The notes under the pieces were generated by a model. It did no database searches, was not told the origin of the DNA, and was given only the letters and a program-made list of their open reading frames with translations. From NCBI GenBank assembly GCA_021732605.1, contig JAKFUS010000012.1, positions 62,001-126,000 on the forward strand: a stretch of DNA of 64,000 nt. Direction: 5' to 3'. Positions within the stretch are counted from its first letter, which is position 1, and each line of letters starts with the position of its first letter. Below, piece after piece: positions 1-64,000 of the stretch. A program made the translations under genes and the position numbers. The DNA is from Betaproteobacteria bacterium (GTDB lineage Bacteria > Pseudomonadota > Gammaproteobacteria > Burkholderiales > SG8-41).

Positions 1-896
1 ACAAATATCCGACACGGCCGATCCGCATGCTGGTGCCCTTCGCACCGGGCGGCGGCACCGACATCACCGCGCGCCTGATCGCCGCGAACGCGACGGCATC
101 CTTCGGCCAGCAGGTCATCGTCGACAACCGTGCCGGTGGCGGCGGCACCATCGGCGCAGAAACTGCGGTGCGCGCAGCACCCGACGGCTATACCGTGATC
201 ATGGTCTCCGGCAGTTACGGCACCAATGCCGCGCTCTACAAACTGCCCTACGATCCGGTGAAGGACATCCAGTCGATTGTGATGATCGGCGATACCGGCT
301 TTGTACTGGCGCTGCATCCTGCGGTAGCAGCGAAAACGGTCCCTGAACTGATCGCCTATGCCAAGGCCAATCCGAACAAGCTCAATTTCGCGTCCACCGG
401 CACCGGCGGCATCACCCACCTCGCCACCGAGCTGTTCAACCTGCTCGCCGCCACCCAGATGACGCACATCCCGTACAAGGGCACCGGTCCCGCCATCGCC
501 GACCTGCTCGGCGGCCAGGTGCAGCTGATTTTCGGCGCGATGCCCGCGACCATCCCGCAGGTCAAAGCCGGCAAGCTGCGTGGCATCGGCGTGACCACTG
601 CGAAACGTACACCGGCATTGCCGGACGCGCCGGCGATTGGCGAATTCGTCAAGGATTACGAAGCTGCGCTGTGGTACGGCATGTGGGGCCCGAAAGGCCT
701 GCCCAAAACCGTGGTCACGCGCTGGAACCAGGAAGTGGCGCGTGCGCTGCAGACCGAGGAGATGAAAAAGCGCCTCGCCGCGGATGGCGTCGAACCCGCG
801 GGTGGCCCACCGGAGCAGTTTCTCAACGCCATCACCCGTGACGTCGAGAAATGGAAAAAAGTGGTCAAGGCCGCGAATATCAAAGTCACGAGCTGA
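1..896 (+). CDS. Bug-family (TctC-type) periplasmic substrate-binding protein, 5'-truncated
   Basis: Extracytoplasmic receptor of the tripartite tricarboxylate transporter (TTT) type, which binds a carboxylate or similar small molecule in the periplasm. The reading frame is open from base 3, and its first residues (YPTRPIRMLVPFAPGGGTD) are the start of a mature Bug protein, so the signal peptide lies outside the window. The ATG at 27 is internal. Further family motifs follow: DNRAGGGGTIGAE, PDGYT and a THIPYKGTGPA segment. No TctA or TctB membrane partner is visible. The ligand cannot be inferred. Confidence 0.93.
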   Translation, partial: KYPTRPIRMLVPFAPGGGTDITARLIAANATASFGQQVIVDNRAGGGGTIGAETAVRAAPDGYTVIMVSGSYGTNAALYKLPYDPVKDIQSIVMIGDTGFVLALHPAVAAKTVPELIAYAKANPNKLNFASTGTGGITHLATELFNLLAATQMTHIPYKGTGPAIADLLGGQVQLIFGAMPATIPQVKAGKLRGIGVTTAKRTPALPDAPAIGEFVKDYEAALWYGMWGPKGLPKTVVTRWNQEVARALQTEEMKKRLAADGVEPAGGPPEQFLNAITRDVEKWKKVVKAANIKVTS

Positions 897-960
897 TATC
901 AAACCATCGGTTTGATGTGGTAAAAAAGGCGCTGTGGGCAGGACTGTGCCTGCAATACCG

Positions 961-996
961 TTGTTTTTAAAAATATCAATAAAAACAAATGTTTAT
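961..996 (+). repeat. AT-rich interspersed motif, copy 1
   Basis: Holds the 20-mer AAATATCAATAAAAACAAAT (971-990), which recurs exactly at 8131-8150. Here it is preceded by TTGTTTTT, making an 8-bp inverted repeat (961-968 with 981-988, 12-nt loop). It lies between the Bug stop codon and the terminator at 1010. Function unknown. Confidence 0.6.
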
Positions 997-1009
997 AATG
1001 TTTTTTGCT

Positions 1010-1032
1010 GGCGCCAAGCGTCGGCGCTTTTT
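1010..1032 (+). terminator. Rho-independent terminator
   Basis: Stem GCGCC (1011-1015) pairs with GGCGC (1023-1027) across a 7-nt loop, followed by five T. It ends the Bug transcript just before the ribosome-binding site of the cupin gene. Confidence 0.65.
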
Positions 1033-1073
1033 AACCTGGCCGTAGAGCCGTATTACTGGAGATTGCAGCAATC

Positions 1074-1523
1074 ATGAAATTCCGCAGAGTCGTCACCGAT
1101 ACCAATAAGGAAGGCAAGGCTTACATCAAATTCGACAGCGTCATCGATCCGATCCCGATGCGCCCGGGTTTCCACAACCTTCCGATGTGGGCCACCAAAA
1201 AATTGCCGGCGGAAATGACCCAGGAAGATCCGAATACCTGGGAACTGGGCACCAGCCTCGCCGGCGGCAGCGTGTTCCGTCTCGCCAAGTACGACCCGGG
1301 CGTGGCCAAACGCTGGCACGTCACCGACTCCGTGGATTATGCGATCTGCCTCGCGGGTGAACTGTGGATGCAACTGGACGGCGGCGAAGAAGTACACCTG
1401 ACGCCGGGCACCGTGATCATCCAGCGCGCGACCAACCATAACTGGGAAAACCGCGGCAAGGAACCCTGCATCATGGCGTATGTACTGCTCGCTACCGAAG
1501 GTGCGAAAACCACGGGCTGGTAA
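1074..1523 (+). CDS. Cupin-domain protein
   Basis: A 149-aa single-domain cupin with no signal peptide, presumably cytoplasmic. The second cupin motif is recognisable (HLTPGTVIIQRATNHNW, about residues 107-123). The first is reduced: the usual HxH reads HVT, so metal binding may be altered. It has a ribosome-binding site (CTGGAG, 1057-1062). It opens a run of same-strand genes (PH domain, DoxX, sulfatase) and lies just after the terminator at 1010-1032. Related cupins occur as accessory proteins in aromatic and heterocycle catabolism. The substrate cannot be told. Confidence 0.8.
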   Translation: MKFRRVVTDTNKEGKAYIKFDSVIDPIPMRPGFHNLPMWATKKLPAEMTQEDPNTWELGTSLAGGSVFRLAKYDPGVAKRWHVTDSVDYAICLAGELWMQLDGGEEVHLTPGTVIIQRATNHNWENRGKEPCIMAYVLLATEGAKTTGW

Positions 1524-1615
1524 GGCCACTGTCCGACCGCCTTCAGCACAGACACTGAAGGCGGAAGCGGCAACCCCCGGCAGACTGCGCGACACAGACT
1601 TACCAGGAAAAATCC

Positions 1616-2026
1616 ATGTCGTATATCGATGAGTCCCTGTCCACCGGCGAAGAAGTATCGGCACTCTTCAAGCTGCACTGGGTGACGCGCATCCCGCTCG
1701 CGCTGTGGCTGCTGCTGGGCATTCCCACCTTCGGCATCACGCTGGTGATTGCGCTGTATGAATACCTGCGCGTGCGCCACATTGAACAGGGCGTCACCAA
1801 CAAACGCGTGATTTTCAAGACCGGCATCATCAGCCGCAAATCCGAGGAAATGAAACTGGCGTCGATCGAAACCGTCGAAATCGACCAGGGCATCATCGGT
1901 CGCATGCTCGGCTACGGCAACGTGAAAGTCACCGGACGCGGCACCAGCGACGTGTTGTTCCGCCTGATTAACGATCCGATGGCCGTCAAACGCGCCATCG
2001 AGAGCATCAGCCATCCCGCAGCCTGA
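1616..2026 (+). CDS. PH-domain (bPH2/YdbS-like) membrane protein
   Basis: A 136-aa protein with one or two hydrophobic segments near residues 27-48 (WLLLGIPTFGITLVIALYEY), followed by a bacterial pleckstrin-homology-like domain. Typical motifs are TNKRVIFKTGIISRKSEE and IETVEIDQGIIGRMLGYG. Such proteins sit in the inner membrane, and their roles are mostly unknown. It is 27 bp upstream of the DoxX gene, so the two are probably co-transcribed. Confidence 0.83.
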   Translation: MSYIDESLSTGEEVSALFKLHWVTRIPLALWLLLGIPTFGITLVIALYEYLRVRHIEQGVTNKRVIFKTGIISRKSEEMKLASIETVEIDQGIIGRMLGYGNVKVTGRGTSDVLFRLINDPMAVKRAIESISHPAA

Positions 2027-2053
2027 ACCACGACCACCCCAAGGAGAACAAGC

Positions 2054-2437
2054 ATGAACGACGATCTCGGCAAACTGGTACTGCGCCTCACGCTGGGTAT
2101 CCTGATGCTGCTGCATGGCATCGCCAAAATGCGTTACGGCGTCAGCGGCATCGAGGGCATGGTGGTGAGTCAGGGCCTGCCGGCCTTCCTCGCCTACGGC
2201 GTGTTCGTCGGCGAAGTATTCGCCCCGCTGCTGGTGATTTTGGGTTTCTACGCCCGCATCGGCGGCCTGATCATGGCCTTCAACATGGTTGTCGCCATCG
2301 CACTGGCCCACAGTTCGCAATTGCTCAGCATCGGAAAAACCGGCGGCTGGGAACTGGAACTCCAGGGGTTCTTCCTGTTCACCGCGCTTGTTGTTGCGCT
2401 GATCGGTCCGGGCAAGTTCGGCATCAATCGCAAATAA
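2054..2437 (+). CDS. DoxX-family membrane protein
   Basis: A 127-aa protein with four predicted transmembrane helices and the DoxX hallmarks: an RLTLGILMLLHGIAK first helix and FAPLLVILGFYARIGG in the second. A good ribosome-binding site (AAGGAGAA) precedes the ATG. DoxX proteins are small integral membrane proteins linked to redox or sulfur metabolism in some bacteria. The sulfatase gene starts 23 bp downstream, which suggests an operon. The exact role is unknown. Confidence 0.85.
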   Translation: MNDDLGKLVLRLTLGILMLLHGIAKMRYGVSGIEGMVVSQGLPAFLAYGVFVGEVFAPLLVILGFYARIGGLIMAFNMVVAIALAHSSQLLSIGKTGGWELELQGFFLFTALVVALIGPGKFGINRK

Positions 2438-2460
2438 ACCCGGACTGAAAAAGATCCCGT

Positions 2461-4002
2461 ATGCACAAAAAGCGGCCCAACATCCTCCTCATCACGTCGG
2501 ATCAGCAACGCGCCGACTGCAACGGCTTTGAAAATCCGGAGCTGCGCACGCCCCACCTCGATCAGCTCGCGCGCGCCGGCACACGCTTCTCGGCGTGCAT
2601 GACGCCAAACTTGGTCTGCCAGCCATCGCGCGCATCGATCCTGACCGGCATGCTGCCGCTGACCCATGGCGTGTGGGACAACGGCGTCGACCTCGAGCCG
2701 CGCATTGGCGAAAACGGATTCGCCGGCACGCTCACGCGCAACGGTTACCGCAGCGCATTCATCGGCAAGGCGCATTTCGCGACCAAGGCCACCTTCGCGC
2801 CAACCGGCACACCGGAATGCAACAAGAGCCAGGATAAGTACGGCCCAGACTGGTTCGGCCCGTACATGGGCTTTGAGCATGTCGAACTCAGCGTCTTCGG
2901 CCACATGCACCGGACGCGGCCGCTGGACCGACCGCCGATGGGCCATTACGAGCGCTGGTTCCTCACCCGCGGCAAGGATGAAGAAGCGGTGAAGCTGTGG
3001 GCGGCCAGTACGCGCCCGGAAATCGGCACCGCGCAGACCTGGCATTCGGCCCTGCCGGCGGCCTGGCATAACAGTTCGTGGATCGGCGACCGCGCCATTG
3101 ATTTCCTTTCGCACCACGACCAGTCAAAACCGCTGGCGATGTGGGTGTCGTTCCCGGATCCGCACCATCCGTTCGATTGCCCGGAACCGTGGAGCCTCAT
3201 GTACGACCCAAAAAGCCTGACGCTGCCCAAACACCGCACACCCGATCTTGAGCGCCGGCCGTGGTGGCACAAGGCTTCACTCGAAGGCACGCCGCAACTC
3301 AAAGATCCGGAGATGCTCAAATTCCGCGCAGCAGGTTCACGGGTGCCGCCGCAAAGCGACGCCCAGCTCGCGGACATGACAGCGAATTACTACGGCATGA
3401 TTTCGCTGATCGACCACAACGTCGGCCGCATCCTCGCCGCGCTGGATGACCTCGGGCTCGCTGAAGACACACTGGTCTTCTACAGCACCGACCACGGCGA
3501 CATGCTCGGCAACCACGGCCTGTACCTGAAAGGGCCCACGCCGTACGAAGACCTGATGCGGGTGACGATGATTGCGCGCGGACCCGGCGTCGCGGCAGGC
3601 AAGGTGGTCAGCGAACCGGTCGGCACCCTGGACATGGCCGCGACCTTTTACGACTATGCCGGCATCGCAGCGCCGCACGACATGCAGAGCCGCAGCCTCG
3701 CAAAGCTGCTGGCCGGAAAATCCGAAACACGCGATGCCGCGTACAGCGAATGGCATCTGCATCCGTCGCGCTGCGGCGTCGGCCTGCAATTGCGCACGGT
3801 GCGCACCAAAACCCACAAATGCACGTTTGAACTCGGCTCCGGCGCGGGAGAACTCTACGACCTGCACAATGATCCGGGTGAAATGGACAACCTGTTCAAC
3901 GATCCGGGTCGCGCAAAAGTCCAGAAAGAGCTGCACGACATGATGCGCGCGCGGCCGGGGAAAATCCGCGACGATCTGGCTGAGCCCATTGGCATGGCCT
4001 GA
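2461..4002 (+). CDS. Sulfatase-family hydrolase (type I, Cys-type)
   Basis: A 513-aa alkaline-phosphatase-superfamily sulfatase. The N-terminal metal site is visible (TSDQQRAD, Asp14). The formylglycine-forming motif CQPSRASILTG follows, with Cys53 as the residue to be oxidised, then the second metal site STDHGDMLGNHGLYLK. It should cleave sulfate (or possibly phosphonate) monoesters. No signal peptide is seen, so it is probably cytoplasmic. No formylglycine-generating enzyme gene is in this window. The long C-terminal part resembles choline- or aryl-sulfatase-like members, but the substrate is open. Confidence 0.88.
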   Translation: MHKKRPNILLITSDQQRADCNGFENPELRTPHLDQLARAGTRFSACMTPNLVCQPSRASILTGMLPLTHGVWDNGVDLEPRIGENGFAGTLTRNGYRSAFIGKAHFATKATFAPTGTPECNKSQDKYGPDWFGPYMGFEHVELSVFGHMHRTRPLDRPPMGHYERWFLTRGKDEEAVKLWAASTRPEIGTAQTWHSALPAAWHNSSWIGDRAIDFLSHHDQSKPLAMWVSFPDPHHPFDCPEPWSLMYDPKSLTLPKHRTPDLERRPWWHKASLEGTPQLKDPEMLKFRAAGSRVPPQSDAQLADMTANYYGMISLIDHNVGRILAALDDLGLAEDTLVFYSTDHGDMLGNHGLYLKGPTPYEDLMRVTMIARGPGVAAGKVVSEPVGTLDMAATFYDYAGIAAPHDMQSRSLAKLLAGKSETRDAAYSEWHLHPSRCGVGLQLRTVRTKTHKCTFELGSGAGELYDLHNDPGEMDNLFNDPGRAKVQKELHDMMRARPGKIRDDLAEPIGMA

Positions 4003-4077
4003 CCATTCAAGCGGTGGGATGCCGACCTATCACCGAGTATCGTTTGTAAAGTTTCTCTGAATACTGAACACTTTTAT

Positions 4078-4149
4078 CCCTCACCCCCGCCCCCTCTCCC
4101 GTAGGGCGAGGGGAGATATCTGCTGTAAATGGTTTTCAACCATTTACAG
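4078..4149 (+). repeat. Composite interspersed repeat (REP-like block plus palindrome), copy 1
   Basis: A C-rich hairpin block (4078-4115, CCCTCACCCCCG at its start) is followed by a perfect 12-bp palindrome (4123-4134 with 4138-4149, 3-nt loop). The same two-part unit occurs on the opposite strand at 38336-38406. The two align over their full length with a single 1-nt gap, and the palindrome carries compensatory changes. It sits in the leader of the Bug gene at 4177. Confidence 0.75.
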
Positions 4150-4176
4150 AATTCCAATATCGGAGGAGGAACATCG

Positions 4177-5139
4177 ATGCGTCCCATTGTGGCTGTACTG
4201 CTGCTGACTTTTTGCCAGCTCTTCCAGGTCTGTTACGCACAGAACTGGCCGACGCGGCCGATTCGCGTACTGGTCGGATTCGCGCCGGGAGGCACTACCG
4301 ATGTGTCGGCGCGCTTCACCGGCGATATCGTGTCGCGGGAATTGGGCCAGTCGGTCATCATTGAGAACCGGCCGGGCGGCGCCGGCAGCATCGCGCTGGA
4401 AGCGCTGGTGCGTGGCCCCCGCGACGGTTACACCATCGTCATCGGCTCCGATTCATCCTTTTACCAGCCGGTGCTGACGCCTTCGTTGTCATACCGCTCG
4501 GAAAAAGACCTGCTCCCGATCACCATCCTCACCAACCAGCCCATCGTCATTGCCGTGCATCCGGCACCCGGCTGGAAGTCGGTTGCCGATCTGCTGAAAG
4601 CCGCCAAAGCGCGGCCCGGTCAGATCGCTTATGCGCTGTCTTCCGCCACCGGCACCCAGGCCGTGGCCGCAGGCATCTTCTTCAAAATGGCCGGCGTCAA
4701 CATGATCGGCGTTCCCTACAAGGGTGGTGGGCAGGCAGTGGTGGATCTGCTCAGCGGCCAGGTCCCGGTGGCGGTGCTCGGTTCGGCGCCGCTGATGCCG
4801 CAGATCGGCTCGGGCCGGGTCAAGCTGCTGGCCGTCACCTCCAAAGCGCGGTCCAAAGCGCTGCCCGATGTACCCACCCTGGCTGAACTGGGTTATCCCG
4901 ACATGGATATCGCACAGTGGTTTGGCGCAGTGGCACCTGCAGGCACACCGAATGAAATCGTCACGCGCCTGTCGGCCGCGTACAACAAGGCATTGTCCGA
5001 CCCCAAAATCGTGCAGCGCCTGTTTGATGCGGGTCTGGAGGCCGTCGGCGGCACGCCGGAGGAAATGGGACGGCGCATGGCGGCCGAGACCGTCATCTGG
5101 TCAAAAGCCGCAAAGGAAGCCGGACTCGGCGGAAAATAA
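4177..5139 (+). CDS. Bug-family (TctC-type) periplasmic substrate-binding protein
   Basis: A 320-aa receptor with a signal peptide of about 22 residues ending CYAQ, then the family start NWPTRPIRVLVGFAPGGTTD and motifs ENRPGGAGS and GVPYKGGGQAVVDLL. The ATG at 4177 is chosen because GGAGGAGG lies 9-16 bases upstream; an in-frame ATG at 4129 falls inside the palindrome of the upstream repeat and has no ribosome-binding site. It is a monocistronic, orphan receptor with no membrane partner nearby. Ligand unknown. Confidence 0.93.
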   Translation: MRPIVAVLLLTFCQLFQVCYAQNWPTRPIRVLVGFAPGGTTDVSARFTGDIVSRELGQSVIIENRPGGAGSIALEALVRGPRDGYTIVIGSDSSFYQPVLTPSLSYRSEKDLLPITILTNQPIVIAVHPAPGWKSVADLLKAAKARPGQIAYALSSATGTQAVAAGIFFKMAGVNMIGVPYKGGGQAVVDLLSGQVPVAVLGSAPLMPQIGSGRVKLLAVTSKARSKALPDVPTLAELGYPDMDIAQWFGAVAPAGTPNEIVTRLSAAYNKALSDPKIVQRLFDAGLEAVGGTPEEMGRRMAAETVIWSKAAKEAGLGGK

Positions 5140-5182
5140 ACGGGTTGTGTCTGGTGATGCGCTTGTCTGAAGGCTGATTACG

Positions 5183-5395
5183 CTATTTTTTTCCGGCGGT
5201 AACTGAGAACAGCACCACGCCCAGCACTACGAACAGCAGGCTCGGCAGCCACGTCCAGCCGATGTCTCCCATGCTGCCGCCCGCCATCACCCCGCCGATA
5301 ATTGCCCCGGTCGTCATGCCGCTGCCGGACAGCAGCAACAGCAGGGCCACAACAACAAACGCGGCAACAACCATCACCTTGTGCGTGGCATTCAT
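5183..5395 (-). CDS. Small two-helix membrane protein of unknown function
   Basis: A 70-aa protein made almost wholly of two hydrophobic helices (about residues 6-24 and 45-66), joined by a Gly/Met-rich stretch (GAIIGGVMAGGSMGD), ending in a basic tail. It is convergent with the Bug gene at 4177. The ribosome-binding site is weak. No family was recognised; the amino-acid pattern looks like a real membrane protein rather than a chance frame. Confidence 0.55.
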   Translation of the reverse strand: MNATHKVMVVAAFVVVALLLLLSGSGMTTGAIIGGVMAGGSMGDIGWTWLPSLLFVVLGVVLFSVTAGKK

Positions 5396-5504
5396 GCAGA
5401 CACCGTAGCTTCCGGATCCGGCTCAGCGCGCGGCTCCAGCAGTTGCCGTGTCAGTCTGCACTCGATGATATTCAAGTGGCCACTCCATATCAGTGTACTA
5501 ACCC

Positions 5505-5531
5505 CATCAACCGTACCGGGACCGGTTGATG
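5505..5531. other. Perfect 9-bp inverted repeat
   Basis: CATCAACCG (5505-5513) and CGGTTGATG (5523-5531) are separated by 9 bases. The site lies upstream of the small membrane protein gene and downstream of a Bug gene, both minus strand. No T tract follows on either strand, so it looks more like a protein-binding site than a terminator. Confidence 0.45.
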
Positions 5532-5644
5532 CATCCTGCAGGCATTGTCTTTGACTGTATGTCTCCTACCGCACACAACGCCAATAAACAAGGACAGAGA
5601 AATGGCCAATGCTCGCGCCTGCCCATCACTTATTCAACAGCCCG

Positions 5645-6628
5645 CTAATTCTTCATCGGTTCGATACCCGCCGCCTTGACCACTGCCGCCCATTTGACGA
5701 GTTCAGCACGCACCCTGTCACCCAGTTCGCCCGACGTCGACGGCGTGACCTCGGCGCCCTGGGCGAGGAATCGCGAGCGGATATCGCGCTGGTTCAGCAT
5801 GGCGACGGTTTCGGCATTGAGCCTGTTGATCACCGTGCCGGAAGTCTGCCCCGGCGCAAACAGCGCAAACCACGCCACGGCTTCATAACCGGCTATCCCC
5901 GCTTCACGCATGGTCGGCAGTTGCGGCATAGCCACTGCGCGCTGCGCGCTGGTAACTGCCAATGCCCGCGCCCGTCCGTTTTGAATGTTTGGAAACGCCG
6001 TGGACAGACTGCCGAACATGATTGAAATCTGCCCACCCAGCAGTTCGTACAGCGCCGGCACGCCACCCTTGTACGGCACGTGGGTCAGGTGCAGCCCGGC
6101 ACGCTGACTGAATAACACTGCGGCCAGATGCGCCGCCGTGCCGACGCCGGCGCTGCCGTAATCGAGTTCATGCGGCCGGCGTTTGGCAAAAGCAATCAGC
6201 TCGCTCACGGAACGCACCGGCAGTGACGGATGCACGATCAGCACGCTGGGCACCGTGGCCACCATCGCCACCGGCGCAAAGTCGCGCAAGGTGTCATAGG
6301 GAATGCGCGTCCACAGCGACGGGTTGATGACATGCGAGGTATAAGCCATCAGCAGCGTGTAACCATCGGGCACGGCCTTGGCGACCATTTCGGAACCGAT
6401 CATGCCGCCGGCGCCTGGCCGGTTGTCGACGATGACCTGCTGGTTCCAGGCCTCGGTGTAGCCGATCGCCAGTGTGCGCGCGAACACATCGGTCGCACCA
6501 CCGGCGCTGATCGGCACTACGATGCGCACAGTGCGATTCGGATAGTTCTGTGCGCCGGCATTTTGCGCAGCCACACCGGCAACTACGCATAGCAACAGCG
6601 CGGCGCGCGCGCGTGTAACGATTTTCAT
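5645..6628 (-). CDS. Bug-family (TctC-type) periplasmic substrate-binding protein
   Basis: A 327-aa receptor. The start at 6628 gives a clean signal peptide (basic KIVTRARAA, hydrophobic core, end near NAGAQ), followed by the mature start NYPNRTVRIVVPISAGGATD. Motifs DNRPGAGGMIG, PDGYTLL and HVPYKGGVPALYELLGG are present. It is divergent from the small gene at 6689. No permease partner is visible. Confidence 0.93.
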   Translation of the reverse strand: MKIVTRARAALLLCVVAGVAAQNAGAQNYPNRTVRIVVPISAGGATDVFARTLAIGYTEAWNQQVIVDNRPGAGGMIGSEMVAKAVPDGYTLLMAYTSHVINPSLWTRIPYDTLRDFAPVAMVATVPSVLIVHPSLPVRSVSELIAFAKRRPHELDYGSAGVGTAAHLAAVLFSQRAGLHLTHVPYKGGVPALYELLGGQISIMFGSLSTAFPNIQNGRARALAVTSAQRAVAMPQLPTMREAGIAGYEAVAWFALFAPGQTSGTVINRLNAETVAMLNQRDIRSRFLAQGAEVTPSTSGELGDRVRAELVKWAAVVKAAGIEPMKN

Positions 6629-6688
6629 GGCCTCATTGTAAGCTGTGAAAACGGCAAATCGCGCTACAATCAGCCAAAATTTTCCCGC

Positions 6689-6946
6689 GTGATGATGATG
6701 ACCACACCCAAACTGTTTGATGACGAGTTGCACGGCGCAATGCAGCAACTCTATGACGAAACCATCGAAGCGATGCAGCTCGCCAAAGTGAGTCCCGATC
6801 TTGACGATCTATCGGCGACCTTCGCCGTAGCCTTGCTCAAACTCGGATTGGCAACGGGCTTTGTCGAGCAGCGACACCCCGGTTTCGCCAAAGAGGTTGA
6901 GGAAAAACGCCAGCGCGTGATTGCCGCACTGACCCATAAGCACTGA
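6689..6946 (+). CDS. Small hypothetical protein upstream of cysteine desulfurase
   Basis: An 85-aa, mostly helical soluble protein with no signal peptide. The start is ambiguous: a GTG at 6689 is followed by three in-frame ATG codons. It lies 28 bp upstream of the cysteine desulfurase gene on the same strand, so the two are probably co-transcribed. This may mean a role linked to sulfur transfer, but no motif (for example no cysteine) supports a function. Not recognised. Confidence 0.6.
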
Positions 6947-6974
6947 GCACAGCAAAAATCATGAACACCCCGCC

Positions 6975-8129
6975 ATGAACACGCCAATTTACCTCGACAA
7001 TTCCGCGACCACCCCGCTCGACCCGCGCGTGGTAGCGGCGATGCTGCCCTGGCTGACCGAACAGTTCGGCAATCCGGCGAGCAGTTCCCATGCCTTCGGC
7101 CACGCCGCCAGCCGCGCCGTCGAAGCTGCGCGTGATGACGTGGCCAAACTGATCAACTCTGATCCGCGTGACATTGCGTGGACGTCGGGTGCCACCGAAT
7201 CCAACAACCTCGCAATCAAGGGCGCAGCACTAGCTGCGCAAAAGCGCGGCAAACACCTGGTCACCGTGCAGACCGAACACAAAGCGGTGCTCGACACCAT
7301 GCAGTGGCTGGAAAGGCAGGGGTTTGCGGTTACCTGTCTTGCGCCGCAAAAAAATGGCCTGCTCGACATCGAAACTTTCCGCGCCGCTCTGCGGCCGGAC
7401 ACCGTGCTGGCCTCGGTGATGCTGGTCAACAACGAAATCGGCGTGATCCAGGACATCGCAGCCCTCGGAGCAATCTGTCGTGAACGCGGTGTGCTGTTCC
7501 ACGTCGATGCCGCGCAGGCTACCGGCAAGGTCGCCATCGATGTCGCGCAACTGCCGGTCGATCTGATGTCGCTGACCGCGCACAAGACCTACGGTCCCAA
7601 GGGCATCGGCGCGCTGTACGTGCGCCGCTCGCCGCAGGTACGCGTCGAATCACAGATGCACGGCGGCGGCCACGAACGCGGCCTGCGTTCGGGCACGCTG
7701 GCCACGCATCAGATTGTCGGCATGGGCGCGGCTTTCCGCATTGCCGGTGAACTGATGGCCACCGAAGTGCCGCAACTGCGCGCGCTGCGCGACCGCTTCT
7801 GGAATGCGATCCGCGATTTGCCCGGCGTCATGCTCAACGGCGATCCCGAACAACGCATCGCCAACAACCTGAATATCAGTCTCGACATTCCGAACTGCGA
7901 TTCGCTGGTCACCACCTTGACCGACATCGCGGTGTCATCGACTTCGGCCTGCTCCACCGGCGGGGTATCGCATGTGCTGCAGGCGCTGGGTTCAGATGCG
8001 GGCATGGCCGGCAATTCGATCCGCATCACCGTCGGCCGCTTCAATACGCTTGAGGAAATCGACTGGGCCGCAGATTACCTGCGCCGCAAGATCGAAGACT
8101 GTCGCGCCGGCCGCCTGCGCGCAGCCTAG
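6975..8129 (+). CDS. Cysteine desulfurase (NifS/IscS-like), stand-alone
   Basis: A 384-aa fold-type I PLP enzyme that removes sulfur from L-cysteine, giving alanine and an enzyme persulfide. Visible features are the N-terminal [14 protein letters not shown], the cofactor His in TEHKAVLD, the PLP lysine Lys204 ([10 protein letters not shown]) and the catalytic loop STSACSTGG with Cys326. It is about 20 residues shorter than IscS at the C-terminus. No iscR, iscU, iscA or nif genes adjoin it, so it probably serves another sulfur acceptor. An AT-rich repeat begins two bases after its stop codon. Confidence 0.92.
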
Positions 8130-8130
8130 A

Positions 8131-8156
8131 AAATATCAATAAAAACAAATACTTAC
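8131..8156 (+). repeat. AT-rich interspersed motif, copy 2
   Basis: AAATATCAATAAAAACAAAT followed by ACTTAC. It begins two bases after the cysteine desulfurase stop codon, and its first 20 bases are identical to 971-990. Confidence 0.65.
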
Positions 8157-8167
8157 AACGAGACAAT

Positions 8168-8203
8168 TTATTGCGGCGCTTCTTGCGGCGCTTATTGCGG
8201 CGG
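8168..8203. repeat. Tandem 12-bp repeat, three units
   Basis: Three near-identical 12-mers (TTATTGCGGCGC, TTCTTGCGGCGC, TTATTGCGGCGG). The third unit contains the stop codon and last codons of the minus-strand gene at 8192. Unit gain or loss could move this gene's end, but the purpose is unclear. Confidence 0.6.
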
Positions 8204-8719
8204 TTTGCGGGAGGCTTCCTGCAGATTGATGAAGCTGTGGTCGCAGAAACCCGGCTCTGCATGCGCCTGCAGTTCCTCATACACCGCATCCGGATCACGC
8301 AATACGCGCGCGTCGAAATGGCGGGCGTTTACCGCGCCGTAGTTGATGCAGGTGCCCTGCGCGTCGCGATCCAGACAGGCGTAAATCGTCGTCACCACGT
8401 AGAGACCGGCGCTGTATTCAATGAAATGCAGATATTTTTTGCCGCGAAACACCGTGGCATTGCGCGCACCAGCGCGACGGGTATCAATGGCCCGCATGCT
8501 CACATCGCTGCGCCGCTGATAATGCATCAGTGAATTGGAACGGCCCTCGACCAGCAGCCGATCACCGGTGCGCGGGTCGATTTCATATTCCCGGTAAAAC
8601 GCGCAGTGTACGTAGGGGCTGCGCACCAGATTGTCGAACTGCGTCGTGCCCTGCGCTGCCGCCGGGCACGCAGCCAAGACGGCGCAACACAGGATTCCGG
8701 CGGTAACCAGAGTTTTCAT
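8192..8719 (-). CDS. Exported protein of unknown function, possible lipoprotein
   Basis: A 175-aa protein with a signal sequence. LAAC at residues 15-18 fits a lipobox; alternatively signal peptidase I cuts after the AAAQ that follows. The mature part has several cysteines (near residues 39, 114, 124 and 158) that could form disulfides, and many Arg, Tyr and Asp residues. It faces the cysteine desulfurase gene tail to tail. No family was recognised. Confidence 0.65.
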   Translation of the reverse strand: MKTLVTAGILCCAVLAACPAAAQGTTQFDNLVRSPYVHCAFYREYEIDPRTGDRLLVEGRSNSLMHYQRRSDVSMRAIDTRRAGARNATVFRGKKYLHFIEYSAGLYVVTTIYACLDRDAQGTCINYGAVNARHFDARVLRDPDAVYEELQAHAEPGFCDHSFINLQEASRKPPQ

Positions 8720-8792
8720 GATCCTGCCAGTGTGCGCCTGAGGCCCATTGCTGTCTATCGGCCCGGCTGCTCGCTCAGCCAGGGAGCGCTCA

Positions 8793-9782
8793 TTACTTCG
8801 TCTTCGCGAGTCCCACTTCGGTCAGCACAGTCTGGTACTCGACATACTCCTCATCCAGCCGTTTCTTGGCGGCCTGGGCGTTGACGTAACCGTTGACCCA
8901 GAAGTTTTCCTCCATCTCTTTTTTCCAGTCGTCCGTCGCCGCCATCGCGCTCAGCACCTTGTCCCAATACGCGGTCTGCTGCGTTGTCATGCCTCTGGGC
9001 CCCATCAAGCCGCGCCAACTCGACGCATCCGCCGGTACGCCCTGCTCGCGCCAGGTCGGGATCGACGCAAAGTCGCCCCACATGCGTTTCGGCGAGGAAA
9101 TCGCAATAGTACGCAGCTTTCCGTTACGCAGATGCGCAACCATGTTGCCCAGCCCCGTGTTGATCACATCAACATGGCCCCCGAGCAATGCGGTGGTAGC
9201 CGCCGCGCCGCCGGGAAACACGGCAGCCTTCAGCCGTTTGATATCGACACCGCCGGCGCGCAGGCAGGTAATCAGCGTGGTGTGATTGCCGCCGCCAAGG
9301 CTGGTCGAGATGCCGAAACTCGCGGAATCAGGCGCTTTTTTCAGTCTGTCCACGAGATCCTTGCCGTTCTTGATCGGCGATTCGGCGAGCACATTGACGC
9401 CAAGATATTCCTCGAACAGCATTGCCAGCGGCGAGAAGGCGGTATGGTTGTACGGAATCAGCCCGAGGATGTGGTTGCTGATCGAGCCGGTGGTGGCAAC
9501 GATCATAAAGTGGCCGTCACCCGGGTGCTGGTTCAGGTAATTGAGCCCGATGGTGCCGCTGCCGCCGGGTTTGTTGACCACATTGACCGGCACATCCACC
9601 AGCTTGTGCTGGATCAGGATTTTTGCCACAACGCGCGCCGTACGGTCGGTGGTACCGCCGGGGCCTGAAGGCGCGATGATCTCGATGGCTTTCTCCGGTT
9701 TCCATTGGGCCAGCGCATGGTTGCCCGCAACGGTGATGACTGTGCATGCAGCAAGCGCCGCCACATATCGAATCAATCCCAT
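8793..9782 (-). CDS. Bug-family (TctC-type) periplasmic substrate-binding protein
   Basis: A 329-aa receptor. The start at 9782 is supported by AAAGGAG upstream and gives a signal peptide ending NHALAQ. The mature start KAIEIIAPSGPGGTTD is a divergent form of the family start, and the binding-site region reads GGHVDVINTGLGNMV. It belongs to the more distant Bug subgroup seen with dicarboxylate- or aromatic-related clusters. It is divergent from the aconitase-type gene at 9902, from which it is 119 bp away, so both may share regulatory DNA. Confidence 0.9.
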   Translation of the reverse strand: MGLIRYVAALAACTVITVAGNHALAQWKPEKAIEIIAPSGPGGTTDRTARVVAKILIQHKLVDVPVNVVNKPGGSGTIGLNYLNQHPGDGHFMIVATTGSISNHILGLIPYNHTAFSPLAMLFEEYLGVNVLAESPIKNGKDLVDRLKKAPDSASFGISTSLGGGNHTTLITCLRAGGVDIKRLKAAVFPGGAAATTALLGGHVDVINTGLGNMVAHLRNGKLRTIAISSPKRMWGDFASIPTWREQGVPADASSWRGLMGPRGMTTQQTAYWDKVLSAMAATDDWKKEMEENFWVNGYVNAQAAKKRLDEEYVEYQTVLTEVGLAKTK

Positions 9783-9901
9783 GAAAATCTCCTTTGCCGG
9801 GTATTTTGAACATGCAGCCATCCGTAAGCAAAACGCATTCCAGTTATACTTCAAGCGCACGTACAGTCAACACCAACTCTCGCACGATACGGACTTTCCT
9901 G

Positions 9902-11173
9902 ATGGGCATGACCGCAGCAGAAAAGATACTCGCCCGCACCAGCGGTCACAACGCGGTCAAAGCCGGCGACATCGTTTATCCGCAGCCCGATTTTGTGATG
10001 ATCCACGATGGCGTGGTCCGTGGCGCGAAAGAGGAACTCGACGCGCTGGGCATCACCAGCCTGTTCGACCCCGGCCGCGTGCTGATGGTGACCGACCACG
10101 ACGTGGTGTACGTCAATGACCGCGCGGCAGCCCGCGGCGCTTTCAACCGCAAGGCAGCAGCGGCCTGGGGTGTGAAAAACTTTTTTGACTCCGGGCGCGG
10201 TGGCCACGGCCATATTTTCCCCACCGAACGCGGCTGGGTATTGCCGGGCACTTTGTATTTTGACAATGACCGCCACTGCACCAACGCCGGCGGCATCGGC
10301 GCGCTGGCCATTCGCATGGGCACCGAAATCAACCGTGTGCTGGCGACCGGCACCAACTGGACGCTGGTGCCGAAGTCGGTGAAGCTGACCATCGAGGGCA
10401 AACTGCAGCCCGGCGTGTACGCCCGTGACCTCGGTTTTGTCATCGGCAAACATCTGCGGGCCGATGGTGATTTTGGCATCGACATTGATTACCGCGTGCT
10501 GGAATTTTCCGGTGAGCTCGACCAGTTCAGCCTAGCCGCGCGCATTTCGCTCTGCAGTACGCCTACCGAGATGCGCGCCATCGGCGTGTTTTTCCCGCCC
10601 TCCGCAGAAATCCTCGCCTATGCCAAGGAACGAGCGCAACGTCCATTCACCCCCGTCTATGCCGACCCCGACGCGCAGTACGATGCCAAAGTCGAACTCG
10701 ACGTCGGCACGCTGCCGCCGCAGGTCGCACTGCCCGGCGGCCCGCACAAGGCCGCCGATCTTTCCAGCGTTGCCGGCACACCGGTACATCACACTTACAT
10801 CGGCTCCTGCGGCTCCGGCATGTACGAAGACCTGGAAATTGCAGCATCCATCCTCAAGGGGCGCAAGCTCGCACCGGGGGTGCGCATGATCGTGGTGCCG
10901 GGTTCGGAGGATTCAACACGGCGCATGACGCGCGAAGGCCTGCTCGATATTTTCCATGACGCCGGTGCCATGGTGATTCCAGCAGGCTGCGGCCCCTGCG
11001 CCAGCGGCCGCACCGGCCTCATCGATTCCGGTGAAACCTCGATTTCCACCGCAGTCGCCAACGGCGCCGGGCGTTTTGGCGCCAGGGATGCCCAGCTCTA
11101 CCTCGGCAGCCCGGCCACGGTCGCTGCCTCGGCGACGACCGGGCGCATCACCGACCCGCGGGAATTCCTCTGA
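9902..11173 (+). CDS. Aconitase-superfamily large subunit (LeuC/DmdA-like), orphan copy
   Basis: A 423-aa [4Fe-4S] dehydratase large subunit, a paralogue of the protein at 17870. The three cluster cysteines are present: Cys303 in IGSCGSGM, and Cys363 and Cys366 in GCGPCASG. The usual SCTN motif is SCGS here. The start at 9902 is set by the MGMTA start shared with the paralogue. Unlike the paralogue, no small (swivel) subunit follows; instead there is a strong terminator. It may share the small subunit at 19155. The substrate is probably a branched malate, by analogy to isopropylmalate or dimethylmalate dehydratases; this is inference. Confidence 0.85.
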   Translation: MGMTAAEKILARTSGHNAVKAGDIVYPQPDFVMIHDGVVRGAKEELDALGITSLFDPGRVLMVTDHDVVYVNDRAAARGAFNRKAAAAWGVKNFFDSGRGGHGHIFPTERGWVLPGTLYFDNDRHCTNAGGIGALAIRMGTEINRVLATGTNWTLVPKSVKLTIEGKLQPGVYARDLGFVIGKHLRADGDFGIDIDYRVLEFSGELDQFSLAARISLCSTPTEMRAIGVFFPPSAEILAYAKERAQRPFTPVYADPDAQYDAKVELDVGTLPPQVALPGGPHKAADLSSVAGTPVHHTYIGSCGSGMYEDLEIAASILKGRKLAPGVRMIVVPGSEDSTRRMTREGLLDIFHDAGAMVIPAGCGPCASGRTGLIDSGETSISTAVANGAGRFGARDAQLYLGSPATVAASATTGRITDPREFL

Positions 11174-11196
11174 CCGTTCATACCTGAGGAACTCCG

Positions 11197-11225
11197 AAAA
11201 CGCCGCGGAATCGCGGCGTTTTTTT
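11197..11225 (+). terminator. Strong Rho-independent terminator
   Basis: An 8-bp GC-rich stem, ACGCCGCG (11200-11207) with CGCGGCGT (11212-11219), has a 4-nt loop. It is flanked by an A run and followed by a T7 tract. It ends the aconitase-type gene. Confidence 0.88.
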
Positions 11226-11342
11226 AACCTTGCCCGTTCACTACATTTGACGTTAGAAGTGCAGGAGAGCCGCGGAGAGCAGGAGCGACAAATCTGGATA
11301 ATCGCAAGTACATCAAACCTCATTACAAAAAAGGAAAGCACC

Positions 11343-11816
11343 ATGGGCACGATCGAAGCAAAGCTTGAAACGATGGGATACTTGCTGCCCCCAGCCAGAA
11401 ATTTTCCAAACGCCAATCGCTGCGGATGCGTGCGCGTTGGCGCCATCCTCTTCGTATCCGGACATGGCCCCCATCATCCGGACATGAAAGTTCGCGGGCA
11501 TGGCAGGCTTGGCAGTGACATGACGGTTGAAGAGGGTTACGCGGCAGCAAGAGTGGCTGCTCTGGCCATCCTTGCCTCGGTCAAGGCGGAAGTCGGCGAC
11601 CTCGACCGAGTCAAGCGCGTGATCAGGCTGTTCGGGATGGTCAACAGCAGCCCGGATTTTGGCGATCACCCAAAAGTGATCGATGGCGCCTCCGATTTGC
11701 TGTTCGAATTATTTGGCCCGACTCATGGCTGTCACGCACGGTCAGCAGTCGGCATGGCTGGGCTGCCACGCGGGCAGGCGGTCGAGATCAACGGCGAATT
11801 TGAGCTGCTGGCTTAG
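11343..11816 (+). CDS. RidA-family (YjgF/UK114) protein
   Basis: A 157-aa RidA-like protein. The family hydrolyses reactive enamines and imines, and includes 2-aminomuconate deaminases in aromatic catabolism. Visible are LFVSGHGPHHPD, the helical segment EEGYAAARVAALAIL and the C-terminal signature HARSAVGMAGLPRGQAVEI with the conserved Arg. The ATG at 11343 has AAAGGAAAG upstream; the open frame continues further 5' but without support. It is next to the FAD monooxygenase operon, so a deaminase step in that pathway is plausible. Confidence 0.85.
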   Translation: MGTIEAKLETMGYLLPPARNFPNANRCGCVRVGAILFVSGHGPHHPDMKVRGHGRLGSDMTVEEGYAAARVAALAILASVKAEVGDLDRVKRVIRLFGMVNSSPDFGDHPKVIDGASDLLFELFGPTHGCHARSAVGMAGLPRGQAVEINGEFELLA

Positions 11817-11868
11817 CCCCCCCCCTGACTGCGGGCGCAACGGGGCAATCCGCCCCGCGCCGCGTGGC

Positions 11869-11916
11869 TTGACCTTCATCACTTCACCGCCTATACTTCG
11901 TTCGCATAATTGGAAC
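11869..11916 (+). promoter_or_regulatory. Promoter with overlapping candidate IclR operator (monooxygenase operon)
   Basis: TTGACC (11869-11874), a 17-bp spacer and TATACT (11892-11897) make a good sigma-70 promoter. The imperfect 17-bp dyad GTTCGCATAATTGGAAC (11900-11916, arms GTTC/GAAC) covers the expected start of transcription. A dyad of the same length with the same arms occurs at 15790, beside the divergent IclR gene. A position over +1 suggests repression. Confidence 0.7.
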
Positions 11917-11974
11917 AGTATTTTGGAACAAAAGCCGGCAATGACTCAGCCAGCGCTGCCGCCAGGAGCCCCGA

Positions 11975-13186
11975 ATGCAGAAGCATCGCCCCGTTGTGAT
12001 CATCGGCGCCGGCCCGGTAGGCTTGTGTCTGGCACTCAAGCTCACGCAGCAGGGAGTAGCGGTGTGCGTGATCGAATCCCTGCCAGAGGCGGAATTCCTG
12101 GATCAGCCGCGACGGGCCGGGACCATACATCCGTCCACCCTCGAAATGCTCGACGATATCGGCCTCTACAAAAAACTGGAGCCGCGCGGCCTGATCGCGC
12201 CGACGATGGGTTATTGGGACCGGCAGAGCGGCGAGATACTCGCGCTCTTTGACCATGCCGTGCTGAAAGATGACACTCAATTTCCGTATGTATTGCAGTG
12301 TGAACGGCTGAAGATCGTCGATGAGGCCATGCAGTTGCTTAAAAGCCGGACGATTGCAGACATTCGCATGGACACCACGTTCAAGGACTACACCCAGGAC
12401 GAAAACGGCATCACGGCGACCGTCGCGAACGAGGCCGGGGAAACTGAAACGATCAACGGCAGCCATATCGTCAGTTGCGAAGGTGCCCACAGCATCGTCC
12501 GCAAGTCGCTTGGCATCGAGTTTGAAGGCTATACCTATCCTGACCGGACGATGATTCTGAGCGTCGTATACGACTTTGACCGGCTGCACGGCTACGCTCC
12601 CCGCAACTACCTGTCGGACCCGGTAGAGTGGGCCAACCTTTTCAAATGGCCTGAATTGTGGCGGGTCGTTTTGGGAACCAACATCGATGACGATCCGGAA
12701 GCCGTCATGTCCGATGCATCAATACACGAGAGAATGCAACGCCTGATACCGGACGCGAATGGTTACGAAGTGCTGTCGCGCAGCCTGTATACCGTGCATC
12801 AGCGTGTTGCCGCCACCTTCCGCGGCGGCCGCGCCCTGCTCGCCGGTGATGCCGCGCATGTGACCACGCCGATCGGCGGTCTGGGCATGAACAGCGGTAT
12901 TCATGACGCCCTCAACCTCGGCGAGAAGCTGGGTGCGGTCATCGCGCAGGGTGAAGACGACGCCCTGCTCGACCGTTACAGCCGCCAGCGGCATCACGTT
13001 GCTGTCAACTATACCAAGGCGCAGACGGAAAAGAACAAACGGTTGCTGGAAGAAAAAGACCCGGCAATACGGAAAAAGAACCACGACCAGATGCGCAAGA
13101 CCGTGGAGGATCCGCAGCTTGCCAGAGACTATTTACTGCGTGCATCACTGATCAAAAGCGTGCGGGAAGCCGCACAAATCAACTGA
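11975..13186 (+). CDS. FAD-dependent aromatic-ring monooxygenase (PheA/TfdB-type)
   Basis: A 403-aa class A flavoprotein hydroxylase using NAD(P)H and O2. The Rossmann motif GAGPVG is at residues 11-16. The second FAD site is GDAAHVTTPIGGLGMNSGIHD. It lacks the long C-terminal thioredoxin-like extension of classic phenol hydroxylases. CAGGAG precedes the ATG. It begins the operon with the VOC gene and a second, similar monooxygenase (13605). The substrate is unknown; a phenolic or N-heterocyclic carboxylate fits the context. Confidence 0.9.
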   Translation: MQKHRPVVIIGAGPVGLCLALKLTQQGVAVCVIESLPEAEFLDQPRRAGTIHPSTLEMLDDIGLYKKLEPRGLIAPTMGYWDRQSGEILALFDHAVLKDDTQFPYVLQCERLKIVDEAMQLLKSRTIADIRMDTTFKDYTQDENGITATVANEAGETETINGSHIVSCEGAHSIVRKSLGIEFEGYTYPDRTMILSVVYDFDRLHGYAPRNYLSDPVEWANLFKWPELWRVVLGTNIDDDPEAVMSDASIHERMQRLIPDANGYEVLSRSLYTVHQRVAATFRGGRALLAGDAAHVTTPIGGLGMNSGIHDALNLGEKLGAVIAQGEDDALLDRYSRQRHHVAVNYTKAQTEKNKRLLEEKDPAIRKKNHDQMRKTVEDPQLARDYLLRASLIKSVREAAQIN

Positions 13187-13197
13187 AAGGAATAATC

Positions 13198-13608
13198 ATG
13201 GAAAAAGAGAAATACAAACTGCGCCATATCGCCCTGTCAGTACGGGATGTTGCTGCAACCCAAAAGTTTTTCGAGGAAGCCTTCGGCATGACCAAAGCCG
13301 GCGATGCGCAGAACGGCATCTACATGACCGACGGCACGATCAACGTTGCACTGCTCGCCAAAAACGGCAAGATCCCAGGACTTGGCGTCGAGCCCTTTTA
13401 CGGCGTCATGCATTTCGGCATGTGGGTAGATGATCTCGAGCAGGCCGAAGACCAGGTGAAGCGTGCGGGCGGCGTGCATTTCCAGGGACGCGCGCCCAAT
13501 ACGCCAAACAGCTATTACGAGGTCAAATACCGGGATCCCGATGGCATCGTGTTCGACATCACGGCAAGCGGCTGGAAGGGCGCCGTCAAGAACGTGAAGC
13601 CCGAATGA
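13198..13608 (+). CDS. VOC-family (glyoxalase/dioxygenase-fold) protein
   Basis: A 136-aa vicinal-oxygen-chelate protein. It starts KLRHIALSVRDVAATQKFFE and ends with YEVKYRDPDGIVFDITASGW, the usual paired beta-alpha-beta modules. Candidate metal ligands are His10 (RHIAL), His in MHFGMWVDD and Glu in YYEVKYRDP. It lies between two FAD monooxygenases, and its stop codon overlaps the start of the next gene (ATGA). A ring-cleaving or isomerising step is possible, but the family is too varied to say. Confidence 0.86.
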   Translation: MEKEKYKLRHIALSVRDVAATQKFFEEAFGMTKAGDAQNGIYMTDGTINVALLAKNGKIPGLGVEPFYGVMHFGMWVDDLEQAEDQVKRAGGVHFQGRAPNTPNSYYEVKYRDPDGIVFDITASGWKGAVKNVKPE

Positions 13609-14834
13609 ACACGACATCAACACAACGGCCGCCGGTCATCATCATTGGCGCCGGACCGGTCGGGCTGTGCCTCGCGCTTTACCTCGCCCAACGCGAGGTG
13701 CGTACCTGCCTGATTGAGCGCCTTGATCATCAAACGTTCATCGATCAGGAGGCGCGTGCCGGCAGCATTCATCCCGCAACACTGGAAATGCTTGCTGACC
13801 TGGGCCTGTACGAACGCCTGGAACGCCGAGGACTCCTCGCTCCGACATTTCAGTACTGGGATCGGGAAACGGATCACATGTTCGCCGAATTCGACCATGC
13901 GTTACTGGACGGTGATACACGATTCCCGTACGTGCTGCAGTGCGAACGCACCAAGGTCATCGACGAGGCGATGCAGGTCCTGCAACAAACGAAATTCTGC
14001 GACATCCGGATGTCAACGGAGTTTCTGTCTTTCACCCAGGACGACAACGGGGTCGAAGCCGTGGTCACAGACAATGCCGGCAGCGAGGAACACATCCGGG
14101 GCAGCCATATTGTCAGTTGTGAAGGCGGTCGCAGCATCGTCCGCAAGACGCTCGACATCGAATTCGAGGGATACACCTATCCTGAGCGCACCCTCACGGT
14201 GGCAGTCAACTACGACTTCGCCCAGGCGCATGGCTACTCGTACCGCAATTACCTCTCGGACCCGGAGCAGTGGTCAAACCTCTTCAAGTGGACCCAGCCG
14301 GAGCGCTGGCGGGTGCATTTCCCGACCAACATCGACGATGCGCCGGAAAAAGTGCTGAGCGATGAACATATAGAGGCGCAATTGCAGAAATTCCTGCCCC
14401 GCGATCAACCCTACGAGATCGTGCACCGCACGCTCTACACCGTGCACCAACGGGTTGCCGCTTCGTTCCGCGAAGGACGCGCGATACTTGCGGGTGACTC
14501 GGCACATATCAACAGCCCCATCGGCGGCATGGGGATGAACAGCGGCATCCATGATGCCGTCAATCTTGGCGAGAAACTCTGCGGGATACTGTCCAGGCAG
14601 TATGAGGAAAACACGCTGGACCGTTACACGCGCCAACGGCGTCATGTCGCGGTCAATCACACCAAGCTTCAGACCGAGCGCAATAAGAAACTGCTAACGG
14701 AAAAAGATCCTGCCATGCGTCAGCGCAATCATGACCATCTGCGCCGAACTGCCGGGGACGCCAAGCTCGCAAGGGAATTTTTGCTGCGTACATCGCTGAT
14801 CAACAGCGTACGAGAAGCCGCCGCGATTGAGTAA
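13605..14834 (+). CDS. FAD-dependent aromatic-ring monooxygenase, second paralogue
   Basis: A 409-aa relative of the protein at 11975, co-linear along its length. GAGPVG lies at residues 15-20 and GDSAHINSPIGGMGMNSG near the second FAD site. Both paralogues share the tail LLRTSLINSVREAA or a close variant. The ATG overlaps the TGA of the VOC gene by four bases, implying translational coupling. Two successive hydroxylations or a heteromeric enzyme are both possible. Confidence 0.9.
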   Translation: MNTTSTQRPPVIIIGAGPVGLCLALYLAQREVRTCLIERLDHQTFIDQEARAGSIHPATLEMLADLGLYERLERRGLLAPTFQYWDRETDHMFAEFDHALLDGDTRFPYVLQCERTKVIDEAMQVLQQTKFCDIRMSTEFLSFTQDDNGVEAVVTDNAGSEEHIRGSHIVSCEGGRSIVRKTLDIEFEGYTYPERTLTVAVNYDFAQAHGYSYRNYLSDPEQWSNLFKWTQPERWRVHFPTNIDDAPEKVLSDEHIEAQLQKFLPRDQPYEIVHRTLYTVHQRVAASFREGRAILAGDSAHINSPIGGMGMNSGIHDAVNLGEKLCGILSRQYEENTLDRYTRQRRHVAVNHTKLQTERNKKLLTEKDPAMRQRNHDHLRRTAGDAKLAREFLLRTSLINSVREAAAIE

Positions 14835-14849
14835 GCAGGTCTCCGCGGC

Positions 14850-15677
14850 TCAAGCCGCCTCAATGGCGCGGCGGGACAGCTGATGCGCGGCCTCGACTGT
14901 AGAGGCCGCAAACGCCTTGATCGCCGAACGGGAAAGACCATCGAGCGGCCGCGACACGACAAGGACCGCCGCCAGCGTTCCTTCGGGCGCCACAATAGGC
15001 GCAGCGACACTGAATGAACCGGGTATGGTCTCGCCATCGCTCACGGCATACCCATCGCGCCGCACACGGCGCACGGCGCTGAGAAAATCCACCTCCTGAG
15101 TGAGTGATTTTGCGGTGTAGCGGGGCAAACCGTGCTTGCGGATCAATGAACGTATGGCCTCGTCGGTCAGGGAAGCGGCCAGCACCTGACCACCCGCGCC
15201 GTAGTTGAGTGGCACGCGCGCCCCCTGCGGCATGTGCGCGGGGAGATGATCAAGGCTTTCGATCATATCCACCACAAGGAGATCATCGTCGACGACGAGG
15301 CGCAGCGATACGGTGGCCTTCAGCTTGCGCGCAAGCTGCCGCAGATCATGCCTTGCCCATGCCATGCGATTCGTCAGCCTGCCGGCCAGTGAGCCGATCT
15401 CGAAGGTCTTGAATCCCATCAGGTAGCGCCGGGTGTCAGGGGTCTTGCGCAAAAATCCCATGTCTTCAAGCGTCTTGAGCGAGCGGTGAATGCGGCTTTT
15501 GTGAACCTTCATTTCACGAGCGATCTCGCTGACCCCCCACTCCGGCCGTGCTTCCGAAAACAAGCACAAAATCTGGAGGCCGCGGCGCAAGCCGGCCGAC
15601 CGTGCAGCGTCCTTCGCCTCGGCAGGAACTCCGGTTGCCGGCCTGTCACTTACGGTTTTTTTTCTGATTGCAGCCAC
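14850..15677 (-). CDS. IclR-family transcriptional regulator
   Basis: A 275-aa regulator with an N-terminal winged helix-turn-helix (about residues 30-85; WGVSEIAREMKVHKSRIHRS is the recognition region) and a C-terminal IclR effector domain (GARVPLNYGAGGQVLAA, and FSVAAPIVAPEGTLAAVL). It is convergent with the monooxygenase operon and divergent from the Bug operon at 15887. The shared 17-bp dyads at 11900 and 15790 are its likely targets, and the effector is probably the pathway substrate or an intermediate. Confidence 0.92.
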   Translation of the reverse strand: MAAIRKKTVSDRPATGVPAEAKDAARSAGLRRGLQILCLFSEARPEWGVSEIAREMKVHKSRIHRSLKTLEDMGFLRKTPDTRRYLMGFKTFEIGSLAGRLTNRMAWARHDLRQLARKLKATVSLRLVVDDDLLVVDMIESLDHLPAHMPQGARVPLNYGAGGQVLAASLTDEAIRSLIRKHGLPRYTAKSLTQEVDFLSAVRRVRRDGYAVSDGETIPGSFSVAAPIVAPEGTLAAVLVVSRPLDGLSRSAIKAFAASTVEAAHQLSRRAIEAA

Positions 15678-15789
15678 TAAGCCCCTCTTTTTCAGGCCCG
15701 GAATGTAGCATTCACCAACCGCCCACGCTACTGCCGGGGACCGCGGCGACAGTATTGCACTGCGGAAAATACGATGTTAATGTATCTTC

Positions 15790-15806
15790 GTTCGCAATAA
15801 TGGAAC
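15790..15806. promoter_or_regulatory. Candidate IclR operator (divergent Bug operon/iclR)
   Basis: The dyad GTTCGCAATAATGGAAC has the same length and arms (GTTC/GAAC) as 11900-11916, and the flanks CTTC upstream and AG downstream also match. It lies between the IclR gene and the Bug operon at 15887. A -10-like TATCTT sits just before it, but no convincing -35 was found. Confidence 0.68.
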
Positions 15807-15886
15807 AGCACTGAAGCAGCAAACCTGCGCCTCATGCAGCACCTCAAAGTCAGCGTCCGACCGCGGGCAAAACCAGGAGCCAGCAC

Positions 15887-16867
15887 ATGCGTCGATTGTT
15901 AGTCCGCCATTTCACAGTTATCGGGTTGATGTTTGCCGGCACGGGGATAATGCCACACGCAGCTTTTTCCCAGTCTTACCCCAACCGTCCGGTGCGGATC
16001 GTTTCCGCCTTCGCCGCCGGGGGCAGCAACGACGTCATTGCCCGCATTATCTCGCCTAAATTTTCTGAACTGCTCGGCCAGCAAATTATTGTGGAAAATC
16101 GACCGGGTGCTGGCGGCGTCATTGGCACCGAAGCGGTCGCCAAGGCGGCGGATGGCTATACGCTCACCGTTGCCACTGCCACAACGCACGCAATTGCGCC
16201 GGCTTTGCGTCCGCTCCCCTACGATCCAGTGAAGGACTTTGCGCCGGTCGGTCTGATCGGCGTGACACCGTACGTCATCCTTGTACATCCAACGGTTCCT
16301 GTGAGAACAGTCAAAGAACTCGTTGCACTCGCAAAAGCGCGCTCCGGACAGGTCGAATTCGGTTCCGGCGGAGTCGGTACCCCGGGGCATCTCGCGGGCG
16401 CGATGCTGAATTCGATGACTGGCATCAAACTCGTACACATTCCCTACAAAGCAGGAAACCTCGCACTGAACGATCTGCTCGGCGGCCACATCTCGCTGAC
16501 TTTTTCGACGACCATCACGTCGACACAGTTCATTCAGAACAAACGGGTTCGGGCGATTGCCGTGACCAGTGCCAAGCGCGTTCCGGCGTTCCCTGATGTG
16601 CCGACGGTGGCCGAATCCGGCGCACCCGGCTACGATTTCACGCTGTGGCTGGGACTTGCTGCACCGGGCGGCACCCCGCAGACGATAGTCCAGCGCCTGA
16701 GCGACACGCTGGTGAAGACCGTGCAGACGCCCGATGTGCGAACCAAACTTCTCGCGCAGTCCGTGGAGCCGCTCTACAGCACACCGAAGGAACTGGCGGA
16801 CCGCATCATTCGGGAACTCGTCGTCTACGCCAAGGTAGTCAAGGAAAGCGGCGCAACCGCTGAATAG
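15887..16867 (+). CDS. Bug-family (TctC-type) periplasmic substrate-binding protein
   Basis: A 326-aa receptor with a signal peptide ending near HAAFSQ and the mature start SYPNRPVRIVSAFAAGGSND. Motifs ENRPGAGGVIGTEAVAK and HIPYKAGNLALNDLLGG are present. AGGAG precedes the ATG. It is the first gene of an operon with a hydrolase 5 bp downstream and lies just after the candidate IclR operator, so it probably scavenges the substrate of this catabolic island. Confidence 0.93.
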   Translation: MRRLLVRHFTVIGLMFAGTGIMPHAAFSQSYPNRPVRIVSAFAAGGSNDVIARIISPKFSELLGQQIIVENRPGAGGVIGTEAVAKAADGYTLTVATATTHAIAPALRPLPYDPVKDFAPVGLIGVTPYVILVHPTVPVRTVKELVALAKARSGQVEFGSGGVGTPGHLAGAMLNSMTGIKLVHIPYKAGNLALNDLLGGHISLTFSTTITSTQFIQNKRVRAIAVTSAKRVPAFPDVPTVAESGAPGYDFTLWLGLAAPGGTPQTIVQRLSDTLVKTVQTPDVRTKLLAQSVEPLYSTPKELADRIIRELVVYAKVVKESGATAE

Positions 16868-16872
16868 CCACT

Positions 16873-17787
16873 ATGCAGAACAACAAACCTGCGCCAGCGT
16901 CGTCCGCCGCCAAAGGACCGTGCGTATTCCTCGATTACGATCAGGCGGAACTCGACGCCGCTTACAACCAGCGAACCTACGCGCCGCACTCGGATCACGT
17001 CCGTAACCGCATGTCGGTCAACAGTGACGCGGTACGCGCCAGGATCGGCGCGCCACAGCGCCTTGCCTATGGCCCTACTGAAATCGAAAAACTGGATATA
17101 TATCCAACCAGCCAGCCCAACGCGCCGGTCAATATCTATATCCACGGCGGCGCCTGGCGTCAGGGTCTGGCCAAGGGCTGCGGCTTCGCGGCCGAGCTTT
17201 TCGTCAACGCCGGAGCGCATTTTGTTGTACCCGATTTCGTTTTTGTTCAGGATGCCCCGGACAGCCTCAGAACGATGGCCGATCAGGTGCGCCGTGCCAT
17301 CGCCTGGGTTTACAACAATGCAGCAAGCTTCGGCGGCGATCCCGATCGCCTCTACCTCTCCGGGCATTCATCAGGCGGTCATCTTGCCGCAGTGGCGCTG
17401 ACTACCGACTGGAAACGGGATTTCGGTGTGCCACCTGACATCCTGAAAGGTGGTTTGTGCTGCAGCGGCATGTACGATCTGCACCCGGTTCGGCTCTCGG
17501 CACGCAGTTCGTATGTGCGATTCGATGACAAGATGGTCGATTCACTGAGCCCGATACTGCACATTGACGCAATCAACGCGCCATTGGTGCTGGCCTACGG
17601 CACCCTGGAGACACCCGAGTTCCAACGGCACGCGAAGACTTTTGCCGAAGCGGTCAGGAACGCGGGCAAGCCGGTCGAGTTGCTGGTCGGCGAAGGATAT
17701 AATCACTATGAAATCCGGGAAACACTCGGAAACCCTTACGGCCTGCTTGGACGCGCCGTCCTGCAGCAAATGAAACTGGGGCGATAG
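16873..17787 (+). CDS. Alpha/beta hydrolase (kynurenine formamidase/esterase-like)
   Basis: A 304-aa serine hydrolase. The oxyanion motif HGGAW is at 91-95. The nucleophile elbow GHSSGG at 164-169 has Ser166 as catalytic residue. A candidate catalytic His278 lies in GYNHYE. The HGGxW-GxSxGG pattern is typical of arylformamidase-like and BD-FAE-like enzymes, which hydrolyse N-formyl or ester bonds. It lies 5 bp after a Bug gene and before the aconitase-type genes; hydrolysis of a ring-cleavage product is a reasonable guess. Confidence 0.87.
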   Translation: MQNNKPAPASSAAKGPCVFLDYDQAELDAAYNQRTYAPHSDHVRNRMSVNSDAVRARIGAPQRLAYGPTEIEKLDIYPTSQPNAPVNIYIHGGAWRQGLAKGCGFAAELFVNAGAHFVVPDFVFVQDAPDSLRTMADQVRRAIAWVYNNAASFGGDPDRLYLSGHSSGGHLAAVALTTDWKRDFGVPPDILKGGLCCSGMYDLHPVRLSARSSYVRFDDKMVDSLSPILHIDAINAPLVLAYGTLETPEFQRHAKTFAEAVRNAGKPVELLVGEGYNHYEIRETLGNPYGLLGRAVLQQMKLGR

Positions 17788-17869
17788 CATAATACTGGTC
17801 TGATCCAGCTCCGTTGTCTTGCCTCCTTGCTGTCCGGTCAAGTCAACCCGGGCTTTAAAGGAATCATCC

Positions 17870-19138
17870 ATGGGCATGACCGCAGTAGAAAAAGTGCTGG
17901 CCGCCAAAAGCGGTCGCAGTAGCGTGAAGCCGGGTGATGTGGTCTCCCCCGACCCCGACTACATCATGATCCACGACGGCGTGGTGATGGGCGCCAAACG
18001 CGAACTTGACGCCCTCGGCATCAGTCGTCTAGCGGCCCCGGACAAAGTACTGATGGTCACCGACCATGACGTCATCTACGGCAGCCCGCGCGCAGCCGAA
18101 CGCGGTGCGTTCAACCGCAAGGCCGCAGCGCAATGGGGCGTAAAGAACTTTTTTGACGTCGGCCGCGGTGGTCATGGCCATATTTTCCCGATGGAAAGCG
18201 GCCTGCTGCTGCCGGGCATGTTTTATTTCGATAACGACCGCCATGCCACCAATGCCGGTGCCATCGGCGCTTTCGGTTTCCGCATGGGCAGCGAAATCAG
18301 CCGCGTGCTGGCCACCGGCACCAATTGGGTCATGGTGCCGAAAACCGTGCAACTGACACTGAAGGGACAGTTAAAGCCGGGCGTGCATGCACGCGATGTC
18401 GGCTTTCATTTTGCGGCGATGCTGAAGCAGGAAAAGCTCACGGCCGACCTTGATTACCGCGTACTCGAATACGCCGGCGACCTTGACCAGTTCGACCTCG
18501 CCTCACGCGCGGCGCTGTGTTCAACACCGACGGAGATCCGTGCCTACGGCGTGTTCGTGCCGCCGTCAAAAGCCATACTCGAATTGGCAAAATCCCGCGC
18601 ACAGCGTCCTTTCATTCCCGTGTATTCTGATGTCGATGCGCGTTACGATGCCAACCTTACGCTGGACATCTCGCAACTGGAACCACAGGTGTCATTGCCG
18701 GGCAGCGTCGAAAATGCAGTCAATGTCTCTGAAGTCGAAGGCACGGTCATTGACCACGCCTTCATCGGCTCCTGCGGCTCCGGCATGTGGGAAGACATGA
18801 CAGCCGCCGCGGCAATCCTCAAGGGCCGCCGCCTCGCACCCAATGTGCGGCTGTTCATCGCCCCCGGCACCGAGGCCACCAACCGCCGGCTCGCGGCCGA
18901 AGGCCTGCTCGGTATTTTCATCGAGGCCGGCGCGGTGATGCTGCCGCCCGGCTGCGGCCCCTGCAACGACGCGGTGATCGGGCCGGTGCATTCAGGCGAG
19001 GTTTCGATTTCGACGGCAACCAACAACAACGCCGGCCGTTTCGGTGCGCGGGATGCAAAACTCTATCTCGGCAGCCCCGCCACGGTGGCCGCATCCGCAG
19101 TGGCAGGCAAAATCGCCGATGCGCGTAAAATGAATTGA
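17870..19138 (+). CDS. Aconitase-superfamily large subunit (LeuC/DmdA-like)
   Basis: A 422-aa [4Fe-4S] (de)hydratase large subunit, paralogous to 9902-11173. Cluster cysteines are Cys302 (IGSCGSGM), Cys362 and Cys365 (GCGPCNDA). The ATG at 17870 follows AAAGGAATCATCC. The small subunit gene begins 16 bp after its stop codon. Its role is likely reversible hydration of an unsaturated di- or tricarboxylate. Classical LeuC is excluded as the simple answer, because leuB and other leucine genes are absent and the SCTN motif is changed to SCGS. Confidence 0.87.
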   Translation: MGMTAVEKVLAAKSGRSSVKPGDVVSPDPDYIMIHDGVVMGAKRELDALGISRLAAPDKVLMVTDHDVIYGSPRAAERGAFNRKAAAQWGVKNFFDVGRGGHGHIFPMESGLLLPGMFYFDNDRHATNAGAIGAFGFRMGSEISRVLATGTNWVMVPKTVQLTLKGQLKPGVHARDVGFHFAAMLKQEKLTADLDYRVLEYAGDLDQFDLASRAALCSTPTEIRAYGVFVPPSKAILELAKSRAQRPFIPVYSDVDARYDANLTLDISQLEPQVSLPGSVENAVNVSEVEGTVIDHAFIGSCGSGMWEDMTAAAAILKGRRLAPNVRLFIAPGTEATNRRLAAEGLLGIFIEAGAVMLPPGCGPCNDAVIGPVHSGEVSISTATNNNAGRFGARDAKLYLGSPATVAASAVAGKIADARKMN

Positions 19139-19154
19139 AGATCAGGAAAGACTT

Positions 19155-19691
19155 ATGAGCGAATTTGCATGGGTTCTGAAAGGCCGTTGCTACAAACTAG
19201 GTCATGACGTCTGGCATGCCGGCGGCGTGGTGCCGAACTGGCTCATCACCGGCCGCCACTTTGATGCCAAAGACATCATTCCGCACCTTTTTGAGGAAAC
19301 CGATCCCGGGTTCCACACCCGCTGCAAACCCGGTGACATCATTGTCACCGGTCGCAATTTCGGCATGGGCCCGAAAATGAACGGTTACATCGCAATGCAG
19401 GCACTGGGCCTGGGCCTGGTCTGCGAAACCATGCCTTTCCTCGCCTACCGCGCCGCCATCGGCTGCGGCGTACGCGTGATGACCGACTGCGTCAACGTTA
19501 CCGACATGTGTGAAACCGGCGACGAGCTCGAAGTCAATTTCCGCGACGGCTTTTTTATCAACCACACCCGCGATTTCCGCCGCGAATATCCGCCGCTGCC
19601 CGATGCGCTGATGGAAATCGTCGAACTCGGCGGCAATGCCGGCTGGCTGCAGCAATGGCAGACCAGGCGCGCTGCGGCCTCCGTATCGTGA
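19155..19691 (+). CDS. Aconitase-superfamily small (swivel) subunit with altered active-site loop
   Basis: A 178-aa swivelling domain like LeuD or DmdB. The position of the usual GxNFGxGSSREH loop reads GRNFGMGPKMNG (residues 66-77), so the catalytic Ser and substrate Arg of canonical aconitases are absent. Six cysteines are present, more than usual. It follows its large subunit closely and overlaps the GNAT gene by four bases. It should form a heterodimer with the protein at 17870 and perhaps also with the orphan at 9902. Confidence 0.82.
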   Translation: MSEFAWVLKGRCYKLGHDVWHAGGVVPNWLITGRHFDAKDIIPHLFEETDPGFHTRCKPGDIIVTGRNFGMGPKMNGYIAMQALGLGLVCETMPFLAYRAAIGCGVRVMTDCVNVTDMCETGDELEVNFRDGFFINHTRDFRREYPPLPDALMEIVELGGNAGWLQQWQTRRAAASVS

Positions 19692-20440
19692 CTCCGTTCC
19701 GCAACAATCATGGCCAGCCTGTCGGTTTTCCGGTACAGGACTGGTCGCCGCCGCCACTGCCGCCGCTTGAGGTTTTGACTGGCCACTATTGCCGACTGGA
19801 AGCACTGGATCCCGAGCGCCACGCCGAACAATTACATGCCGCAAATTCGCTGGAAGCTGATGACCGGGGCTGGACCTATGTCGGCTACGGGCCGTTTGCG
19901 ACAGCCGCCGACTATCGCCAATGGACGGAAACCTACGGCCAGCGCGACGATCACCGCTTTTACGCCATCATCGATCTCGACAGCGGCAGGGCTGCTGGAG
20001 TTGCCGCCTACCTGCGCATGGATCCCGCCAGCGGCAGCATAGAGGTTGGCGCCATCAAATATACGCCGCTGATTTCACGGCAACCGGCCGCCACCGAGGC
20101 CATGCATTTGATGATGCACCATGCGTTTAAACTGGGTTACCGCCGCTATGAATGGAAATGCGACGCACTGAACGAACCCTCGCGCCTCGCTGCGGAGCGC
20201 CTCGGATTTTCCTATGAAGGCACGTTTTGCCAGGCGCTGATTTACAAGGGCCGCAATCGCGATACGGCCTGGTTTTCGGTCATCGACCGCGAATGGCCTG
20301 CCCTCAAGACCGCGCATGAACAATGGCTGGCACCGGACAATTTCGACGCCCAGGGCCATCAGATCGTCAGCCTTTCCGGACTGACCGCAGCGCTGCTGCG
20401 TCAGCACCACTGGACGGTAGTGCCCGAAGAGCATCAGTAA
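19688..20440 (+). CDS. GNAT-family acetyltransferase (RimJ/RimL-like)
   Basis: A 250-aa protein of the Acetyltransf_3 type. The GNAT core is visible as IEVGAIKYTPLISRQPAATE, with the acetyl-CoA-binding region after it, and RRYEWKCDALNEPSRLAAE followed by RLGFSYEG. The GTG at 19688 overlaps the previous stop codon (GTGA), implying coupling; an ATG at 19655 is in frame but would overlap by 37 bp. Close relatives are often annotated as N-acetyltransferases of unknown target. Its role in the operon is unclear. Confidence 0.8.
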   Translation: MTPFRNNHGQPVGFPVQDWSPPPLPPLEVLTGHYCRLEALDPERHAEQLHAANSLEADDRGWTYVGYGPFATAADYRQWTETYGQRDDHRFYAIIDLDSGRAAGVAAYLRMDPASGSIEVGAIKYTPLISRQPAATEAMHLMMHHAFKLGYRRYEWKCDALNEPSRLAAERLGFSYEGTFCQALIYKGRNRDTAWFSVIDREWPALKTAHEQWLAPDNFDAQGHQIVSLSGLTAALLRQHHWTVVPEEHQ

Positions 20441-20460
20441 CTATTTGTTTTATTTACGTT
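20438..20460. repeat. AT-rich interspersed motif, copy 3, spanning two stop codons
   Basis: On the minus strand it reads AAATAAAACAAATAGTTAC, a variant of the motif at 8131. It contains the stop codon of the GNAT gene (20438-20440) and that of the convergent ATP-grasp gene (20450-20452). Confidence 0.5.
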
Positions 20461-21478
20461 TTTTATCGCGGGCGCGCGACTCCGCCGCAGTAATGATGCG
20501 ACGCAGCGCGTCAACGTAAGTCACACCGGCAAAACACACGTTGTTGCCCATCGCATGCGGATGCAAGTCCGGATTGGCATTGGCCTCGAGAAATACCAGT
20601 CGTCCATCCGGCGTCAGCCGGTAATCGACGCGACCGTAATCGCGCAGCTTCAGTGCATGAAAAATTGCGCGGCTGGCGCTTTCAACATCACGCTGCAGAT
20701 TGCGCGACAGTTTCGCCACCCGCCAGCGCACCCGCCAGCGCGTGCGATAGGCGCCGTCATTTTTTAATTTGTAGGATGCAAATTCCGGCGCGCCCCGTCC
20801 CTTGCGACCGATCACCAGTTCCACTGCCGGCATCACCTCGGGTGCGCTGCCGAGCAACGCGACATACAGATCACAACCTTCGATAAATTCCTCGCAGATC
20901 AGCGGCGCCGCTACACGTTTACGCAGCACACGCACGCGCTGCACCAGCTCGCGTTCGTTTTTGACCAGTGAATTGCCGCGCACCTCGTCGGAACCGTCAC
21001 CGAACTGCGGCTTGACGATCAGCGGATAGGGTACACGCGGATTGCGAATCGGGCCGCGCGGCGGAATCACAAAATGCCGTGGCACAGCAACGCCGAGGTC
21101 GGCGACGATGTGTTTGGACAGCGCCTTGTCGCGTGCCAGCCTGAGCCCGCTCAATCCGGTCCCTGTGTACGGTATTTGCAGCAGATCGAGCAGCCCGGCA
21201 ATCGCCGCGTCCTGGCTGCGGTCACCGTCTACGCATTCGGTGAGGTTGAACACCAGCCGCGGTTTCAGCGCGCGCAGCCCGGCAATCACCGGCTCCACCG
21301 CGGCATCAAACGGCAGCACCGTGACGTTGAGGCCTTGCGCGCGCAGGACCTCCAGCAGATAGGCTTCGACACTGCTGCGTTCCGGCGTAAAATGGCCGGA
21401 TGTCCCGCGTTCGCCCGCCTCGGCATCCACCAGCAGCGCAATGTCGCAGCGCTTGTTATCGATTTTCAGTCGCGCCAT
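20450..21478 (-). CDS. ATP-grasp ligase, D-alanine-D-alanine ligase-like
   Basis: A 342-aa ATP-grasp protein. Visible are an N-terminal Rossmann-like domain (RLVFNLTECVDGD), the ATP-grasp start YTGTGLSGLRLARDKALSK, the phosphate-binding LIVKPQFGDGSDEV and the metal site VFLEANANPDLHP. The start at 21478 is preferred because the N-terminus then begins with the first strand; upstream in-frame residues look non-coding. It differs from Ddl and is not in a cell-wall cluster, so it may join other amino acids or peptides. It is divergent from the Bug gene at 21604. Confidence 0.82.
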   Translation of the reverse strand: MARLKIDNKRCDIALLVDAEAGERGTSGHFTPERSSVEAYLLEVLRAQGLNVTVLPFDAAVEPVIAGLRALKPRLVFNLTECVDGDRSQDAAIAGLLDLLQIPYTGTGLSGLRLARDKALSKHIVADLGVAVPRHFVIPPRGPIRNPRVPYPLIVKPQFGDGSDEVRGNSLVKNERELVQRVRVLRKRVAAPLICEEFIEGCDLYVALLGSAPEVMPAVELVIGRKGRGAPEFASYKLKNDGAYRTRWRVRWRVAKLSRNLQRDVESASRAIFHALKLRDYGRVDYRLTPDGRLVFLEANANPDLHPHAMGNNVCFAGVTYVDALRRIITAAESRARDKKRK

Positions 21479-21603
21479 GGCCGAAATTGTAACCTGCGGC
21501 GGGCTCTGCACCCTTGCGTTGCGTTGCGTACCGGGCGCTGCTATCTTCTCCACTCGTGCGTGCACTAACACCAACAAACAACCCGTCGCGCCCTGGAGGA
21601 AAC

Positions 21604-22575
21604 ATGAAACTCAATGCTTTTACGGTTAAAACAATTACTACAACGGTGCTGGCCTTTGCCGCACTGGCTTCCGGCGCTGCCGTCGCACAATCCTGCCCCG
21701 AGAAAAACATCAATTACTGGCAGGCCTTCCCCGCCGGCGGCGAATCCGACATTTCGGCACGTCACCAGCAGCTGGTGCTGAAAAAGCGCTGCCCTGCCAT
21801 CGAAACCATCGTCCAGTACAAACCCGGTGCCGGCGGCGGCCTGATGTGGGCGCAGATCAACAACATGCCCGCAGACGGCTACAACGTCATCGGCGTCAAC
21901 CTGCCGCACATCGTGCTGCAACCGTTCGAAGGCCAGGTCCAGTACAAAACCGATGACGTGATGCCGGTCTACTGGTTTCACTACACGCCAGACGCGCTGG
22001 TGGTGCCCGCCGACAGCCCGATCAAGTCATTCCAGGATCTGATCAAGATGGCGAAAGCGCAACCGGGCAAGTTGACGCTCGCGGGCTCCGGCACCAATTC
22101 AGCCAATCATGCTGCTCATGAAAAACTCAATCTGGTCGGCGGCGTTCAGACCACTTATATTCCGTTCAAGGGTACCGGCGACATGACCACCGCAGTGTTG
22201 GGCGGGCACGTGACCGGCGCCATGTCGTATTCGGCGTTTGCCATCAACAACAAAGGCAAGGTACGCGCGCTGGCCGTAGCGATGGACAAGCGCCATCCGC
22301 TGTTGCCTGATGTGCCGACGTTCAAGGAACTGGGCTTCGACTGGATCGACGGCGCTTATCGCGGCATCGGCATGCCGAAATCAACGCCGCCCGAGGCACG
22401 CAAGCGCATGTCCGACCTTTGGGCGTCGCTCAACAACGAGCCGGAGATGAAGGAACTCGCCGCCAAAAGCGGTTTTGAGCTGGTCAATGTCGGCGTCGAC
22501 AAGATGGAGCCGTTCATGAAGGAACGCATCCGCGCCTACACTGAAGTGGCGAAACGCATGGGGCTCGCCAAGTAA
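21604..22575 (+). CDS. Bug-family (TctC-type) substrate-binding protein, divergent subgroup
   Basis: A 323-aa receptor with a clear signal peptide ending AAVAQ and GGAGGAAAC before the ATG. The mature start is unusual: SCPEKNINYWQAFPAGGESD, with Cys residues at the mature N-terminus and in KKRCPAIE, which could form a disulfide. Motifs YKPGAGGGLMW and YIPFKGTGDMTTAVLGG confirm the family. It is followed by a bidirectional terminator. No permease partner is nearby. Confidence 0.9.
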   Translation: MKLNAFTVKTITTTVLAFAALASGAAVAQSCPEKNINYWQAFPAGGESDISARHQQLVLKKRCPAIETIVQYKPGAGGGLMWAQINNMPADGYNVIGVNLPHIVLQPFEGQVQYKTDDVMPVYWFHYTPDALVVPADSPIKSFQDLIKMAKAQPGKLTLAGSGTNSANHAAHEKLNLVGGVQTTYIPFKGTGDMTTAVLGGHVTGAMSYSAFAINNKGKVRALAVAMDKRHPLLPDVPTFKELGFDWIDGAYRGIGMPKSTPPEARKRMSDLWASLNNEPEMKELAAKSGFELVNVGVDKMEPFMKERIRAYTEVAKRMGLAK

Positions 22576-22587
22576 CCCTGCTTAACG

Positions 22588-22620
22588 AAAAAAACAACGG
22601 GGCCTGCGGGCCCCGTTGTT
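22588..22620. terminator. Bidirectional terminator between convergent genes
   Basis: A perfect 12-bp stem, AACAACGGGGCC (22593-22604) with GGCCCCGTTGTT (22609-22620), has a 4-nt loop. The A run at 22588-22594 gives a T7 tract on the minus strand, so it serves best for the Mo-hydroxylase gene at 22656. Confidence 0.85.
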
Positions 22621-22655
22621 ACGTCAACACTTCCAAATTCGATAAGCGCCCTGGC

Positions 22656-24901
22656 TCAGGCGATGCTGACACCTGCCTCTGCCATGGCATGCAACACGCG
22701 CTCCGGCAGCAGCGGCTGCTGCCGGAGCCGCACCCCCGTCAACTGATGCAGCGCATTGGCGATGGCCGAAGGGACGAGCGGCGTCGCCATTTGTCCGGCT
22801 CCCGTAGGATGGTTGCGCGTCTGTATCAGCTTGATGTGGATGTTGGGAATGTCGCGCATCCGCGGCACGTGATAGTCGAAAAAGTTCGACTGTTTGACCG
22901 CGCCATCGACAATATCAATGCGTTCAGTCAGCGCCAGTCCAAGGCCATAGACAATTGAACTCTGCGTCTGCGCAATGATGTTGTCGGGCTGCACCGCAAT
23001 CCCGGCGTCAATGACGCACCAGAAATCATGCACCCGGATACTGCCATTTTTGGCCAGTGACACTTCGGCAATGCCCGCCACCTGTGTGCCGCTGTAATCG
23101 AGATAGGCCATACCAAGTCCGCGTCCTTGGCGCTTGCGCCCCCACTCGGCCATGCGTGCGACTTCTTCAATGGTGTGTTTCGCCCGTTGTGCCCGCGGCG
23201 TGCCGGCGAGTTGCCGGATGCGGAACTCAACCGGATCGACGCCCAGTTTCGCCGCCAGTTCATCAATGAATACCTCGTTGGCAAAGCTGTTCTGGCCGAC
23301 GCCAATGGCGCGCAGCGGTGCAGTACGCATGCCGGTGTCCTGCTGCAATCCCTCCGCCAGCCGGTGCGCGATGTCATAGGTCGGCAGTTCCGTGCCGCGC
23401 ATGGCGATATTGTCGCGCCCCTTGGATTCCTTGTAGCGCACCGGATCCATGAAAGCGAGCACGCGGTCGCTGACCACGCGATGATGCCAGGCGACGATCT
23501 TGCCCTGACTGTCGAGGCCGGCTCGGATACGGTTCACGTAGAGCGGGCGGAAGCGGCCGTTATGCACGTCGTCCTCTCGCGTCCATATCACCTTGACCGG
23601 TTTGCCGGCCGCTTTCGACATCAGCACCGAGTCGATGATGAACTCGACGTCACGGTTGCCGCGACGGCCGAACCCGCCGCCGAGCAGCATGCCGTTGAAT
23701 TTGACTTTCGCTTCGGGAATGCCCAGCGCTTCAGCCGCTGCCGTGACGGCGACGGTCTGACTTTGCGTACCACACCAGATCTCGCAGCCGTCGGCAGTAA
23801 CCGCCGCCACTGAATTCAGCGGCTCCATCTGCGCGTGGTAGGCATAGTCGGCGCGATATTCGCCCTCGAACACTGTCGCTGCCTTGGCGATGGCGCCGGC
23901 AGCATCTCCCTCTGTTTCCCAAGCCACGCCCTTGGCGTTCGGGTCCTTGGCCAGGGCGGCAAACTGCGCGTAGCCCTTGTCGTTTGAAAACCCCCAGCCC
24001 GTGGCCTTGCGCGACCAGGTGACCTTAAGCGCTTTTTTTGCTTTGAAGGCCGCCCAAGGATTCTGCGCGATCACTCCGACGCCGAATTTCAGCGGCACAA
24101 TCTGCAACACGCCGTCGATGGCCCGCGCCTCGCGGTCATCGATGAGTTCCGGGGCCGCACCTTCCATCGGCTCGCGCAGGATTGCGCCATACACCATGCC
24201 CGGCACCTGCACGTCGATACTGTATTGCGCAGAGCCATTGACCTTGCCGGCAACATCCACCCGCGGCAGATCCTTGCCGATCAGCCGGAACTGCGCCTTG
24301 GCCACCGGTTCGACGGTCACTTCCGGGGCCTGCGCCGGGACTTTGGCAAAAGCCGCAATCTCGCCGTAGGACAGGCGGCGCCCGCTCCGCGGATGCACCG
24401 CATATCCGGGCTCGCTGGCCACTTCGGCCAGCGGCACCCCCCAGCGCTGCGCCGCATTGTCGAGCAGCACGTAACGCACCTGAGCGCCGAATTGCCGCAG
24501 ATTGTTGAAATAGCCGGTTATCGTCGCGCTGCCCGCGGTGTATTGCAGAAAACGGAATGCCGGGTTGCCGTAGAGTTTGTCGTTGGGCGGTGCGGCAATG
24601 ATGCGCACTTTGGACCAGTCAGCGTCCATTTCGTCGGCGACAATCACCGGCAGCGCCGTCAGCGAACCTTGCCCCATCTCCGCTGCAGGCGACATGATCG
24701 CCACCGTGCCGTCGGTGAGCACCGTGACCCAGTTGTTGAGGCTGACGCTGCCCACATTGTTCATCGCAGCGGCTTCAGCCGCGCCCGCCATCAAATGCTG
24801 AAGTCCCGGCGTTGCCACAGCAACGCCGAAGGTCAGGCCCGCAGTGCCCACCATGAACCGGCGGCGACCGGCATTGACCGGTTTTTTTGCAGTGCTTATT
24901 T

Positions 24902-24905
<4 letters not shown>
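22656..24905 (-). CDS. Molybdenum hydroxylase large subunit (IorB-like), Tat-exported
   Basis: A 749-aa xanthine-oxidase-family molybdopterin subunit. A Tat signal (RRRFMVG, residues 14-20) points to export with its partner. Cofactor-binding segments include [19 protein letters not shown] and [13 protein letters not shown]. At the place of the catalytic Glu (usual GxGE near the C-terminus) it reads GAGQMATP, with Gln705, which is unusual. Its ATG overlaps the TGA of the iron-sulfur subunit (ATGA). It probably hydroxylates an aldehyde or N-heterocycle if active. No cytochrome or maturation gene adjoins. Confidence 0.88.
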
Positions 24906-25381
<476 letters not shown>

Positions 25382-25514
25382 GTACTCCTCCTTGTGCGCA
25401 GCTGAGACGCCCCCGGCACTCGCGCAGTCTGCTGCCGCGCTGAGTCACATCAGATTCTATTCCAACCATCATCTACAACGCCGGTAAACCGCGCCTCTAC
25501 CAAGAGGGCTGCAA

Positions 25515-25540
25515 GCCATTGTTTTTATTTATTAAATTTT
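25515..25540 (-). repeat. AT-rich interspersed motif, copy 4, at stop codon
   Basis: On the minus strand it runs from the TAA stop of the M24 gene into AATAAATAAAAACAATGGCTT. The last part (AAAAACAATGGCTT) also occurs at 32735-32748. Confidence 0.5.
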
Positions 25541-26745
25541 ATCCCCGGCGCGAAACAAACCACGCGGCGCACAGTGCAGGCGCTCATAACCGTCGCGGGT
25601 GATACGCAGCAACTCGCCAACCTGAACACCGGCACGCTGGGATTCATCGCCTTCAGTGCTCACCGGATTGGGCTGTACCACCACCGTCATGTTTTCCTCC
25701 AGAATCATCTGCGGCAGGGCGCGGCCTGCCATACGACTCTTGGTGCCGATGATCGGTTGGAAATAACCGCCGCCGAAACCATGCACCAGATCGTCGCAGA
25801 CGGTGTACCCCTTTTTCTCGATCAATCCAGTGGCATCCATGATCTCCTGCATCGTCGCGCCATGACGCAACACCCTGGTCACCGCATCAAAGGTCGCCTC
25901 GGCCGTCGCATGCAGATCGGCGTAACGCGGTGTCGGGTCGGCATCCACTGTGAAGGTACGCAGGATCTGCCCCGGATAATCCCACCAGTAGGCGGACAGC
26001 TCACAAAACACGATGTCACCGGACTGCACTTTGCGCGGCGACGGATGCTGCGGCGGCACATAAATATGCGGCTGCGCCATCGAGGTCACGCCGATGTAAT
26101 GGATCATCGTCGTGCCGCCGAGTTTGACGTAGGCGCTTTCAACCAGTGCGCCGAGTTCACGCTCGTCCATACCCACACGTGTGCCGGCCACCAGCGCGCG
26201 CAATCCGGCGTCAGACAATGCGGCACCGATACGCAGCCAGTCGATTTCCTCCTCCGATTTGCGCATCCGGAGCTGGGTATATTCAGCATCCAGCAGCACC
26301 ATGTCGAACACCGCTTCCAGCTGACGGAACTTGGACACCAGCAGCGGTCCGATAATGCCGACGCGTTTTGCGCCGCGATTCTTCAGCTCGGCAATGGTTT
26401 TGGCGATGCCCTGGTGTTCTCCCCAGCGCACATCAACACCCACGGCGATTTTGCGTCCCAGCGGGAAGTGGTTGTACCACTCCATATGCATGAGCGTCTG
26501 TTCGGCGGGTTTAAAAATGACATAAGCCTCGACCGTGCCCGGCCAGCCTGTCGCCCACTGCACGGCATTGCCGGTGCGATGATCAGTGACCACCAGCAGA
26601 TGATCACAACCGTGTTTGGCCATGACCGCAGCCAGCGCATGATGGCGGCGCGCATATTCGGTATCCGAAAAACGCGGATACTGTTGCTGCATGATCGACT
26701 GCAGTCGTGGTTCCAGTTGCAGCGGACTCATTACATCCACAGTGC

Positions 26746-26749
<4 letters not shown>
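25532..26749 (-). CDS. M24-fold (creatinase/prolidase-like) protein lacking metal ligands
   Basis: A 405-aa two-domain pita-bread protein with the length of creatinase. The five metal ligands of aminopeptidase P-type enzymes align with Glu250 and Gln261 (FCELSAYW and YPGQILRTF, 11 apart as in the family), His323 (VHGFGGGY), Gln359 and Gly378. Four of five are therefore changed, so a dinuclear metal site is unlikely. A metal-free C-N hydrolase like creatinase is the best guess. It overlaps the aldo/keto reductase gene by four bases. It probably acts on a small molecule, not a peptide. Confidence 0.85.
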
Positions 26750-27729
<980 letters not shown>

Positions 27730-27752
27730 CGCGACCTGCCTTTGCAGAAATA

Positions 27753-27784
27753 CAAAAAAACAGGCGGCGCATGCGGCGCCGCCC
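27753..27784 (-). terminator. Rho-independent terminator
   Basis: On the minus strand the 8-bp stem GGCGGCGC/GCGCCGCC (27776-27783 with 27763-27770, 5-nt loop) is followed two bases later by T7. It lies between the Bug gene and the aldo/keto reductase gene and probably separates or attenuates transcription within the cluster. Confidence 0.8.
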
Positions 27785-27803
27785 GTGTTGGCTGAAAAAC
27801 AGT

Positions 27804-28766
27804 TTACTGCGGCGTGATACCGGCCGCTTTCAACACTGTTGCTCCGACTTCGATTTCGGCGCGCACAAACTTGGCGAACTGCGGCGGCGTCATTTCCATG
27901 GGTTCGTTGCCGAGGGCGGCCAGCCTGGCCTTGATCGCCGGGTCGTTGCCTGCCTGCTTGATCGAATTGGCAATTTTGGTGAGGACCGGCTGCGGCACAC
28001 CGGTCGGGGCCCAGATGCCGAACCACAGCGAAAAATCAAACCCGGGTACACCGGATTCCGCGATCGTCGGCACATTGGGCAGGATGCTGCTGCGTTTGAT
28101 CGTGCTCACGGCAATCGCGCGCACTCTGCCCCCCTGCACATGGGCCAGCGTGGTCGATATCGGTGCGAAATAAAAATCAACGCGGTTACCCAGCACATCC
28201 GCCAGCGCCTCGGCCGAGCCCTTGTACGGCACATGGTTCATGTTGATCTTGGCCATCAGCTTCAGCTTCTCAAGATTGAGATGCGTGCCGCTGCCGACAC
28301 CAGCCGATGCGAAATTGAGCGTACCAGGTTTTGCCGTGGCCGACTTGATCACGTCCTGCACCGTGTTGTACGGCGTGCCCGGGTTGGTCACCATGACGTT
28401 GGGCTGCTGCGCCAACGGACCGATATCGACAAAGTCCTTTAACGTGTCGAACGGCAGCTTGGCGTAGAGCGACGGATTGACCGTATGCCCTGATGAATGC
28501 ATCAGCAGCGTGTAGCCGTCGGGCGTGCCGCGCGCAGCAATTGCTGCGGCAATGGAACCACCCGCGCCCGGCCGGTTGTCGGCGATCACCTGCTGTCCCC
28601 ACATCTCCGTCCATTTCTGGGTATACAGCCGGCCGACGATATCGGTCGCACTGCCTGGCGGGAAAGCCACGATGAAACGCACGGGCTTGGTCGGGAAATC
28701 CGCCGCCACAACCTGCGCTGCAGCGCACACCAGCAACAACACCACTATTTTTTTGATTTTATTCAC
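27804..28766 (-). CDS. Bug-family (TctC-type) periplasmic substrate-binding protein
   Basis: A 320-aa receptor. The GTG at 28766 is preferred because GGAGAAGG lies 6 bases upstream; an in-frame ATG at 28781 has no ribosome-binding site and would place that motif inside the gene. The signal peptide (NKIKKIVVLLLVCAAAQ) precedes the mature start DFPTKPVRFIVAFPPGSATD. Motifs DNRPGAGGSIAAAIAA and HVPYKGSAEALADVLG are present. It sits inside the 2-oxoacid dehydrogenase/M24 cluster and may capture the cluster's substrate. Confidence 0.9.
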   Translation of the reverse strand: MNKIKKIVVLLLVCAAAQVVAADFPTKPVRFIVAFPPGSATDIVGRLYTQKWTEMWGQQVIADNRPGAGGSIAAAIAARGTPDGYTLLMHSSGHTVNPSLYAKLPFDTLKDFVDIGPLAQQPNVMVTNPGTPYNTVQDVIKSATAKPGTLNFASAGVGSGTHLNLEKLKLMAKINMNHVPYKGSAEALADVLGNRVDFYFAPISTTLAHVQGGRVRAIAVSTIKRSSILPNVPTIAESGVPGFDFSLWFGIWAPTGVPQPVLTKIANSIKQAGNDPAIKARLAALGNEPMEMTPPQFAKFVRAEIEVGATVLKAAGITPQ

Positions 28767-28791
28767 AACAACCTTCTCCATTTATGAACCA

Positions 28792-29715
28792 TCAGAGCCC
28801 GTCACCAATCTCCACATTTTCCGGCTTGAGTTCGATGCCCGAAGCCTTGGCCTGCAGCAACAATAACTGCGAGAAGTCCTGATCATAACCGTTGCCGATA
28901 AGGGTTTGCACCAGATCGCGCGTAATCGCCGTGGTCGGCATCGGCACGCCATAAGTGCGGCCGGCGGCCAGCCCGAGGTCGATGTCCTTGCGCAGCAGTT
29001 CCGGCGTGAAGGTGACGTGGAAATCGAGGTTGGACAGCGCTGGAGTCTTGTAGGTAGTGAACATCGAACCCATCACGCTTTTGTTCAGAAAATCGAGGAA
29101 AGCATGGCGCTGCATGCCGGCTTTTTCAGCGAGTACGGTGATTTCGCACAGGTTCTGGATCACCACGCCCAGCATCACGTTGTGGCAGATCTTGGCAATA
29201 CGCGACAGTTCGCCGTCGCCGACATAGGACACGCCGCGGCCGATGGCTTCCAGATACGGGCTCACCGCATGAAAAGCCGCTTTCGGACCCGAAGCCACCA
29301 CAGTCAGTTTGCCGGCCTTGATCACTTTGGCATTGCCCGACACTGGCGAGGCCAGGAACTGGATGCCCTTTTCCGCCAGCTTGGCGCGGATCTCGGCAGA
29401 CTCTTCCAGCGAGATCGACGTGCTATCGACGATGATTTTCGGTTTGCCGCCCTTGGACATAACTCCGTTGGCACCGAACAGCACCTCCTTGACGTCCTTG
29501 CCGGTGGACACCATAGTGAACACGATGTCGCAACCGGCGAGATCGGTCAGGTTGTCGGCGACTTTGGCACCGGACTTGGCCAGCGGCTCAGCCTTTGATT
29601 TCGTGCGGTTCCACACCGTGATGTCGCAACCCGCTTTCGCCAGCCGCTCCGCCATTGCATAACCCATGCGGCCGATGCCGATCCAGCCAAGTTTGTGTTG
29701 TTTCATGTTTGCCAT
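28792..29715 (-). CDS. Beta-hydroxyacid dehydrogenase (3-hydroxyisobutyrate dehydrogenase family)
   Basis: A 307-aa NAD(P)-dependent oxidoreductase. The Rossmann motif GIGRMG appears near residues 13-18, SPVSGNAKVIKAGKLTVV is the substrate-binding signature, and the catalytic Lys is in IAKICHN. The start at 29715 has AAGGA nearby. The family reduces or oxidises 3-hydroxyacids or succinate semialdehyde-like compounds. A heptamer array lies between its start and the E2 gene. It fits a catabolic role together with the dehydrogenase complex. Confidence 0.9.
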   Translation of the reverse strand: MANMKQHKLGWIGIGRMGYAMAERLAKAGCDITVWNRTKSKAEPLAKSGAKVADNLTDLAGCDIVFTMVSTGKDVKEVLFGANGVMSKGGKPKIIVDSTSISLEESAEIRAKLAEKGIQFLASPVSGNAKVIKAGKLTVVASGPKAAFHAVSPYLEAIGRGVSYVGDGELSRIAKICHNVMLGVVIQNLCEITVLAEKAGMQRHAFLDFLNKSVMGSMFTTYKTPALSNLDFHVTFTPELLRKDIDLGLAAGRTYGVPMPTTAITRDLVQTLIGNGYDQDFSQLLLLQAKASGIELKPENVEIGDGL

Positions 29716-29742
29716 TTCTTTTTCCTTATGCTTAATCTGTAA

Positions 29743-29791
29743 CCAATCACCATTCACCAATTACCAGTCACCAATCACCAATCACCAATTA
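29743..29791. repeat. Heptamer array, seven units (CCAATCA)
   Basis: Seven tandem 7-mers of CCAATCA and close variants, between the stop codon of E2 (29798) and the start of the dehydrogenase gene (29715). The same heptamer occurs in two further arrays at 34824 (reverse orientation) and 34937. Confidence 0.85.
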
Positions 29792-29797
29792 CCGCAT

Positions 29798-31069
29798 TCA
29801 AGCCGAAAGCGCCTGCTCCCAGTTCCGCGTCTCGATCACGGTTTTAACTTCAGCCAGGAACGCCGCCGAATATGAACCATCCACTGCGCGATGATCGAAG
29901 CTCTGCGCCAGCACGCCCACCGGGCGGATTGCGATCGAATCGCCGTCGGTCCCTTCGATGACCACCGGCTTTTTGCGAATACCGTCGGCGGACAGGACCG
30001 CCACCTGCGGCTGGTTGATGATCGGTGCGGTGATCACCGTGCCAAAGGCGCCGTTGTTGGTGATGGTGTAGGTGCCTTCAGTCATTTCATCGGGGCGCAG
30101 TTTTCCGGCACGCGCGCGCTGCGCGAGATCGTTGATCTCCTTCGCGATCTGCGGCAGCGATTTCGCTGGCACATCCTTCAGCACCGGCACCAGCAGGCCG
30201 TCGAAATTGAGATCCACCGCAATACCGATGTTGATGCGGCGATGCAGCGCCAAACCGTCACCCTGCAGACTGGCGTTGAGCTTAGGGAATTTGCCCAGCG
30301 CAATCGACACTGCGCGCACGATGAACGGCAGATAAGTCAGCGCAAAACCCTCGCGGCGCTTCCAGTCGGCGCCGTGCAGCTTGCGCGCGGCATCGACGCG
30401 ATGGAAATCGGCCTCCACAACTTGCAGCACATGCGGCGCGGCATGCCAGGACTTCGCGGTGTTTTCGGCGACGCGTTTGCGCACGCTGTTGAAGGGTGAA
30501 ACCTGCCCTGCCATCACTGTGGAAGATACCGACGCTGCCGACGAAACAGCGGTCGAAACAGAGGCAGGCGCAACGGCGGGACGTGTGCCGCGGCTGGCAA
30601 TGAATTCAGTAACGTCTTCGCGGGTGATGCGGCCGTCACGACCGGTGCCGGTGATATCCCCTGGATTCAGGCTGTGCTCGGCAATGAGGCGCCGGACCAC
30701 AGGCGACAGTCGTTCGGCGGCGTTAACTCGGGGGCGATCAGAAACTGCAAACGATGGCGGCAGCGCAATACCGACTGGGGACGCTGTTGCCGAAGCCGAT
30801 GCAGCCACAGGCACTGCCGCCACCGGCTTCGATGTCCCCGCCTCGCGAATCACCGCCAACCGCGCGCCAACCTTGGCGACGATGCCCTCGGCCACCACGA
30901 TCTCGGCCACAACACCGGCGACCGGCGACGGGATCTCGGTGCTGACCTTGTCGGTCTCCACGTCGAACAACGTCTCATCGGCCTTGATCGTGTCGCCGAC
31001 TTTTTTGTACCATTTGGTTACTACGCCCTCGGCCACGGTTTCGCCGAGTTGCGGCATGATGATGTCCAT
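29798..31069 (-). CDS. 2-oxoacid dehydrogenase E2 (dihydrolipoamide acyltransferase)
   Basis: A 423-aa E2 subunit. It has one lipoyl domain (lipoylated Lys41 in DVETDKVST), an Ala/Pro/Val-rich linker (about 78-108), a peripheral subunit-binding domain (LSPVVRRLIAEHSLNPGDI), a second linker, and a catalytic domain ending with FDHRAVDG (His393, Asp397). It transfers the acyl group to CoA. The partners E1a and E1b are nearby, but no E3 gene is in the window. Length and domain count fit acetoin or branched-chain types better than housekeeping PDH. Confidence 0.93.
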   Translation of the reverse strand: MDIIMPQLGETVAEGVVTKWYKKVGDTIKADETLFDVETDKVSTEIPSPVAGVVAEIVVAEGIVAKVGARLAVIREAGTSKPVAAVPVAASASATASPVGIALPPSFAVSDRPRVNAAERLSPVVRRLIAEHSLNPGDITGTGRDGRITREDVTEFIASRGTRPAVAPASVSTAVSSAASVSSTVMAGQVSPFNSVRKRVAENTAKSWHAAPHVLQVVEADFHRVDAARKLHGADWKRREGFALTYLPFIVRAVSIALGKFPKLNASLQGDGLALHRRINIGIAVDLNFDGLLVPVLKDVPAKSLPQIAKEINDLAQRARAGKLRPDEMTEGTYTITNNGAFGTVITAPIINQPQVAVLSADGIRKKPVVIEGTDGDSIAIRPVGVLAQSFDHRAVDGSYSAAFLAEVKTVIETRNWEQALSA

Positions 31070-31104
31070 CGTCAGTCAGATCCCGGTTGTGCTAAAAATG
31101 ATTG

Positions 31105-32766
31105 TCACTGCCCTGCCTTGTAAACGATCTTGCCGCCCACCATCGTCATCACCGGCTTCAAATCCTTGATGTTGTCAGCCGGTATGGTCAGGTAGTCTTT
31201 GTCGAGCACCAGCAAATCGGCATATTTGCCTTTTTGCAGAGAGCCGAGATTGCCTTCCTGAAACAGGATGAACGCATTGCTGCGGGTGTGTGCGATCAGC
31301 GCCTCTTCCCGCGTGATGCTCTGGCGATTGACATGGTGGCCACCGACCATCTTGCCGGTGATTGCAAAACCCAGCGTGTAGAACGGATTCGATGTGGTCA
31401 CTGCCGTGGCATCGGAGCCGAGCCCCCACAGGATGCCGCTGTCCTGTATGCGGCGAAACGGCGGCATGTCCCAAGCCTTGTCACCGTGAACCCGGTGCAT
31501 CAGCACACCCTGGATCAGCGGCCGGCTGTGGATCTGTGCGGTCATGCCGAGGCGTTTCATGCGCAGCAATTGCTGATCGTCGATCTGGTCCAGATGCGAG
31601 AACGACCAGCGCAGCGCCTTGATCGGCGTCACCTTGTTGAGGTCCTCATAGGCTGCGAGAAACTGGTCGATCGGACCGTTCATCTCGACATGCGAATTCA
31701 GATAAATGCCGCGCTGAGCCAGCGCCGAGGCGATGCGCACCATCTGCGCGATGTCATCGGGTTTAACTTCCTTCTGTACCCGCAGCAATTGCGTGGTGAT
31801 CGGCGAATAAACCGATTCACCCCAGCCGATGTGATCAAAATAGTCGTTGCCCTGGAACGGTTTCAAAGCCGGAATCTCTGCCAGCACCTTGTCCACCTGT
31901 TCCGGCGTGGCGGGCTGGCGGATCGTGGTCCAGAACACGCGCACATTCAGCTCGCCCTTATCAGCCAGCTGGCGATAAGGCTCGTAATGCCCCGCAGTCA
32001 TGCCACGCCCGCCGGCATCGCCCCAGGCCGTGATGCCGAGTGAATTGAGATAAGTCACCAGCTTGCGCGCATTGATCGCACGCGCTTCAGCTTCAAGTTT
32101 TGGCACCTTGCCGGCAACAAACGCAACGCCACCGGCGCCGCGCACCACGCCGGTCAGTTTGCCGCTGGCGTCTTTTTCAATCGTGCCATTCGGCGGGTTG
32201 GGCGTGGTCTCGTCAATTTTCGCAGCGCGCAATCCTGCGCTATTCAGATAGACGTGGTTATAGATCGACTGCACCGCCACTGGCGTATCGGGTGCAATGC
32301 TGTCGAGTTCTGCCAAGGGAAAACCCCGCGGAGCGTCGGTGAATTGCTCCTCCGACCAGCCGCCTAGAACGCTCACCCATTCGCCGGGTTTGGCCATGCG
32401 TGCCCGTGTCGCGAGCATCTGCAGGGCCTGCGCACGCGAGGTGACACCATCAAAGCGCAGCTCATCGTGTTCGGCTGCGCGTATCCAGTGCGAGTGATTG
32501 TCGATCAGGCCCGGTATCACCGTGCGCCCCTGCAGATCGATCACCGTGGTGCCGCTGTCGGCCAGTTTGCGAATTTCACCGCTGCTGCCGGCCGCAACGA
32601 TGCGCTGATTCTTGATCGCCAGCGCCTGCACGATGGTGAAGCGATCATCGACAGTGATGATCTTGCCATTGACCAGAATGGTGTCAACTGCCAGTGCCGA
32701 ATGAGTCGACAAAAAGGCTGAAAAAAATATCAATAAAAACAATGGCTTATTCGAGATATTGAGCAT
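31105..32766 (-). CDS. Exported amidohydrolase (YtcJ-like)
   Basis: A 553-aa metal-dependent amidohydrolase. A signal peptide precedes DTILVNGKIITVDDRF, and the first metal motif is IDNHSHW (in VIPGLIDNHSHWIRA). SFSHLDQIDDQQ and GLGSDATAVTTSNPF supply further conserved ligands. The ATG at 32766 follows GGAGATGGAG. Most of the hydrophobic core of the signal peptide is encoded by a copy of the AT-rich interspersed motif. It probably hydrolyses a cyclic amide or similar bond in the periplasm. It lies between E1b and E2, splitting the dehydrogenase genes. Confidence 0.88.
   Translation of the reverse strand: MLNISNKPLFLLIFFSAFLSTHSALAVDTILVNGKIITVDDRFTIVQALAIKNQRIVAAGSSGEIRKLADSGTTVIDLQGRTVIPGLIDNHSHWIRAAEHDELRFDGVTSRAQALQMLATRARMAKPGEWVSVLGGWSEEQFTDAPRGFPLAELDSIAPDTPVAVQSIYNHVYLNSAGLRAAKIDETTPNPPNGTIEKDASGKLTGVVRGAGGVAFVAGKVPKLEAEARAINARKLVTYLNSLGITAWGDAGGRGMTAGHYEPYRQLADKGELNVRVFWTTIRQPATPEQVDKVLAEIPALKPFQGNDYFDHIGWGESVYSPITTQLLRVQKEVKPDDIAQMVRIASALAQRGIYLNSHVEMNGPIDQFLAAYEDLNKVTPIKALRWSFSHLDQIDDQQLLRMKRLGMTAQIHSRPLIQGVLMHRVHGDKAWDMPPFRRIQDSGILWGLGSDATAVTTSNPFYTLGFAITGKMVGGHHVNRQSITREEALIAHTRSNAFILFQEGNLGSLQKGKYADLLVLDKDYLTIPADNIKDLKPVMTMVGGKIVYKAGQ
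32725..32743 (+). repeat. AT-rich interspersed motif, copy 5, inside a signal-peptide coding region
   Basis: AAATATCAATAAAAACAAT matches 19 bases of the copies at 971 and 8131. On the minus strand it encodes the LFLLIFF core of the amidohydrolase signal peptide, so a repeat has apparently been used as coding sequence. Confidence 0.6.
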
Positions 32767-32795
32767 CACTCCATCTCCTCTGGTCAACATGCCGT

Positions 32796-33773
32796 TCAGT
32801 CAATCCGCTCGCTGATCTCGCGAACAATGCGCTCCACCGACGGAATCGTGTTGTCTTCCAGTCGGTCGGCGGACGGCAGCGGGATATGCGGCGTGGTGAT
32901 GCGGATGATCGGGCCGTCGAGTTCCCAGAAACACTCGTCGGCGATGATCGAGGCGATTTCCGCGCCCCAGCCGCAGAGCCGCGGGTTTTCCTCGACTGTC
33001 ACCAGCCGCCCTGTCAGCGCTACCTCGGCGAGGATGGTCAGCGTGTCCAGCGGCACCAGCGAACGCACGTCGATCACGGTGCAGGAAATGCCGTGGTCGC
33101 GTTCGAGGATTTCCGCTGCCGCCAGCGCTCGATGCACCATCAAGGCGAGCGCCACGATGGTGCAGTCCTTGCCCCGGCGCAACACGCGCGCCTTGCCCAG
33201 TTCATCGACATGTTCGCCGTCCGGCACTTCGCCCTTGAACGGGTATAGCGACTTCTGCTCGAATACCAGCACCGGGTCATCGCTGCGCACAGCCGCGGCA
33301 ATCAGGCCCTTGACGTCAGCGGGGAAGGCCGGCGCCACGACCTTGATGCCGGGAATCATCATCGCCCAGTTTTCCACCGACTGCGAGTGCTGTGCACCAA
33401 AGCGCGAGCCGGCACCATTGGCGGTGCGGATCACCAGCGGCATCTGCACCTGGCCGTTGGTCATGTAACGCGATTTGGCGATCTCGTTGGCGACGATATC
33501 CCAGCACACCGCGAGGAAATCCGAAAACATGATCTCGGCGATTGGCCGCAAACCGGTCATCGCCGCACCCATCGCCGCACCGAGGATCGCCTGCTCCGAA
33601 ATCGGACAATCTCGGACGCGCTTTTCGCCGAATTTATCGAGCAGGCCGACTGTCGCCTTGAACACGCCGCCGGCATGCGCCACGTCTTCGCCCAGAAACA
33701 CCACGCGTTCGTCGCGCGCCATTTCCTGCGCGATACCCGCAGCCACCGCGTCGCGGTAAGTCAGTTCCGCCAT
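32796..33773 (-). CDS. 2-oxoacid dehydrogenase E1 beta subunit
   Basis: A 325-aa transketolase-like beta subunit that completes the thiamine diphosphate site of E1. Visible are VFLGEDVAHAGGVFKAT, PISEQAILGAAMGAAMTGLRPIAE (two joined conserved blocks) and the C-terminal VTVEENPRLCGWGAEI. It overlaps the E1 alpha gene by 13 bases, implying coupling. Members with this layout act on pyruvate, acetoin or branched-chain 2-oxoacids; the substrate is not decided by sequence reading. Confidence 0.93.
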   Translation of the reverse strand: MAELTYRDAVAAGIAQEMARDERVVFLGEDVAHAGGVFKATVGLLDKFGEKRVRDCPISEQAILGAAMGAAMTGLRPIAEIMFSDFLAVCWDIVANEIAKSRYMTNGQVQMPLVIRTANGAGSRFGAQHSQSVENWAMMIPGIKVVAPAFPADVKGLIAAAVRSDDPVLVFEQKSLYPFKGEVPDGEHVDELGKARVLRRGKDCTIVALALMVHRALAAAEILERDHGISCTVIDVRSLVPLDTLTILAEVALTGRLVTVEENPRLCGWGAEIASIIADECFWELDGPIIRITTPHIPLPSADRLEDNTIPSVERIVREISERID

Positions 33774-34789
33774 GCGGCACCCCCGTCAGCCCACACATGT
33801 TGATAAATACCGTCCAGCGACGGCGGCGCCGAGGCCTTGGCGGCTTCAGTCGCGTCATTCACCTGCTGCATCACTTCACCCTCGATATCGGTCAGCGTGG
33901 CCTCGACAATGCCCAGGCCGAGCAAACGCTCGCGATAAATTTTGATCGGATCGTATTCCAGCCATTTCTCCAGCTCACCTTCCGGCCGGTACTTGCCCGG
34001 GTCGGCGCGCGAATGACCGGAGTGGCGATAGGTCATCGCCTCAATCAGCGCCGGTCCACCGCCCTTGCGCGCGCGCTCGATGTATTTGGTGGCGGTGCGG
34101 TACATCACATCGACATCGTTACCATCAACCACGATTTTTTCGAGGTTGTAGGCGCCGGCACGATCCGCCGCCGGGTGCTCGACTGCGGTCACCGCGCTAA
34201 TCGGCGTGTATTCCATATACAGATTGTTTTCGCAGACAAAAATCACCGGCAGCTTCCACACCACGGAAAAATTCAGCGCCTCATGGAAAGCACCGATGTT
34301 GGTGGTGCCGTCGCCGAAGAAACACACTGCCACCTGTTCGGTGCCGCGGTACTGCGCACTCCACGCCGCACCCGCCGCCACCGGCAGATGCGCGCCGATG
34401 ATCGCGTAAGAACCCATCGCGCCCTTGGACACATCGGTCAGGTGCATCGAACCGCCCTTGCCGCCCAGGAGACCGCATTCACGTCCCATCAGTTCACCGA
34501 GCACTCCGGCCATTGATGCTCCGCGCGCGAGGGTGTGGGCATGGCCACGGTAAGTGCAGAAGGTGTAGTCATCGGGCCGCATCGCTACGCCAAAGGCCGC
34601 GGCAATCGCTTCCTGGCCCAATGACAAATGGCTGGTGCCCTTGATCAGGTTCTGCAAGAACAGGTCGTAGGCGCGCTTTTCGCACATCCGCAGTTCCAGC
34701 TGCATGCGGAACAACTCGAGCCGGATATCACGACCGATATCGTCTTCGGCGATTCCATCATTTTTTTTGCGTTTCACGGTTGTATCCAT
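33761..34789 (-). CDS. 2-oxoacid dehydrogenase E1 alpha subunit
   Basis: A 342-aa thiamine-diphosphate E1 alpha subunit. The TPP motif begins GDGTTNIGAFHEALNF and ends CENN, and CTYRGHAHTLARGAS is also typical. The start at 34789 (DTTVKRKKND) is chosen because the frame further upstream runs through a heptamer array, though it stays open. No good ribosome-binding site is seen at 34789. Catalyses decarboxylation of the 2-oxoacid and reductive acylation of E2. Confidence 0.9.
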   Translation of the reverse strand: MDTTVKRKKNDGIAEDDIGRDIRLELFRMQLELRMCEKRAYDLFLQNLIKGTSHLSLGQEAIAAAFGVAMRPDDYTFCTYRGHAHTLARGASMAGVLGELMGRECGLLGGKGGSMHLTDVSKGAMGSYAIIGAHLPVAAGAAWSAQYRGTEQVAVCFFGDGTTNIGAFHEALNFSVVWKLPVIFVCENNLYMEYTPISAVTAVEHPAADRAGAYNLEKIVVDGNDVDVMYRTATKYIERARKGGGPALIEAMTYRHSGHSRADPGKYRPEGELEKWLEYDPIKIYRERLLGLGIVEATLTDIEGEVMQQVNDATEAAKASAPPSLDGIYQHVWADGGAAWRN

Positions 34790-34823
34790 GTTCAGGTTTT
34801 TTGTATCCGTTGTTGGCGGTGAT

Positions 34824-34914
34824 TGGTAACTGGTAATTGGTGACTGGTAACTGGTAACTGGTAACTGGTAACTGGTGACTGGTAACTGGTGACTGGTAAT
34901 TGGTAATTGGTGAT
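34824..34914. repeat. Heptamer array, thirteen units (TGGTAAC)
   Basis: Thirteen uninterrupted 7-mers of TGGTAAC with TGGTGAC and TGGTAAT variants. It is 35 bp upstream of the E1 alpha start (minus strand). The frame leading into E1 alpha is open through the array, and gain or loss of one unit would shift it. Confidence 0.9.
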
Positions 34915-34936
34915 GACGCAAGAGGTTGGGGTTTTA

Positions 34937-34971
34937 CCAATCACTAGTCACCAATCACTAATCACCAATCA
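34937..34971. repeat. Heptamer array, five units, inverted relative to 34824
   Basis: Five 7-mers of CCAATCA or variants, in opposite orientation to the thirteen-unit array 22 bp away, so the two could form a long hairpin. It lies just after the stop codon of the M24 gene at 34977 (minus strand). Confidence 0.85.
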
Positions 34972-34976
34972 CGCAT

Positions 34977-36335
34977 TCAGTATTTATTAGCAATCGGCAA
35001 TTCCTGCGCCGGGAACAGCGTGATGATTTTCGCGCCGTCGGGAGTCAGCACCACTTCTTCTTCAATCCGCGCCGCCGACACACCATCCTTGGCCGGACAG
35101 AAGGTCTCGACCGCGAACACCATGCCGGCCTTCAGTTCATACGGATCCTTGAACGAGTTAAGCCGCGAAATCAGCGGCCGCTCGTGCAGGCCGAGGCCCA
35201 GGCCGTGGCAGAAATTCAAGCCGAAGGCTGACATCTCCGTCTCGAAACCGATCTCGGTGCACTTCGGGAAAGCGCGCGCCACGACATCCGTGGACACACC
35301 CGGCTTCAGCATGCCGATTGCATCATCCATCCAGCGCCGCGCGCGCTTGTAGGCGTCGTGCTGCGCCGGCGTGGCACTGCCCACGGTGAAGGTGCGGTAG
35401 TAGCAGGTCTTGTAGCCCATGTAGGAATGGATCAGGTCGAAGTAGGCCTGATCACCGGGACGGATCAGCCTGTCGGTGAAATTATGCGGATGCGGGCTGC
35501 AGCGCTCGCCGGCAATGGCGTTGACCGCCTCGACGCAGTCCGAACCCATTTCATAAAAACGCTTGGCGGCCATGGCGACGATTTCGTTTTCGCGGATACC
35601 CGGCTTCAGCGCCTCGAAAATATCCTGATACACGCCGTCGCCCATCGCTGCAGCGGTGTTGAGCAGCGTGATTTCGTCGTAGCTCTTGATCTCACGTGCA
35701 TCGAGCATGACCTGCTGGCCGTCCATCACCTTCAGCCCCAGCTTCTGCAGCGCGAACAGGAACGGCGGCTCGACGACGTCGATGCCGATCGGCATGTCAG
35801 CGACACCTTCCTGCTTGAGGATGTCGTAAATCTCTTTGGCGGCCTGCTCGAACAAACCGACTTTCGGCGACACCGCGCCGCGCAAGCCGGCGAGTCCCGG
35901 AATGTTGTGGTTCGTCGGCAGCCACGGCGCATAGAGTTTGTGGTGTCTAACAGCAGAGCCGAAATCCCAAACCCAGGGTTCGCCATTGCCGGTGAGCAGA
36001 CACCAGCGCGTCAGTTTGTCGCGCGCCCATTCGCCGATCACCGTGCTCGAGATGTAACGCATGTTGATCTGGTCGAACACCAGCAATGCACCGAGTTTCG
36101 ATTTCGCTAGCGCGTTGCGTGTGCGCGCGAGCCGGTATTCATGCAGACGACGGAAATCGACGCGCTCTTCGAAATCGACCTGCATGCGGCCCGGCGCCTG
36201 CAGTGGACGCTCCCAGCGATGCCCCGGATTCGCCGGATCGTACAGACCGTCCGGCGCCGAAGAAATGCGCTTCTTCGGATCAATGCCCGAGGCCTTGATC
36301 TTCTTGGGTTCTACCGGTTTAGCTTTCCGCGCCAT
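34977..36335 (-). CDS. M24-fold (DddP/prolidase-like) protein with one metal ligand replaced
   Basis: A 452-aa pita-bread protein whose length and N-terminal domain (LLVFDQINMRYISST) recall DddP and related M24B proteins. Of the five metal ligands, Asp300, His377 (CHGLGLGLHERPL), Glu410 and Glu425 (RIEE) remain, but the second Asp is Cys311: GYKTCYYRTF in place of GYxxDxTRTF. A basic N-terminal tail of about 25 residues precedes the fold. It is not the same subtype as the M24 protein at 25532. Substrate unknown; a C-N, C-O or C-S bond in a small molecule is more likely than a peptide. Confidence 0.86.
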   Translation of the reverse strand: MARKAKPVEPKKIKASGIDPKKRISSAPDGLYDPANPGHRWERPLQAPGRMQVDFEERVDFRRLHEYRLARTRNALAKSKLGALLVFDQINMRYISSTVIGEWARDKLTRWCLLTGNGEPWVWDFGSAVRHHKLYAPWLPTNHNIPGLAGLRGAVSPKVGLFEQAAKEIYDILKQEGVADMPIGIDVVEPPFLFALQKLGLKVMDGQQVMLDAREIKSYDEITLLNTAAAMGDGVYQDIFEALKPGIRENEIVAMAAKRFYEMGSDCVEAVNAIAGERCSPHPHNFTDRLIRPGDQAYFDLIHSYMGYKTCYYRTFTVGSATPAQHDAYKRARRWMDDAIGMLKPGVSTDVVARAFPKCTEIGFETEMSAFGLNFCHGLGLGLHERPLISRLNSFKDPYELKAGMVFAVETFCPAKDGVSAARIEEEVVLTPDGAKIITLFPAQELPIANKY

Positions 36336-36348
36336 TTAAAATTCTCCA

Positions 36349-36374
36349 ATTAAATCAAATACTTATATACTTAC
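36349..36374 (+). repeat. AT-rich interspersed motif, copy 6
   Basis: Contains ATCAAATACTTA, a variant of the motif at 8131, followed by a second ACTTAC. It lies in the 49-bp gap between the M24 and Bug genes. Confidence 0.45.
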
Positions 36375-36384
36375 ACCACATCCA

Positions 36385-37377
36385 TTAATCGGCCTTGATG
36401 CCCGCAGCTTTGATGATCGGCCCCCATTTCGCCAGTTCGCTTTTGACGAAAGCCTGCAGTTCTTCCGGCGTTGTTGGCGCTGCAATCGCGCCACGCTGCA
36501 ACAACTGGGACTTGACCTCTTCCGTCGCCAGGATGCCGGTGATTTCTTTATGCAGTTTCATCACGATGGGTTTTGGTGTCTTCGCCGTCGTGAACAAACC
36601 AAACCACAGTTCGGCCACCATACCGGGAATACCGGCCTCGGTCGCACTCGGAATATCCGGCGCACTGGCAAAACGCTCCGTGCTTGACACCGCCAGCGCA
36701 CGCACCTTGCCCGACTTCAGTTGCGCATAGGCTGTGACCGGCGACAGGAAAGAAATCTGTGTCTCACCGGACAGGATCGACGTCAGCGCGAAACCGGCGC
36801 TCTTGTACGGGATGTGCTGCACATCGGCCTTGGCCACCTGCTTGAACAACTCACCGGTGAGATGGCTGATGGTGCCGTTGCCGGCCGAGGCGTAGCTGAG
36901 GTTGCGTTGCTTCGACAGCGCCACAAGTTCCGGCACATTTTTCGCCGGCACGGAAGGATGCACCACCAGTACCGTGACACCGGTTGCCGTTTTGGTGATC
37001 GGCGCGAAATCCTTCAGCGGATCGTACGACAGGTTTTTGTACAGCGACACCGCACTGACCATCGGTCCGGCGTGGCCCATCACCAGTGAGTAACCATCGG
37101 GAGTCGTCTTGGCCACCACTTCCGCCGACAAGGTGCCGCCGGCGCCGGCGCGGTTGTCCACCACCACCGATTGCTTCCAAACTTCGGTCATGCGCTGGCC
37201 GATGTAACGCGACAGGTAATCTGCCGTACTGCCCGAGCCCTGCCCCATGATACGGATCGGCTTCGACGGAAATTTATCGGCTGATTCCGCGGCCAGCGCC
37301 GGACCAGCAATCAACGCTGCACCGAATATCGCAACCAACATCGCGCCCTGCACCGCCAGTTTCAGTTTACCCATCAT
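36385..37377 (-). CDS. Bug-family (TctC-type) periplasmic substrate-binding protein
   Basis: A 330-aa receptor with a signal peptide ending PALAAES and the mature start KFPSKPIRIMGQGSGSTAD. Motifs DNRAGAGGTLSAEVVAK and HIPYKSAGFALTSILSGE are present. Two ATG codons (37377 and 37374) follow GGAGAAG; the second has better spacing. It is near the head of the long minus-strand catabolic cluster, so it is likely controlled with it by the GntR regulator. Confidence 0.93.
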   Translation of the reverse strand: MMGKLKLAVQGAMLVAIFGAALIAGPALAAESADKFPSKPIRIMGQGSGSTADYLSRYIGQRMTEVWKQSVVVDNRAGAGGTLSAEVVAKTTPDGYSLVMGHAGPMVSAVSLYKNLSYDPLKDFAPITKTATGVTVLVVHPSVPAKNVPELVALSKQRNLSYASAGNGTISHLTGELFKQVAKADVQHIPYKSAGFALTSILSGETQISFLSPVTAYAQLKSGKVRALAVSSTERFASAPDIPSATEAGIPGMVAELWFGLFTTAKTPKPIVMKLHKEITGILATEEVKSQLLQRGAIAAPTTPEELQAFVKSELAKWGPIIKAAGIKAD

Positions 37378-37390
37378 CTTCTCCGCCAGA

Positions 37391-37416
37391 TTGTTTTGAT
37401 ATTTTTTAAAATTAAA
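37391..37416 (-). repeat. AT-rich interspersed motif, copy 7, at stop codon
   Basis: On the minus strand AATTTTAAAAAATATCAAAA follows directly on the TAA stop of the NMT1-like gene (37412-37414). A weak match to the motif at 8131. Confidence 0.35.
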
Positions 37417-38311
37417 GTCCCGCGCGCTGCTGGTACGACAGATCCATGTATTTTTCCGGCGCGCCCTTGGCCAAGGGCAGGCCTTCCGCCTGCCAATAAA
37501 CGTCGATCACCTGCTGCAGTCCGGCCGCATCGATCAGCGGCAGCGGTTTTTTGACGAAGGCATCAAAGGCGCGATTCGCGAGGTCGGCAGAAATGTTCAG
37601 GCGCTGCGGCAGCAGCGTGATCGCCTCGGCCTTGTGCGCGGGATCACGCAGCCAGTGACAGGCGCCACGGAACGCGCGGATGAACGCCACCAGGCGATCA
37701 CCATTCTGCGCCGCCCAGGAGCGCCGCGTCGCTGCGATCGAACCGGGATATGAAGGGAAAAAGGTCGTGGTCGCACCCAGAGAGCCGAAACCCGCGGCAA
37801 TGAGGTTGCGGTCGAAGGGCGGATTCAACCAGCTCGCGATCGCCTTGCCGCCTTTCAGCGCATCAAAGCGCTCCTGCGAACCACCGATCTCGATGAAGTT
37901 GTAATCGCTTTTGCCCATCCCGTTTTCCAGCAGCAGTTTGCGCAGCAGCAGCGCATAACCGGTGTTGGCGCCATCGACTGCGATGTCGCGGCCACGCAGA
38001 TCTTTCAATGTTTTGATGCCGGCTGCGACCACCAGCGACAGTTCCGGTGCATGGCCCTGGGCCATCACGATGCACAGGTCGCTGCCGGTTTCGACGGCAC
38101 GCACCACATGGTCGGACTGCTGGAAGCCGATGTCGTAACCGCCGCTGCGCATCTGCTCGAGCTGGTGATTGGAAGAACCCGTCAGCGTGACGTCGACGGC
38201 GACACCTTCGGCTTCGAACATTTTTCGGCCCTGCGCGACATACAGCGGCCACGCATTGACGCCCTCGGAAATAACCGCCAGTTTGACCGGCGCAGAATCT
38301 GCTGCGGACAT
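37412..38311 (-). CDS. NMT1/THI5-like (ABC substrate-binding-fold) protein without signal peptide
   Basis: A 299-aa periplasmic-binding-protein-like fold. LAVISEGVNAWPLYVAQ is the first lobe; QSDHVVRAVETGSDL and TLKDLRGRDIAVDGANTGYA are typical of SsuA/ThiY/NMT1 proteins. The ATG at 38311 follows GGAGGGG and gives no signal peptide, nor is there one upstream. It may therefore be cytoplasmic, acting as a ligand carrier, enzyme or sensor. No ABC permease or ATPase is nearby. It is the first gene of the minus-strand cluster. Confidence 0.8.
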   Translation of the reverse strand: MSAADSAPVKLAVISEGVNAWPLYVAQGRKMFEAEGVAVDVTLTGSSNHQLEQMRSGGYDIGFQQSDHVVRAVETGSDLCIVMAQGHAPELSLVVAAGIKTLKDLRGRDIAVDGANTGYALLLRKLLLENGMGKSDYNFIEIGGSQERFDALKGGKAIASWLNPPFDRNLIAAGFGSLGATTTFFPSYPGSIAATRRSWAAQNGDRLVAFIRAFRGACHWLRDPAHKAEAITLLPQRLNISADLANRAFDAFVKKPLPLIDAAGLQQVIDVYWQAEGLPLAKGAPEKYMDLSYQQRAGL

Positions 38312-38335
38312 GTCCCCTCCGTCGTCAAGCATCCA

Positions 38336-38406
38336 GCAAACGGTTCGCAAACCGTTTGCCGCTGATACCTCCCCTCTCCTTTCGGGAGAGGGGACGGGGG
38401 TGAGGG
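38336..38406 (-). repeat. Composite interspersed repeat (REP-like block plus palindrome), copy 2
   Basis: Reverse-orientation copy of 4078-4149. The palindrome GCAAACGGTT/AACCGTTTGC (38336-38345 with 38350-38359) has changed in both arms relative to copy 1, keeping the pairing. The C-rich hairpin block follows at 38368-38406. Confidence 0.75.
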
Positions 38407-38512
38407 ATCAACATGAGACGCTTAAATCAATAAAAAGTGAGAAGTTGCAAATTGCGGCACTCCCCCGAGCTGCCGAAATCGCCACCAAATCGCCGGGAAT
38501 CGTAGCCCCGGC

Positions 38513-38548
38513 CCAACCAATAGTCAATCATTTGGCCAAATTGGTTGG
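38513..38548. promoter_or_regulatory. Dyad cluster, candidate GntR operator 1
   Basis: CCAACCAAT (38513-38521) and ATTGGTTGG (38540-38548) form a perfect 9-bp inverted repeat around a central palindrome TTTGGCCAAA (38531-38540). It lies upstream of the GntR gene and in front of the divergent catabolic cluster. Confidence 0.5.
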
Positions 38549-38660
38549 ATCGATTCAGATCGGGCTATCACTCGGATACCGCAGTGCACAAGAGGTAAAA
38601 ACGCGGCAACCCTAGAAACCTGCACTGCGTCATGGTTGCAGATTGGCCGGATTTAATGAA

Positions 38661-38679
38661 CCAATTGACCGAATTGGTC
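38661..38679. promoter_or_regulatory. Dyad, candidate GntR operator 2
   Basis: CCAATT-5-AATTGG (38661-38677) overlaps GACC-5-GGTC (38667-38679). It shares the CCAAT/ATTGG half-site with operator candidate 1 and lies 37 bp before the GntR start codon, fitting autoregulation. Confidence 0.5.
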
Positions 38680-38716
38680 AGGCCATGCACAATCCGCGCT
38701 CATCACGCTATTCATC

Positions 38717-39421
38717 ATGACCACCATCCGCCGTTCCGACACCAGCCCACTCCGCCGCAGCGGCAAACGCGACGGCACGCAGGAAATCCGCGCCTTTCTG
38801 CTCGAAGCCGTGGCACAGGGCGCTGTCGGTCCTGGCGGCAAGCTGCCGACAGAACGCGAACTGGCGACGCGCTTCGCACTGCCACGCAATACCGTGCGCA
38901 AGACGCTGGCGCAATTGGAAGCCGAAGGCGCGATCACGCGCCATGTCGGCCGCGGCACCTTCCTCGCCGACACCGGCGGTTTTCCTGCCGACAGCATCAC
39001 CCACACCAGTCCTGCTGAACTGATGGAAGCGCGCATGCGGCTGGAGCCGGCAATGGCGGAGCTGATCGTCATCAACGCCACACCCGCCGATTTCGAACGC
39101 ATGGAAATCTGCCTCGATCGCGCTGAACGCGGCGCGACGCTGGATGATTTCGAAGTCTGGGACGCAGCACTGCACCAGGCGCTGGCGGCAGCGACGCACA
39201 ACCGTTTTGTCACCCGCGTCTTCGACATGGCCACGGCAGTGCGCCACCAGACCGAATGGGGCAAACTCAAGGATCGCGTGGTCACCCCGGAACGGCGCAT
39301 CAAATACCAGCAGGAACACCGCACCATCGTTACCGCGCTCAAGGCGCGCGATGCAGAACTGGCGCGCGCTGCGATACTCGCCCACCTGCAGCACGCGCGG
39401 CGTAACCTGTTCGGGTTCTAA
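38717..39421 (+). CDS. GntR-family (FadR/FCD subgroup) transcriptional regulator
   Basis: A 234-aa regulator. The N-terminal winged helix reads KLPTERELATRFALPRNTVRKTL (two adjoining GntR blocks, about residues 42-64), and the wing is TRHVGRGTFLAD. The C-terminal all-helical FCD domain has the usual metal and ligand ligands (FEVWDAALHQALA with Asp and His, and EHRTIV with His). It is divergent from the long minus-strand catabolic cluster, so it is the likely controller of it. No ribosome-binding site is obvious. Confidence 0.92.
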   Translation: MTTIRRSDTSPLRRSGKRDGTQEIRAFLLEAVAQGAVGPGGKLPTERELATRFALPRNTVRKTLAQLEAEGAITRHVGRGTFLADTGGFPADSITHTSPAELMEARMRLEPAMAELIVINATPADFERMEICLDRAERGATLDDFEVWDAALHQALAAATHNRFVTRVFDMATAVRHQTEWGKLKDRVVTPERRIKYQQEHRTIVTALKARDAELARAAILAHLQHARRNLFGF

Positions 39422-39450
39422 AGCGCTTCTTCAAGCAGTAGACTGCGGAG

Positions 39451-40050
39451 ATGGACATCTCCCTCGCCTCCGCCACCGTCATCATCCTGCTGGTGATGGA
39501 TCCGCTGGGCAACATCCCGCTGTTCGTATCACTGCTGAAAAAAGTCCCGCCACACCGCCGCAACCGGGTCATCGTGCGTGAGTGCGCCATCGCCTTCGGC
39601 CTGCTGCTGTTTTTTGTGTTTTTCGGACGCTGGTTCCTCACGCTGCTGGGCCTGTCGGACACCTCACTCAACATCGCCGGCGGCGTGATCCTGTTCATCA
39701 TCGCGCTGCGGCTGATTTTCAAACACCCGGAAGGCGTGTTCGGCACTGATGACATCGAGGCCGAGCCTTTCATCGTGCCACTGGCGATTCCGTCGATTGC
39801 CGGCCCCTCAGCCATCGCCACGGTGGTGCTGCTGGTGTCACGCGCTCCCGATCGCATCGTCGACTGGATCCTCGCCCTGCTCATCGCCAGTGTGGTTACG
39901 CTGGTGCTGTTGCTCGCCTCCGGGCGCATCGCGCGCCTGCTCGGCACCCGCGGCCTGGCTGCCATGGACCGGCTGATGGGACTGCTGCTGACGGCAATTG
40001 CCGTGGAAATGCTGCTGAAGGGCATCGAAAGTTTCGTGCACGGCCTGTAA
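39451..40050 (+). CDS. MarC-family (YhgN-like) integral membrane protein
   Basis: A 199-aa protein with six predicted transmembrane helices and the family start ILLVMDPLGNIPLFVSLLK. PFIVPLAIPSIAGPSAIATV is the second conserved half. The length fits YhgN (197 aa). The function of the family is unknown despite the old link to antibiotic resistance. It is followed by a 390-bp gap. Confidence 0.92.
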   Translation: MDISLASATVIILLVMDPLGNIPLFVSLLKKVPPHRRNRVIVRECAIAFGLLLFFVFFGRWFLTLLGLSDTSLNIAGGVILFIIALRLIFKHPEGVFGTDDIEAEPFIVPLAIPSIAGPSAIATVVLLVSRAPDRIVDWILALLIASVVTLVLLLASGRIARLLGTRGLAAMDRLMGLLLTAIAVEMLLKGIESFVHGL

Positions 40051-40440
40051 TCCCCGGGGCGGGACTCATGGCGGTGGTCAGTTTTGCTGAAAATCGCCCG
40101 AAAAAGTCTTGACAGCCGGATTCAACGGCATGTTGATATCTTGCGTCACACAGCGCTACGCAATGGCCTTCAAAACATCGCAGCCAATGTCAACAACTCA
40201 TTAGCGCGGGCGAACAACTCACGGGCAAACACACGCTAAGTAATTGACGCAGATGGGCTTTTATCGGCGCTTTTTTATAGCACGCAAGTATTTGTTTTTA
40301 AACAGAAATAAAACGTTTTCCCCGTGGCATTTCCGCAAGCTCATTAACCGCAGCCGTTAACATCACAAGCCAGGGATTGCAACAGCTTCTGCAGAAATCA
40401 CCATTCCGGTGCATGCTGTAAAAAATCATTCACAATTTCT
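40051..40440. other. Non-coding stretch
   Basis: About 390 bp, AT-richer than its surroundings. It contains a copy of the AT-rich motif (40286-40309) and a lone TTGACA (40107-40112) without a matching -10. No gene, hairpin terminator or RNA family was recognised. Confidence 0.55.
40286..40309 (-). repeat. AT-rich interspersed motif, copy 8
   Basis: On the minus strand it reads AAAAACAAATACTT, identical to the 3' half of the copy at 8131. Confidence 0.5.
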
Positions 40441-40527
40441 GTGGATATGTCTGTGAACAACCGCAAAAATCCGCGTATGAACCTGCGTCACGCCCGGGAC
40501 CACGTTAGATTGCCTATTTTTTTCAGC

Positions 40528-41244
40528 ATGCGCGCGCGTTACGGCCCAATTCATCGGACATGCTGGACTGTGTTGATCGCGCGCCACACGCTGATCGCAC
40601 TGGGCCTGATCGCGGCATTGGGACCCAACGCGGTTGCAAACACTGCGCTTGCAACGCCATTCACCATCGAGAGTCGCAACACAATCAGCGACTTGGCGGC
40701 GCAAACGCATACGACTTCTGAACTGGCATTGCAGTTGAGCGTCGCCAATATCGACCGCTGGGACGATGCCGAAGTCATAACGGCATTGCGCACTGCGGCA
40801 AACCTGCTCGCACAATGCGAAATCCGCATCACCGTCACGGACCTGCTGCGCATCCGCGTGCCGGACAGCCACCGTTATTTCGATACGCCACGCTCGCGCG
40901 AACTGGCACGGGCGCTGGCGCTGCCCAAACCCACGCTGTATTTCACCGCAGGCACGCGCCAGGTGCCGGCCTTTGATGCAGAAGCCATCGGTCGCGGCAA
41001 CAGCCGCAGCCGGCCCGAACTCACCGACACGGTCTGGATCGCCCGTGGCGCGCGCGATCTGGGACAGGTCATCGCTCATGAACTGGTGCATGTGCTGATG
41101 GACAGCGGCGCGCACGACAACAGCTCGGGCAATCTGATGGCGGAACAAACCTCGCCGCAGAATACGCAGTTAAACACCGCACAGTGCGCGCAGATGCGCA
41201 GCACCGGTACGCGCAACGGCCTGCTGCGGCCGGGGGTAAACTGA
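40528..41244 (+). CDS. Secreted metallopeptidase-like protein (HExxH)
   Basis: About 238 aa from the ATG at 40528, which gives a plausible signal peptide (core LIALGLIAALGP, cleavage near ANTALA). The frame is open from a GTG at 40441, and no start has a good ribosome-binding site. The zinc motif VIAHELVHVLMDSGAHD is followed by a GNLMAEQ turn, like matrixin-type metzincins with a longer spacer to the third His. Cysteines are few. It may be a periplasmic protease or a relic fold. The next gene starts 10 bp downstream. Confidence 0.65.
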   Translation: MRARYGPIHRTCWTVLIARHTLIALGLIAALGPNAVANTALATPFTIESRNTISDLAAQTHTTSELALQLSVANIDRWDDAEVITALRTAANLLAQCEIRITVTDLLRIRVPDSHRYFDTPRSRELARALALPKPTLYFTAGTRQVPAFDAEAIGRGNSRSRPELTDTVWIARGARDLGQVIAHELVHVLMDSGAHDNSSGNLMAEQTSPQNTQLNTAQCAQMRSTGTRNGLLRPGVN

Positions 41245-41254
41245 ACAGCACACC

Positions 41255-43057
41255 ATGCACGATCTGCCCCACATCAGCAGTACCGCCCCGGAAGGGCCAT
41301 GGAATCCCGGACTGCAATCGCAGATCCCGGCGAAGCTGCTGCCGCTGGCCACGCTGTATCGCCCGGAAAACGTACTGACCACGCTGCGCCAGGCGCGCGA
41401 ACTCGCCGACCTCACCGGCCTCGCCGCGGAAGACCTGGTGGTATTCCGGCCGGAACGGCTGGTGGTGCATGAACTGCTGGCGCGGGTCACCGCGGATTTC
41501 AGCGTCGACAACGGCCGGAAAACCGAAGACCTCGGTATCAACTTCCGCCGCATCAGCGAAACCATTCTCACCCGCCATATTGCGCCGCACATGGCGGAAA
41601 TCCGCGACGCCCATGACGCGATGCGCACGCAGTTGTTCAATGCCGTCGCCACCATGCTCGATTACGGCCTGCAGGACACCGCGCCGGCTGTGTTACAACC
41701 CGCAGGATTCTGGTCGCGGCTGTTCCACACTGCAGCGCCGGCGCCAGTGGAAGAAGCAGAAGCCAGCGATCTGCGCGCCATCCGCCGCTGGGACGCAAAG
41801 GCACAGACCACCAGCGATCCCTTGCAGCGCGCGGCCTGCCTCGCCCTCGCCCGAGTCGCCTCGGCAATGCACGCGCGCCACGGCCGGATCTGGGGTGATC
41901 GCGGATTGATTGCAACCGTGGCCACCGACCTTGCCGCCAATAATTACGGCAGCGAGGAAATCGGCCGCCTGATCGAACCTTATGTGCAACAGGCGGCGCA
42001 GGCCGAAGGTTTCCGCCTGCTGCCGGCGCAGGCGCAACCGGTGGTGATGAACACCAAGGGTGCTTCCGCCGCCGGCAAAAGTACGCTGCGCCCGCTGCAG
42101 CGCGCACTGGCGGCGCGCATCGGCGTCAGCTGGGATGATTTCGCGCTGATCAGCCCGGATATTTTCCGCAAGTTCCTGCTTGATTACGCGACGCTGGGCC
42201 CGGCGTACAAATACGCCGGCGCGCTGAGCGGCCACGAACTGCAGATCGTCGACCACAAGCTCGACCGCACCATGGCGCGCAAGGCAGAACGTGGTGCGAT
42301 GTCACATCTGTTGATCGACCGTTTCCGTTTTGACACCTTCGCCCCGGCATCCGATGTCGCCGGCAGCAACCTGCTGACGCGTTTCGGCAACCTGGTTTAT
42401 TTATTTTTCATGCTCACCCCACCCGACGCCACCGTCGAACGCGCGTGGACCCGCGGCCTTGAAGTCGGTCGTTACAAAGCCGTCGATGACCTGCTGGCAC
42501 ACAACATCGAGGCTTACACCGGCATGCCCGAAGTGTTTTTCACCTGGGCGCTGGCCGGCGACAAAAAAGTCCATTACGAATTTCTCGACAACAGTGTCGC
42601 GCTCGGTGAACGGCCGCGCACTGTCGCCTTCGGCTGGAACGGCGAGATGAATGTGCTCGACGTCAAAGGCTTGCTCGACGTCGACCGTTATCGCCGCATC
42701 AACGTCGAAGCCAAAACGGCGCAGGAAGTGCATCCGGTCGGCGCCGCGATGGCGCCGGAACACAACACGCGTTTCCTTGCCGCTTGCGTCAGCCGCTTGC
42801 CTGCTGTGAATTTCGCCGACCGCAACAGCGGACGGATTTATCTGCGCACCGAGAACGGCAAAATGGTGTGGACCGATCCAGAGGCGCTCGCCGTCGCGCT
42901 CACCAATGCCGAAACCCGCGCCGGCATCGTCGCCGTCGCACCGCAGGCTTTGCAGTTTTCAACAACACCGGCAACACCGCGCGTGCTGCAGGAACTGATC
43001 GGACAGGACCGCATCCATTCCCTGGGTCAGTGGGGTGGAAACTCTATAAGTATTTGA
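41255..43057 (+). CDS. Large protein with zeta-toxin-like P-loop kinase domain
   Basis: A 600-aa protein. The first 260 residues are mostly helical and not recognised. A Walker A motif GASAAGKST (269-277, Lys275) begins a nucleotide-kinase domain with LISPDIFRKFLLDY and HLLIDRFRFDTFA, resembling zeta-toxin/UDP-GlcNAc kinase folds. A further C-terminal region of about 150 residues follows. No small antitoxin gene of epsilon type adjoins, so a classic toxin-antitoxin role is doubtful. Its stop codon lies inside an AT-rich motif copy. Confidence 0.65.
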   Translation: MHDLPHISSTAPEGPWNPGLQSQIPAKLLPLATLYRPENVLTTLRQARELADLTGLAAEDLVVFRPERLVVHELLARVTADFSVDNGRKTEDLGINFRRISETILTRHIAPHMAEIRDAHDAMRTQLFNAVATMLDYGLQDTAPAVLQPAGFWSRLFHTAAPAPVEEAEASDLRAIRRWDAKAQTTSDPLQRAACLALARVASAMHARHGRIWGDRGLIATVATDLAANNYGSEEIGRLIEPYVQQAAQAEGFRLLPAQAQPVVMNTKGASAAGKSTLRPLQRALAARIGVSWDDFALISPDIFRKFLLDYATLGPAYKYAGALSGHELQIVDHKLDRTMARKAERGAMSHLLIDRFRFDTFAPASDVAGSNLLTRFGNLVYLFFMLTPPDATVERAWTRGLEVGRYKAVDDLLAHNIEAYTGMPEVFFTWALAGDKKVHYEFLDNSVALGERPRTVAFGWNGEMNVLDVKGLLDVDRYRRINVEAKTAQEVHPVGAAMAPEHNTRFLAACVSRLPAVNFADRNSGRIYLRTENGKMVWTDPEALAVALTNAETRAGIVAVAPQALQFSTTPATPRVLQELIGQDRIHSLGQWGGNSISI

Positions 43058-43070
43058 TTTTAAACATATT
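43045..43070 (-). repeat. AT-rich interspersed motif, copy 9, containing a stop codon
   Basis: On the minus strand it contains AAAATCAAATACTTATA. The TGA stop of the zeta-like gene (43055-43057) lies within it. Confidence 0.5.
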
Positions 43071-43231
43071 ATTTATACTCGTCGAGCGGATTACATCTCC
43101 TTACAAACGCTCACATTGTTGTTGAAGATTGCCCCCTAGACTCTGTTTCGTGACCGGCACTCATGAGTCACAACAAATGAACAGCAGGGGCAACCACAGA
43201 ACGCGGCAAGTTTGCGCAAAGGAGAACCACC

Positions 43232-43534
43232 ATGAAACTTCTGACCACTGCAGTGTTATCGACGATGTTGTTCGCTGCCGGTCCGGCGCTGGCCGATCGT
43301 GACGACGACCGCGGCCATGGCAAGCATCACTGGAAACAATCCAAGCACTACGACAAACACCACGGCCATTACGCCCCGCCGCGGTACGTGGTGCGCAGGG
43401 ATGTGCATCATTACTACGAGCCGACGTATTACGCGCCTTCGTACTACGAACCGGTCTATGCACCGGCACCGGTTTACCGGCCGTCGGCCGGCATCCATGT
43501 AGTACTGCCGAACATCTACATCCCGCTGCGCTGA
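43232..43534 (+). CDS. Small secreted His/Tyr-rich protein
   Basis: A 100-aa protein with a signal peptide ending GPALA and AAAGGAGA before the ATG. The mature part has a His/Lys/Asp-rich half (RGHGKHHWKQSKHYDKHHG) and a Tyr/Pro-rich half (YYEPTYYAPSYYEPVYAP), followed by a short hydrophobic end. It resembles envelope proteins that bind metals or crosslink, but no family was recognised. It has its own terminator. Confidence 0.7.
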   Translation: MKLLTTAVLSTMLFAAGPALADRDDDRGHGKHHWKQSKHYDKHHGHYAPPRYVVRRDVHHYYEPTYYAPSYYEPVYAPAPVYRPSAGIHVVLPNIYIPLR

Positions 43535-43551
43535 ACGCAGGCCACAGCAAC

Positions 43552-43590
43552 CGCCCCGCACGGGTTTACGCCCTGCGGGGCGTTTCTTTT
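43552..43590 (+). terminator. Rho-independent terminator
   Basis: The stem CGCCCCGCA with TGCGGGGCG (43552-43560 with 43574-43582), extended by GGG/CCC inside after one unpaired base, is followed by TTTCTTTTT. It ends the His/Tyr-rich gene. Confidence 0.85.
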
Positions 43591-43651
43591 TGTACCACCC
43601 GCTTTTCCCAACCTTATAATTACCGCATTCTCCCCATACGACGAGGCCGCA

Positions 43652-44863
43652 ATGGACGGCAGCGCAGATCTTCAAATCAAACTCCCGGCCGGCAATGGCC
43701 GCATGGAAATGTACCGGCTGCAGGGCCCGCGGCAGTTTGTCACCGCGACCTCGCCGGCGCAGCTGACCCGCGTCGCCTATTCAGCGGCGCATGTGGTGGC
43801 CGATCCGCTGGCTGCGATCAATCCCTCGCTGGATTGCGCCGTCGACTGGGACGCCACCATCGCCTACCGCCAATACCTGTGGCGCATGGGCCTGGGCGTG
43901 GCCGAGGCCATGGACACTGCACAGCGTGGCATGGGCATGGACTGGCCCGCTTCGCTGGAGCTGATCCGCCGCTCAACCGATGCCGCAAAGGATATTCCCG
44001 GCGCACTGCTCGCCTCCGGCTGCGGCACCGATCAGTTGGCACCCGAAGATGCGCGCTCCGTGGATGACGTGATCCGCGCCTACGAAGAACAGATGGCGGC
44101 GATCGAAGCCGTCGGCGGCCGCCTGATCCTGATGGCCAGCCGCGCACTGGCCAAAGTCGCTCGCAGCCCGGCAGATTACGAAAAAGTGTACGACCGCGTG
44201 CTGCGCCAGGCCAAACAGCCGGTGGTCCTGCACTGGCTGGGCGACATGTTCGATCCGGCGCTGAAGGGTTACTGGGGCAGCAACGACACGCAACAGGCCG
44301 TGGACATCGCACTGGGCATCATCAACGCGCATGCCTCCAAGATCGACGGCATCAAGATGTCGCTACTCGACAAGGACATCGAAATCGCCGTACGGCGGCG
44401 ACTGCCGGCCGGTGTGCGCATGTACACCGGGGATGACTTCAATTACGTCGAACTGATCGCCGGCGACGAAATCGGTGATGAAATCAACAAAAGCGCCAAC
44501 CACCGCCACAGCGACGCACTGCTCGGCATCTTCGACGCCATCGCCCCTGCAGCCAGTGCCGCCCTGCTCGCGCTGGCACAGGACGACCGCACGAAATTCG
44601 ACGCCATCCTCGCACCCACCGTGCCGTTGTCACGCCATATGTTCGGCGCGCCGACGCGTTTTTACAAAACCGGTGTGGTGTTCATGGCCTGGCTCAACGG
44701 CCATCAGACGCATTTCACGATGGTGGGTGGGCAGCAGAGTACGCGGTCGCTTCCACACCTTGTAGAGCTGTTCAGGCTGGCGGATACGGCGGGGTTGCTG
44801 CAGACGCCGGAGTTGGCGGTGGCGCGGATGCGTTCGCTGATGGCGATGCACGGCGCGGCCTGA
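43652..44863 (+). CDS. DUF993-family protein (dihydrodipicolinate synthase-like fold)
   Basis: A 403-aa protein of the DUF993 family, which has a TIM-barrel aldolase look. Typical segments are RQYLWRMGLGVAEAMDTAQ, PVVLHWLGDMFDPALKGYW and IKMSLLDKDIE, where a Lys (KMS) may be the Schiff-base residue. The family is often found with sugar or inositol-type catabolism, but its reaction is unproven. It stands alone here. Confidence 0.85.
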   Translation: MDGSADLQIKLPAGNGRMEMYRLQGPRQFVTATSPAQLTRVAYSAAHVVADPLAAINPSLDCAVDWDATIAYRQYLWRMGLGVAEAMDTAQRGMGMDWPASLELIRRSTDAAKDIPGALLASGCGTDQLAPEDARSVDDVIRAYEEQMAAIEAVGGRLILMASRALAKVARSPADYEKVYDRVLRQAKQPVVLHWLGDMFDPALKGYWGSNDTQQAVDIALGIINAHASKIDGIKMSLLDKDIEIAVRRRLPAGVRMYTGDDFNYVELIAGDEIGDEINKSANHRHSDALLGIFDAIAPAASAALLALAQDDRTKFDAILAPTVPLSRHMFGAPTRFYKTGVVFMAWLNGHQTHFTMVGGQQSTRSLPHLVELFRLADTAGLLQTPELAVARMRSLMAMHGAA

Positions 44864-44889
44864 ATACGCTGATCGAGTCAGGATCGTAG

Positions 44890-44921
44890 GGCGGATAAGC
44901 CGCGAAGCGGCACAATCCGCC
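44890..44921. repeat. Interspersed hairpin repeat
   Basis: The nested palindrome GGCGGAT-AA-GCCGC-GAA-GCGGC-ACA-ATCCGCC is of the GCGGAT...ATCCGC type, common between genes in proteobacteria. It lies between DUF993 and the toxin-antitoxin promoter. Confidence 0.65.
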
Positions 44922-44979
44922 GCATGTCAAAGTCACCACCTGCGATACAGCGCATTCCCCCCAAGCAATAGCACATCAC

Positions 44980-45008
44980 TTGAAAATATGTCAAATCCGA
45001 CATATACT
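44980..45008 (+). promoter_or_regulatory. Promoter with operator in the spacer (toxin-antitoxin)
   Basis: TTGAAA (44980-44985), a 17-bp spacer and TATACT (45003-45008). A perfect inverted repeat ATATGTC (44986-44992)/GACATAT (44999-45005) fills the spacer and touches the -10. This is the expected place for autorepression by the antitoxin. Predicted transcription start is near 45015, the toxin's GTG. Confidence 0.75.
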
Positions 45009-45014
45009 ACTGGC

Positions 45015-45353
45015 GTGAAATTCGCTGACAAACCGTTGATCTGGCTGCACGGTACGGTCAAGTCGCCGCCTTTTTCTGCCACGGCAAGACTGGAAGCGGG
45101 ATTCCTGTTACGCCGCCTGCAACGCGGCGACAAACTGGGACTGCCGCATTCCAGACCCATGCCGGTTGTTGGCCCCGGCTGCCACGAACTTCGAATCAAC
45201 GATGAACGTGTCACTTGGAGAATCATCTACAGGATCGAAAACGATGCCGTATTGATTCTTGAGGTATTTGAAAAGAAAACCGCCGCCACCCCAAAAAACG
45301 TGATCGAAACCTGTAAAACGAGACTTCAGAGGTACCGCAATGACGCCCGATAA
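45015..45353 (+). CDS. Type II toxin, HigB/Gp49-like (RelE superfamily)
   Basis: A 112-aa mRNA-interferase-like toxin. The start VKFADKPLIWLHGTVKSPP and the core CHELRINDERVTWRIIYRI match the Gp49/HigB family; FEKKTAATPKNVI is its usual C-terminal block. An ATG at 44988 is in frame but lies within the operator, upstream of the predicted transcription start, so the GTG at 45015 (possibly leaderless) is preferred. The toxin gene comes first and overlaps the antitoxin by 14 bp, as in higBA. Confidence 0.85.
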   Translation: MKFADKPLIWLHGTVKSPPFSATARLEAGFLLRRLQRGDKLGLPHSRPMPVVGPGCHELRINDERVTWRIIYRIENDAVLILEVFEKKTAATPKNVIETCKTRLQRYRNDAR

Positions 45354-45657
45354 ACGGAAAAAACTGAAAAAAGCCGGATGGAAAGTCAGCTCGGCCGACG
45401 AATTTCTCGGCCTCTCCCCCGAGGAGTCGGCTTATATCGCCCTGAAACTGGCGCTCAGCGAATCACTTAAAAACAAGCGGATCAAAAAAGGCTTGAGCCA
45501 GATTGCACTGGCGGAACTGATCGCCTCCAGCCAGTCCCGCATCGCCAAAATGGAAGCTGCAGACGCCTCGGTATCCATCGACCTGCTGGTGAAATCCCTG
45601 CTCGCCATGGGCGCTTCACGCAAAGAACTCGCGAATGCGATTGCGACGCCCGGCTAA
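45340..45657 (+). CDS. XRE-family antitoxin (HigA-like)
   Basis: A 105-aa protein with a C-terminal helix-turn-helix (KNKRIKKGLSQIALAELI, then SSQSRIAKMEAADASVS). The N-terminal 40 residues (KKAGWKVSSADEFLGLSPEE) match antitoxins that pair with Gp49-type toxins. It should neutralise the toxin and repress the promoter through the dyad at 44986. Confidence 0.88.
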   Translation: MTPDKRKKLKKAGWKVSSADEFLGLSPEESAYIALKLALSESLKNKRIKKGLSQIALAELIASSQSRIAKMEAADASVSIDLLVKSLLAMGASRKELANAIATPG

Positions 45658-45691
45658 GGCCGCCTGAAACGGCTCTGCGAACTAAAGAAGT

Positions 45692-45736
45692 GGCCAGGCT
45701 CGATATTCCGGTAGCGAAAAACAATCGACCCTGGCC
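45692..45736. terminator. Hairpin between convergent genes, possible terminator
   Basis: GGCCAGGCTCGAT (45692-45704) pairs with ATCGACCCTGGCC (45724-45736), a 13-bp stem with one mismatch and a 19-nt loop. It lies between the antitoxin and the OYE gene. No clear T tract is present, so termination is only a guess. Confidence 0.4.
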
Positions 45737-45749
45737 CCTTAATTACAAC

Positions 45750-47219
45750 TCAAGAAATATTCGCCGCCTTCTTGATCGCCGTCACTTTCACCATCTCCGG
45801 CGATTTCTTGTAATGCGTATCCAGCGGATAACAACCGGACACCAAGCCGTGGCGCGGCGCGGTGGTGCAGTCGCTGAAGGTGCGGCACAGGCGTTTGCGC
45901 TGCATTCCTTTACCGCTTAATACATCCGCCGGCAGTTCGGGATAGGACAGCACCATGCGGCCGAGGCCGACCAGATCCGTCCAGCCTGCGCGCACCGCCG
46001 CCTGCGCGACATGCGGCAGGAATTCCTGCAAATAGGTGTAACCGCTGCCAACCAGCGCGACATCGGGGAAGGACTGTTTCAGTTCGCGCACAACATTGAG
46101 GTGGCGCATCACCCCGATCAGTGGATCTTCCGGCGGGTGGTAACCGTCGGAGGGCGGATACAGCGCGGGGCGTGTCAGGTGCGGATTGTAGTACGGGCTG
46201 CCCAGGGTAATGTTAAAGAGATAAATGCCAAGATCGCGCGCGATGCCGATCACCGCCTTGGTCTCGGCAAGATCGATCTGCAGCGGATTGTTTTCGTCAT
46301 GGCCGAAACCGTAGCGGTACGGCAGTGCGAACTCTTCCGGCGTGCCCGGCCCCAGGCCTTCCGGACCGGACAGCGCCGGATCGGGACGGAAGGGCACGCT
46401 GTCGATGGCCGAAATGCGCAGGCCGATTTTCAGTCGCGGCGCTTCAGCGCGAACACCCGCGACGATCTCACGCAGAAATCGCGTGCGGTTTTCCAGCGAA
46501 CCACCGAATTCCCCGGGGCGGGTTTTTGCTGACAGGAATTCGTGACCGAGGTAACCGTGGCAGGCCTTGAGGTCGACAAAATCAAAACCCAGCGCAGCCA
46601 CGCGTTTGGCCACCGCGACGTACTGATCAATCAACTGGCGGATGTCGCCGTCGCTCATGATCGGATGATCGGGCTTCAGCTTGAGTTTGCGGTCGAGGAT
46701 CGGATGCCGATAGAGGATCATCGGCTCCTGCTGGTGATGGTCGTTCGGTTTGCAGAAGCGTCCCGAGTGCGTCAGTTGCAGGCCGATCACCAGTCCCTGG
46801 TCGCTGCCCATGACCTCGCGATGTGCGGCCACCAGCGATTCGCGCATGGCGCCAATCTCGGCTTGCGTACTGTCGTTGAGCATCAGCTGGTTGGGATTGG
46901 CGCGACCATCGGGTCGCACCGCCACCGCCTCGCCGCCCCAGATCAGCTTGGCGCCTGACTGTCCGAAGCGCTGCCAGCGGCGGCGCGTGTTGTCGGAAGG
47001 ACGCCCATCCTCCAGCGCGTCCCAGCCCTCCATCGGATGGATCGCAAAACGATTGCCGATGGTCAAGCCGTCGATCGCCAGGGGTGCAGCCAGCGGCGCG
47101 CCTGCACCGGACTCCAGCACATCGTCGCAGGGCATGGGCAGGCCCATCCGCTGCAGGTTTTCGCGAAATCCGGCAGGCGTCTGCAGGGACTTAACCTTTA
47201 CGTAATCACCGAATTTCAT
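45750..47219 (-). CDS. NADH:flavin oxidoreductase (Old Yellow Enzyme family)
   Basis: A 489-aa TIM-barrel FMN enzyme. Visible are IGNRFAIHPMEGWDA, KLIWGGEAVAVRPDGRANP, VIGLQLTHSGRF, FDFVDLKACHGYLGHEFLS and the FMN phosphate region VGLGRMVLSYPELPAD. Several C-terminal cysteines (CRTFSDCTTAP) recall the iron-sulfur type of 2,4-dienoyl-CoA reductase, but the second flavin domain is missing. It reduces activated C=C bonds. The AroQ-like gene lies upstream on the same strand. Confidence 0.88.
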   Translation of the reverse strand: MKFGDYVKVKSLQTPAGFRENLQRMGLPMPCDDVLESGAGAPLAAPLAIDGLTIGNRFAIHPMEGWDALEDGRPSDNTRRRWQRFGQSGAKLIWGGEAVAVRPDGRANPNQLMLNDSTQAEIGAMRESLVAAHREVMGSDQGLVIGLQLTHSGRFCKPNDHHQQEPMILYRHPILDRKLKLKPDHPIMSDGDIRQLIDQYVAVAKRVAALGFDFVDLKACHGYLGHEFLSAKTRPGEFGGSLENRTRFLREIVAGVRAEAPRLKIGLRISAIDSVPFRPDPALSGPEGLGPGTPEEFALPYRYGFGHDENNPLQIDLAETKAVIGIARDLGIYLFNITLGSPYYNPHLTRPALYPPSDGYHPPEDPLIGVMRHLNVVRELKQSFPDVALVGSGYTYLQEFLPHVAQAAVRAGWTDLVGLGRMVLSYPELPADVLSGKGMQRKRLCRTFSDCTTAPRHGLVSGCYPLDTHYKKSPEMVKVTAIKKAANIS

Positions 47220-47366
47220 AGAACCCGCCTCAAAATCCCTGCACTTGTCATGGCTTCGTTGCGCACTGCGTTCCTCCTCGCCTTACTTTTCGTAATGTCT
47301 CGTCGGAGCCTCGCGCGCGCCTCGCCTTGACTGCGCGCAGATGATTTTTAGGCAGATTCTACTTTT

Positions 47367-47795
47367 CTATTTTTTCAGCAGCGCCTTCAATCCGGCCAGT
47401 GCATGGCGGTAACTCTCGATACCCAGACCGTAGACCGAGGCCTTGCACACCGGCTGGAACACCGACACCGTGCCGCGCGCGGTCGGATTGCTGAGATGCA
47501 CCTCGATCACCGGGAATTTCATCTGCGCCACGGCCGCGCGCAGCGGGCCGGTGACCATTGTGTAACCGCCGGGATTCATCACGCAGCCGGCGATATCGCT
47601 GTCAAAGGCGGCATACAGCGCATTGACCACTTCACCTTCGACATTCGAATGGAAAAACGACACTTCGATGCCGAGATCCTTGGCGTAACCGCGGATATGT
47701 TCTTCATATTGCGGCAGCGTCAGCGGACCAAACACTTCGAGTTGCACCTTGCCGCGCATATTGAGGCCGGCGCCGTGGATTACTAATACTTTCAT
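47367..47795 (-). CDS. AroQ-like (type II dehydroquinase fold) protein lacking key residues
   Basis: A 142-aa protein with the type II 3-dehydroquinase fold. The C-terminal half is well kept (EVHLSNPTAR with His100 and Arg107). The N-terminal active-site lid is changed: GPNLN reads GAGLN, the lid Arg is missing, and the catalytic Tyr is Phe22 (LEVFGPL). It is therefore unlikely to be the shikimate enzyme, and no aro genes adjoin. It precedes the OYE-type flavoenzyme on the same strand (147-bp gap) and may act with it. Confidence 0.8.
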   Translation of the reverse strand: MKVLVIHGAGLNMRGKVQLEVFGPLTLPQYEEHIRGYAKDLGIEVSFFHSNVEGEVVNALYAAFDSDIAGCVMNPGGYTMVTGPLRAAVAQMKFPVIEVHLSNPTARGTVSVFQPVCKASVYGLGIESYRHALAGLKALLKK

Positions 47796-47883
47796 GAAAT
47801 CAATACTCCCTTAACCGAATTAAAAATTTTACGCACCTGCCGGAGGTAGTGACTTAGCAGATTTTTTTCCCTACCTTCTTTTA

Positions 47884-48624
47884 TCACTCACCTTCACTCT
47901 TGAATACACTCGTAACAAACCATTGATCCGTCGCATCATGTGCGTCAGGGCAGGAGCGTCCGTTTGGCCCTATCCCTCGAGATGTTTGCCATGGACGTCG
48001 TTGACCAACAGTAGAACCAAAACCCGCCTCAATAAGATATCCAACACGCTCCGCAACCACGCTACCATCCGAAACATCTACAACTCGGAGTTTGCTTCCT
48101 GCTACCCAATATTTACGATCCTCAGAAGTCGAAATATCCTCCCAAATTAATCCGAATTTGCTGATTGGTTTTTGGATTGCCTCACGAACGGAAAGCTTAT
48201 TGTTTGATTCAGGACGATAAATCCGTATATAGGAATTACTTGAGTCTTCCATTTCAACAAAATCGAGTCCGCGCTGAGTACCCTTCCCAGCGCGATGCTT
48301 CCAATCCATTACAAGCTTTACTGCCGCAGATTCCGCTCGCTTATATGTACTTGCGCTGCTATACGGATCTCCATACCAAAATTGATCATAGAGATCCTTT
48401 TCAGTGGCGGGAGGCAATGGCTTCAAAATCAATACACTTTTAACACCGGTGAATGTCTTATAAATCTTCTCACCAGCCTCGGTTTCGCATTTCTTTTTGA
48501 AATATGCCCACGCCTCCTTGGAGTAGGCATCACCTTGGACCGCTTCAGTGGGCATCGGTGCACAGCCGGACAAAAGCCCAAACATAACCACCGCGACCGC
48601 CGTCCAGATGCATTTACCGCGCAT
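47884..48624 (-). CDS. Lipoprotein of unknown function in AT-richer DNA
   Basis: A 246-aa protein with a lipobox LLSGC. The start at 48624 follows GGGAGAG. The mature part has no recognised domain; it has a lysine-rich first third, RIYRPESNN, and a C-terminal cysteine (RSCPDAHD). Base composition and codon use are visibly more AT-rich than in neighbouring genes, which suggests acquisition by transfer. No mobile element borders are visible. Confidence 0.65.
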   Translation of the reverse strand: MRGKCIWTAVAVVMFGLLSGCAPMPTEAVQGDAYSKEAWAYFKKKCETEAGEKIYKTFTGVKSVLILKPLPPATEKDLYDQFWYGDPYSSASTYKRAESAAVKLVMDWKHRAGKGTQRGLDFVEMEDSSNSYIRIYRPESNNKLSVREAIQKPISKFGLIWEDISTSEDRKYWVAGSKLRVVDVSDGSVVAERVGYLIEAGFGSTVGQRRPWQTSRGIGPNGRSCPDAHDATDQWFVTSVFKSEGE

Positions 48625-48652
48625 ATCTCTCCCTACGTAAAATGCAACTTCC

Positions 48653-49630
48653 TTATTCATCCTTAATGTTTGCTGCCTTCACCACCTTGCGCCACTTCTC
48701 GATCTCATCCTTGATGAAGGCCTGACTCGCCGCCGGGGTAGTGCCGATCACTTCCGCGCTGTATTTGGCGAAATTCTGCTGTACCGCCGGGGTTTTCATG
48801 ACCTTGTTCATGTCCTCGTTGAGGCGCATCACGATGGCCTTCGGCGTTTTCGCCGGTGCGAGCATCGCGGTGAACGTGCCGGCCTCGACACCGGAGACAC
48901 CGGCTTCTTTCATCGTCGGGATGTCGGGCAGTTCCGGCGAACGGGTCGTGGCATTCACGCCAAGCACCCTCACCTTGCCGCCGCGGACATGGCCGAGCGC
49001 AGAAGAGATCTGATCAAACATGACGTCAATGCGGCCGCCGAGCAGATCGAGTATCGCCAGGCTGGCACCCTTGTACGGGATATGCGTGAAACGGGTTGCG
49101 GTGATGCTCTGGAACAGCTCGCCCGCGAGACGGCCGGTGGAGAAATTGCCCGAAGAGCCCATCGTCAGTTCGCCGCGCGATTTGGCGAAGGCCACAAATT
49201 CTTTCACTGTTTTCGCCGATGACGAAGCCGGCACCAGCATCACCACCGGCACATTCGACACCAGGTTGATGGCCTCAAAATCCTTCACCGGGTCGTAGCG
49301 CAGCTTGGTGGAGACCGCCGGCGCGATGGTCAGCAGACCGGTCGAACCGAACAGCAGCGTGTAGCCGTCAGCCGGGGATGTGGCGACGATCTCTGCACCC
49401 ACCGCACCGCCGGCGCCGCCGCGGTTGTCGATGATGATGTTGCGGCTGAGCAGATCAGTCAGCCCCGGCGCGATGGCACGCATCGTCAGGTCGACGTTGC
49501 CGCCGGGCGCGAAGGGCACGATCACCCGCAGCGGCCGGTCCGGATACGCCGCGGCCGCGCCCTGCCAGCAACCTGCGAGCATCGTTGCCAGCAGCACATC
49601 TGCAATTCTGCTTCTAATTCTGCTTCTCAT
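48653..49630 (-). CDS. Bug-family (TctC-type) periplasmic substrate-binding protein
   Basis: A 325-aa receptor. The ATG at 49630 follows GGGGGAGAAG. The signal peptide begins with a duplicated RSRIRSRI. The mature start is YPDRPLRVIVPFAPGGNVD, followed by DNRGGAGGAVGAEIVA and HIPYKGASLAILDLLGG. It lies 26 bp after the second Mo-hydroxylase pair on the same strand, so its ligand may be that enzyme's substrate. Confidence 0.92.
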   Translation of the reverse strand: MRSRIRSRIADVLLATMLAGCWQGAAAAYPDRPLRVIVPFAPGGNVDLTMRAIAPGLTDLLSRNIIIDNRGGAGGAVGAEIVATSPADGYTLLFGSTGLLTIAPAVSTKLRYDPVKDFEAINLVSNVPVVMLVPASSSAKTVKEFVAFAKSRGELTMGSSGNFSTGRLAGELFQSITATRFTHIPYKGASLAILDLLGGRIDVMFDQISSALGHVRGGKVRVLGVNATTRSPELPDIPTMKEAGVSGVEAGTFTAMLAPAKTPKAIVMRLNEDMNKVMKTPAVQQNFAKYSAEVIGTTPAASQAFIKDEIEKWRKVVKAANIKDE

Positions 49631-49656
49631 TCTTCTCCCCCGCTTTACTGGTTCAG

Positions 49657-51783
49657 TCAGGTACTCAGCGCCGCCACAATCCGCTCCCGCGTAAACGGCA
49701 TGTCGCGCATCCTCACCCCCAACGCATTGTGGATGGCATTGGCAATCGCCGCCGACACTGGCCCCTGCGTGCCCTCGCCCGCGCCTACCGGCGGCGACTC
49801 CGGCCGGTTGATCAGCGCGACTTCGACTTCCGGTGCCTCGACGAAAGTCAGGATCGGGTAATCCGTCCAGTTGCGCGTGGTCACCACGTGGCGGTCGAAA
49901 TCGATACGCTCCTTCAGCGTCCAGCTCACGGTCTGGATGATGCCGCCTTCGATCTGGTTGATCACGCCATCGGGATTGATCGCCTGGCCGACGTCGACCG
50001 CCGCCCACATCCGCTTCACGCGCACTTCTTCCGAGACCTGCACTTCAGCAATCACCGCAAAATACGCGGCGAGGTTTTTGTAGCGGGCAAAGGCGATGCC
50101 GCGGCCGCGTTCGCCGTCGCCTTTTTCATTGGGTTTCCAGCCGGCCATCTGCGCGGCTTTTTCGATCACCGCTTTGGCGCGCGTGTCTTTCAGGTGGCGC
50201 AGGCGGAATTCCACCGGATCGGCACCCGCCGCTTCGGCCAGCTCGTCAATAAAACACTCGATGGCGAAGGCGTTGGCATGGCCGCCCAGCGCGCGCATCG
50301 CGGACGTGCGCAGGGGAGATTCGCGGATCAGGTGGTTGGTGATTTTCTGGTTGGGAAAATCGTACAGCGGTACTGCATTGCGATGGCTGCCGCCGCCGGG
50401 CAGCGGCGGATTGCCCGGCTTTGCCGCGGGCAGCGGCTTTTCCAGATGCCATGCTGCTGTGAGGTTGACGCCGCCACGTCCGCCGGGCCGCGTGCTGTGC
50501 GCATGGCTCCACAGTTCGTGACTCCAGTTGACGATGTTGCCTTTGGCGTCGAGCGCGGCATTCATGCGCACGATCATCGGGCTGCTGAACGGTTCCCAGG
50601 CGAATTCATCCTCGCGCATCCACTGCAGGCGCACCGGTTTGCCCGGCACTGCGCGCGCCAGCAGTGCTGCATCCAGCGTCACATCATCGGCGGCATTGTG
50701 ACCGTAACAGCCCGCGCCTTCGGCGTGGGTGATGATGATGTCGGCCTCCGCCATACCCAGCGCCTGCGCCATGTCGCCGCGCAAGGGATAGATGCCCTGG
50801 CTGTGGGTCCAGATTTTCAGTTTGCCGCCGTCCTGCTGTGCGACGGCACAGGACGGCGCCAGCGAAGCGTGCGCCAGGTACGGTTTGGTGTATTCCGCGG
50901 TGAGTTGCCGCGCGCCGGCGGTGGCCGGATCGCCTTTTTCGCTGATGACTTCGGTTTCCGCGGCGAGGGTCTGCAACCGGCGCGGATCACTGTCGGGAAG
51001 TTCTTCGCCCGCATCCCATTGCGCAATGCGCGCCAGCCGCCGCTCGGCGCGGATCGCCTGTTCTTCGCGTTGCGCAACAACACCGAGGAATGAGCCGTCA
51101 CGAACTACGGCCACCACACCCGGCATCTGCTCGACTTCTTTCACGTCAACACTCTTCAGCCGCGCCCGCGGTCCCGGCGGCCGTGCAATGCGCCCATGCA
51201 GCATGCCGGGCAGCACCATGTCCTGCACATAGGAAGGTTTGCCGGTGATTTTGCCGAGGATGTCGACGCGCGCCAGCGAAGTGCCGACCACCACGTGTTC
51301 CGCCGGCAGTTTTTCGACCACATCAAATGTCGCTTCCCGCGCCAGCAGATCCGGCGTGGCGAGTTCCCAGTACGTCGCTGTTCCACCACTGCGCGCGGAG
51401 ATGACACCGTCGGCAACCGTGAGATTCTCCAACGTGACGCCGAGTTTCTGCGCGGCGCGCGCCAGCAACAGGTCGCGCGTTTCCGCCGCGGCATGGCGCA
51501 GTGCCAGGCCGCTGTCCTGGATCGATCGGCTGCCCGAGGTAATGCCTTCGTCGGGACTGAATGCGGTGCTCGCCGGCGCCAGGCGGATGCGTGCGACCTT
51601 GATGTCGAGCTCCTCGGCCACCACCTGCACCAGCGCGGTGAGGATGCCCTGGCCGATCTCAACCTTGCCCGGTGTTACCGTTACGGTACCGTCACTGTTG
51701 ATCTGCAACCAGCGGTCGAGCCGGCGGTTGGCGTCGAGGCTGCCCGGCAGTTTGCGCGCGGCGGGATCTTTGACTTGAGCCAT
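49657..51783 (-). CDS. Molybdenum hydroxylase large subunit (IorB-like), cytoplasmic
   Basis: A 708-aa molybdopterin subunit. It has PGKVEIGQGILTALVQVVAEE, ALGGHANAFAIECFIDELAE and the catalytic Glu670 in PVGAGEGTQGPV. Unlike the relative at 22656 it has no Tat signal and keeps the Glu. The start at 51783 lies 2 bp after the iron-sulfur subunit's stop codon. It likely hydroxylates an N-heterocycle or aldehyde in the cytoplasm. No FAD subunit is encoded nearby, as in other IorAB-type enzymes. Confidence 0.9.
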   Translation of the reverse strand: MAQVKDPAARKLPGSLDANRRLDRWLQINSDGTVTVTPGKVEIGQGILTALVQVVAEELDIKVARIRLAPASTAFSPDEGITSGSRSIQDSGLALRHAAAETRDLLLARAAQKLGVTLENLTVADGVISARSGGTATYWELATPDLLAREATFDVVEKLPAEHVVVGTSLARVDILGKITGKPSYVQDMVLPGMLHGRIARPPGPRARLKSVDVKEVEQMPGVVAVVRDGSFLGVVAQREEQAIRAERRLARIAQWDAGEELPDSDPRRLQTLAAETEVISEKGDPATAGARQLTAEYTKPYLAHASLAPSCAVAQQDGGKLKIWTHSQGIYPLRGDMAQALGMAEADIIITHAEGAGCYGHNAADDVTLDAALLARAVPGKPVRLQWMREDEFAWEPFSSPMIVRMNAALDAKGNIVNWSHELWSHAHSTRPGGRGGVNLTAAWHLEKPLPAAKPGNPPLPGGGSHRNAVPLYDFPNQKITNHLIRESPLRTSAMRALGGHANAFAIECFIDELAEAAGADPVEFRLRHLKDTRAKAVIEKAAQMAGWKPNEKGDGERGRGIAFARYKNLAAYFAVIAEVQVSEEVRVKRMWAAVDVGQAINPDGVINQIEGGIIQTVSWTLKERIDFDRHVVTTRNWTDYPILTFVEAPEVEVALINRPESPPVGAGEGTQGPVSAAIANAIHNALGVRMRDMPFTRERIVAALST

Positions 51784-51785
51784 GC

Positions 51786-52253
51786 TTATGCCCCCCTCAT
51801 TTCTTTGGCAGCGAGTTTGATCGCGCGCAATATCCGGCCGTGCGTGCCGCAGCGGCACAGATTGCCTTCCAGTGCGCTGCGGATGTCGGCATCCGACGGG
51901 TCCTTGTTCACATCGAGCAGCGCTTTTGCCGCCATCAGGATGCCGCTGGCGCAATAGCCACATTGCGCGGCCTGCTCCGCAATGAACGCCTGCTGCAGCG
52001 GATGCAGTTTTTCATCCGTGCCAAGCGCTTCAACCGTGGTGATCTGCTTGCCGACCGCCGCCGACACCGGCAGATCGCAGGACTGCACCGGTTTGCCGTC
52101 GATGATCACCGTGCAGGTACCGCACATGCCGAGGCCGCAGCCGTAACGCGTGCCGATAAGTCCCAAATCGTTGCGCAAGGTGTAGAGCAGCGGTGTTTCA
52201 GCGTCAACCACCACTTCGCGCAAGCGGCCGTTTACATTTAATGTCAGCGCCAT
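51786..52253 (-). CDS. [2Fe-2S] subunit of molybdenum hydroxylase (IorA-like)
   Basis: A 155-aa iron-sulfur subunit. The plant-type site uses Cys39, Cys44, Cys47 and Cys59 (CGLGMCGTC then QSC). The second site has CGYC and CRC (NLCRCGTHGRILRA). It is the partner of the large subunit 2 bp downstream. Its upstream DNA (52254-52296) is AT-rich. Confidence 0.93.
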   Translation of the reverse strand: MALTLNVNGRLREVVVDAETPLLYTLRNDLGLIGTRYGCGLGMCGTCTVIIDGKPVQSCDLPVSAAVGKQITTVEALGTDEKLHPLQQAFIAEQAAQCGYCASGILMAAKALLDVNKDPSDADIRSALEGNLCRCGTHGRILRAIKLAAKEMRGA

Positions 52254-52296
52254 ATTAAATAATTCAATGTAATCAATTAGTTATAATATTTCCGGC

Positions 52297-52325
52297 TTGT
52301 CGCTGGCGACGACCCGGCCTATACT
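52297..52325 (+). promoter_or_regulatory. Sigma-70 promoter
   Basis: TTGTCG (52297-52302), a 17-bp spacer and TATACT (52320-52325), upstream of the YdcH-like gene and divergent from the Mo-hydroxylase operon. Confidence 0.55.
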
Positions 52326-52372
52326 GCCGCACCTATAGTCCCATTCCCCGCAAACCACCGCTTTTGCACCAC

Positions 52373-52582
52373 ATGCCAGACCGCGAAGAAACCGACGCCA
52401 TCGAAGCGCGCCTCACCGAACTCAAACTGGAACACCGCGATCTCGACGACGTGGTCCAGCGGCTGATGCAGACACCTGTTCAGGATCAGTTGCAACTGCA
52501 GCGCCTGAAAAAACGCAAACTGCTGGTCAAGGATCAGATCGCCATACTTGAGCGGCAACTGACCCCGGACATCCGCGCGTAG
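52373..52582 (+). CDS. YdcH/DUF465-family small protein
   Basis: A 69-aa helical protein with the DUF465 pattern: EARLTELKLEHRDLDDVVQR, then LQLQRLKKRKLLVKDQIAIL. It is a predicted coiled-coil hairpin. The ATG at 52373 is preferred to a TTG nine bases upstream. No ribosome-binding site is evident. Function unknown. It is convergent with dsbB. Confidence 0.83.
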   Translation: MPDREETDAIEARLTELKLEHRDLDDVVQRLMQTPVQDQLQLQRLKKRKLLVKDQIAILERQLTPDIRA

Positions 52583-52589
52583 TTACCGC

Positions 52590-53105
52590 TTACTGCTTGC
52601 TGTTATTTACCCGGCACCACGTCAGCCAGATCATAAAGCCGCCAAGCAGGACAAACCACAGCAGCGACCAGCCGGCGATGGTCAGGCCAAGAAATTTCCA
52701 GCCGGCTTCCGCGCACTCCCCCGATCCGGCCAGCACGCTCTGCAGAATGCGCATCAGCGGAAACTGCTCCAGCATGTAGGACAGCCCCGGGCCGCAGGCC
52801 GGAACCTGGTCGGCGGGCAGACTCTGCAGCCAGACATGGCGTGAAGCGAGGCCAGCACCGGCGGCGGCAAAAATGAAACCGAGCATGCCATACACAATGG
52901 CACCGGTTTTGCGCGGACCGTGCAGCGCCGCCACCAGGAACACCAGCCCCAGTGCGATGAACGCGACGCGCTGGAATATGCACAGCGGACACGGCTCCTG
53001 TCCGGCGACATGCTGCAGGTACAGACCAAAACCGAGCAGCGCGGCGCAGATGGCAGCAGCAGCGATATAACCGTAACGTGGATTCATCAGCAATTTGTTC
53101 ATCAT
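52590..53105 (-). CDS. dsbB: Disulfide bond formation protein B
   Basis: A 171-aa inner-membrane protein with four helices that reoxidises DsbA and passes electrons to quinone. The first periplasmic Cys pair is CPLC (Cys39, Cys42), the second Cys104 and Cys131 (VPACGPG and SGECAEAG). An RVAF motif after CPLC is typical. There is no ribosome-binding site, but a TATAAA lies close upstream, so a very short leader is possible. Confidence 0.95.
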   Translation of the reverse strand: MMNKLLMNPRYGYIAAAAICAALLGFGLYLQHVAGQEPCPLCIFQRVAFIALGLVFLVAALHGPRKTGAIVYGMLGFIFAAAGAGLASRHVWLQSLPADQVPACGPGLSYMLEQFPLMRILQSVLAGSGECAEAGWKFLGLTIAGWSLLWFVLLGGFMIWLTWCRVNNSKQ

Positions 53106-53116
53106 GTTTTATACTT

Positions 53117-53608
53117 TTATACATAAGCCAGCAGACGGCCGCAGGCCAGCACACTGAACCAGATCATGAGCGACAGCAAGGCGTGTATTTTAGCCGCTGC
53201 CGGCGTGGCAACACCGCTGTCCCAGCCGGCGACGCTGCGGAACACACCGGCGTGGAACAACGCAGCATTGGTGGCGGCGCAAAACAACAGCGACATCTTG
53301 GTAATAAACGCCGGGTTGCTGATGAAATCTCCGGCGTGGGTGATGAACATCAACAATCCGGTGGGCACAATCAGCAGCAGCGCACCGAAGCTCCACGGCA
53401 GCGTGTGGCGTGCCAGCACACTCACCGGCAAGGCTTTCGACAAGCCCAGCAGCCGCAGATCAAACACGATGATCGAACCGACCAGCGTTACAAAGCCGAT
53501 GATGTGAAAAATTTCGACCGTCGGATACAGCCACAGGTCGTGGCGCATCGCCAGCGCCAAGGGCAGGCGCTCGATAGCGGCCAGCGGCGCTGCGGGATCG
53601 GTGGTCAA
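53117..53608 (-). CDS. Integral membrane protein of unknown function
   Basis: A 163-aa protein with about four transmembrane helices (VEIFHIIGFVTLVGSIIVF is the first). Conserved-looking His and Asp residues (FHIIG, VFDLRLLG) recall small membrane families such as DUF2214/DUF6644. The likely start is a TTG at 53608, 11 bp after the DUF6152 gene; the first ATG lies 21 codons later. It is probably co-transcribed with DUF6152. Confidence 0.72.
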   Translation of the reverse strand: MTTDPAAPLAAIERLPLALAMRHDLWLYPTVEIFHIIGFVTLVGSIIVFDLRLLGLSKALPVSVLARHTLPWSFGALLLIVPTGLLMFITHAGDFISNPAFITKMSLLFCAATNAALFHAGVFRSVAGWDSGVATPAAAKIHALLSLMIWFSVLACGRLLAYV

Positions 53609-53619
53609 CTTAAAATCTT

Positions 53620-53970
53620 TTAGCGTAATTCGACGGTCTTGCTGCCGACAATGATGCGTTCGGCACGCATTTCCTCGGGCTTGCTGCGATTGGCATAACC
53701 AACCACCGTCACCGTGCTGCCGACCTTGAGGTCTGCCGGCGGCAGGCCACGAGAAGTCATCCGCGACGGCGGCGCCAGCACTGCAATCCAGGTTTTTTCC
53801 GGCGTGACCAGCTTGATATGGCCGTGCGGGTGTTCATAGCCGGACTCGGCGACGGTGCCGGTCAACTTCAGCTCCTTGGTGCTGTCGTATTCACTCCAGC
53901 CGTGATGCGCGGCCGCTGACAGGCTGAACGCCGCAAACAGTGTGAACAACAGGGTATTGATCCGGGACAT
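53620..53970 (-). CDS. DUF6152-family exported protein
   Basis: A 116-aa protein with a signal peptide, starting after cleavage with HHGWSEYDSTKELKLTGTV. It has an OB-like beta barrel (GHIKLVTPEKTWIAVLAPPSR, VGSTVTVVGYANR). A His-rich mature N-terminus may bind metal. The family commonly lies with membrane proteins like the next gene. Function unknown. Confidence 0.85.
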   Translation of the reverse strand: MSRINTLLFTLFAAFSLSAAAHHGWSEYDSTKELKLTGTVAESGYEHPHGHIKLVTPEKTWIAVLAPPSRMTSRGLPPADLKVGSTVTVVGYANRSKPEEMRAERIIVGSKTVELR

Positions 53971-54027
53971 GGTGGATCTCCTGGCAGATAGGTGGATTCC
54001 GGCGCGCTACTTTATACTTATTCCAAT

Positions 54028-54444
54028 ATGCGAGTCACGCGCAGCATCGTCATCGACGAATCCGAACTGGTTGAGCGATTCATCCACGCGTCCGGCCCTG
54101 GCGGCCAGAACGTGAACAAGGTTGCCACCGCGGTGGAACTGCGTTTCGATGTCATGCGTTCACGCGGGTTGTCTGACAGCGTGCGGGCACGCCTGGTTGC
54201 ACTCGCCGGGAAAAGACTGTCCGGCGACGGCATCCTGATCATTGCCGCGCAGCGCTTCCGCAGCCAGGCGCGTAACCGCGCCGATGCCCGCGCCCGGCTG
54301 GCCGCACTGATCGAGGCCGCCGCCACGCCGCCGAAGCTGCGGCGCGCCACCAAACCATCGCGTGCCGCAAAACGGCGGCGCCTCGACGACAAGCACCACA
54401 CCGGCAGCCGCAAGCGGGAACGCAGCGGCAGCGGCTGGGATTGA
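54028..54444 (+). CDS. arfB: Alternative ribosome-rescue factor (peptidyl-tRNA hydrolase) ArfB
   Basis: A 138-aa release-factor-like protein that frees peptides from stalled ribosomes. The GGQ motif (GPGGQNVNKV, Gly25-Gly26-Gln27) and the basic C-terminal tail for the mRNA channel (RAAKRRRLDDKHH) are present. Length matches the E. coli protein. The ATG at 54028 lies only nine bases after a TATACT (54013-54018), so the mRNA may be nearly leaderless. Confidence 0.93.
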   Translation: MRVTRSIVIDESELVERFIHASGPGGQNVNKVATAVELRFDVMRSRGLSDSVRARLVALAGKRLSGDGILIIAAQRFRSQARNRADARARLAALIEAAATPPKLRRATKPSRAAKRRRLDDKHHTGSRKRERSGSGWD

Positions 54445-54462
54445 CCCACTCTTGCCGCACAT

Positions 54463-54488
54463 AAATATTCAATAAAATCAAATATTTA
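54463..54488 (+). repeat. AT-rich interspersed motif, copy 10
   Basis: AAATATTCAATAAAATCAAA, then TATTTA: a variant of the motif at 8131 with one inserted base and two changes. It lies 18 bp after the arfB stop codon. Confidence 0.5.
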
Positions 54489-54644
54489 ATTAATTCCCGC
54501 CAACAAATACCGGATATAAAAAAGCAATGCGGGCCTGTTACACTTCGCAGGCCGCGGGAATAAAAACACCCGCAAATGCGTTTACGTAAAATGCGTGAAG
54601 ATTGTTTTGTTCGACTTTTTGTTCATCCAACGGGAGACCCATCA

Positions 54645-55103
54645 ATGAAACAGGTACTGCTTGCTGCAATCATCGGCACCTCTACCCTGCTCGCCAGCGG
54701 CCCTGCCGCAGCGCAAGTCAAACCGGAAGAAATCATCAAGTTCCGGCAGAGCGTCTACACCGTTATCGGCTGGCATGTGCGTCCGCTGGGTGGCATGGTC
54801 AAGGGCCAGATCCCGTACAACCAGGCCGAGTTCCTCCGCAACGCCGAAATCGTCGCCGACATGAGCAAGATCGCGCCGCATGCCTTCCCCGCCGGCTCTG
54901 ATACCGGAGCCACCACCCGCGCCAAACCGGAAATCTGGTCGGATGCCGCGGGCTTCAAAAAGGTGATGGACAACTTCCAGGCCGAAGCCGCCAAACTCGC
55001 TGAAGTTGCCAAGACTGCCACCTCGGTAGATCAAGTGCGTGGCCAGTTCGGCGCATTAGGTAAATCCTGTGGCGCCTGTCACGACAACTACAGAACCAAG
55101 TAA
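54645..55103 (+). CDS. Cytochrome c' (periplasmic)
   Basis: A 152-aa class II c-type cytochrome. GGGAG precedes the ATG, the signal peptide ends GPAAAQ, a four-helix region follows (IKFRQSVYTVIGWHVRPLG), and the heme motif CGACH is near the C-terminus (142-146). It binds NO or CO and is linked with nitrosative-stress tolerance. It is convergent with a cytochrome b561 gene, a frequent partner. Confidence 0.93.
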   Translation: MKQVLLAAIIGTSTLLASGPAAAQVKPEEIIKFRQSVYTVIGWHVRPLGGMVKGQIPYNQAEFLRNAEIVADMSKIAPHAFPAGSDTGATTRAKPEIWSDAAGFKKVMDNFQAEAAKLAEVAKTATSVDQVRGQFGALGKSCGACHDNYRTK

Positions 55104-55118
55104 TCCGCAGCAATCGTG

Positions 55119-55146
55119 AAAAAAGCCGCCCGCGGGCGGCTTTTTT
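55119..55146. terminator. Bidirectional terminator
   Basis: AAAAAAGCCGCC and GGCGGCTTTTTT form a 12-bp stem with a 4-nt loop, giving U tracts on both strands, between the convergent cytochrome genes. Confidence 0.92.
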
Positions 55147-55162
55147 CATGGCTACAGGCGGT

Positions 55163-55834
55163 TTAATAATTCACCAGAAACCAGACCCCCGCCGCGCAAA
55201 AGGCAAGCAGCACGATGGCAATACCGAGGCTGCGCATCGGCGCCGCAGCCACACCCGCCGGCAGGAGCTTGCGACCGGTGAACATCGGCTTGATCAGGTT
55301 TTCCGATTTGTAGATCAGGTAATACAAAACTGCGCCGACATGGACGACGATCAGCGCCAGCAACACGTTGAAATTGTACTTGTGGATGGTCGTCAGCCGG
55401 TCGCTCAATTCCTTGGATACATGTTTGAACAGCGGCCCCTCATTGATGATGTCGTCGTTGGCGAACAGCCCCGTGCCCGCCTGCGCCAGCACGCAGAGCA
55501 GGATCAGCACCACGCTGATGCCGCCCAGGGGATTGTGACCGGCGAATTTCGCCGCGGTGCGCGATGGCAGTGTCTTGATATAGCCGATCAACGCGCGCGG
55601 CCCGTAGATGAAATCGCTGAAGCGGGCATGGGTGCTGCCAACAAAGCCCCAGAGGATGCGGAACAGTACCAGCGTCAGAATCGTGTAACCCGAATACATG
55701 TGCCAGGTCATCCAGTCCATCTTGTTGGATAGCCATGAAAAAGCAATCAGCAGCACCAGCATCCAGTGAAATAGTCGCACCGGGATATCCCAAACCGGCA
55801 CCGCCGTGCTTCCCTCCTGCTGCGTTTGCGCCAT
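55163..55834 (-). CDS. Cytochrome b561-type membrane protein
   Basis: A 223-aa di-heme b-type cytochrome with four to five helices. Heme-ligand histidines are in VRLFHWMLVL, WHMYSGYTIL, TTIHKYNFN and LIVVHVGAVLYY. It carries electrons from the quinone pool to periplasmic acceptors. The convergent cytochrome c' gene makes that protein the likely partner. Confidence 0.9.
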   Translation of the reverse strand: MAQTQQEGSTAVPVWDIPVRLFHWMLVLLIAFSWLSNKMDWMTWHMYSGYTILTLVLFRILWGFVGSTHARFSDFIYGPRALIGYIKTLPSRTAAKFAGHNPLGGISVVLILLCVLAQAGTGLFANDDIINEGPLFKHVSKELSDRLTTIHKYNFNVLLALIVVHVGAVLYYLIYKSENLIKPMFTGRKLLPAGVAAAPMRSLGIAIVLLAFCAAGVWFLVNY

Positions 55835-55886
55835 GACGCGTCCCCTTAAACAGTCAATTGATCCGTAAACGGCTGCGGCAACCCTA

Positions 55887-58031
55887 TCACAGCACCACCA
55901 TCTCTTTCAGCGTCACGTAGTCCACCTTGCCCGAGCCGAGCAGAGGCAAGTCATCCACCTTGACCACACGCCGCGCCACCGCCAGATCCTGCGCGTTGAT
56001 CTGCCGCGCGGCCTGTTGCAGCGCGATGCGATCGAGCACCGGATCGGTAGTCAACAGCACCGTGCTTTCACCGGAACGTGTCATCTCGACCACCGCCGCG
56101 TGTTTGTATCCGGGTGAGGCGTGATAGGCGATGGATTCGACACGCTCCAGCGACACCATTTCACCGGCGATCTTGGCGAAACGCTTGACCCGGCCGTGCA
56201 CGGTGACGAAACCGTCCGCGTCGACACTGACCACGTCACCGGTGTTGTGCCAGCCGACGCCCACCTCGGATCGCGGTGCCTGCATCACACCCGGGGCGTC
56301 GTAAAAGAAATAACCCTGCATCAGGTTGGGGCCGCGCACGTGCAGCACACCGCCCTGAGTGATGCCCGGCACCGGCACGATGCGGTATTCCATGCCCGGC
56401 AGGAAGCGGCCGACGGTGCCGGCGCAGAAGGTCAGCGGCGCGTTGAAGGCCATCGCCGGCCCGCATTCGGTGGCGCCGTACCCTTCATGCACACGCAACC
56501 CGAATTTGGCAAACCACAGTTGCGTCACTTCCGGGTGCAGTTTTTCACCGCCGGAAATGACAAAACGCATGCGGTAGAAATCATAGGGATGGGCCTGCCG
56601 CGCGTAATTGCCGAGGAAGGTGCTGGTGCCGAAAATGTAGGTGCAGTCCCGGCTGTAGGCGTATTCCGGGATCACCCTGTAATGCAGCGGGTTGGTGTAG
56701 AGGAACAGCCTCGTGCCGGTCAGCAGCGGCATCAGCGTGCCGACAACGAGGCCGAAGATGTGGTACATCGGCAGCGCGTTCAGGTATTTATCATCCGGCC
56801 CGAAGTCGATCACCGCGCGCAACTGCGCCATCGCGGCAAGCATGCCGTCGTGCGACAGCGCCACACCCTTGGGCCGCGCCTCCGAACCCGAGGTGAACAG
56901 CACCACTGCAGTTGACGCCGGATCCTGCGCCGGCAATGCTTGAAGTGGCCGCAGCATCGCGTAGAGGATCCACAGCTTGTCGGACAGCGTCAGCGTTTCG
57001 CGCAAATCCTCAAGGTAAACAACGCGGCAGGCAGCCACGCCGGCAAGCAACGGCTCGAGCTTGGCCGCGGCAATGAAACTGCGCGAGGTGATGACGGTCC
57101 TGATCGTCGCCGCCACACAGGCGCCGCGCAATGATTCGATGCCGCTGGAATAGTTGAGCATCGCCGCCACCCGGCCGCGCGACACCAGACCGAAGACCAG
57201 GCACACCGTGGCGCCGAGATTGGGCAGCAGCACACCCACCCGCTCACCCGGCTCGGTGAATTTTGCGGTCAGCCGGCCCAGCGCCAGACTGCCTTTCAGC
57301 AGATCGGCATAAGTCCGCACCTGCCCCCGGACATCCTCAATGATGTGGTTGCGGCGGCCGTGCAGTGCAACCGCGCCCAGCAAGGCGCAGAACAGCGCCC
57401 GACGCGGCTCGGCATCGGCCATGGCCCGCTGCATCAGCGCCTGCAGTTCATCGTTCATGCGCCGCCGGCGGGTACCGGCAACTCCGCCGGCATCAGCGGA
57501 AGATATCGACACAGCGGGCCGTGAAAACTGCGCCGAGGGCTGGATCACCAGCGTCACCCGCTGCAGCCAGCGATGCGGCCAGCGCGCGCTGGTCACTGCC
57601 CAGCGCGTATGCAACATGCCCTGAATGCGCAGCGGAACAACATCTGCTTCGGCGCGCAAGGCCACCACGCCGGCAGCGCCATAGACCTTCATTGTGCTGC
57701 CGGTGGTGGTCGCCCGCTCCTGCGGGAACATCACCACCGGCCGCCCGGCACGCGCCTCACGCACCAGTCGTTTGATGGCATCGCCGCCGACGGCGGGTTC
57801 GGCGCAATCCGCGACACGCCGCACCAGCACGCCGATCCAGTGCTTTGCCAAGGTCTGCGGCAGCACGATCAGGGGATTGCCCGGCAGGAACAGTGCCGCC
57901 AGCAGCGGATCGAGCAGCGAATCGCAATTGGCCAGTACCAATGGCCGGCCGCGCGTCAACTGGCTGCCGTGTCCGGTGACCGACACCCGGAACAACATGC
58001 CCAGCAACAATTTCAGTAGGGTGCGCAGCAT
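55887..58031 (-). CDS. Aas-like fused acyltransferase/acyl-activating enzyme with inactive-looking acyltransferase domain
   Basis: A 714-aa protein co-linear with E. coli Aas (719 aa). Its PlsC-type N-terminal domain has lost two key motifs: the active-site NHxSxxD reads NCDSLLD (Cys36 for His36) and FPEGR reads FPQER (Gln104). The adenylating ligase domain looks intact (VLFTSGSEARPKG, YGATECGP, HNTGDVV, LPLLGSGKVD). It should activate fatty acids to acyl-ACP or acyl-CoA but not acylate lysophospholipid. It is divergent from rpfF, a place comparable to that of the acyl-CoA ligase RpfB in xanthomonads. Confidence 0.88.
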   Translation of the reverse strand: MLRTLLKLLLGMLFRVSVTGHGSQLTRGRPLVLANCDSLLDPLLAALFLPGNPLIVLPQTLAKHWIGVLVRRVADCAEPAVGGDAIKRLVREARAGRPVVMFPQERATTTGSTMKVYGAAGVVALRAEADVVPLRIQGMLHTRWAVTSARWPHRWLQRVTLVIQPSAQFSRPAVSISSADAGGVAGTRRRRMNDELQALMQRAMADAEPRRALFCALLGAVALHGRRNHIIEDVRGQVRTYADLLKGSLALGRLTAKFTEPGERVGVLLPNLGATVCLVFGLVSRGRVAAMLNYSSGIESLRGACVAATIRTVITSRSFIAAAKLEPLLAGVAACRVVYLEDLRETLTLSDKLWILYAMLRPLQALPAQDPASTAVVLFTSGSEARPKGVALSHDGMLAAMAQLRAVIDFGPDDKYLNALPMYHIFGLVVGTLMPLLTGTRLFLYTNPLHYRVIPEYAYSRDCTYIFGTSTFLGNYARQAHPYDFYRMRFVISGGEKLHPEVTQLWFAKFGLRVHEGYGATECGPAMAFNAPLTFCAGTVGRFLPGMEYRIVPVPGITQGGVLHVRGPNLMQGYFFYDAPGVMQAPRSEVGVGWHNTGDVVSVDADGFVTVHGRVKRFAKIAGEMVSLERVESIAYHASPGYKHAAVVEMTRSGESTVLLTTDPVLDRIALQQAARQINAQDLAVARRVVKVDDLPLLGSGKVDYVTLKEMVVL

Positions 58032-58251
58032 GTGCTGATCCGGGGCGATCTCCGAATGGTTCTGAATGATGTTGGAATCAGCGCATGGTTGTAACGGCTA
58101 GTCACGCAGTAGTCAAACATTCAGCCCAGTTCCGGATGCTTAGCCGCGGTATGGCATTTCCTGCCACCACGACCCGCATGACACTGGAATCACGCAATAA
58201 ATACTCCATCTTGGGCCAAACCTGCCAATTCCCCGCTATCTAGCGATTGCA

Positions 58252-58275
58252 ACTTATTGTTTTTATTGGTATTTT
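58252..58275 (-). repeat. AT-rich interspersed motif, copy 11
   Basis: On the minus strand it reads AAATACCAATAAAAACAA, one base different from the copy at 971 over 18 bases. Confidence 0.6.
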
Positions 58276-58336
58276 TTAAAACCTCTCATTTTGTTAGATT
58301 TGCCTGCCGCCACTTCCTGCTCTCTAATTCCATTCA

Positions 58337-58355
58337 TGGAAGCGAACGACTTCCA
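58337..58355. promoter_or_regulatory. 19-bp dyad upstream of rpfF, candidate operator
   Basis: TGGAAG-7-CTTCCA, a perfect 6-bp inverted repeat, 42 bp before the rpfF start codon. The size fits operators of MerR-type regulators, and the gene for a MerR-domain protein lies after rpfF. Direct proof is lacking. Confidence 0.4.
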
Positions 58356-58397
58356 CTCACTTATTAATCGACTCAATAACCACAGGGAATCGCCATC

Positions 58398-59324
58398 ATG
58401 GAAATGCAAGTACCTGCCGCAGTAATCGACGTCCACCACGCCGTCGTCCGCCCGGTGTTCCACGCCGACACCGAGTTCCGCTTCTCACCGCAACTGCACG
58501 CGCACTTCGACCGGCCCACTCGCGCCCTGTGGTCACGCTGGACCGCCGCACCGCGGCCCTGCTTCAACCAGGGCCTGCTCTCCGACATTGACGCCTATTA
58601 CAATTTCCTCGCTGACAGCGACGGGCAGATCGACTGCGGTGACACCACTGAAACCATCGAATATGTGATCCTCGCCTCCGGCATGCCCGGTGTCTTCAAC
58701 CTCGGTGGCGACCTCGACCTGTTCCGCCAGAAAATCGAGCGCCGCGACCGTGCTTCGCTGTCCGCCTACGGCCGTGCCTGCATCGACGTGCTGTATCGCA
58801 ATTACATCGGCCACGGCCTGCCGGTCACCACCGTGTCGCTGGTGCAGGGAGAATGTCTGGGCGGCGGTTTCGAAGCCGCGTTATCGAGCGACGTCATCGT
58901 CGCCGAAAAAAGCTCGCGCTTCGGTTTCCCGGAAATCCTGTTCAACCTGTTCCCGGGCATGGGCGCGTACTCCTTCCTCGACCGCAAGGTCGGGCAGCGC
59001 ACCGCGGAAGCCATCATCTCTTCCGGCAAGATCTACAGCGCCGAAGAAATGCGCGATCTGGGCGTCATCGACGTCGTGGCGGAAGACGGCGCGGGTGAGG
59101 CCGCGGTCAACGCACTGATCAAGCAGCGCAGCCGTTCCCGCAACGGCATGGCCGCTCTGGCCGCCGTGCGCCGTCGGGTGCATCAGATCACCTATGACGA
59201 GCTGCTGGACGTGGTCGGGGTCTGGGTCGAAGCCGCACTGCGTCTGACCACGCGTGACCTGAAGCTGATGCAGCGGCTGGTGTCCCGGCAAAACGGCCTG
59301 CAGGAGCCTGCAGTTGTCCACTGA
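58398..59324 (+). CDS. rpfF: RpfF-family DSF (diffusible signal factor) synthase
   Basis: A 308-aa crotonase-fold enzyme that makes cis-2-unsaturated fatty acid signals from acyl-ACP by dehydration and thioester cleavage. RpfF hallmarks are VFNLGGDLDLF, LVQGECLGGGFEAALSS and GFPEILFNLFPGMGAYSF. The two catalytic glutamates are present as Glu159 and Glu179, 20 apart as in Xanthomonas RpfF (Glu141, Glu161). The C-terminal IWVD-type helix (VVGVWVEAALRL) also matches RpfF rather than general enoyl-CoA hydratases. A likely receptor gene follows. Confidence 0.92.
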   Translation: MEMQVPAAVIDVHHAVVRPVFHADTEFRFSPQLHAHFDRPTRALWSRWTAAPRPCFNQGLLSDIDAYYNFLADSDGQIDCGDTTETIEYVILASGMPGVFNLGGDLDLFRQKIERRDRASLSAYGRACIDVLYRNYIGHGLPVTTVSLVQGECLGGGFEAALSSDVIVAEKSSRFGFPEILFNLFPGMGAYSFLDRKVGQRTAEAIISSGKIYSAEEMRDLGVIDVVAEDGAGEAAVNALIKQRSRSRNGMAALAAVRRRVHQITYDELLDVVGVWVEAALRLTTRDLKLMQRLVSRQNGLQEPAVVH

Positions 59325-59454
59325 GGTCGTTGGTTAGTCCTAAAAACCGGAAAATCGCGTGAAAAAACATCAACAGCCGGGGCCTGCCAATCAAGGCTCT
59401 GCTAGACTGCCCGTCAAACAGTTTTTGTCCCCCGGAAGACCCGAGACCGAGCGC

Positions 59455-61389
59455 ATGTCCGATCAGGATCATTACACCATCGAGCAGACCTCGCAGTTGC
59501 TCGGCATCTCGGCGCCGAAACTGCGGCGCTGGGATGAACAGGGCATCCTCGGCGCACAACGCACCGAGGGCGGCCACCGCCGTTACCCGAAGGAAGTGAT
59601 CGACCGCCTGATCCTCGCCAACGGCGGCGCATTTGCCGAAAAAAACTCGCGCGAACTGGCCAGCATCAAGAAAACACTCGCTGAAAAACGCCGGATCATC
59701 CAGTTGCTGATCGAAAGCGAGGGCCGTTACCGCGACCTCGTCGAAACCTCGCATGACCTGATCTGGCAGACCGATACCGAAGGACGCTTTACCTACCTCA
59801 ATGCCGCGGCCCACGAAATTTTCGGGCTGGCGCCGCGTGACCTGATCGGGCGCTGCTTTTTCAGTTTCGAGACCAACGGCGCGCATGTGCCCAACCGCCG
59901 CTTCCTGTCGGCATTGCGCCGCAGCGGCGAGGTGCAGAACCATGTGACCCACTTGAGCACCGCACGCGGCGAGGATCGCTGGATTGGCATCAACGCACGG
60001 ATCACCCGCGATGAAATGGGTGAAATGCTCGGTATCCGCGGCACTGCCCGCGACGTCACCGAACAGCACCTGTCGAGCCGCCGCGCTGAACACGTCGCCT
60101 TGCATGATGCACTGACCGACCTGCCCAACCGCGGCGCGCTGCAGCGTGAGGTCGAAGCCGCGCTGCTGACCGGTCAGGCCGGCGCGATCGTGATGATCGA
60201 CATGGACCATTTCAAACGCATCAACACGGTGTTCGGCCACGGCGCCGGAGACCAGCTGGTGCTCGGCCTGTCCGGGGTTCTGCGCAGCGTTGCCCGCGAC
60301 CGCAAAGGCGAATTATTTCGCGTCGGCGAAGACCAGTTCGTGCTGCATCTGCCAGAATCGCGCCGTGAAGACGCGCAGGTCGCTTCAGCCATCGCGCTGG
60401 ACGCGGTACAGAACTACCGTCTCGAAACCGCGCACAACCGCGTGGTATCCAACATCACTGCTTCGATCGGCGTGGCGCTGCATCCGCTGCACGGCGACAA
60501 CTGGACAACCCTGCTCGCCGCAATGGATGCCGCAACCCACCAGGCCAAGGATCAGGGACGCAACCGCGTCGCACTGTTCAACCCCGCATCGGACTCGTTG
60601 CGCGCCAATCATCGCCGCACCCAGTGGTCACGACTGATCACCGAAGCGCTGGAGCAGGACGAAATTGCGCTGTATGTGCAGCCGGCCGTGGAACTGCGCA
60701 CCGGTATTGCGATGCACCACGAAATTTTCATGCGCATCCGCGATGAGCACGGTGCATGGGCCGAAGCGCGGCAGTTCATGGGCAGTGCAGAATCCATGGG
60801 TTATGCACCGGCACTGGATCAGCGCGTGCTGACCCGGGTGCTGACCCATATCCACGAAAACAGCCATCTGCCGCGCCAGCGTTATTCGCTCAACCTCTCG
60901 GCAGCGTCGATTTCCGACAACGCCTGGGTCCGCGAACTGGTCGACATTGTAAAAACTTCGGATGTGCCGGGTGAACGCCTGGTGTTCGAGGTCACCGAAA
61001 AATCGGCGATGGAAAACATTGATGCCACGGCGGCCTTCATCGACCAGTTGCGCCCGCTGGGTGCGCGTTTCGCGCTGGACGATTTCGGCACCGGCTTCAG
61101 CTCGTTTTATTATCTGAAGCGCTTCGAGGTCGATTACCTGAAAATTCACAAAAGCTTCACCCAGGATCTGCATGACAACGCGGAAAGCCGGGTATTCGTC
61201 AAAGCGGTCAACGGTCTCGCCCGCGATCTGAAACGGCAGGTGGTGGCCAAAGGCGTCGAAAACGCGGAATCCTTGAAACTGCTGAAGGATGCGGGAACAC
61301 TCTACGCGCAGGGCAAATTCCTGCAGCCGGTGACCCGGCTCGGCGAGGTCAGCACAGCCACCCGTACGCGCAACAAAAAACGCGCCTGA
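59455..61389 (+). CDS. MerR-HTH/PAS/GGDEF/EAL fusion, candidate DSF receptor and transcription factor
   Basis: A 644-aa protein. Domains in order: MerR-type helix-turn-helix (7-50), helical linker (60-90), PAS (90-205), GGDEF-like (215-375) and EAL-like (390-630). The GGDEF motif is GEDQF (291-295). In the EAL domain EAL reads EIF (423-425), LKID reads LKIH (His565) and AEGVE reads AKGVE (Lys599), while DDFGTG (542-547) is kept. Diguanylate cyclase and phosphodiesterase activity are therefore doubtful; ligand-controlled DNA binding is more likely. The start at 59455 puts the HTH at the N-terminus. It lies 130 bp after rpfF, recalling the rpfF-rpfR (PAS-GGDEF-EAL) pair. Confidence 0.87.
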   Translation: MSDQDHYTIEQTSQLLGISAPKLRRWDEQGILGAQRTEGGHRRYPKEVIDRLILANGGAFAEKNSRELASIKKTLAEKRRIIQLLIESEGRYRDLVETSHDLIWQTDTEGRFTYLNAAAHEIFGLAPRDLIGRCFFSFETNGAHVPNRRFLSALRRSGEVQNHVTHLSTARGEDRWIGINARITRDEMGEMLGIRGTARDVTEQHLSSRRAEHVALHDALTDLPNRGALQREVEAALLTGQAGAIVMIDMDHFKRINTVFGHGAGDQLVLGLSGVLRSVARDRKGELFRVGEDQFVLHLPESRREDAQVASAIALDAVQNYRLETAHNRVVSNITASIGVALHPLHGDNWTTLLAAMDAATHQAKDQGRNRVALFNPASDSLRANHRRTQWSRLITEALEQDEIALYVQPAVELRTGIAMHHEIFMRIRDEHGAWAEARQFMGSAESMGYAPALDQRVLTRVLTHIHENSHLPRQRYSLNLSAASISDNAWVRELVDIVKTSDVPGERLVFEVTEKSAMENIDATAAFIDQLRPLGARFALDDFGTGFSSFYYLKRFEVDYLKIHKSFTQDLHDNAESRVFVKAVNGLARDLKRQVVAKGVENAESLKLLKDAGTLYAQGKFLQPVTRLGEVSTATRTRNKKRA

Positions 61390-61402
61390 AACAGCCCTCC
61401 GC

Positions 61403-61702
61403 TTACAGTCCCGGCTTGCGCCAGAGATATCGCCAGACAAAACCGGGATAGGCGAACACCAAAAACAGGCAGGCGGTGATCGCGTAAAACTCCCAGCGCT
61501 GGGGATGCACCTGGCCGATACGGCTTTCCATCAGCCAGGCCACGCCGCCGGCGATGGCATACAGCACGATCAATTCCAGCAGCCGCCAGCCCAGGGCTTT
61601 ATTACCGTCGGTGCGTTTGACGAAAAAAATACGCTCGGTGAAAAACGGCAGGTTGGCGAATACCAGTGCCAGCAGCAGGAGCGCCGCGGTGCTCCAGTCC
61701 AT
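61403..61702 (-). CDS. DUF2818-family membrane protein
   Basis: A 99-aa protein with about three transmembrane helices, matching the small DUF2818 family (FANLPFFTERIFF, ALGWRLLELIVLYAI). In betaproteobacteria it commonly follows nuoN, as here (24-bp gap). A role with complex I is likely by position but unproven. Confidence 0.9.
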   Translation of the reverse strand: MDWSTAALLLLALVFANLPFFTERIFFVKRTDGNKALGWRLLELIVLYAIAGGVAWLMESRIGQVHPQRWEFYAITACLFLVFAYPGFVWRYLWRKPGL

Positions 61703-61726
61703 GAAAGTCGGGGCCTGAATCCGCGC

Positions 61727-63175
61727 CTAGATCGAAGCGCGGACGGCTTCGATACAGAGCACCATCAGCGGCTGCGGCGCGATGCCCAGCACCAGCATCG
61801 CGAGGCCGTTGACTGTCAGCAGCGCCCGCACGTCGCCCGAAGCCGTCACCGGCGCGTGATCCAGCGGGGCGTCGAAATACATCAGCTTGACGATGCGCAG
61901 GTAGTAGAAGGCGCCGATCAGCGAGAACACCACCGCGATCACCGCCACCCACCACCAGCCGATCTGCACCACGGCCTGCAGCACCGACAGTTTGGCGTAG
62001 AAGCCGACCGTCGGCGGAATGCCCGCCATCGAAAACATCAGCAGCAGCATCAGGAAGGCGTACCACGGACTGCGCTGATTGAGACCTTTGTAGTCGTCAA
62101 GGTTCTCCGCCTCGAAACCGTCACGACTCAGCAGCAGGATGATGCCAAAGGCGCCGAGCGTCATCAGCACGTAGACCACGACGTAGAACATGCCGGCGCC
62201 GTAACCATCGATGGTGCCGGACAACACGCCGAGCAGCAGGAAACCCATGTGCGAAATCGTCGAATACGCCAGCATGCGCTTCAGGTTGGTTTGCATGATC
62301 GCAGCCAGATTGCCGATGGCCAGCGACAGCACCGCCATGATCAGCAGCATCTGCCGCCATTCCTCGACCAGCGCATCGGCGCCCATTGCCTGTGCCAGCA
62401 GGCGCATCACGATGGCAAACGCAGCAAACTTGGGGGCGGAACCGATGAACAGCGTTACCGCGGTGGGCGCGCCCTGATAGACGTCGGGCACCCACATGTG
62501 GAAGGGCACCGCGCCGAGCTTGAAGCCCAGGCCGGCGACGATAAACACCAGCCCGAACACCAGTACCGCCTGCGCGCGCACGCCTTCTGCGGACGATTGC
62601 GCGAGTTCGGTGATTTCCAGAGTGCCGGTGGCGCCGTAGAGCATCGACATGCCGTAGAGCAGCATCCCTGAGGCCAGCGCGCCGAGCACAAAGTATTTCA
62701 TCGCCGCCTCGGTCGCCTGCACCGAGTCGCGCTGAAGTGCGACCATCGCGTAGAGGGACAAGGACAGCAGTTCCAGGCCCAGATACAGCGTCAGCAGGTG
62801 GTTGGCCGAGATCATCACCATCATGCCCAGCGTCGCGAACAGCGCCAGCGTGAAGAATTCGCCGCGGAACATGCCGCGCGCTGCGGTGTAAGCCCGGGCG
62901 TAGACCAGTATGGTGATCACCGCCAGACAGGTCAGCAGCTTCAATGCGTCGGCCATCAGGTCGTCGACGAACATGCCGCTGAAGGTGTAAACCGGTTCGG
63001 CATTGCCGGTGAAAAAGGTCAGTATCGCGCAGCCGGCGAGCGTGAACTGGGTCAGGCCGTAGGTGAAGACGCGGTTGTCATCGCTGATGAACAGGTCAAC
63101 GATCAGGATCAGGCAGGCCATCACCAGCAGGAACAGCTCGGGATAGGCGGGCCACAATGGGGTGATGTATTGCAT
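61727..63175 (-). CDS. nuoN: NADH-quinone oxidoreductase subunit N
   Basis: A 482-aa antiporter-like membrane subunit of complex I with about 14 helices. Typical segments are [37 protein letters not shown] and [20 protein letters not shown], carrying the conserved Glu, Lys and His of the proton channel. It is 21 bp downstream of nuoM. Confidence 0.96.
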
Positions 63176-63196
63176 CGTTTTTTACCTGATCGTGGC

Positions 63197-64000
63197 CTAT
63201 TGCAGCGGCAGTTTGCTGAGCGACACGTGCGCCAGCAATTCGTTGACCGAGACATGCAGCACCTCGGCAAAGGGTTCGGGCCACACGCCCATGACCAGCA
63301 CCAGCGCTGCAAGAACACCCAGCACCAGGCACTCGCAGCCGTTGATGTCCTGCAACTCGGCCACATGGTCGTTGGCCACCGCGCCGAACATCACGCGTTT
63401 GTACATCCACAGCGTATAGGCGGCGCCGAAAATCAGCGTGATCGCCGCGGCAAAGGCATACCAGAAGTTCACTTTCATCGCGCCGAGGATCACCAGGAAT
63501 TCACCGACGAAACCGCTGGTTCCCGGCAGTCCGGCATTGGCCATCGCAAACAGCATGAACAAGGCGGCAAACACCGGCATTTTGTTGGCGACACCACCGT
63601 AATCGGCAATCTGCCGCGAGTGCATGCGGTCATACAGCACGCCGACGCAAAGGAACATCGCGGCCGAGATGAAACCGTGCGAAATCATCTGCAGCACCGC
63701 GCCCTCGACACCCTGCGCGTTGAAGATGAAGATGCCGAGGGTGACAAAACCCATGTGTGAAATCGACGAATAGGCGATCAGCTTTTTCATGTCGGTCTGC
63801 ACCAGCGCCACCAGACCGATGTAGACCACTGCAATCAGCGACAAGGTGATCACCACCGGCGCGAGGTACAGGCTGGCATCAGGCACGATGGGCAGCGACA
63901 GCCGCAGGAAACCATAACCGCCGAGCTTCAGCATGATTGCGGCCAGCACCACGGAGCCGCCGGTGGGCGCTTCGACGTGGGCATCGGGCAGCCAGGTATG
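63197..64000 (-). CDS. nuoM: NADH-quinone oxidoreductase subunit M, 5'-truncated by the window edge
   Basis: 267 codons of the C-terminal part of NuoM; the frame is open to the window end, where HTWLPDAHVEAPTGGS is encoded, a NuoM signature. Then come MKKLIAYSSISHMGFVTLGI and LPGTSGFVGEFLVILG. Antiporter-like proton-pumping subunit of complex I. The rest of the nuo operon must lie to the right. Confidence 0.96.
   Translation of the reverse strand, partial: HTWLPDAHVEAPTGGSVVLAAIMLKLGGYGFLRLSLPIVPDASLYLAPVVITLSLIAVVYIGLVALVQTDMKKLIAYSSISHMGFVTLGIFIFNAQGVEGAVLQMISHGFISAAMFLCVGVLYDRMHSRQIADYGGVANKMPVFAALFMLFAMANAGLPGTSGFVGEFLVILGAMKVNFWYAFAAAITLIFGAAYTLWMYKRVMFGAVANDHVAELQDINGCECLVLGVLAALVLVMGVWPEPFAEVLHVSVNELLAHVSLSKLPLQ

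Follow-up and report, generated by a model that had tools for sequence, protein, structure and literature searches.

A module of three genes, lying within a stretch of 64,000 nucleotides (termed here the window; all coordinates are positions in it), is best read as a third kind of DSF circuit. The module spans positions 55887–61389, where a preliminary description had located an Aas-like ligase, RpfF and a MerR-PAS-GGDEF-EAL protein, and all three open reading frames are present (Table 1). We give a probability of about two in three to the module being a DSF-type quorum-sensing circuit with a one-component receptor. A new element, a 24-bp palindrome, is found upstream of rpfF, and a -10-like box follows it at a fixed spacing. 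The bacteria that carry the module are mostly uncultured members of the Burkholderiales.

The core pathways of known DSF systems work by phosphorelay or by c-di-GMP turnover (PMC4504480, in the passages available), and the route from signal to promoters is mostly indirect. A receptor with its own DNA-binding domain, together with a predicted operator and a gene list, allows the whole path from the fatty acid to the promoter to be tested with a single purified protein and a single 24-bp probe. In agreement with the preliminary description, which knew of no described DSF receptor of this architecture, search listings of the open full-text literature yielded none, and the MerR passages available from open papers that name RpfF, MerR, GGDEF, EAL and DSF together do not concern such an architecture.

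Table 1. Features of the module and their positions in the window
Feature	Position	Strand	Basis or remark
Aas-like gene, predicted acyl-ACP synthetase	55887..58031	-	ORF, Pfam, NCBIfam, motif check
Operator-like palindrome AAACCTCTCATTTTGTTAGATTTG, 24 bp, upstream of rpfF	58279..58302	+	PWM score 41.4, best in window
Predicted -35 element of rpfF, TTGCCT	58300..58305	+	Overlaps last 3 bases of palindrome; anchored alignment, 44 loci
Predicted -10 element of rpfF, TCTAAT	58323..58328	+	17-bp spacer; anchored alignment
rpfF, DSF-synthase-type crotonase, 308 aa, catalytic Glu159 and Glu179	58398..59324	+	ORF, NCBIfam, structure matches, alignment
MerR-PAS-GGDEF-EAL regulator, 644 aa	59455..61389	+	Open frame from GTG 59359, probable start ATG 59455; ORF, Pfam, alignment
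MerR-type winged HTH	59473..59610	+	Residues 39–84 of long frame
PAS domain	59713..60078	+	With HTH, best-conserved part of regulator
GGDEF domain, signature degenerate (GEDQF)	60097..60567	+	Pfam, alignment
EAL domain, most catalytic residues kept	60637..61326	+	Pfam, alignment

Protein products of the module

RpfF has a score of 353 bits with the NF006452 model (cut-off 177) and of 212 bits with the stricter RpfF equivalog NF053515 (cut-off 550). By sequence, the closest four solved structures are 5fus, 6dgn, 7zq7 and 3m6m, of which 6dgn and 3m6m are named RpfF. The protein had been recognised by its two catalytic glutamates, and an alignment of the crotonase fold displays Glu at both columns in 115 of 115 rows. 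The rpfF product probably makes a fatty-acid chemical signal.

The Aas-like protein has a C-terminal AMP-binding ligase domain (193.5 bits) with intact motifs and a weak N-terminal acyltransferase domain (26.3 bits, cut-off 23). Among NCBIfam models that of the bifunctional Aas, NF005959, fits best, with 762 bits where the cut-off is 886, and the HX4D acyltransferase motif has Cys in place of His; by both measures the sequence falls outside the Aas proteins proper. Because of the His to Cys change, the ligase half alone is probably functional.

The regulator is more likely to start at ATG 59455 than at GTG 59359, since matches to the 32 extra N-terminal residues are confined to a few near relatives, and in the open frames of three relatives (L041, L042 and L044) a single residue precedes the aligned Met. 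Pfam scores are above cut-off for all domains: MerR (PF00376, 39.6 bits, cut-off 28.2; also PF13411, 37.3 bits, cut-off 21.6), PAS_4 (56.7), GGDEF (117.3) and EAL (202.8). The N-terminus consists of a MerR winged HTH followed by a long helix. Median pairwise identities in 24 rows are 0.70 for the HTH, 0.705 for PAS, 0.54 for GGDEF, 0.55 for EAL (190 of 276 pairs) and 0.64 for RpfF; the median for the Aas-like protein is 0.54 (21 rows).

The GGDEF signature differs between lineages. Of the 55 regulator rows, 38 have GGDEF or GGDEY; the 12 that belong to the window's clade read GEDQ or GEDR and lack the signature of a diguanylate cyclase; three rows have other variants and two are fragments that do not cover it. 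Of the catalytic residue set of c-di-GMP phosphodiesterases, the EAL domain in the window retains E, N, E, DD, K, E and Q, but it reads EIF where ExL is usual and KIH where KID is usual. Most relatives have an intact GGDEF signature and nearly intact EAL residues, so their regulator could turn over c-di-GMP as well. Loss of the GGDEF signature in the window's clade makes it more likely that the protein there is a transcription factor whose c-di-GMP part is reduced or serves only for binding. This natural series from intact to degenerate domains lends itself to asking what c-di-GMP domains contribute to a quorum-sensing transcription factor.

Gene pairing and the RpfF tree

The preliminary description had proposed a search of related genomes for the gene pair, whose absence there would have refuted the proposal; the search did not refute it. 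In the window-type RpfF clade, 56 of 59 loci have the regulator gene downstream of rpfF and co-directional with it (L126, counted among the 56, is broken), and the Aas-like gene is divergent in 50 of the 59. None of 52 other RpfF loci (L066–L118 without L076; RpfF 45%–53% identity) has the regulator beside rpfF. In a set of 300 genomes of the order, the window's genome included, all 31 that have a window-type RpfF also have the regulator. It should be noted that a Nuo-type gene is syntenic with the module block in many relatives; therefore the loci are not all independent.

There are several departures from the common arrangement. L123 shows another layout, in which genes of all three kinds are co-directional and the regulator has a divergent N-terminus. 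The regulator is absent from L049, where rpfF and the Aas gene are present, and is kept in L021, L023, L025, L027 and L052, where the Aas-like gene was not found beside rpfF. Four genomes (G029, G284, G075 and G084) have the regulator without rpfF, and the family HTH pattern is seen in the three of these that were read (G029, G075 and G084).

The window-type RpfFs form a clade (SH-aLRT 99) apart from the six RpfR-linked RpfFs, which have their own clade (SH-aLRT 100) with the window's RpfF outside it. For this reason the pairing looks like an independent receptor swap. The module's RpfF groups among RpfFs of loci without RpfR, a likeness to RpfF/RpfC/RpfG systems, and hybrid kinases are present at all four of these loci that were checked. 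L064, which is within the window-type clade, has RpfG- and RpfC-like genes. Neither a hybrid kinase nor an HD-GYP regulator is present among the neighbouring window genes scanned, and the regulator would be a one-component receptor, in contrast to the RpfC/RpfG phosphorelay of xanthomonads and other proteobacteria.

The PAS domain may sense a different cue. The regulator would then govern rpfF and a regulon by way of the palindrome, while its PAS domain responds to oxygen or redox state, another lipid or a cofactor, and the RpfF product would be an output, sensed elsewhere if it is sensed at all. The nearest PAS domains by fold agree with this, as they comprise an uncharacterised PAS and LOV, FAD (NifL) and heme-type (DosP, FixL) domains; so do the closest PAS domains outside the order, found in GGDEF-EAL proteins of ~1000 aa, and the persistence of four regulators without rpfF. 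Against it are the near-strict pairing with rpfF, the recurrence of the three genes in another layout, and the general rule for signal synthase genes to adjoin the gene of their receptor. A cue other than the RpfF product appears rather unlikely.

The palindrome and its candidate target genes

The palindrome is present upstream of rpfF in 44 of 50 loci of the module type. At least 11 of the 12 half-site bases are found in 37 of 50 intergenic regions, compared with a mean of 0.03 and a maximum of 1 in 200 shuffles, where discovery and counting used identical sequences. The -10-like box follows the palindrome by 20 nt in 30 of 44 loci and by 21 nt in another 7 (37/44 in total). Six of the 50 regions have no good rpfF site; G008 and G057 show one by a wider pattern. 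The palindrome is absent at L123–L125, the loci of the variant with the divergent N-terminus.

MerR operators as a rule lie between the -35 and -10 elements, with a spacer of 19–20 bp. Here the palindrome is upstream of the predicted -35 and overlaps it, and the spacer is 17. The same difference in position holds for CarH-like MerR regulators, although CarH-type MerR domains are the closest solved ones to the regulator HTH by sequence (E ~2e-5). In contrast to CarH, no cobalamin domain was found in the regulator, whose C-terminal part is PAS-GGDEF-EAL.

The window's genome has the palindrome at six further places, in the vicinity of genes for type II secretion, RHS and RTX proteins. The 31 module genomes contain 159 matches versus 5 for a reversed control; 31 genomes that lack the pair contain 21 versus 11, none of the 21 perfect. 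Genes pointing away from the sites include those for T2SS, a T1SS exporter, RHS, GGDEF-EAL, HD-GYP and LuxR-type proteins, and numerous other site-adjacent genes are of unassigned function or housekeeping-like. That rpfF and several secretion and signalling genes have the palindrome in common suggests that these are targets of the regulator.

Another transcription factor could bind the palindrome and co-occur with the module by chance. HTH binding to the palindrome is a prediction, and three of the four orphan-regulator genomes (G029, G075 and G084) lack a perfect operator, and the fourth, G284, has it at a single place; either the link between HTH and palindrome is weakened by this or the sites have decayed there. 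However, the most regular place of the palindrome is the rpfF promoter, the palindrome tracks the module across 62 genomes, and it is missing at the loci with the divergent N-terminus. An unrelated binding protein is thus unlikely.

A further possibility is that the module serves fatty-acid or membrane homeostasis and has no role in cell-cell signalling. RpfF would be an acyl-ACP thioesterase/dehydratase, the Aas-like enzyme would recycle its products and the regulator would sense intracellular fatty acids. In accordance with this, RpfF is under the curated DSF-synthase cut-off, its partner is of the Aas type, and one site is between the 3′ end of a thiolase gene and a gene for a 137-aa protein of unknown function. 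The invariant catalytic glutamates argue against it, as does the kind of genes that point away from the sites, with no fatty-acid synthesis gene among those scanned. We consider homeostasis alone very unlikely. The thiolase locus also bears on the tracking of palindrome and module. In its favour, G203, of the same genus but without rpfF and the regulator, has no site after the thiolase gene (88% identity), and the gene with the site in G000, G046 and G090 is reduced there to a remnant of 41 residues; against it, G233 has the module and lacks the 137-aa target gene.

The proposed circuit and known systems

Returning to the DSF circuit, its parts, their pairing, the palindrome with its predicted promoter position and the tracking of palindrome and module are computed results, and from these we infer signal identity, ligand binding, DNA binding and direction of regulation as follows. 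By family and catalytic residues, RpfF would convert 3-hydroxyacyl-ACP to a cis-2-unsaturated fatty acid and would also hydrolyse other acyl-ACPs; the Aas-like enzyme, by its family, would reload the wasted free fatty acids onto ACP. The gene pairing and the high conservation of PAS and HTH point to the PAS domain as the binding site of the fatty-acid signal. Binding would alter the HTH by way of the long helix between them, and also the attached GGDEF-EAL pair. The HTH would bind the palindrome beside the predicted -35 of rpfF and the same palindrome ahead of secretion and signalling genes. Judged by the palindrome position, the regulator is probably an activator, so rpfF would be autoinducing.

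A wider proposal stands at about even odds. It holds that the module represents a third core DSF class of mostly uncultured Burkholderiales, a LuxR-like one-component circuit in which a single protein senses fatty acids, carries c-di-GMP domains and binds DNA. Through its own palindromic operator this protein would autoinduce rpfF, and it would directly control type I/II secretion, RHS and RTX exoproteins and c-di-GMP enzymes. The class would have arisen by replacement of the RpfC/RpfG phosphorelay, independently of RpfR, and in one lineage the protein would be on its way to a pure transcription factor through loss of its enzymatic half.

The preliminary description had also compared the regulator with RpfR, as sharing its PAS-GGDEF-EAL core with an added N-terminal MerR domain. 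The architecture and the MerR HTH hold, and in both cases an RpfF-type synthase adjoins a PAS-GGDEF-EAL protein; beyond architecture the likeness does not extend. The PAS domains are ~27% identical (hhalign probability 87), and the RpfR PAS chain matched the regulator PAS at only E 0.89 in a single-sequence search, is absent from the best 60 of 106 profile-search matches and is absent among the 50 fold-search matches listed. With NF007474, the PdeR/Gmr family to which the RpfR homologue of E. coli belongs, the regulator has 238 bits and falls below the cut-off of 782. The carboxylate-binding residues S169, N172, Y183 and R187 of RpfR (Cronobacter numbering; PMC6361424, in the passages available) are not conserved in a joint alignment that is itself uncertain at this level of similarity. 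The module's RpfF, moreover, is from a different clade, the regulator gene is co-directional and downstream of rpfF where rpfR is convergent, and the regulator begins with the MerR HTH and long helix instead of the FI domain by which RpfR binds RpfF. Burkholderia RpfR acts on transcription by way of GtrR, a separate protein that binds DNA less well in the presence of c-di-GMP (available text of PMC12838280); here the HTH is fused to the regulator.

A DSF-family signal acting on a DNA-binding protein without phosphorelay has a precedent in DsfR and FadD1, ligases reported to bind both such signals and DNA (PMC12838280; PMC12754631, both as far as available). By this precedent the Aas-like ligase might be the receptor, with the MerR protein relaying only c-di-GMP. 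The five loci that keep the regulator where the Aas-like gene was not found beside rpfF, and the lower conservation of the Aas-like protein, make this highly improbable. DsfR/FadD1 is an acyl-CoA ligase with a leucine zipper and no HTH, PAS or c-di-GMP domains, and is unrelated to the regulator.

The Aas-like gene had been suggested to fit signal turnover as RpfB does. The parallel holds in that a gene for a fatty-acid-activating enzyme adjoins rpfF, but turnover is better put as recycling: RpfB recycles free fatty acids released by RpfF, counteracting its thioesterase activity (PMC4504480, same passages). In contrast to RpfB, the enzyme here is Aas-type, a predicted acyl-ACP rather than acyl-CoA ligase, with a divergent gene and the acyltransferase His lost.

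E. coli YcgF/YcgE also couples an EAL-type protein to a MerR-like one. According to the available part of PMC3749722, the EAL-domain protein YcgF is enzymically inactive and acts by contacting the MerR-like DNA-binding repressor YcgE. That system comprises two proteins with a blue-light input, whereas the regulator here is a single chain with a PAS domain and is paired with rpfF.

Composition of the gene trio

The Aas-like gene, rpfF and the gene for the MerR-PAS-GGDEF-EAL regulator form a real and conserved module, which by its sequences would operate as a DSF quorum-sensing system does. The trio lies where the preliminary description had placed it, as the positions of the open reading frames confirm. 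That description also had a MerR domain joined to PAS-GGDEF-EAL in the gene after rpfF; this is borne out, since each of the four domains scores above its Pfam cut-off. The locations of the features are collected in the table.

Locations of the features (positions without a handle are those of the window; L handles are fetched loci of relatives)
Feature	Location	Remark
Aas-like gene	55887-58031 (-)	strong AMP-binding ligase domain, weak acyltransferase domain
Palindrome upstream of rpfF	58279-58302	24 bp
rpfF	58398-59324	RpfF-type crotonase
Regulator gene	59359-61389	MerR, PAS, GGDEF and EAL domains
RpfF with RpfG-like and RpfC-like genes	L064:3-4511	
Extra stretch between rpfF and regulator	L048:5634-7292	~1.7 kb
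Fragmented rpfF and regulator	L126:3169-5485	genome G216
Second arrangement	L123:2912-7833	genome G144
126-137 aa protein	L173:9065-9478	palindrome directly upstream
126-137 aa protein	L206:4048-4458	palindrome directly upstream
126-137 aa protein	L209:4052-4429	palindrome directly upstream
LuxR-type regulator gene	L216:4218-4943	perfect palindrome ~130 bp upstream
GGDEF-EAL gene	L226:917-3784	3′ end faces palindrome
GGDEF-EAL gene	L235:4191-7016	3′ end faces palindrome

The window RpfF scores above the NF006452 cut-off and below that of the strict RpfF equivalog. Two chains named RpfF are among its best four solved structures, and both catalytic glutamates are invariant (115/115 rows). In the Aas-like protein the His of the acyltransferase HX4D motif is replaced by Cys; the window and the two relatives closest to it (L010 and L011) have Cys or Phe at this position, and most other rows have His. 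The ligase motifs inspected are retained wherever the fragment of a row spans them.

The regulator more probably starts at ATG 59455, because at loci L041, L042 and L044 a single residue of the frame precedes the aligned Met. An AlphaFold model of the HTH-PAS region displays an HTH part, a single long helix and a PAS part (mean pLDDT 81, pTM 0.55). Among 24 full-length rows, the HTH and the PAS domain have median pairwise identities of 0.70 and 0.705, and the linking helix, GGDEF and EAL have 0.53, 0.54 and 0.55 (EAL from 190 of 276 pairs). Since their identities exceed those of the other three segments, the HTH and PAS, by prediction the DNA-binding and sensing parts, appear as the segments under the strongest constraint within the regulator. 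The corresponding medians for the partners are 0.64 for RpfF and 0.54 for Aas (21 rows). Solved structures did not reveal the PAS ligand, by sequence or by fold, among the matches listed.

Of 55 rows, 38 have an intact GGDEF signature, the regulator of L051 among them; it is slightly changed in three, uncovered in two and degenerate (GEDQ or GEDR) in 12, which are exactly the rows of the window's own clade. Where rows of this clade are long enough to show it, the EAL domain has EIF for ExL and the D of the KID motif is changed to H, N, S or G; outside the clade, a few rows have one changed EAL residue. We infer that cyclase activity has been lost in the window's clade, and phosphodiesterase activity possibly as well.

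Pairing of rpfF with the regulator and origin of the receptor

RpfF loci were collected from a genome search and from named contigs, and their neighbours were mapped with tblastn. With an RpfF identity of at least 54%, 59 clade loci were obtained (the window, L010-L065, L076 and L126), counted without L009, which is the window itself, and L127, which is the same place as L014; identical RpfF sequences from two collections occur in five pairs (L020/L051, L021/L052, L028/L058, L036/L061 and L019/L050). The neighbourhood search proposed in the preliminary description, for rpfF next to such a regulator, found the regulator downstream of rpfF on the same strand at 56 of the 59 loci (L126, in pieces, included) and at none of the 52 loci with an RpfF of 45%-53% identity, many of which have short flanks. 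A chance pairing in a single genome is ruled out by the 56 loci. The Aas-like gene is divergent and upstream of rpfF at 50 of the 59.

The three clade loci without the regulator are L049, L064 and L076. At L049 a Nuo-type gene follows rpfF, and at L076 the contig ends 8 bases past the RpfF match, so that absence of the regulator is partly unobservable. L064 starts 8 bases before the RpfF match, which makes absence of upstream genes partly unobservable; its clade RpfF is followed by an RpfG-like gene (receiver and HD-GYP) and an RpfC-like gene (hybrid kinase and Hpt), an arrangement that is possibly the ancestral state. One relative has extra sequence without a Pfam match between rpfF and the regulator (L048).

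Across the order (300 genomes), all 31 genomes with this RpfF (at least 53% identity) carry the regulator. A regulator without an intact rpfF was found in five of the 300 (G029, G284, G075, G084 and the broken G216). Across the class (369 genomes), the window's own genome is the sole strong match, and the next are matches at the level of the PAS domain, at about 40%. Four regulators with HTH and PAS (L119, L120, L121 and L122) are in genomes without rpfF at the threshold used, and may be eavesdroppers or decaying remnants. At L126 rpfF and regulator are both fragmented and neighbouring frames are long, in a single-contig genome; the fragments may reflect co-decay, with sequencing error as the alternative.

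In a survey of conserved neighbours (26 loci), the regulator side repeatedly had Nuo-type genes, in clusters of 22 and 21 loci; Proton_antipo_M matches those of the window, L049 and L121. A few further flanking genes are shared by 7-15 of the 26 loci, partly as overlapping-frame artefacts, and no neighbour is as constant as the trio. Since many relatives have a Nuo-type gene adjoining the block, conservation is in large part vertical. It is not solely vertical, because L123 has a different arrangement: rpfF, a PAS-GGDEF-EAL gene and an AMP-binding ligase gene are all co-directional. The N-terminus of the L123 PAS-GGDEF-EAL protein is divergent and HTH-like, with no MerR call by Pfam; the ligase there has no acyltransferase, and the palindrome is absent at this locus.

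An RpfF tree of 127 rows (only L009 omitted; rows cut at 340 aa; a quick method), rooted by choice on the RpfR rows, groups the 55 MerR-regulator rows with L123, L049, L064 and L076 in one clade (SH-aLRT 99). Six RpfFs beside convergent PAS-GGDEF-EAL proteins, all in the same order, represent RpfR-type loci and form their own clade (SH-aLRT 100). The MerR clade is placed among RpfFs of other loci, and support for the sister relation next to it is 87. Hpt hybrid kinases are near rpfF at the four loci checked: L064, within the clade, and L145, L148 and L152. The simplest reading of the tree is that a one-component receptor replaced a two-component one, separately from RpfR. The PAS domains closest to that of the module belong to ~1000-aa GGDEF-EAL proteins of the class, not to RpfR; this comparison, the family-model score and the RpfF tree rule out the regulator as an RpfR orthologue.

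The module differs in its receptor from both the RpfC/RpfG and the RpfR systems. The preliminary description knew of no DSF receptor with this architecture, and none was found in searches of open-licence papers or in passages of such papers on MerR.

The palindrome upstream of rpfF

Across 50 aas-rpfF intergenic regions, from which L009, L123, L126, L127 and exact duplicates were excluded, a single palindrome is prominent: AAAyCTnnCAnnnnGTTAGATTTG. At least 11 of its 12 outer half-site bases are present in 37 of the 50 regions; 200 shuffles, which preserve single-base and not dinucleotide composition, gave on average 0.03 such regions and never more than 1, the motif being tested on the data from which it was picked. 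At least 10 bases are present in 44 regions, and the next non-overlapping palindromes are common to three. A loose form (up to two mismatches) occurs on either strand of the 64 kb at a single place, the one upstream of rpfF, with 0.23 expected.

In an alignment anchored at the site, 30 of 44 loci have a -10-like element that starts 20 nt past it, and seven have one that starts 21 nt past it. The -35 box predicted with a 17-bp spacer is TTG-like, and the final three bases of the site fall within it. Activator sites commonly border the -35 box on its upstream side. The position of this candidate operator would fit activation, with repression as the alternative.

The 31 module genomes have 159 matches on both strands with at most one mismatch, versus five for the reversed pattern, and every one of them has a match. 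In 31 genomes without the rpfF-regulator pair there are 21 matches versus 11, none of the 21 perfect; these genomes were hand-picked from the 300 (G203, G263, G293 and early handles), and among them several have another RpfF system and three (G029, G084 and G075) have an orphan regulator. These counts rule out a general element of the order. G203, of the same genus and with neither gene, has no match with up to one mismatch; a relaxed pattern gives one match with one mismatch, versus two for the reversed control.

Three genomes of the genus encode a protein of 126-137 aa, without a Pfam match in the L173 copy, directly downstream of a palindrome, and the site is upstream of the 137-aa gene in G000, G046 and G090. 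At the comparable locus of G203 (L246) the thiolase neighbour has 88% identity, the site is lost and a 41-residue gene remnant is left. G233 has the module and lacks the 137-aa gene. Among the genomes with a regulator and no rpfF, G284 has a perfect site at one place and G029, G075 and G084 have none, which counts against the palindrome following the module.

Proposed mode of action and predicted targets

According to passages of one paper, RpfF acts on 3-hydroxyacyl-ACP by dehydration and cleavage and is also able to cleave other acyl-ACPs, RpfB offsets this cleavage in Xanthomonas, and acyl-ACP synthetase is added to in vitro assays for the same purpose (PMC4504480). The Aas-like enzyme would be an acyl-ACP synthetase that offsets cleavage by RpfF. 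In Burkholderia, passages of PMC12838280 have the signal act on RpfR, with a c-di-GMP-controlled RpfR-GtrR complex binding promoters; YcgF, an EAL-type protein of E. coli, acts upon the MerR-like YcgE (a passage of PMC3749722). RpfR/GtrR and YcgF/YcgE are separate partners, whereas the module regulator would unite such partners in one chain. The identity of the signal, its binding by the PAS domain, the binding of the palindrome by the HTH and the sign of control are all predicted.

In the window's genome the palindrome is found at seven places: at rpfF, five times on contig C10 and once on C12. None of the six outside rpfF is inside a frame kept by a simple ORF caller. That caller, run on four own regions and 38 chosen regions of 14 relatives, gave the putative target genes; 38 proteins were scanned, some not adjoining a site, and one-mismatch sites among them may be chance. 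One of the six places has an RHS-repeat gene on one side and, on the other, a type II secretion operon with a secretin and genes of the GspG, GspF and GspE types. Another adjoins a second cluster of type II secretion genes and lies upstream of a protein that has glucodextranase-B domains. A third is ahead of a gene for 302 aa, whose product starts like a lipoprotein, and of an RTX protein at least 2313 aa long; two, in one region, are upstream of proteins without a Pfam match, and the last is upstream of the 137-aa protein. In Xanthomonas, DSF classically controls extracellular enzymes (passages of PMC4504480).

Genes directed away from the site in relatives encode GGDEF-EAL proteins (L211, L229 and L242), an HD-GYP protein (L218), ABC exporters (L217 and L222) and a sigma-54 regulator (L231); those of L229, L242, L218 and L222 depend on one-mismatch sites. 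The gene for the LuxR-type regulator of L216 likewise points away from its site; the protein has an autoinducer-binding domain, and its perfect palindrome is possibly a link of the DSF-like to an acyl-homoserine-lactone system. Other genes by sites have no assignment or are housekeeping-like (FtsH, FAA hydrolase, cytochrome, a heme-oxygenase-like protein and PP2C phosphatase). The GGDEF-EAL genes of L226 and L235 are not counted as targets because they read towards the site; they are conserved neighbours, and the palindrome is ahead of the heme-oxygenase-like gene at L226 and of a 323-aa gene at L235.

A similar stretch, AGATTTGacc...aacaataaacgg...cagc, comes after several palindromes and precedes differing genes (L174 at 8092, 13678 and 14241; L207, L210, L212 and L214). 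This stretch may represent a repeated promoter cassette.
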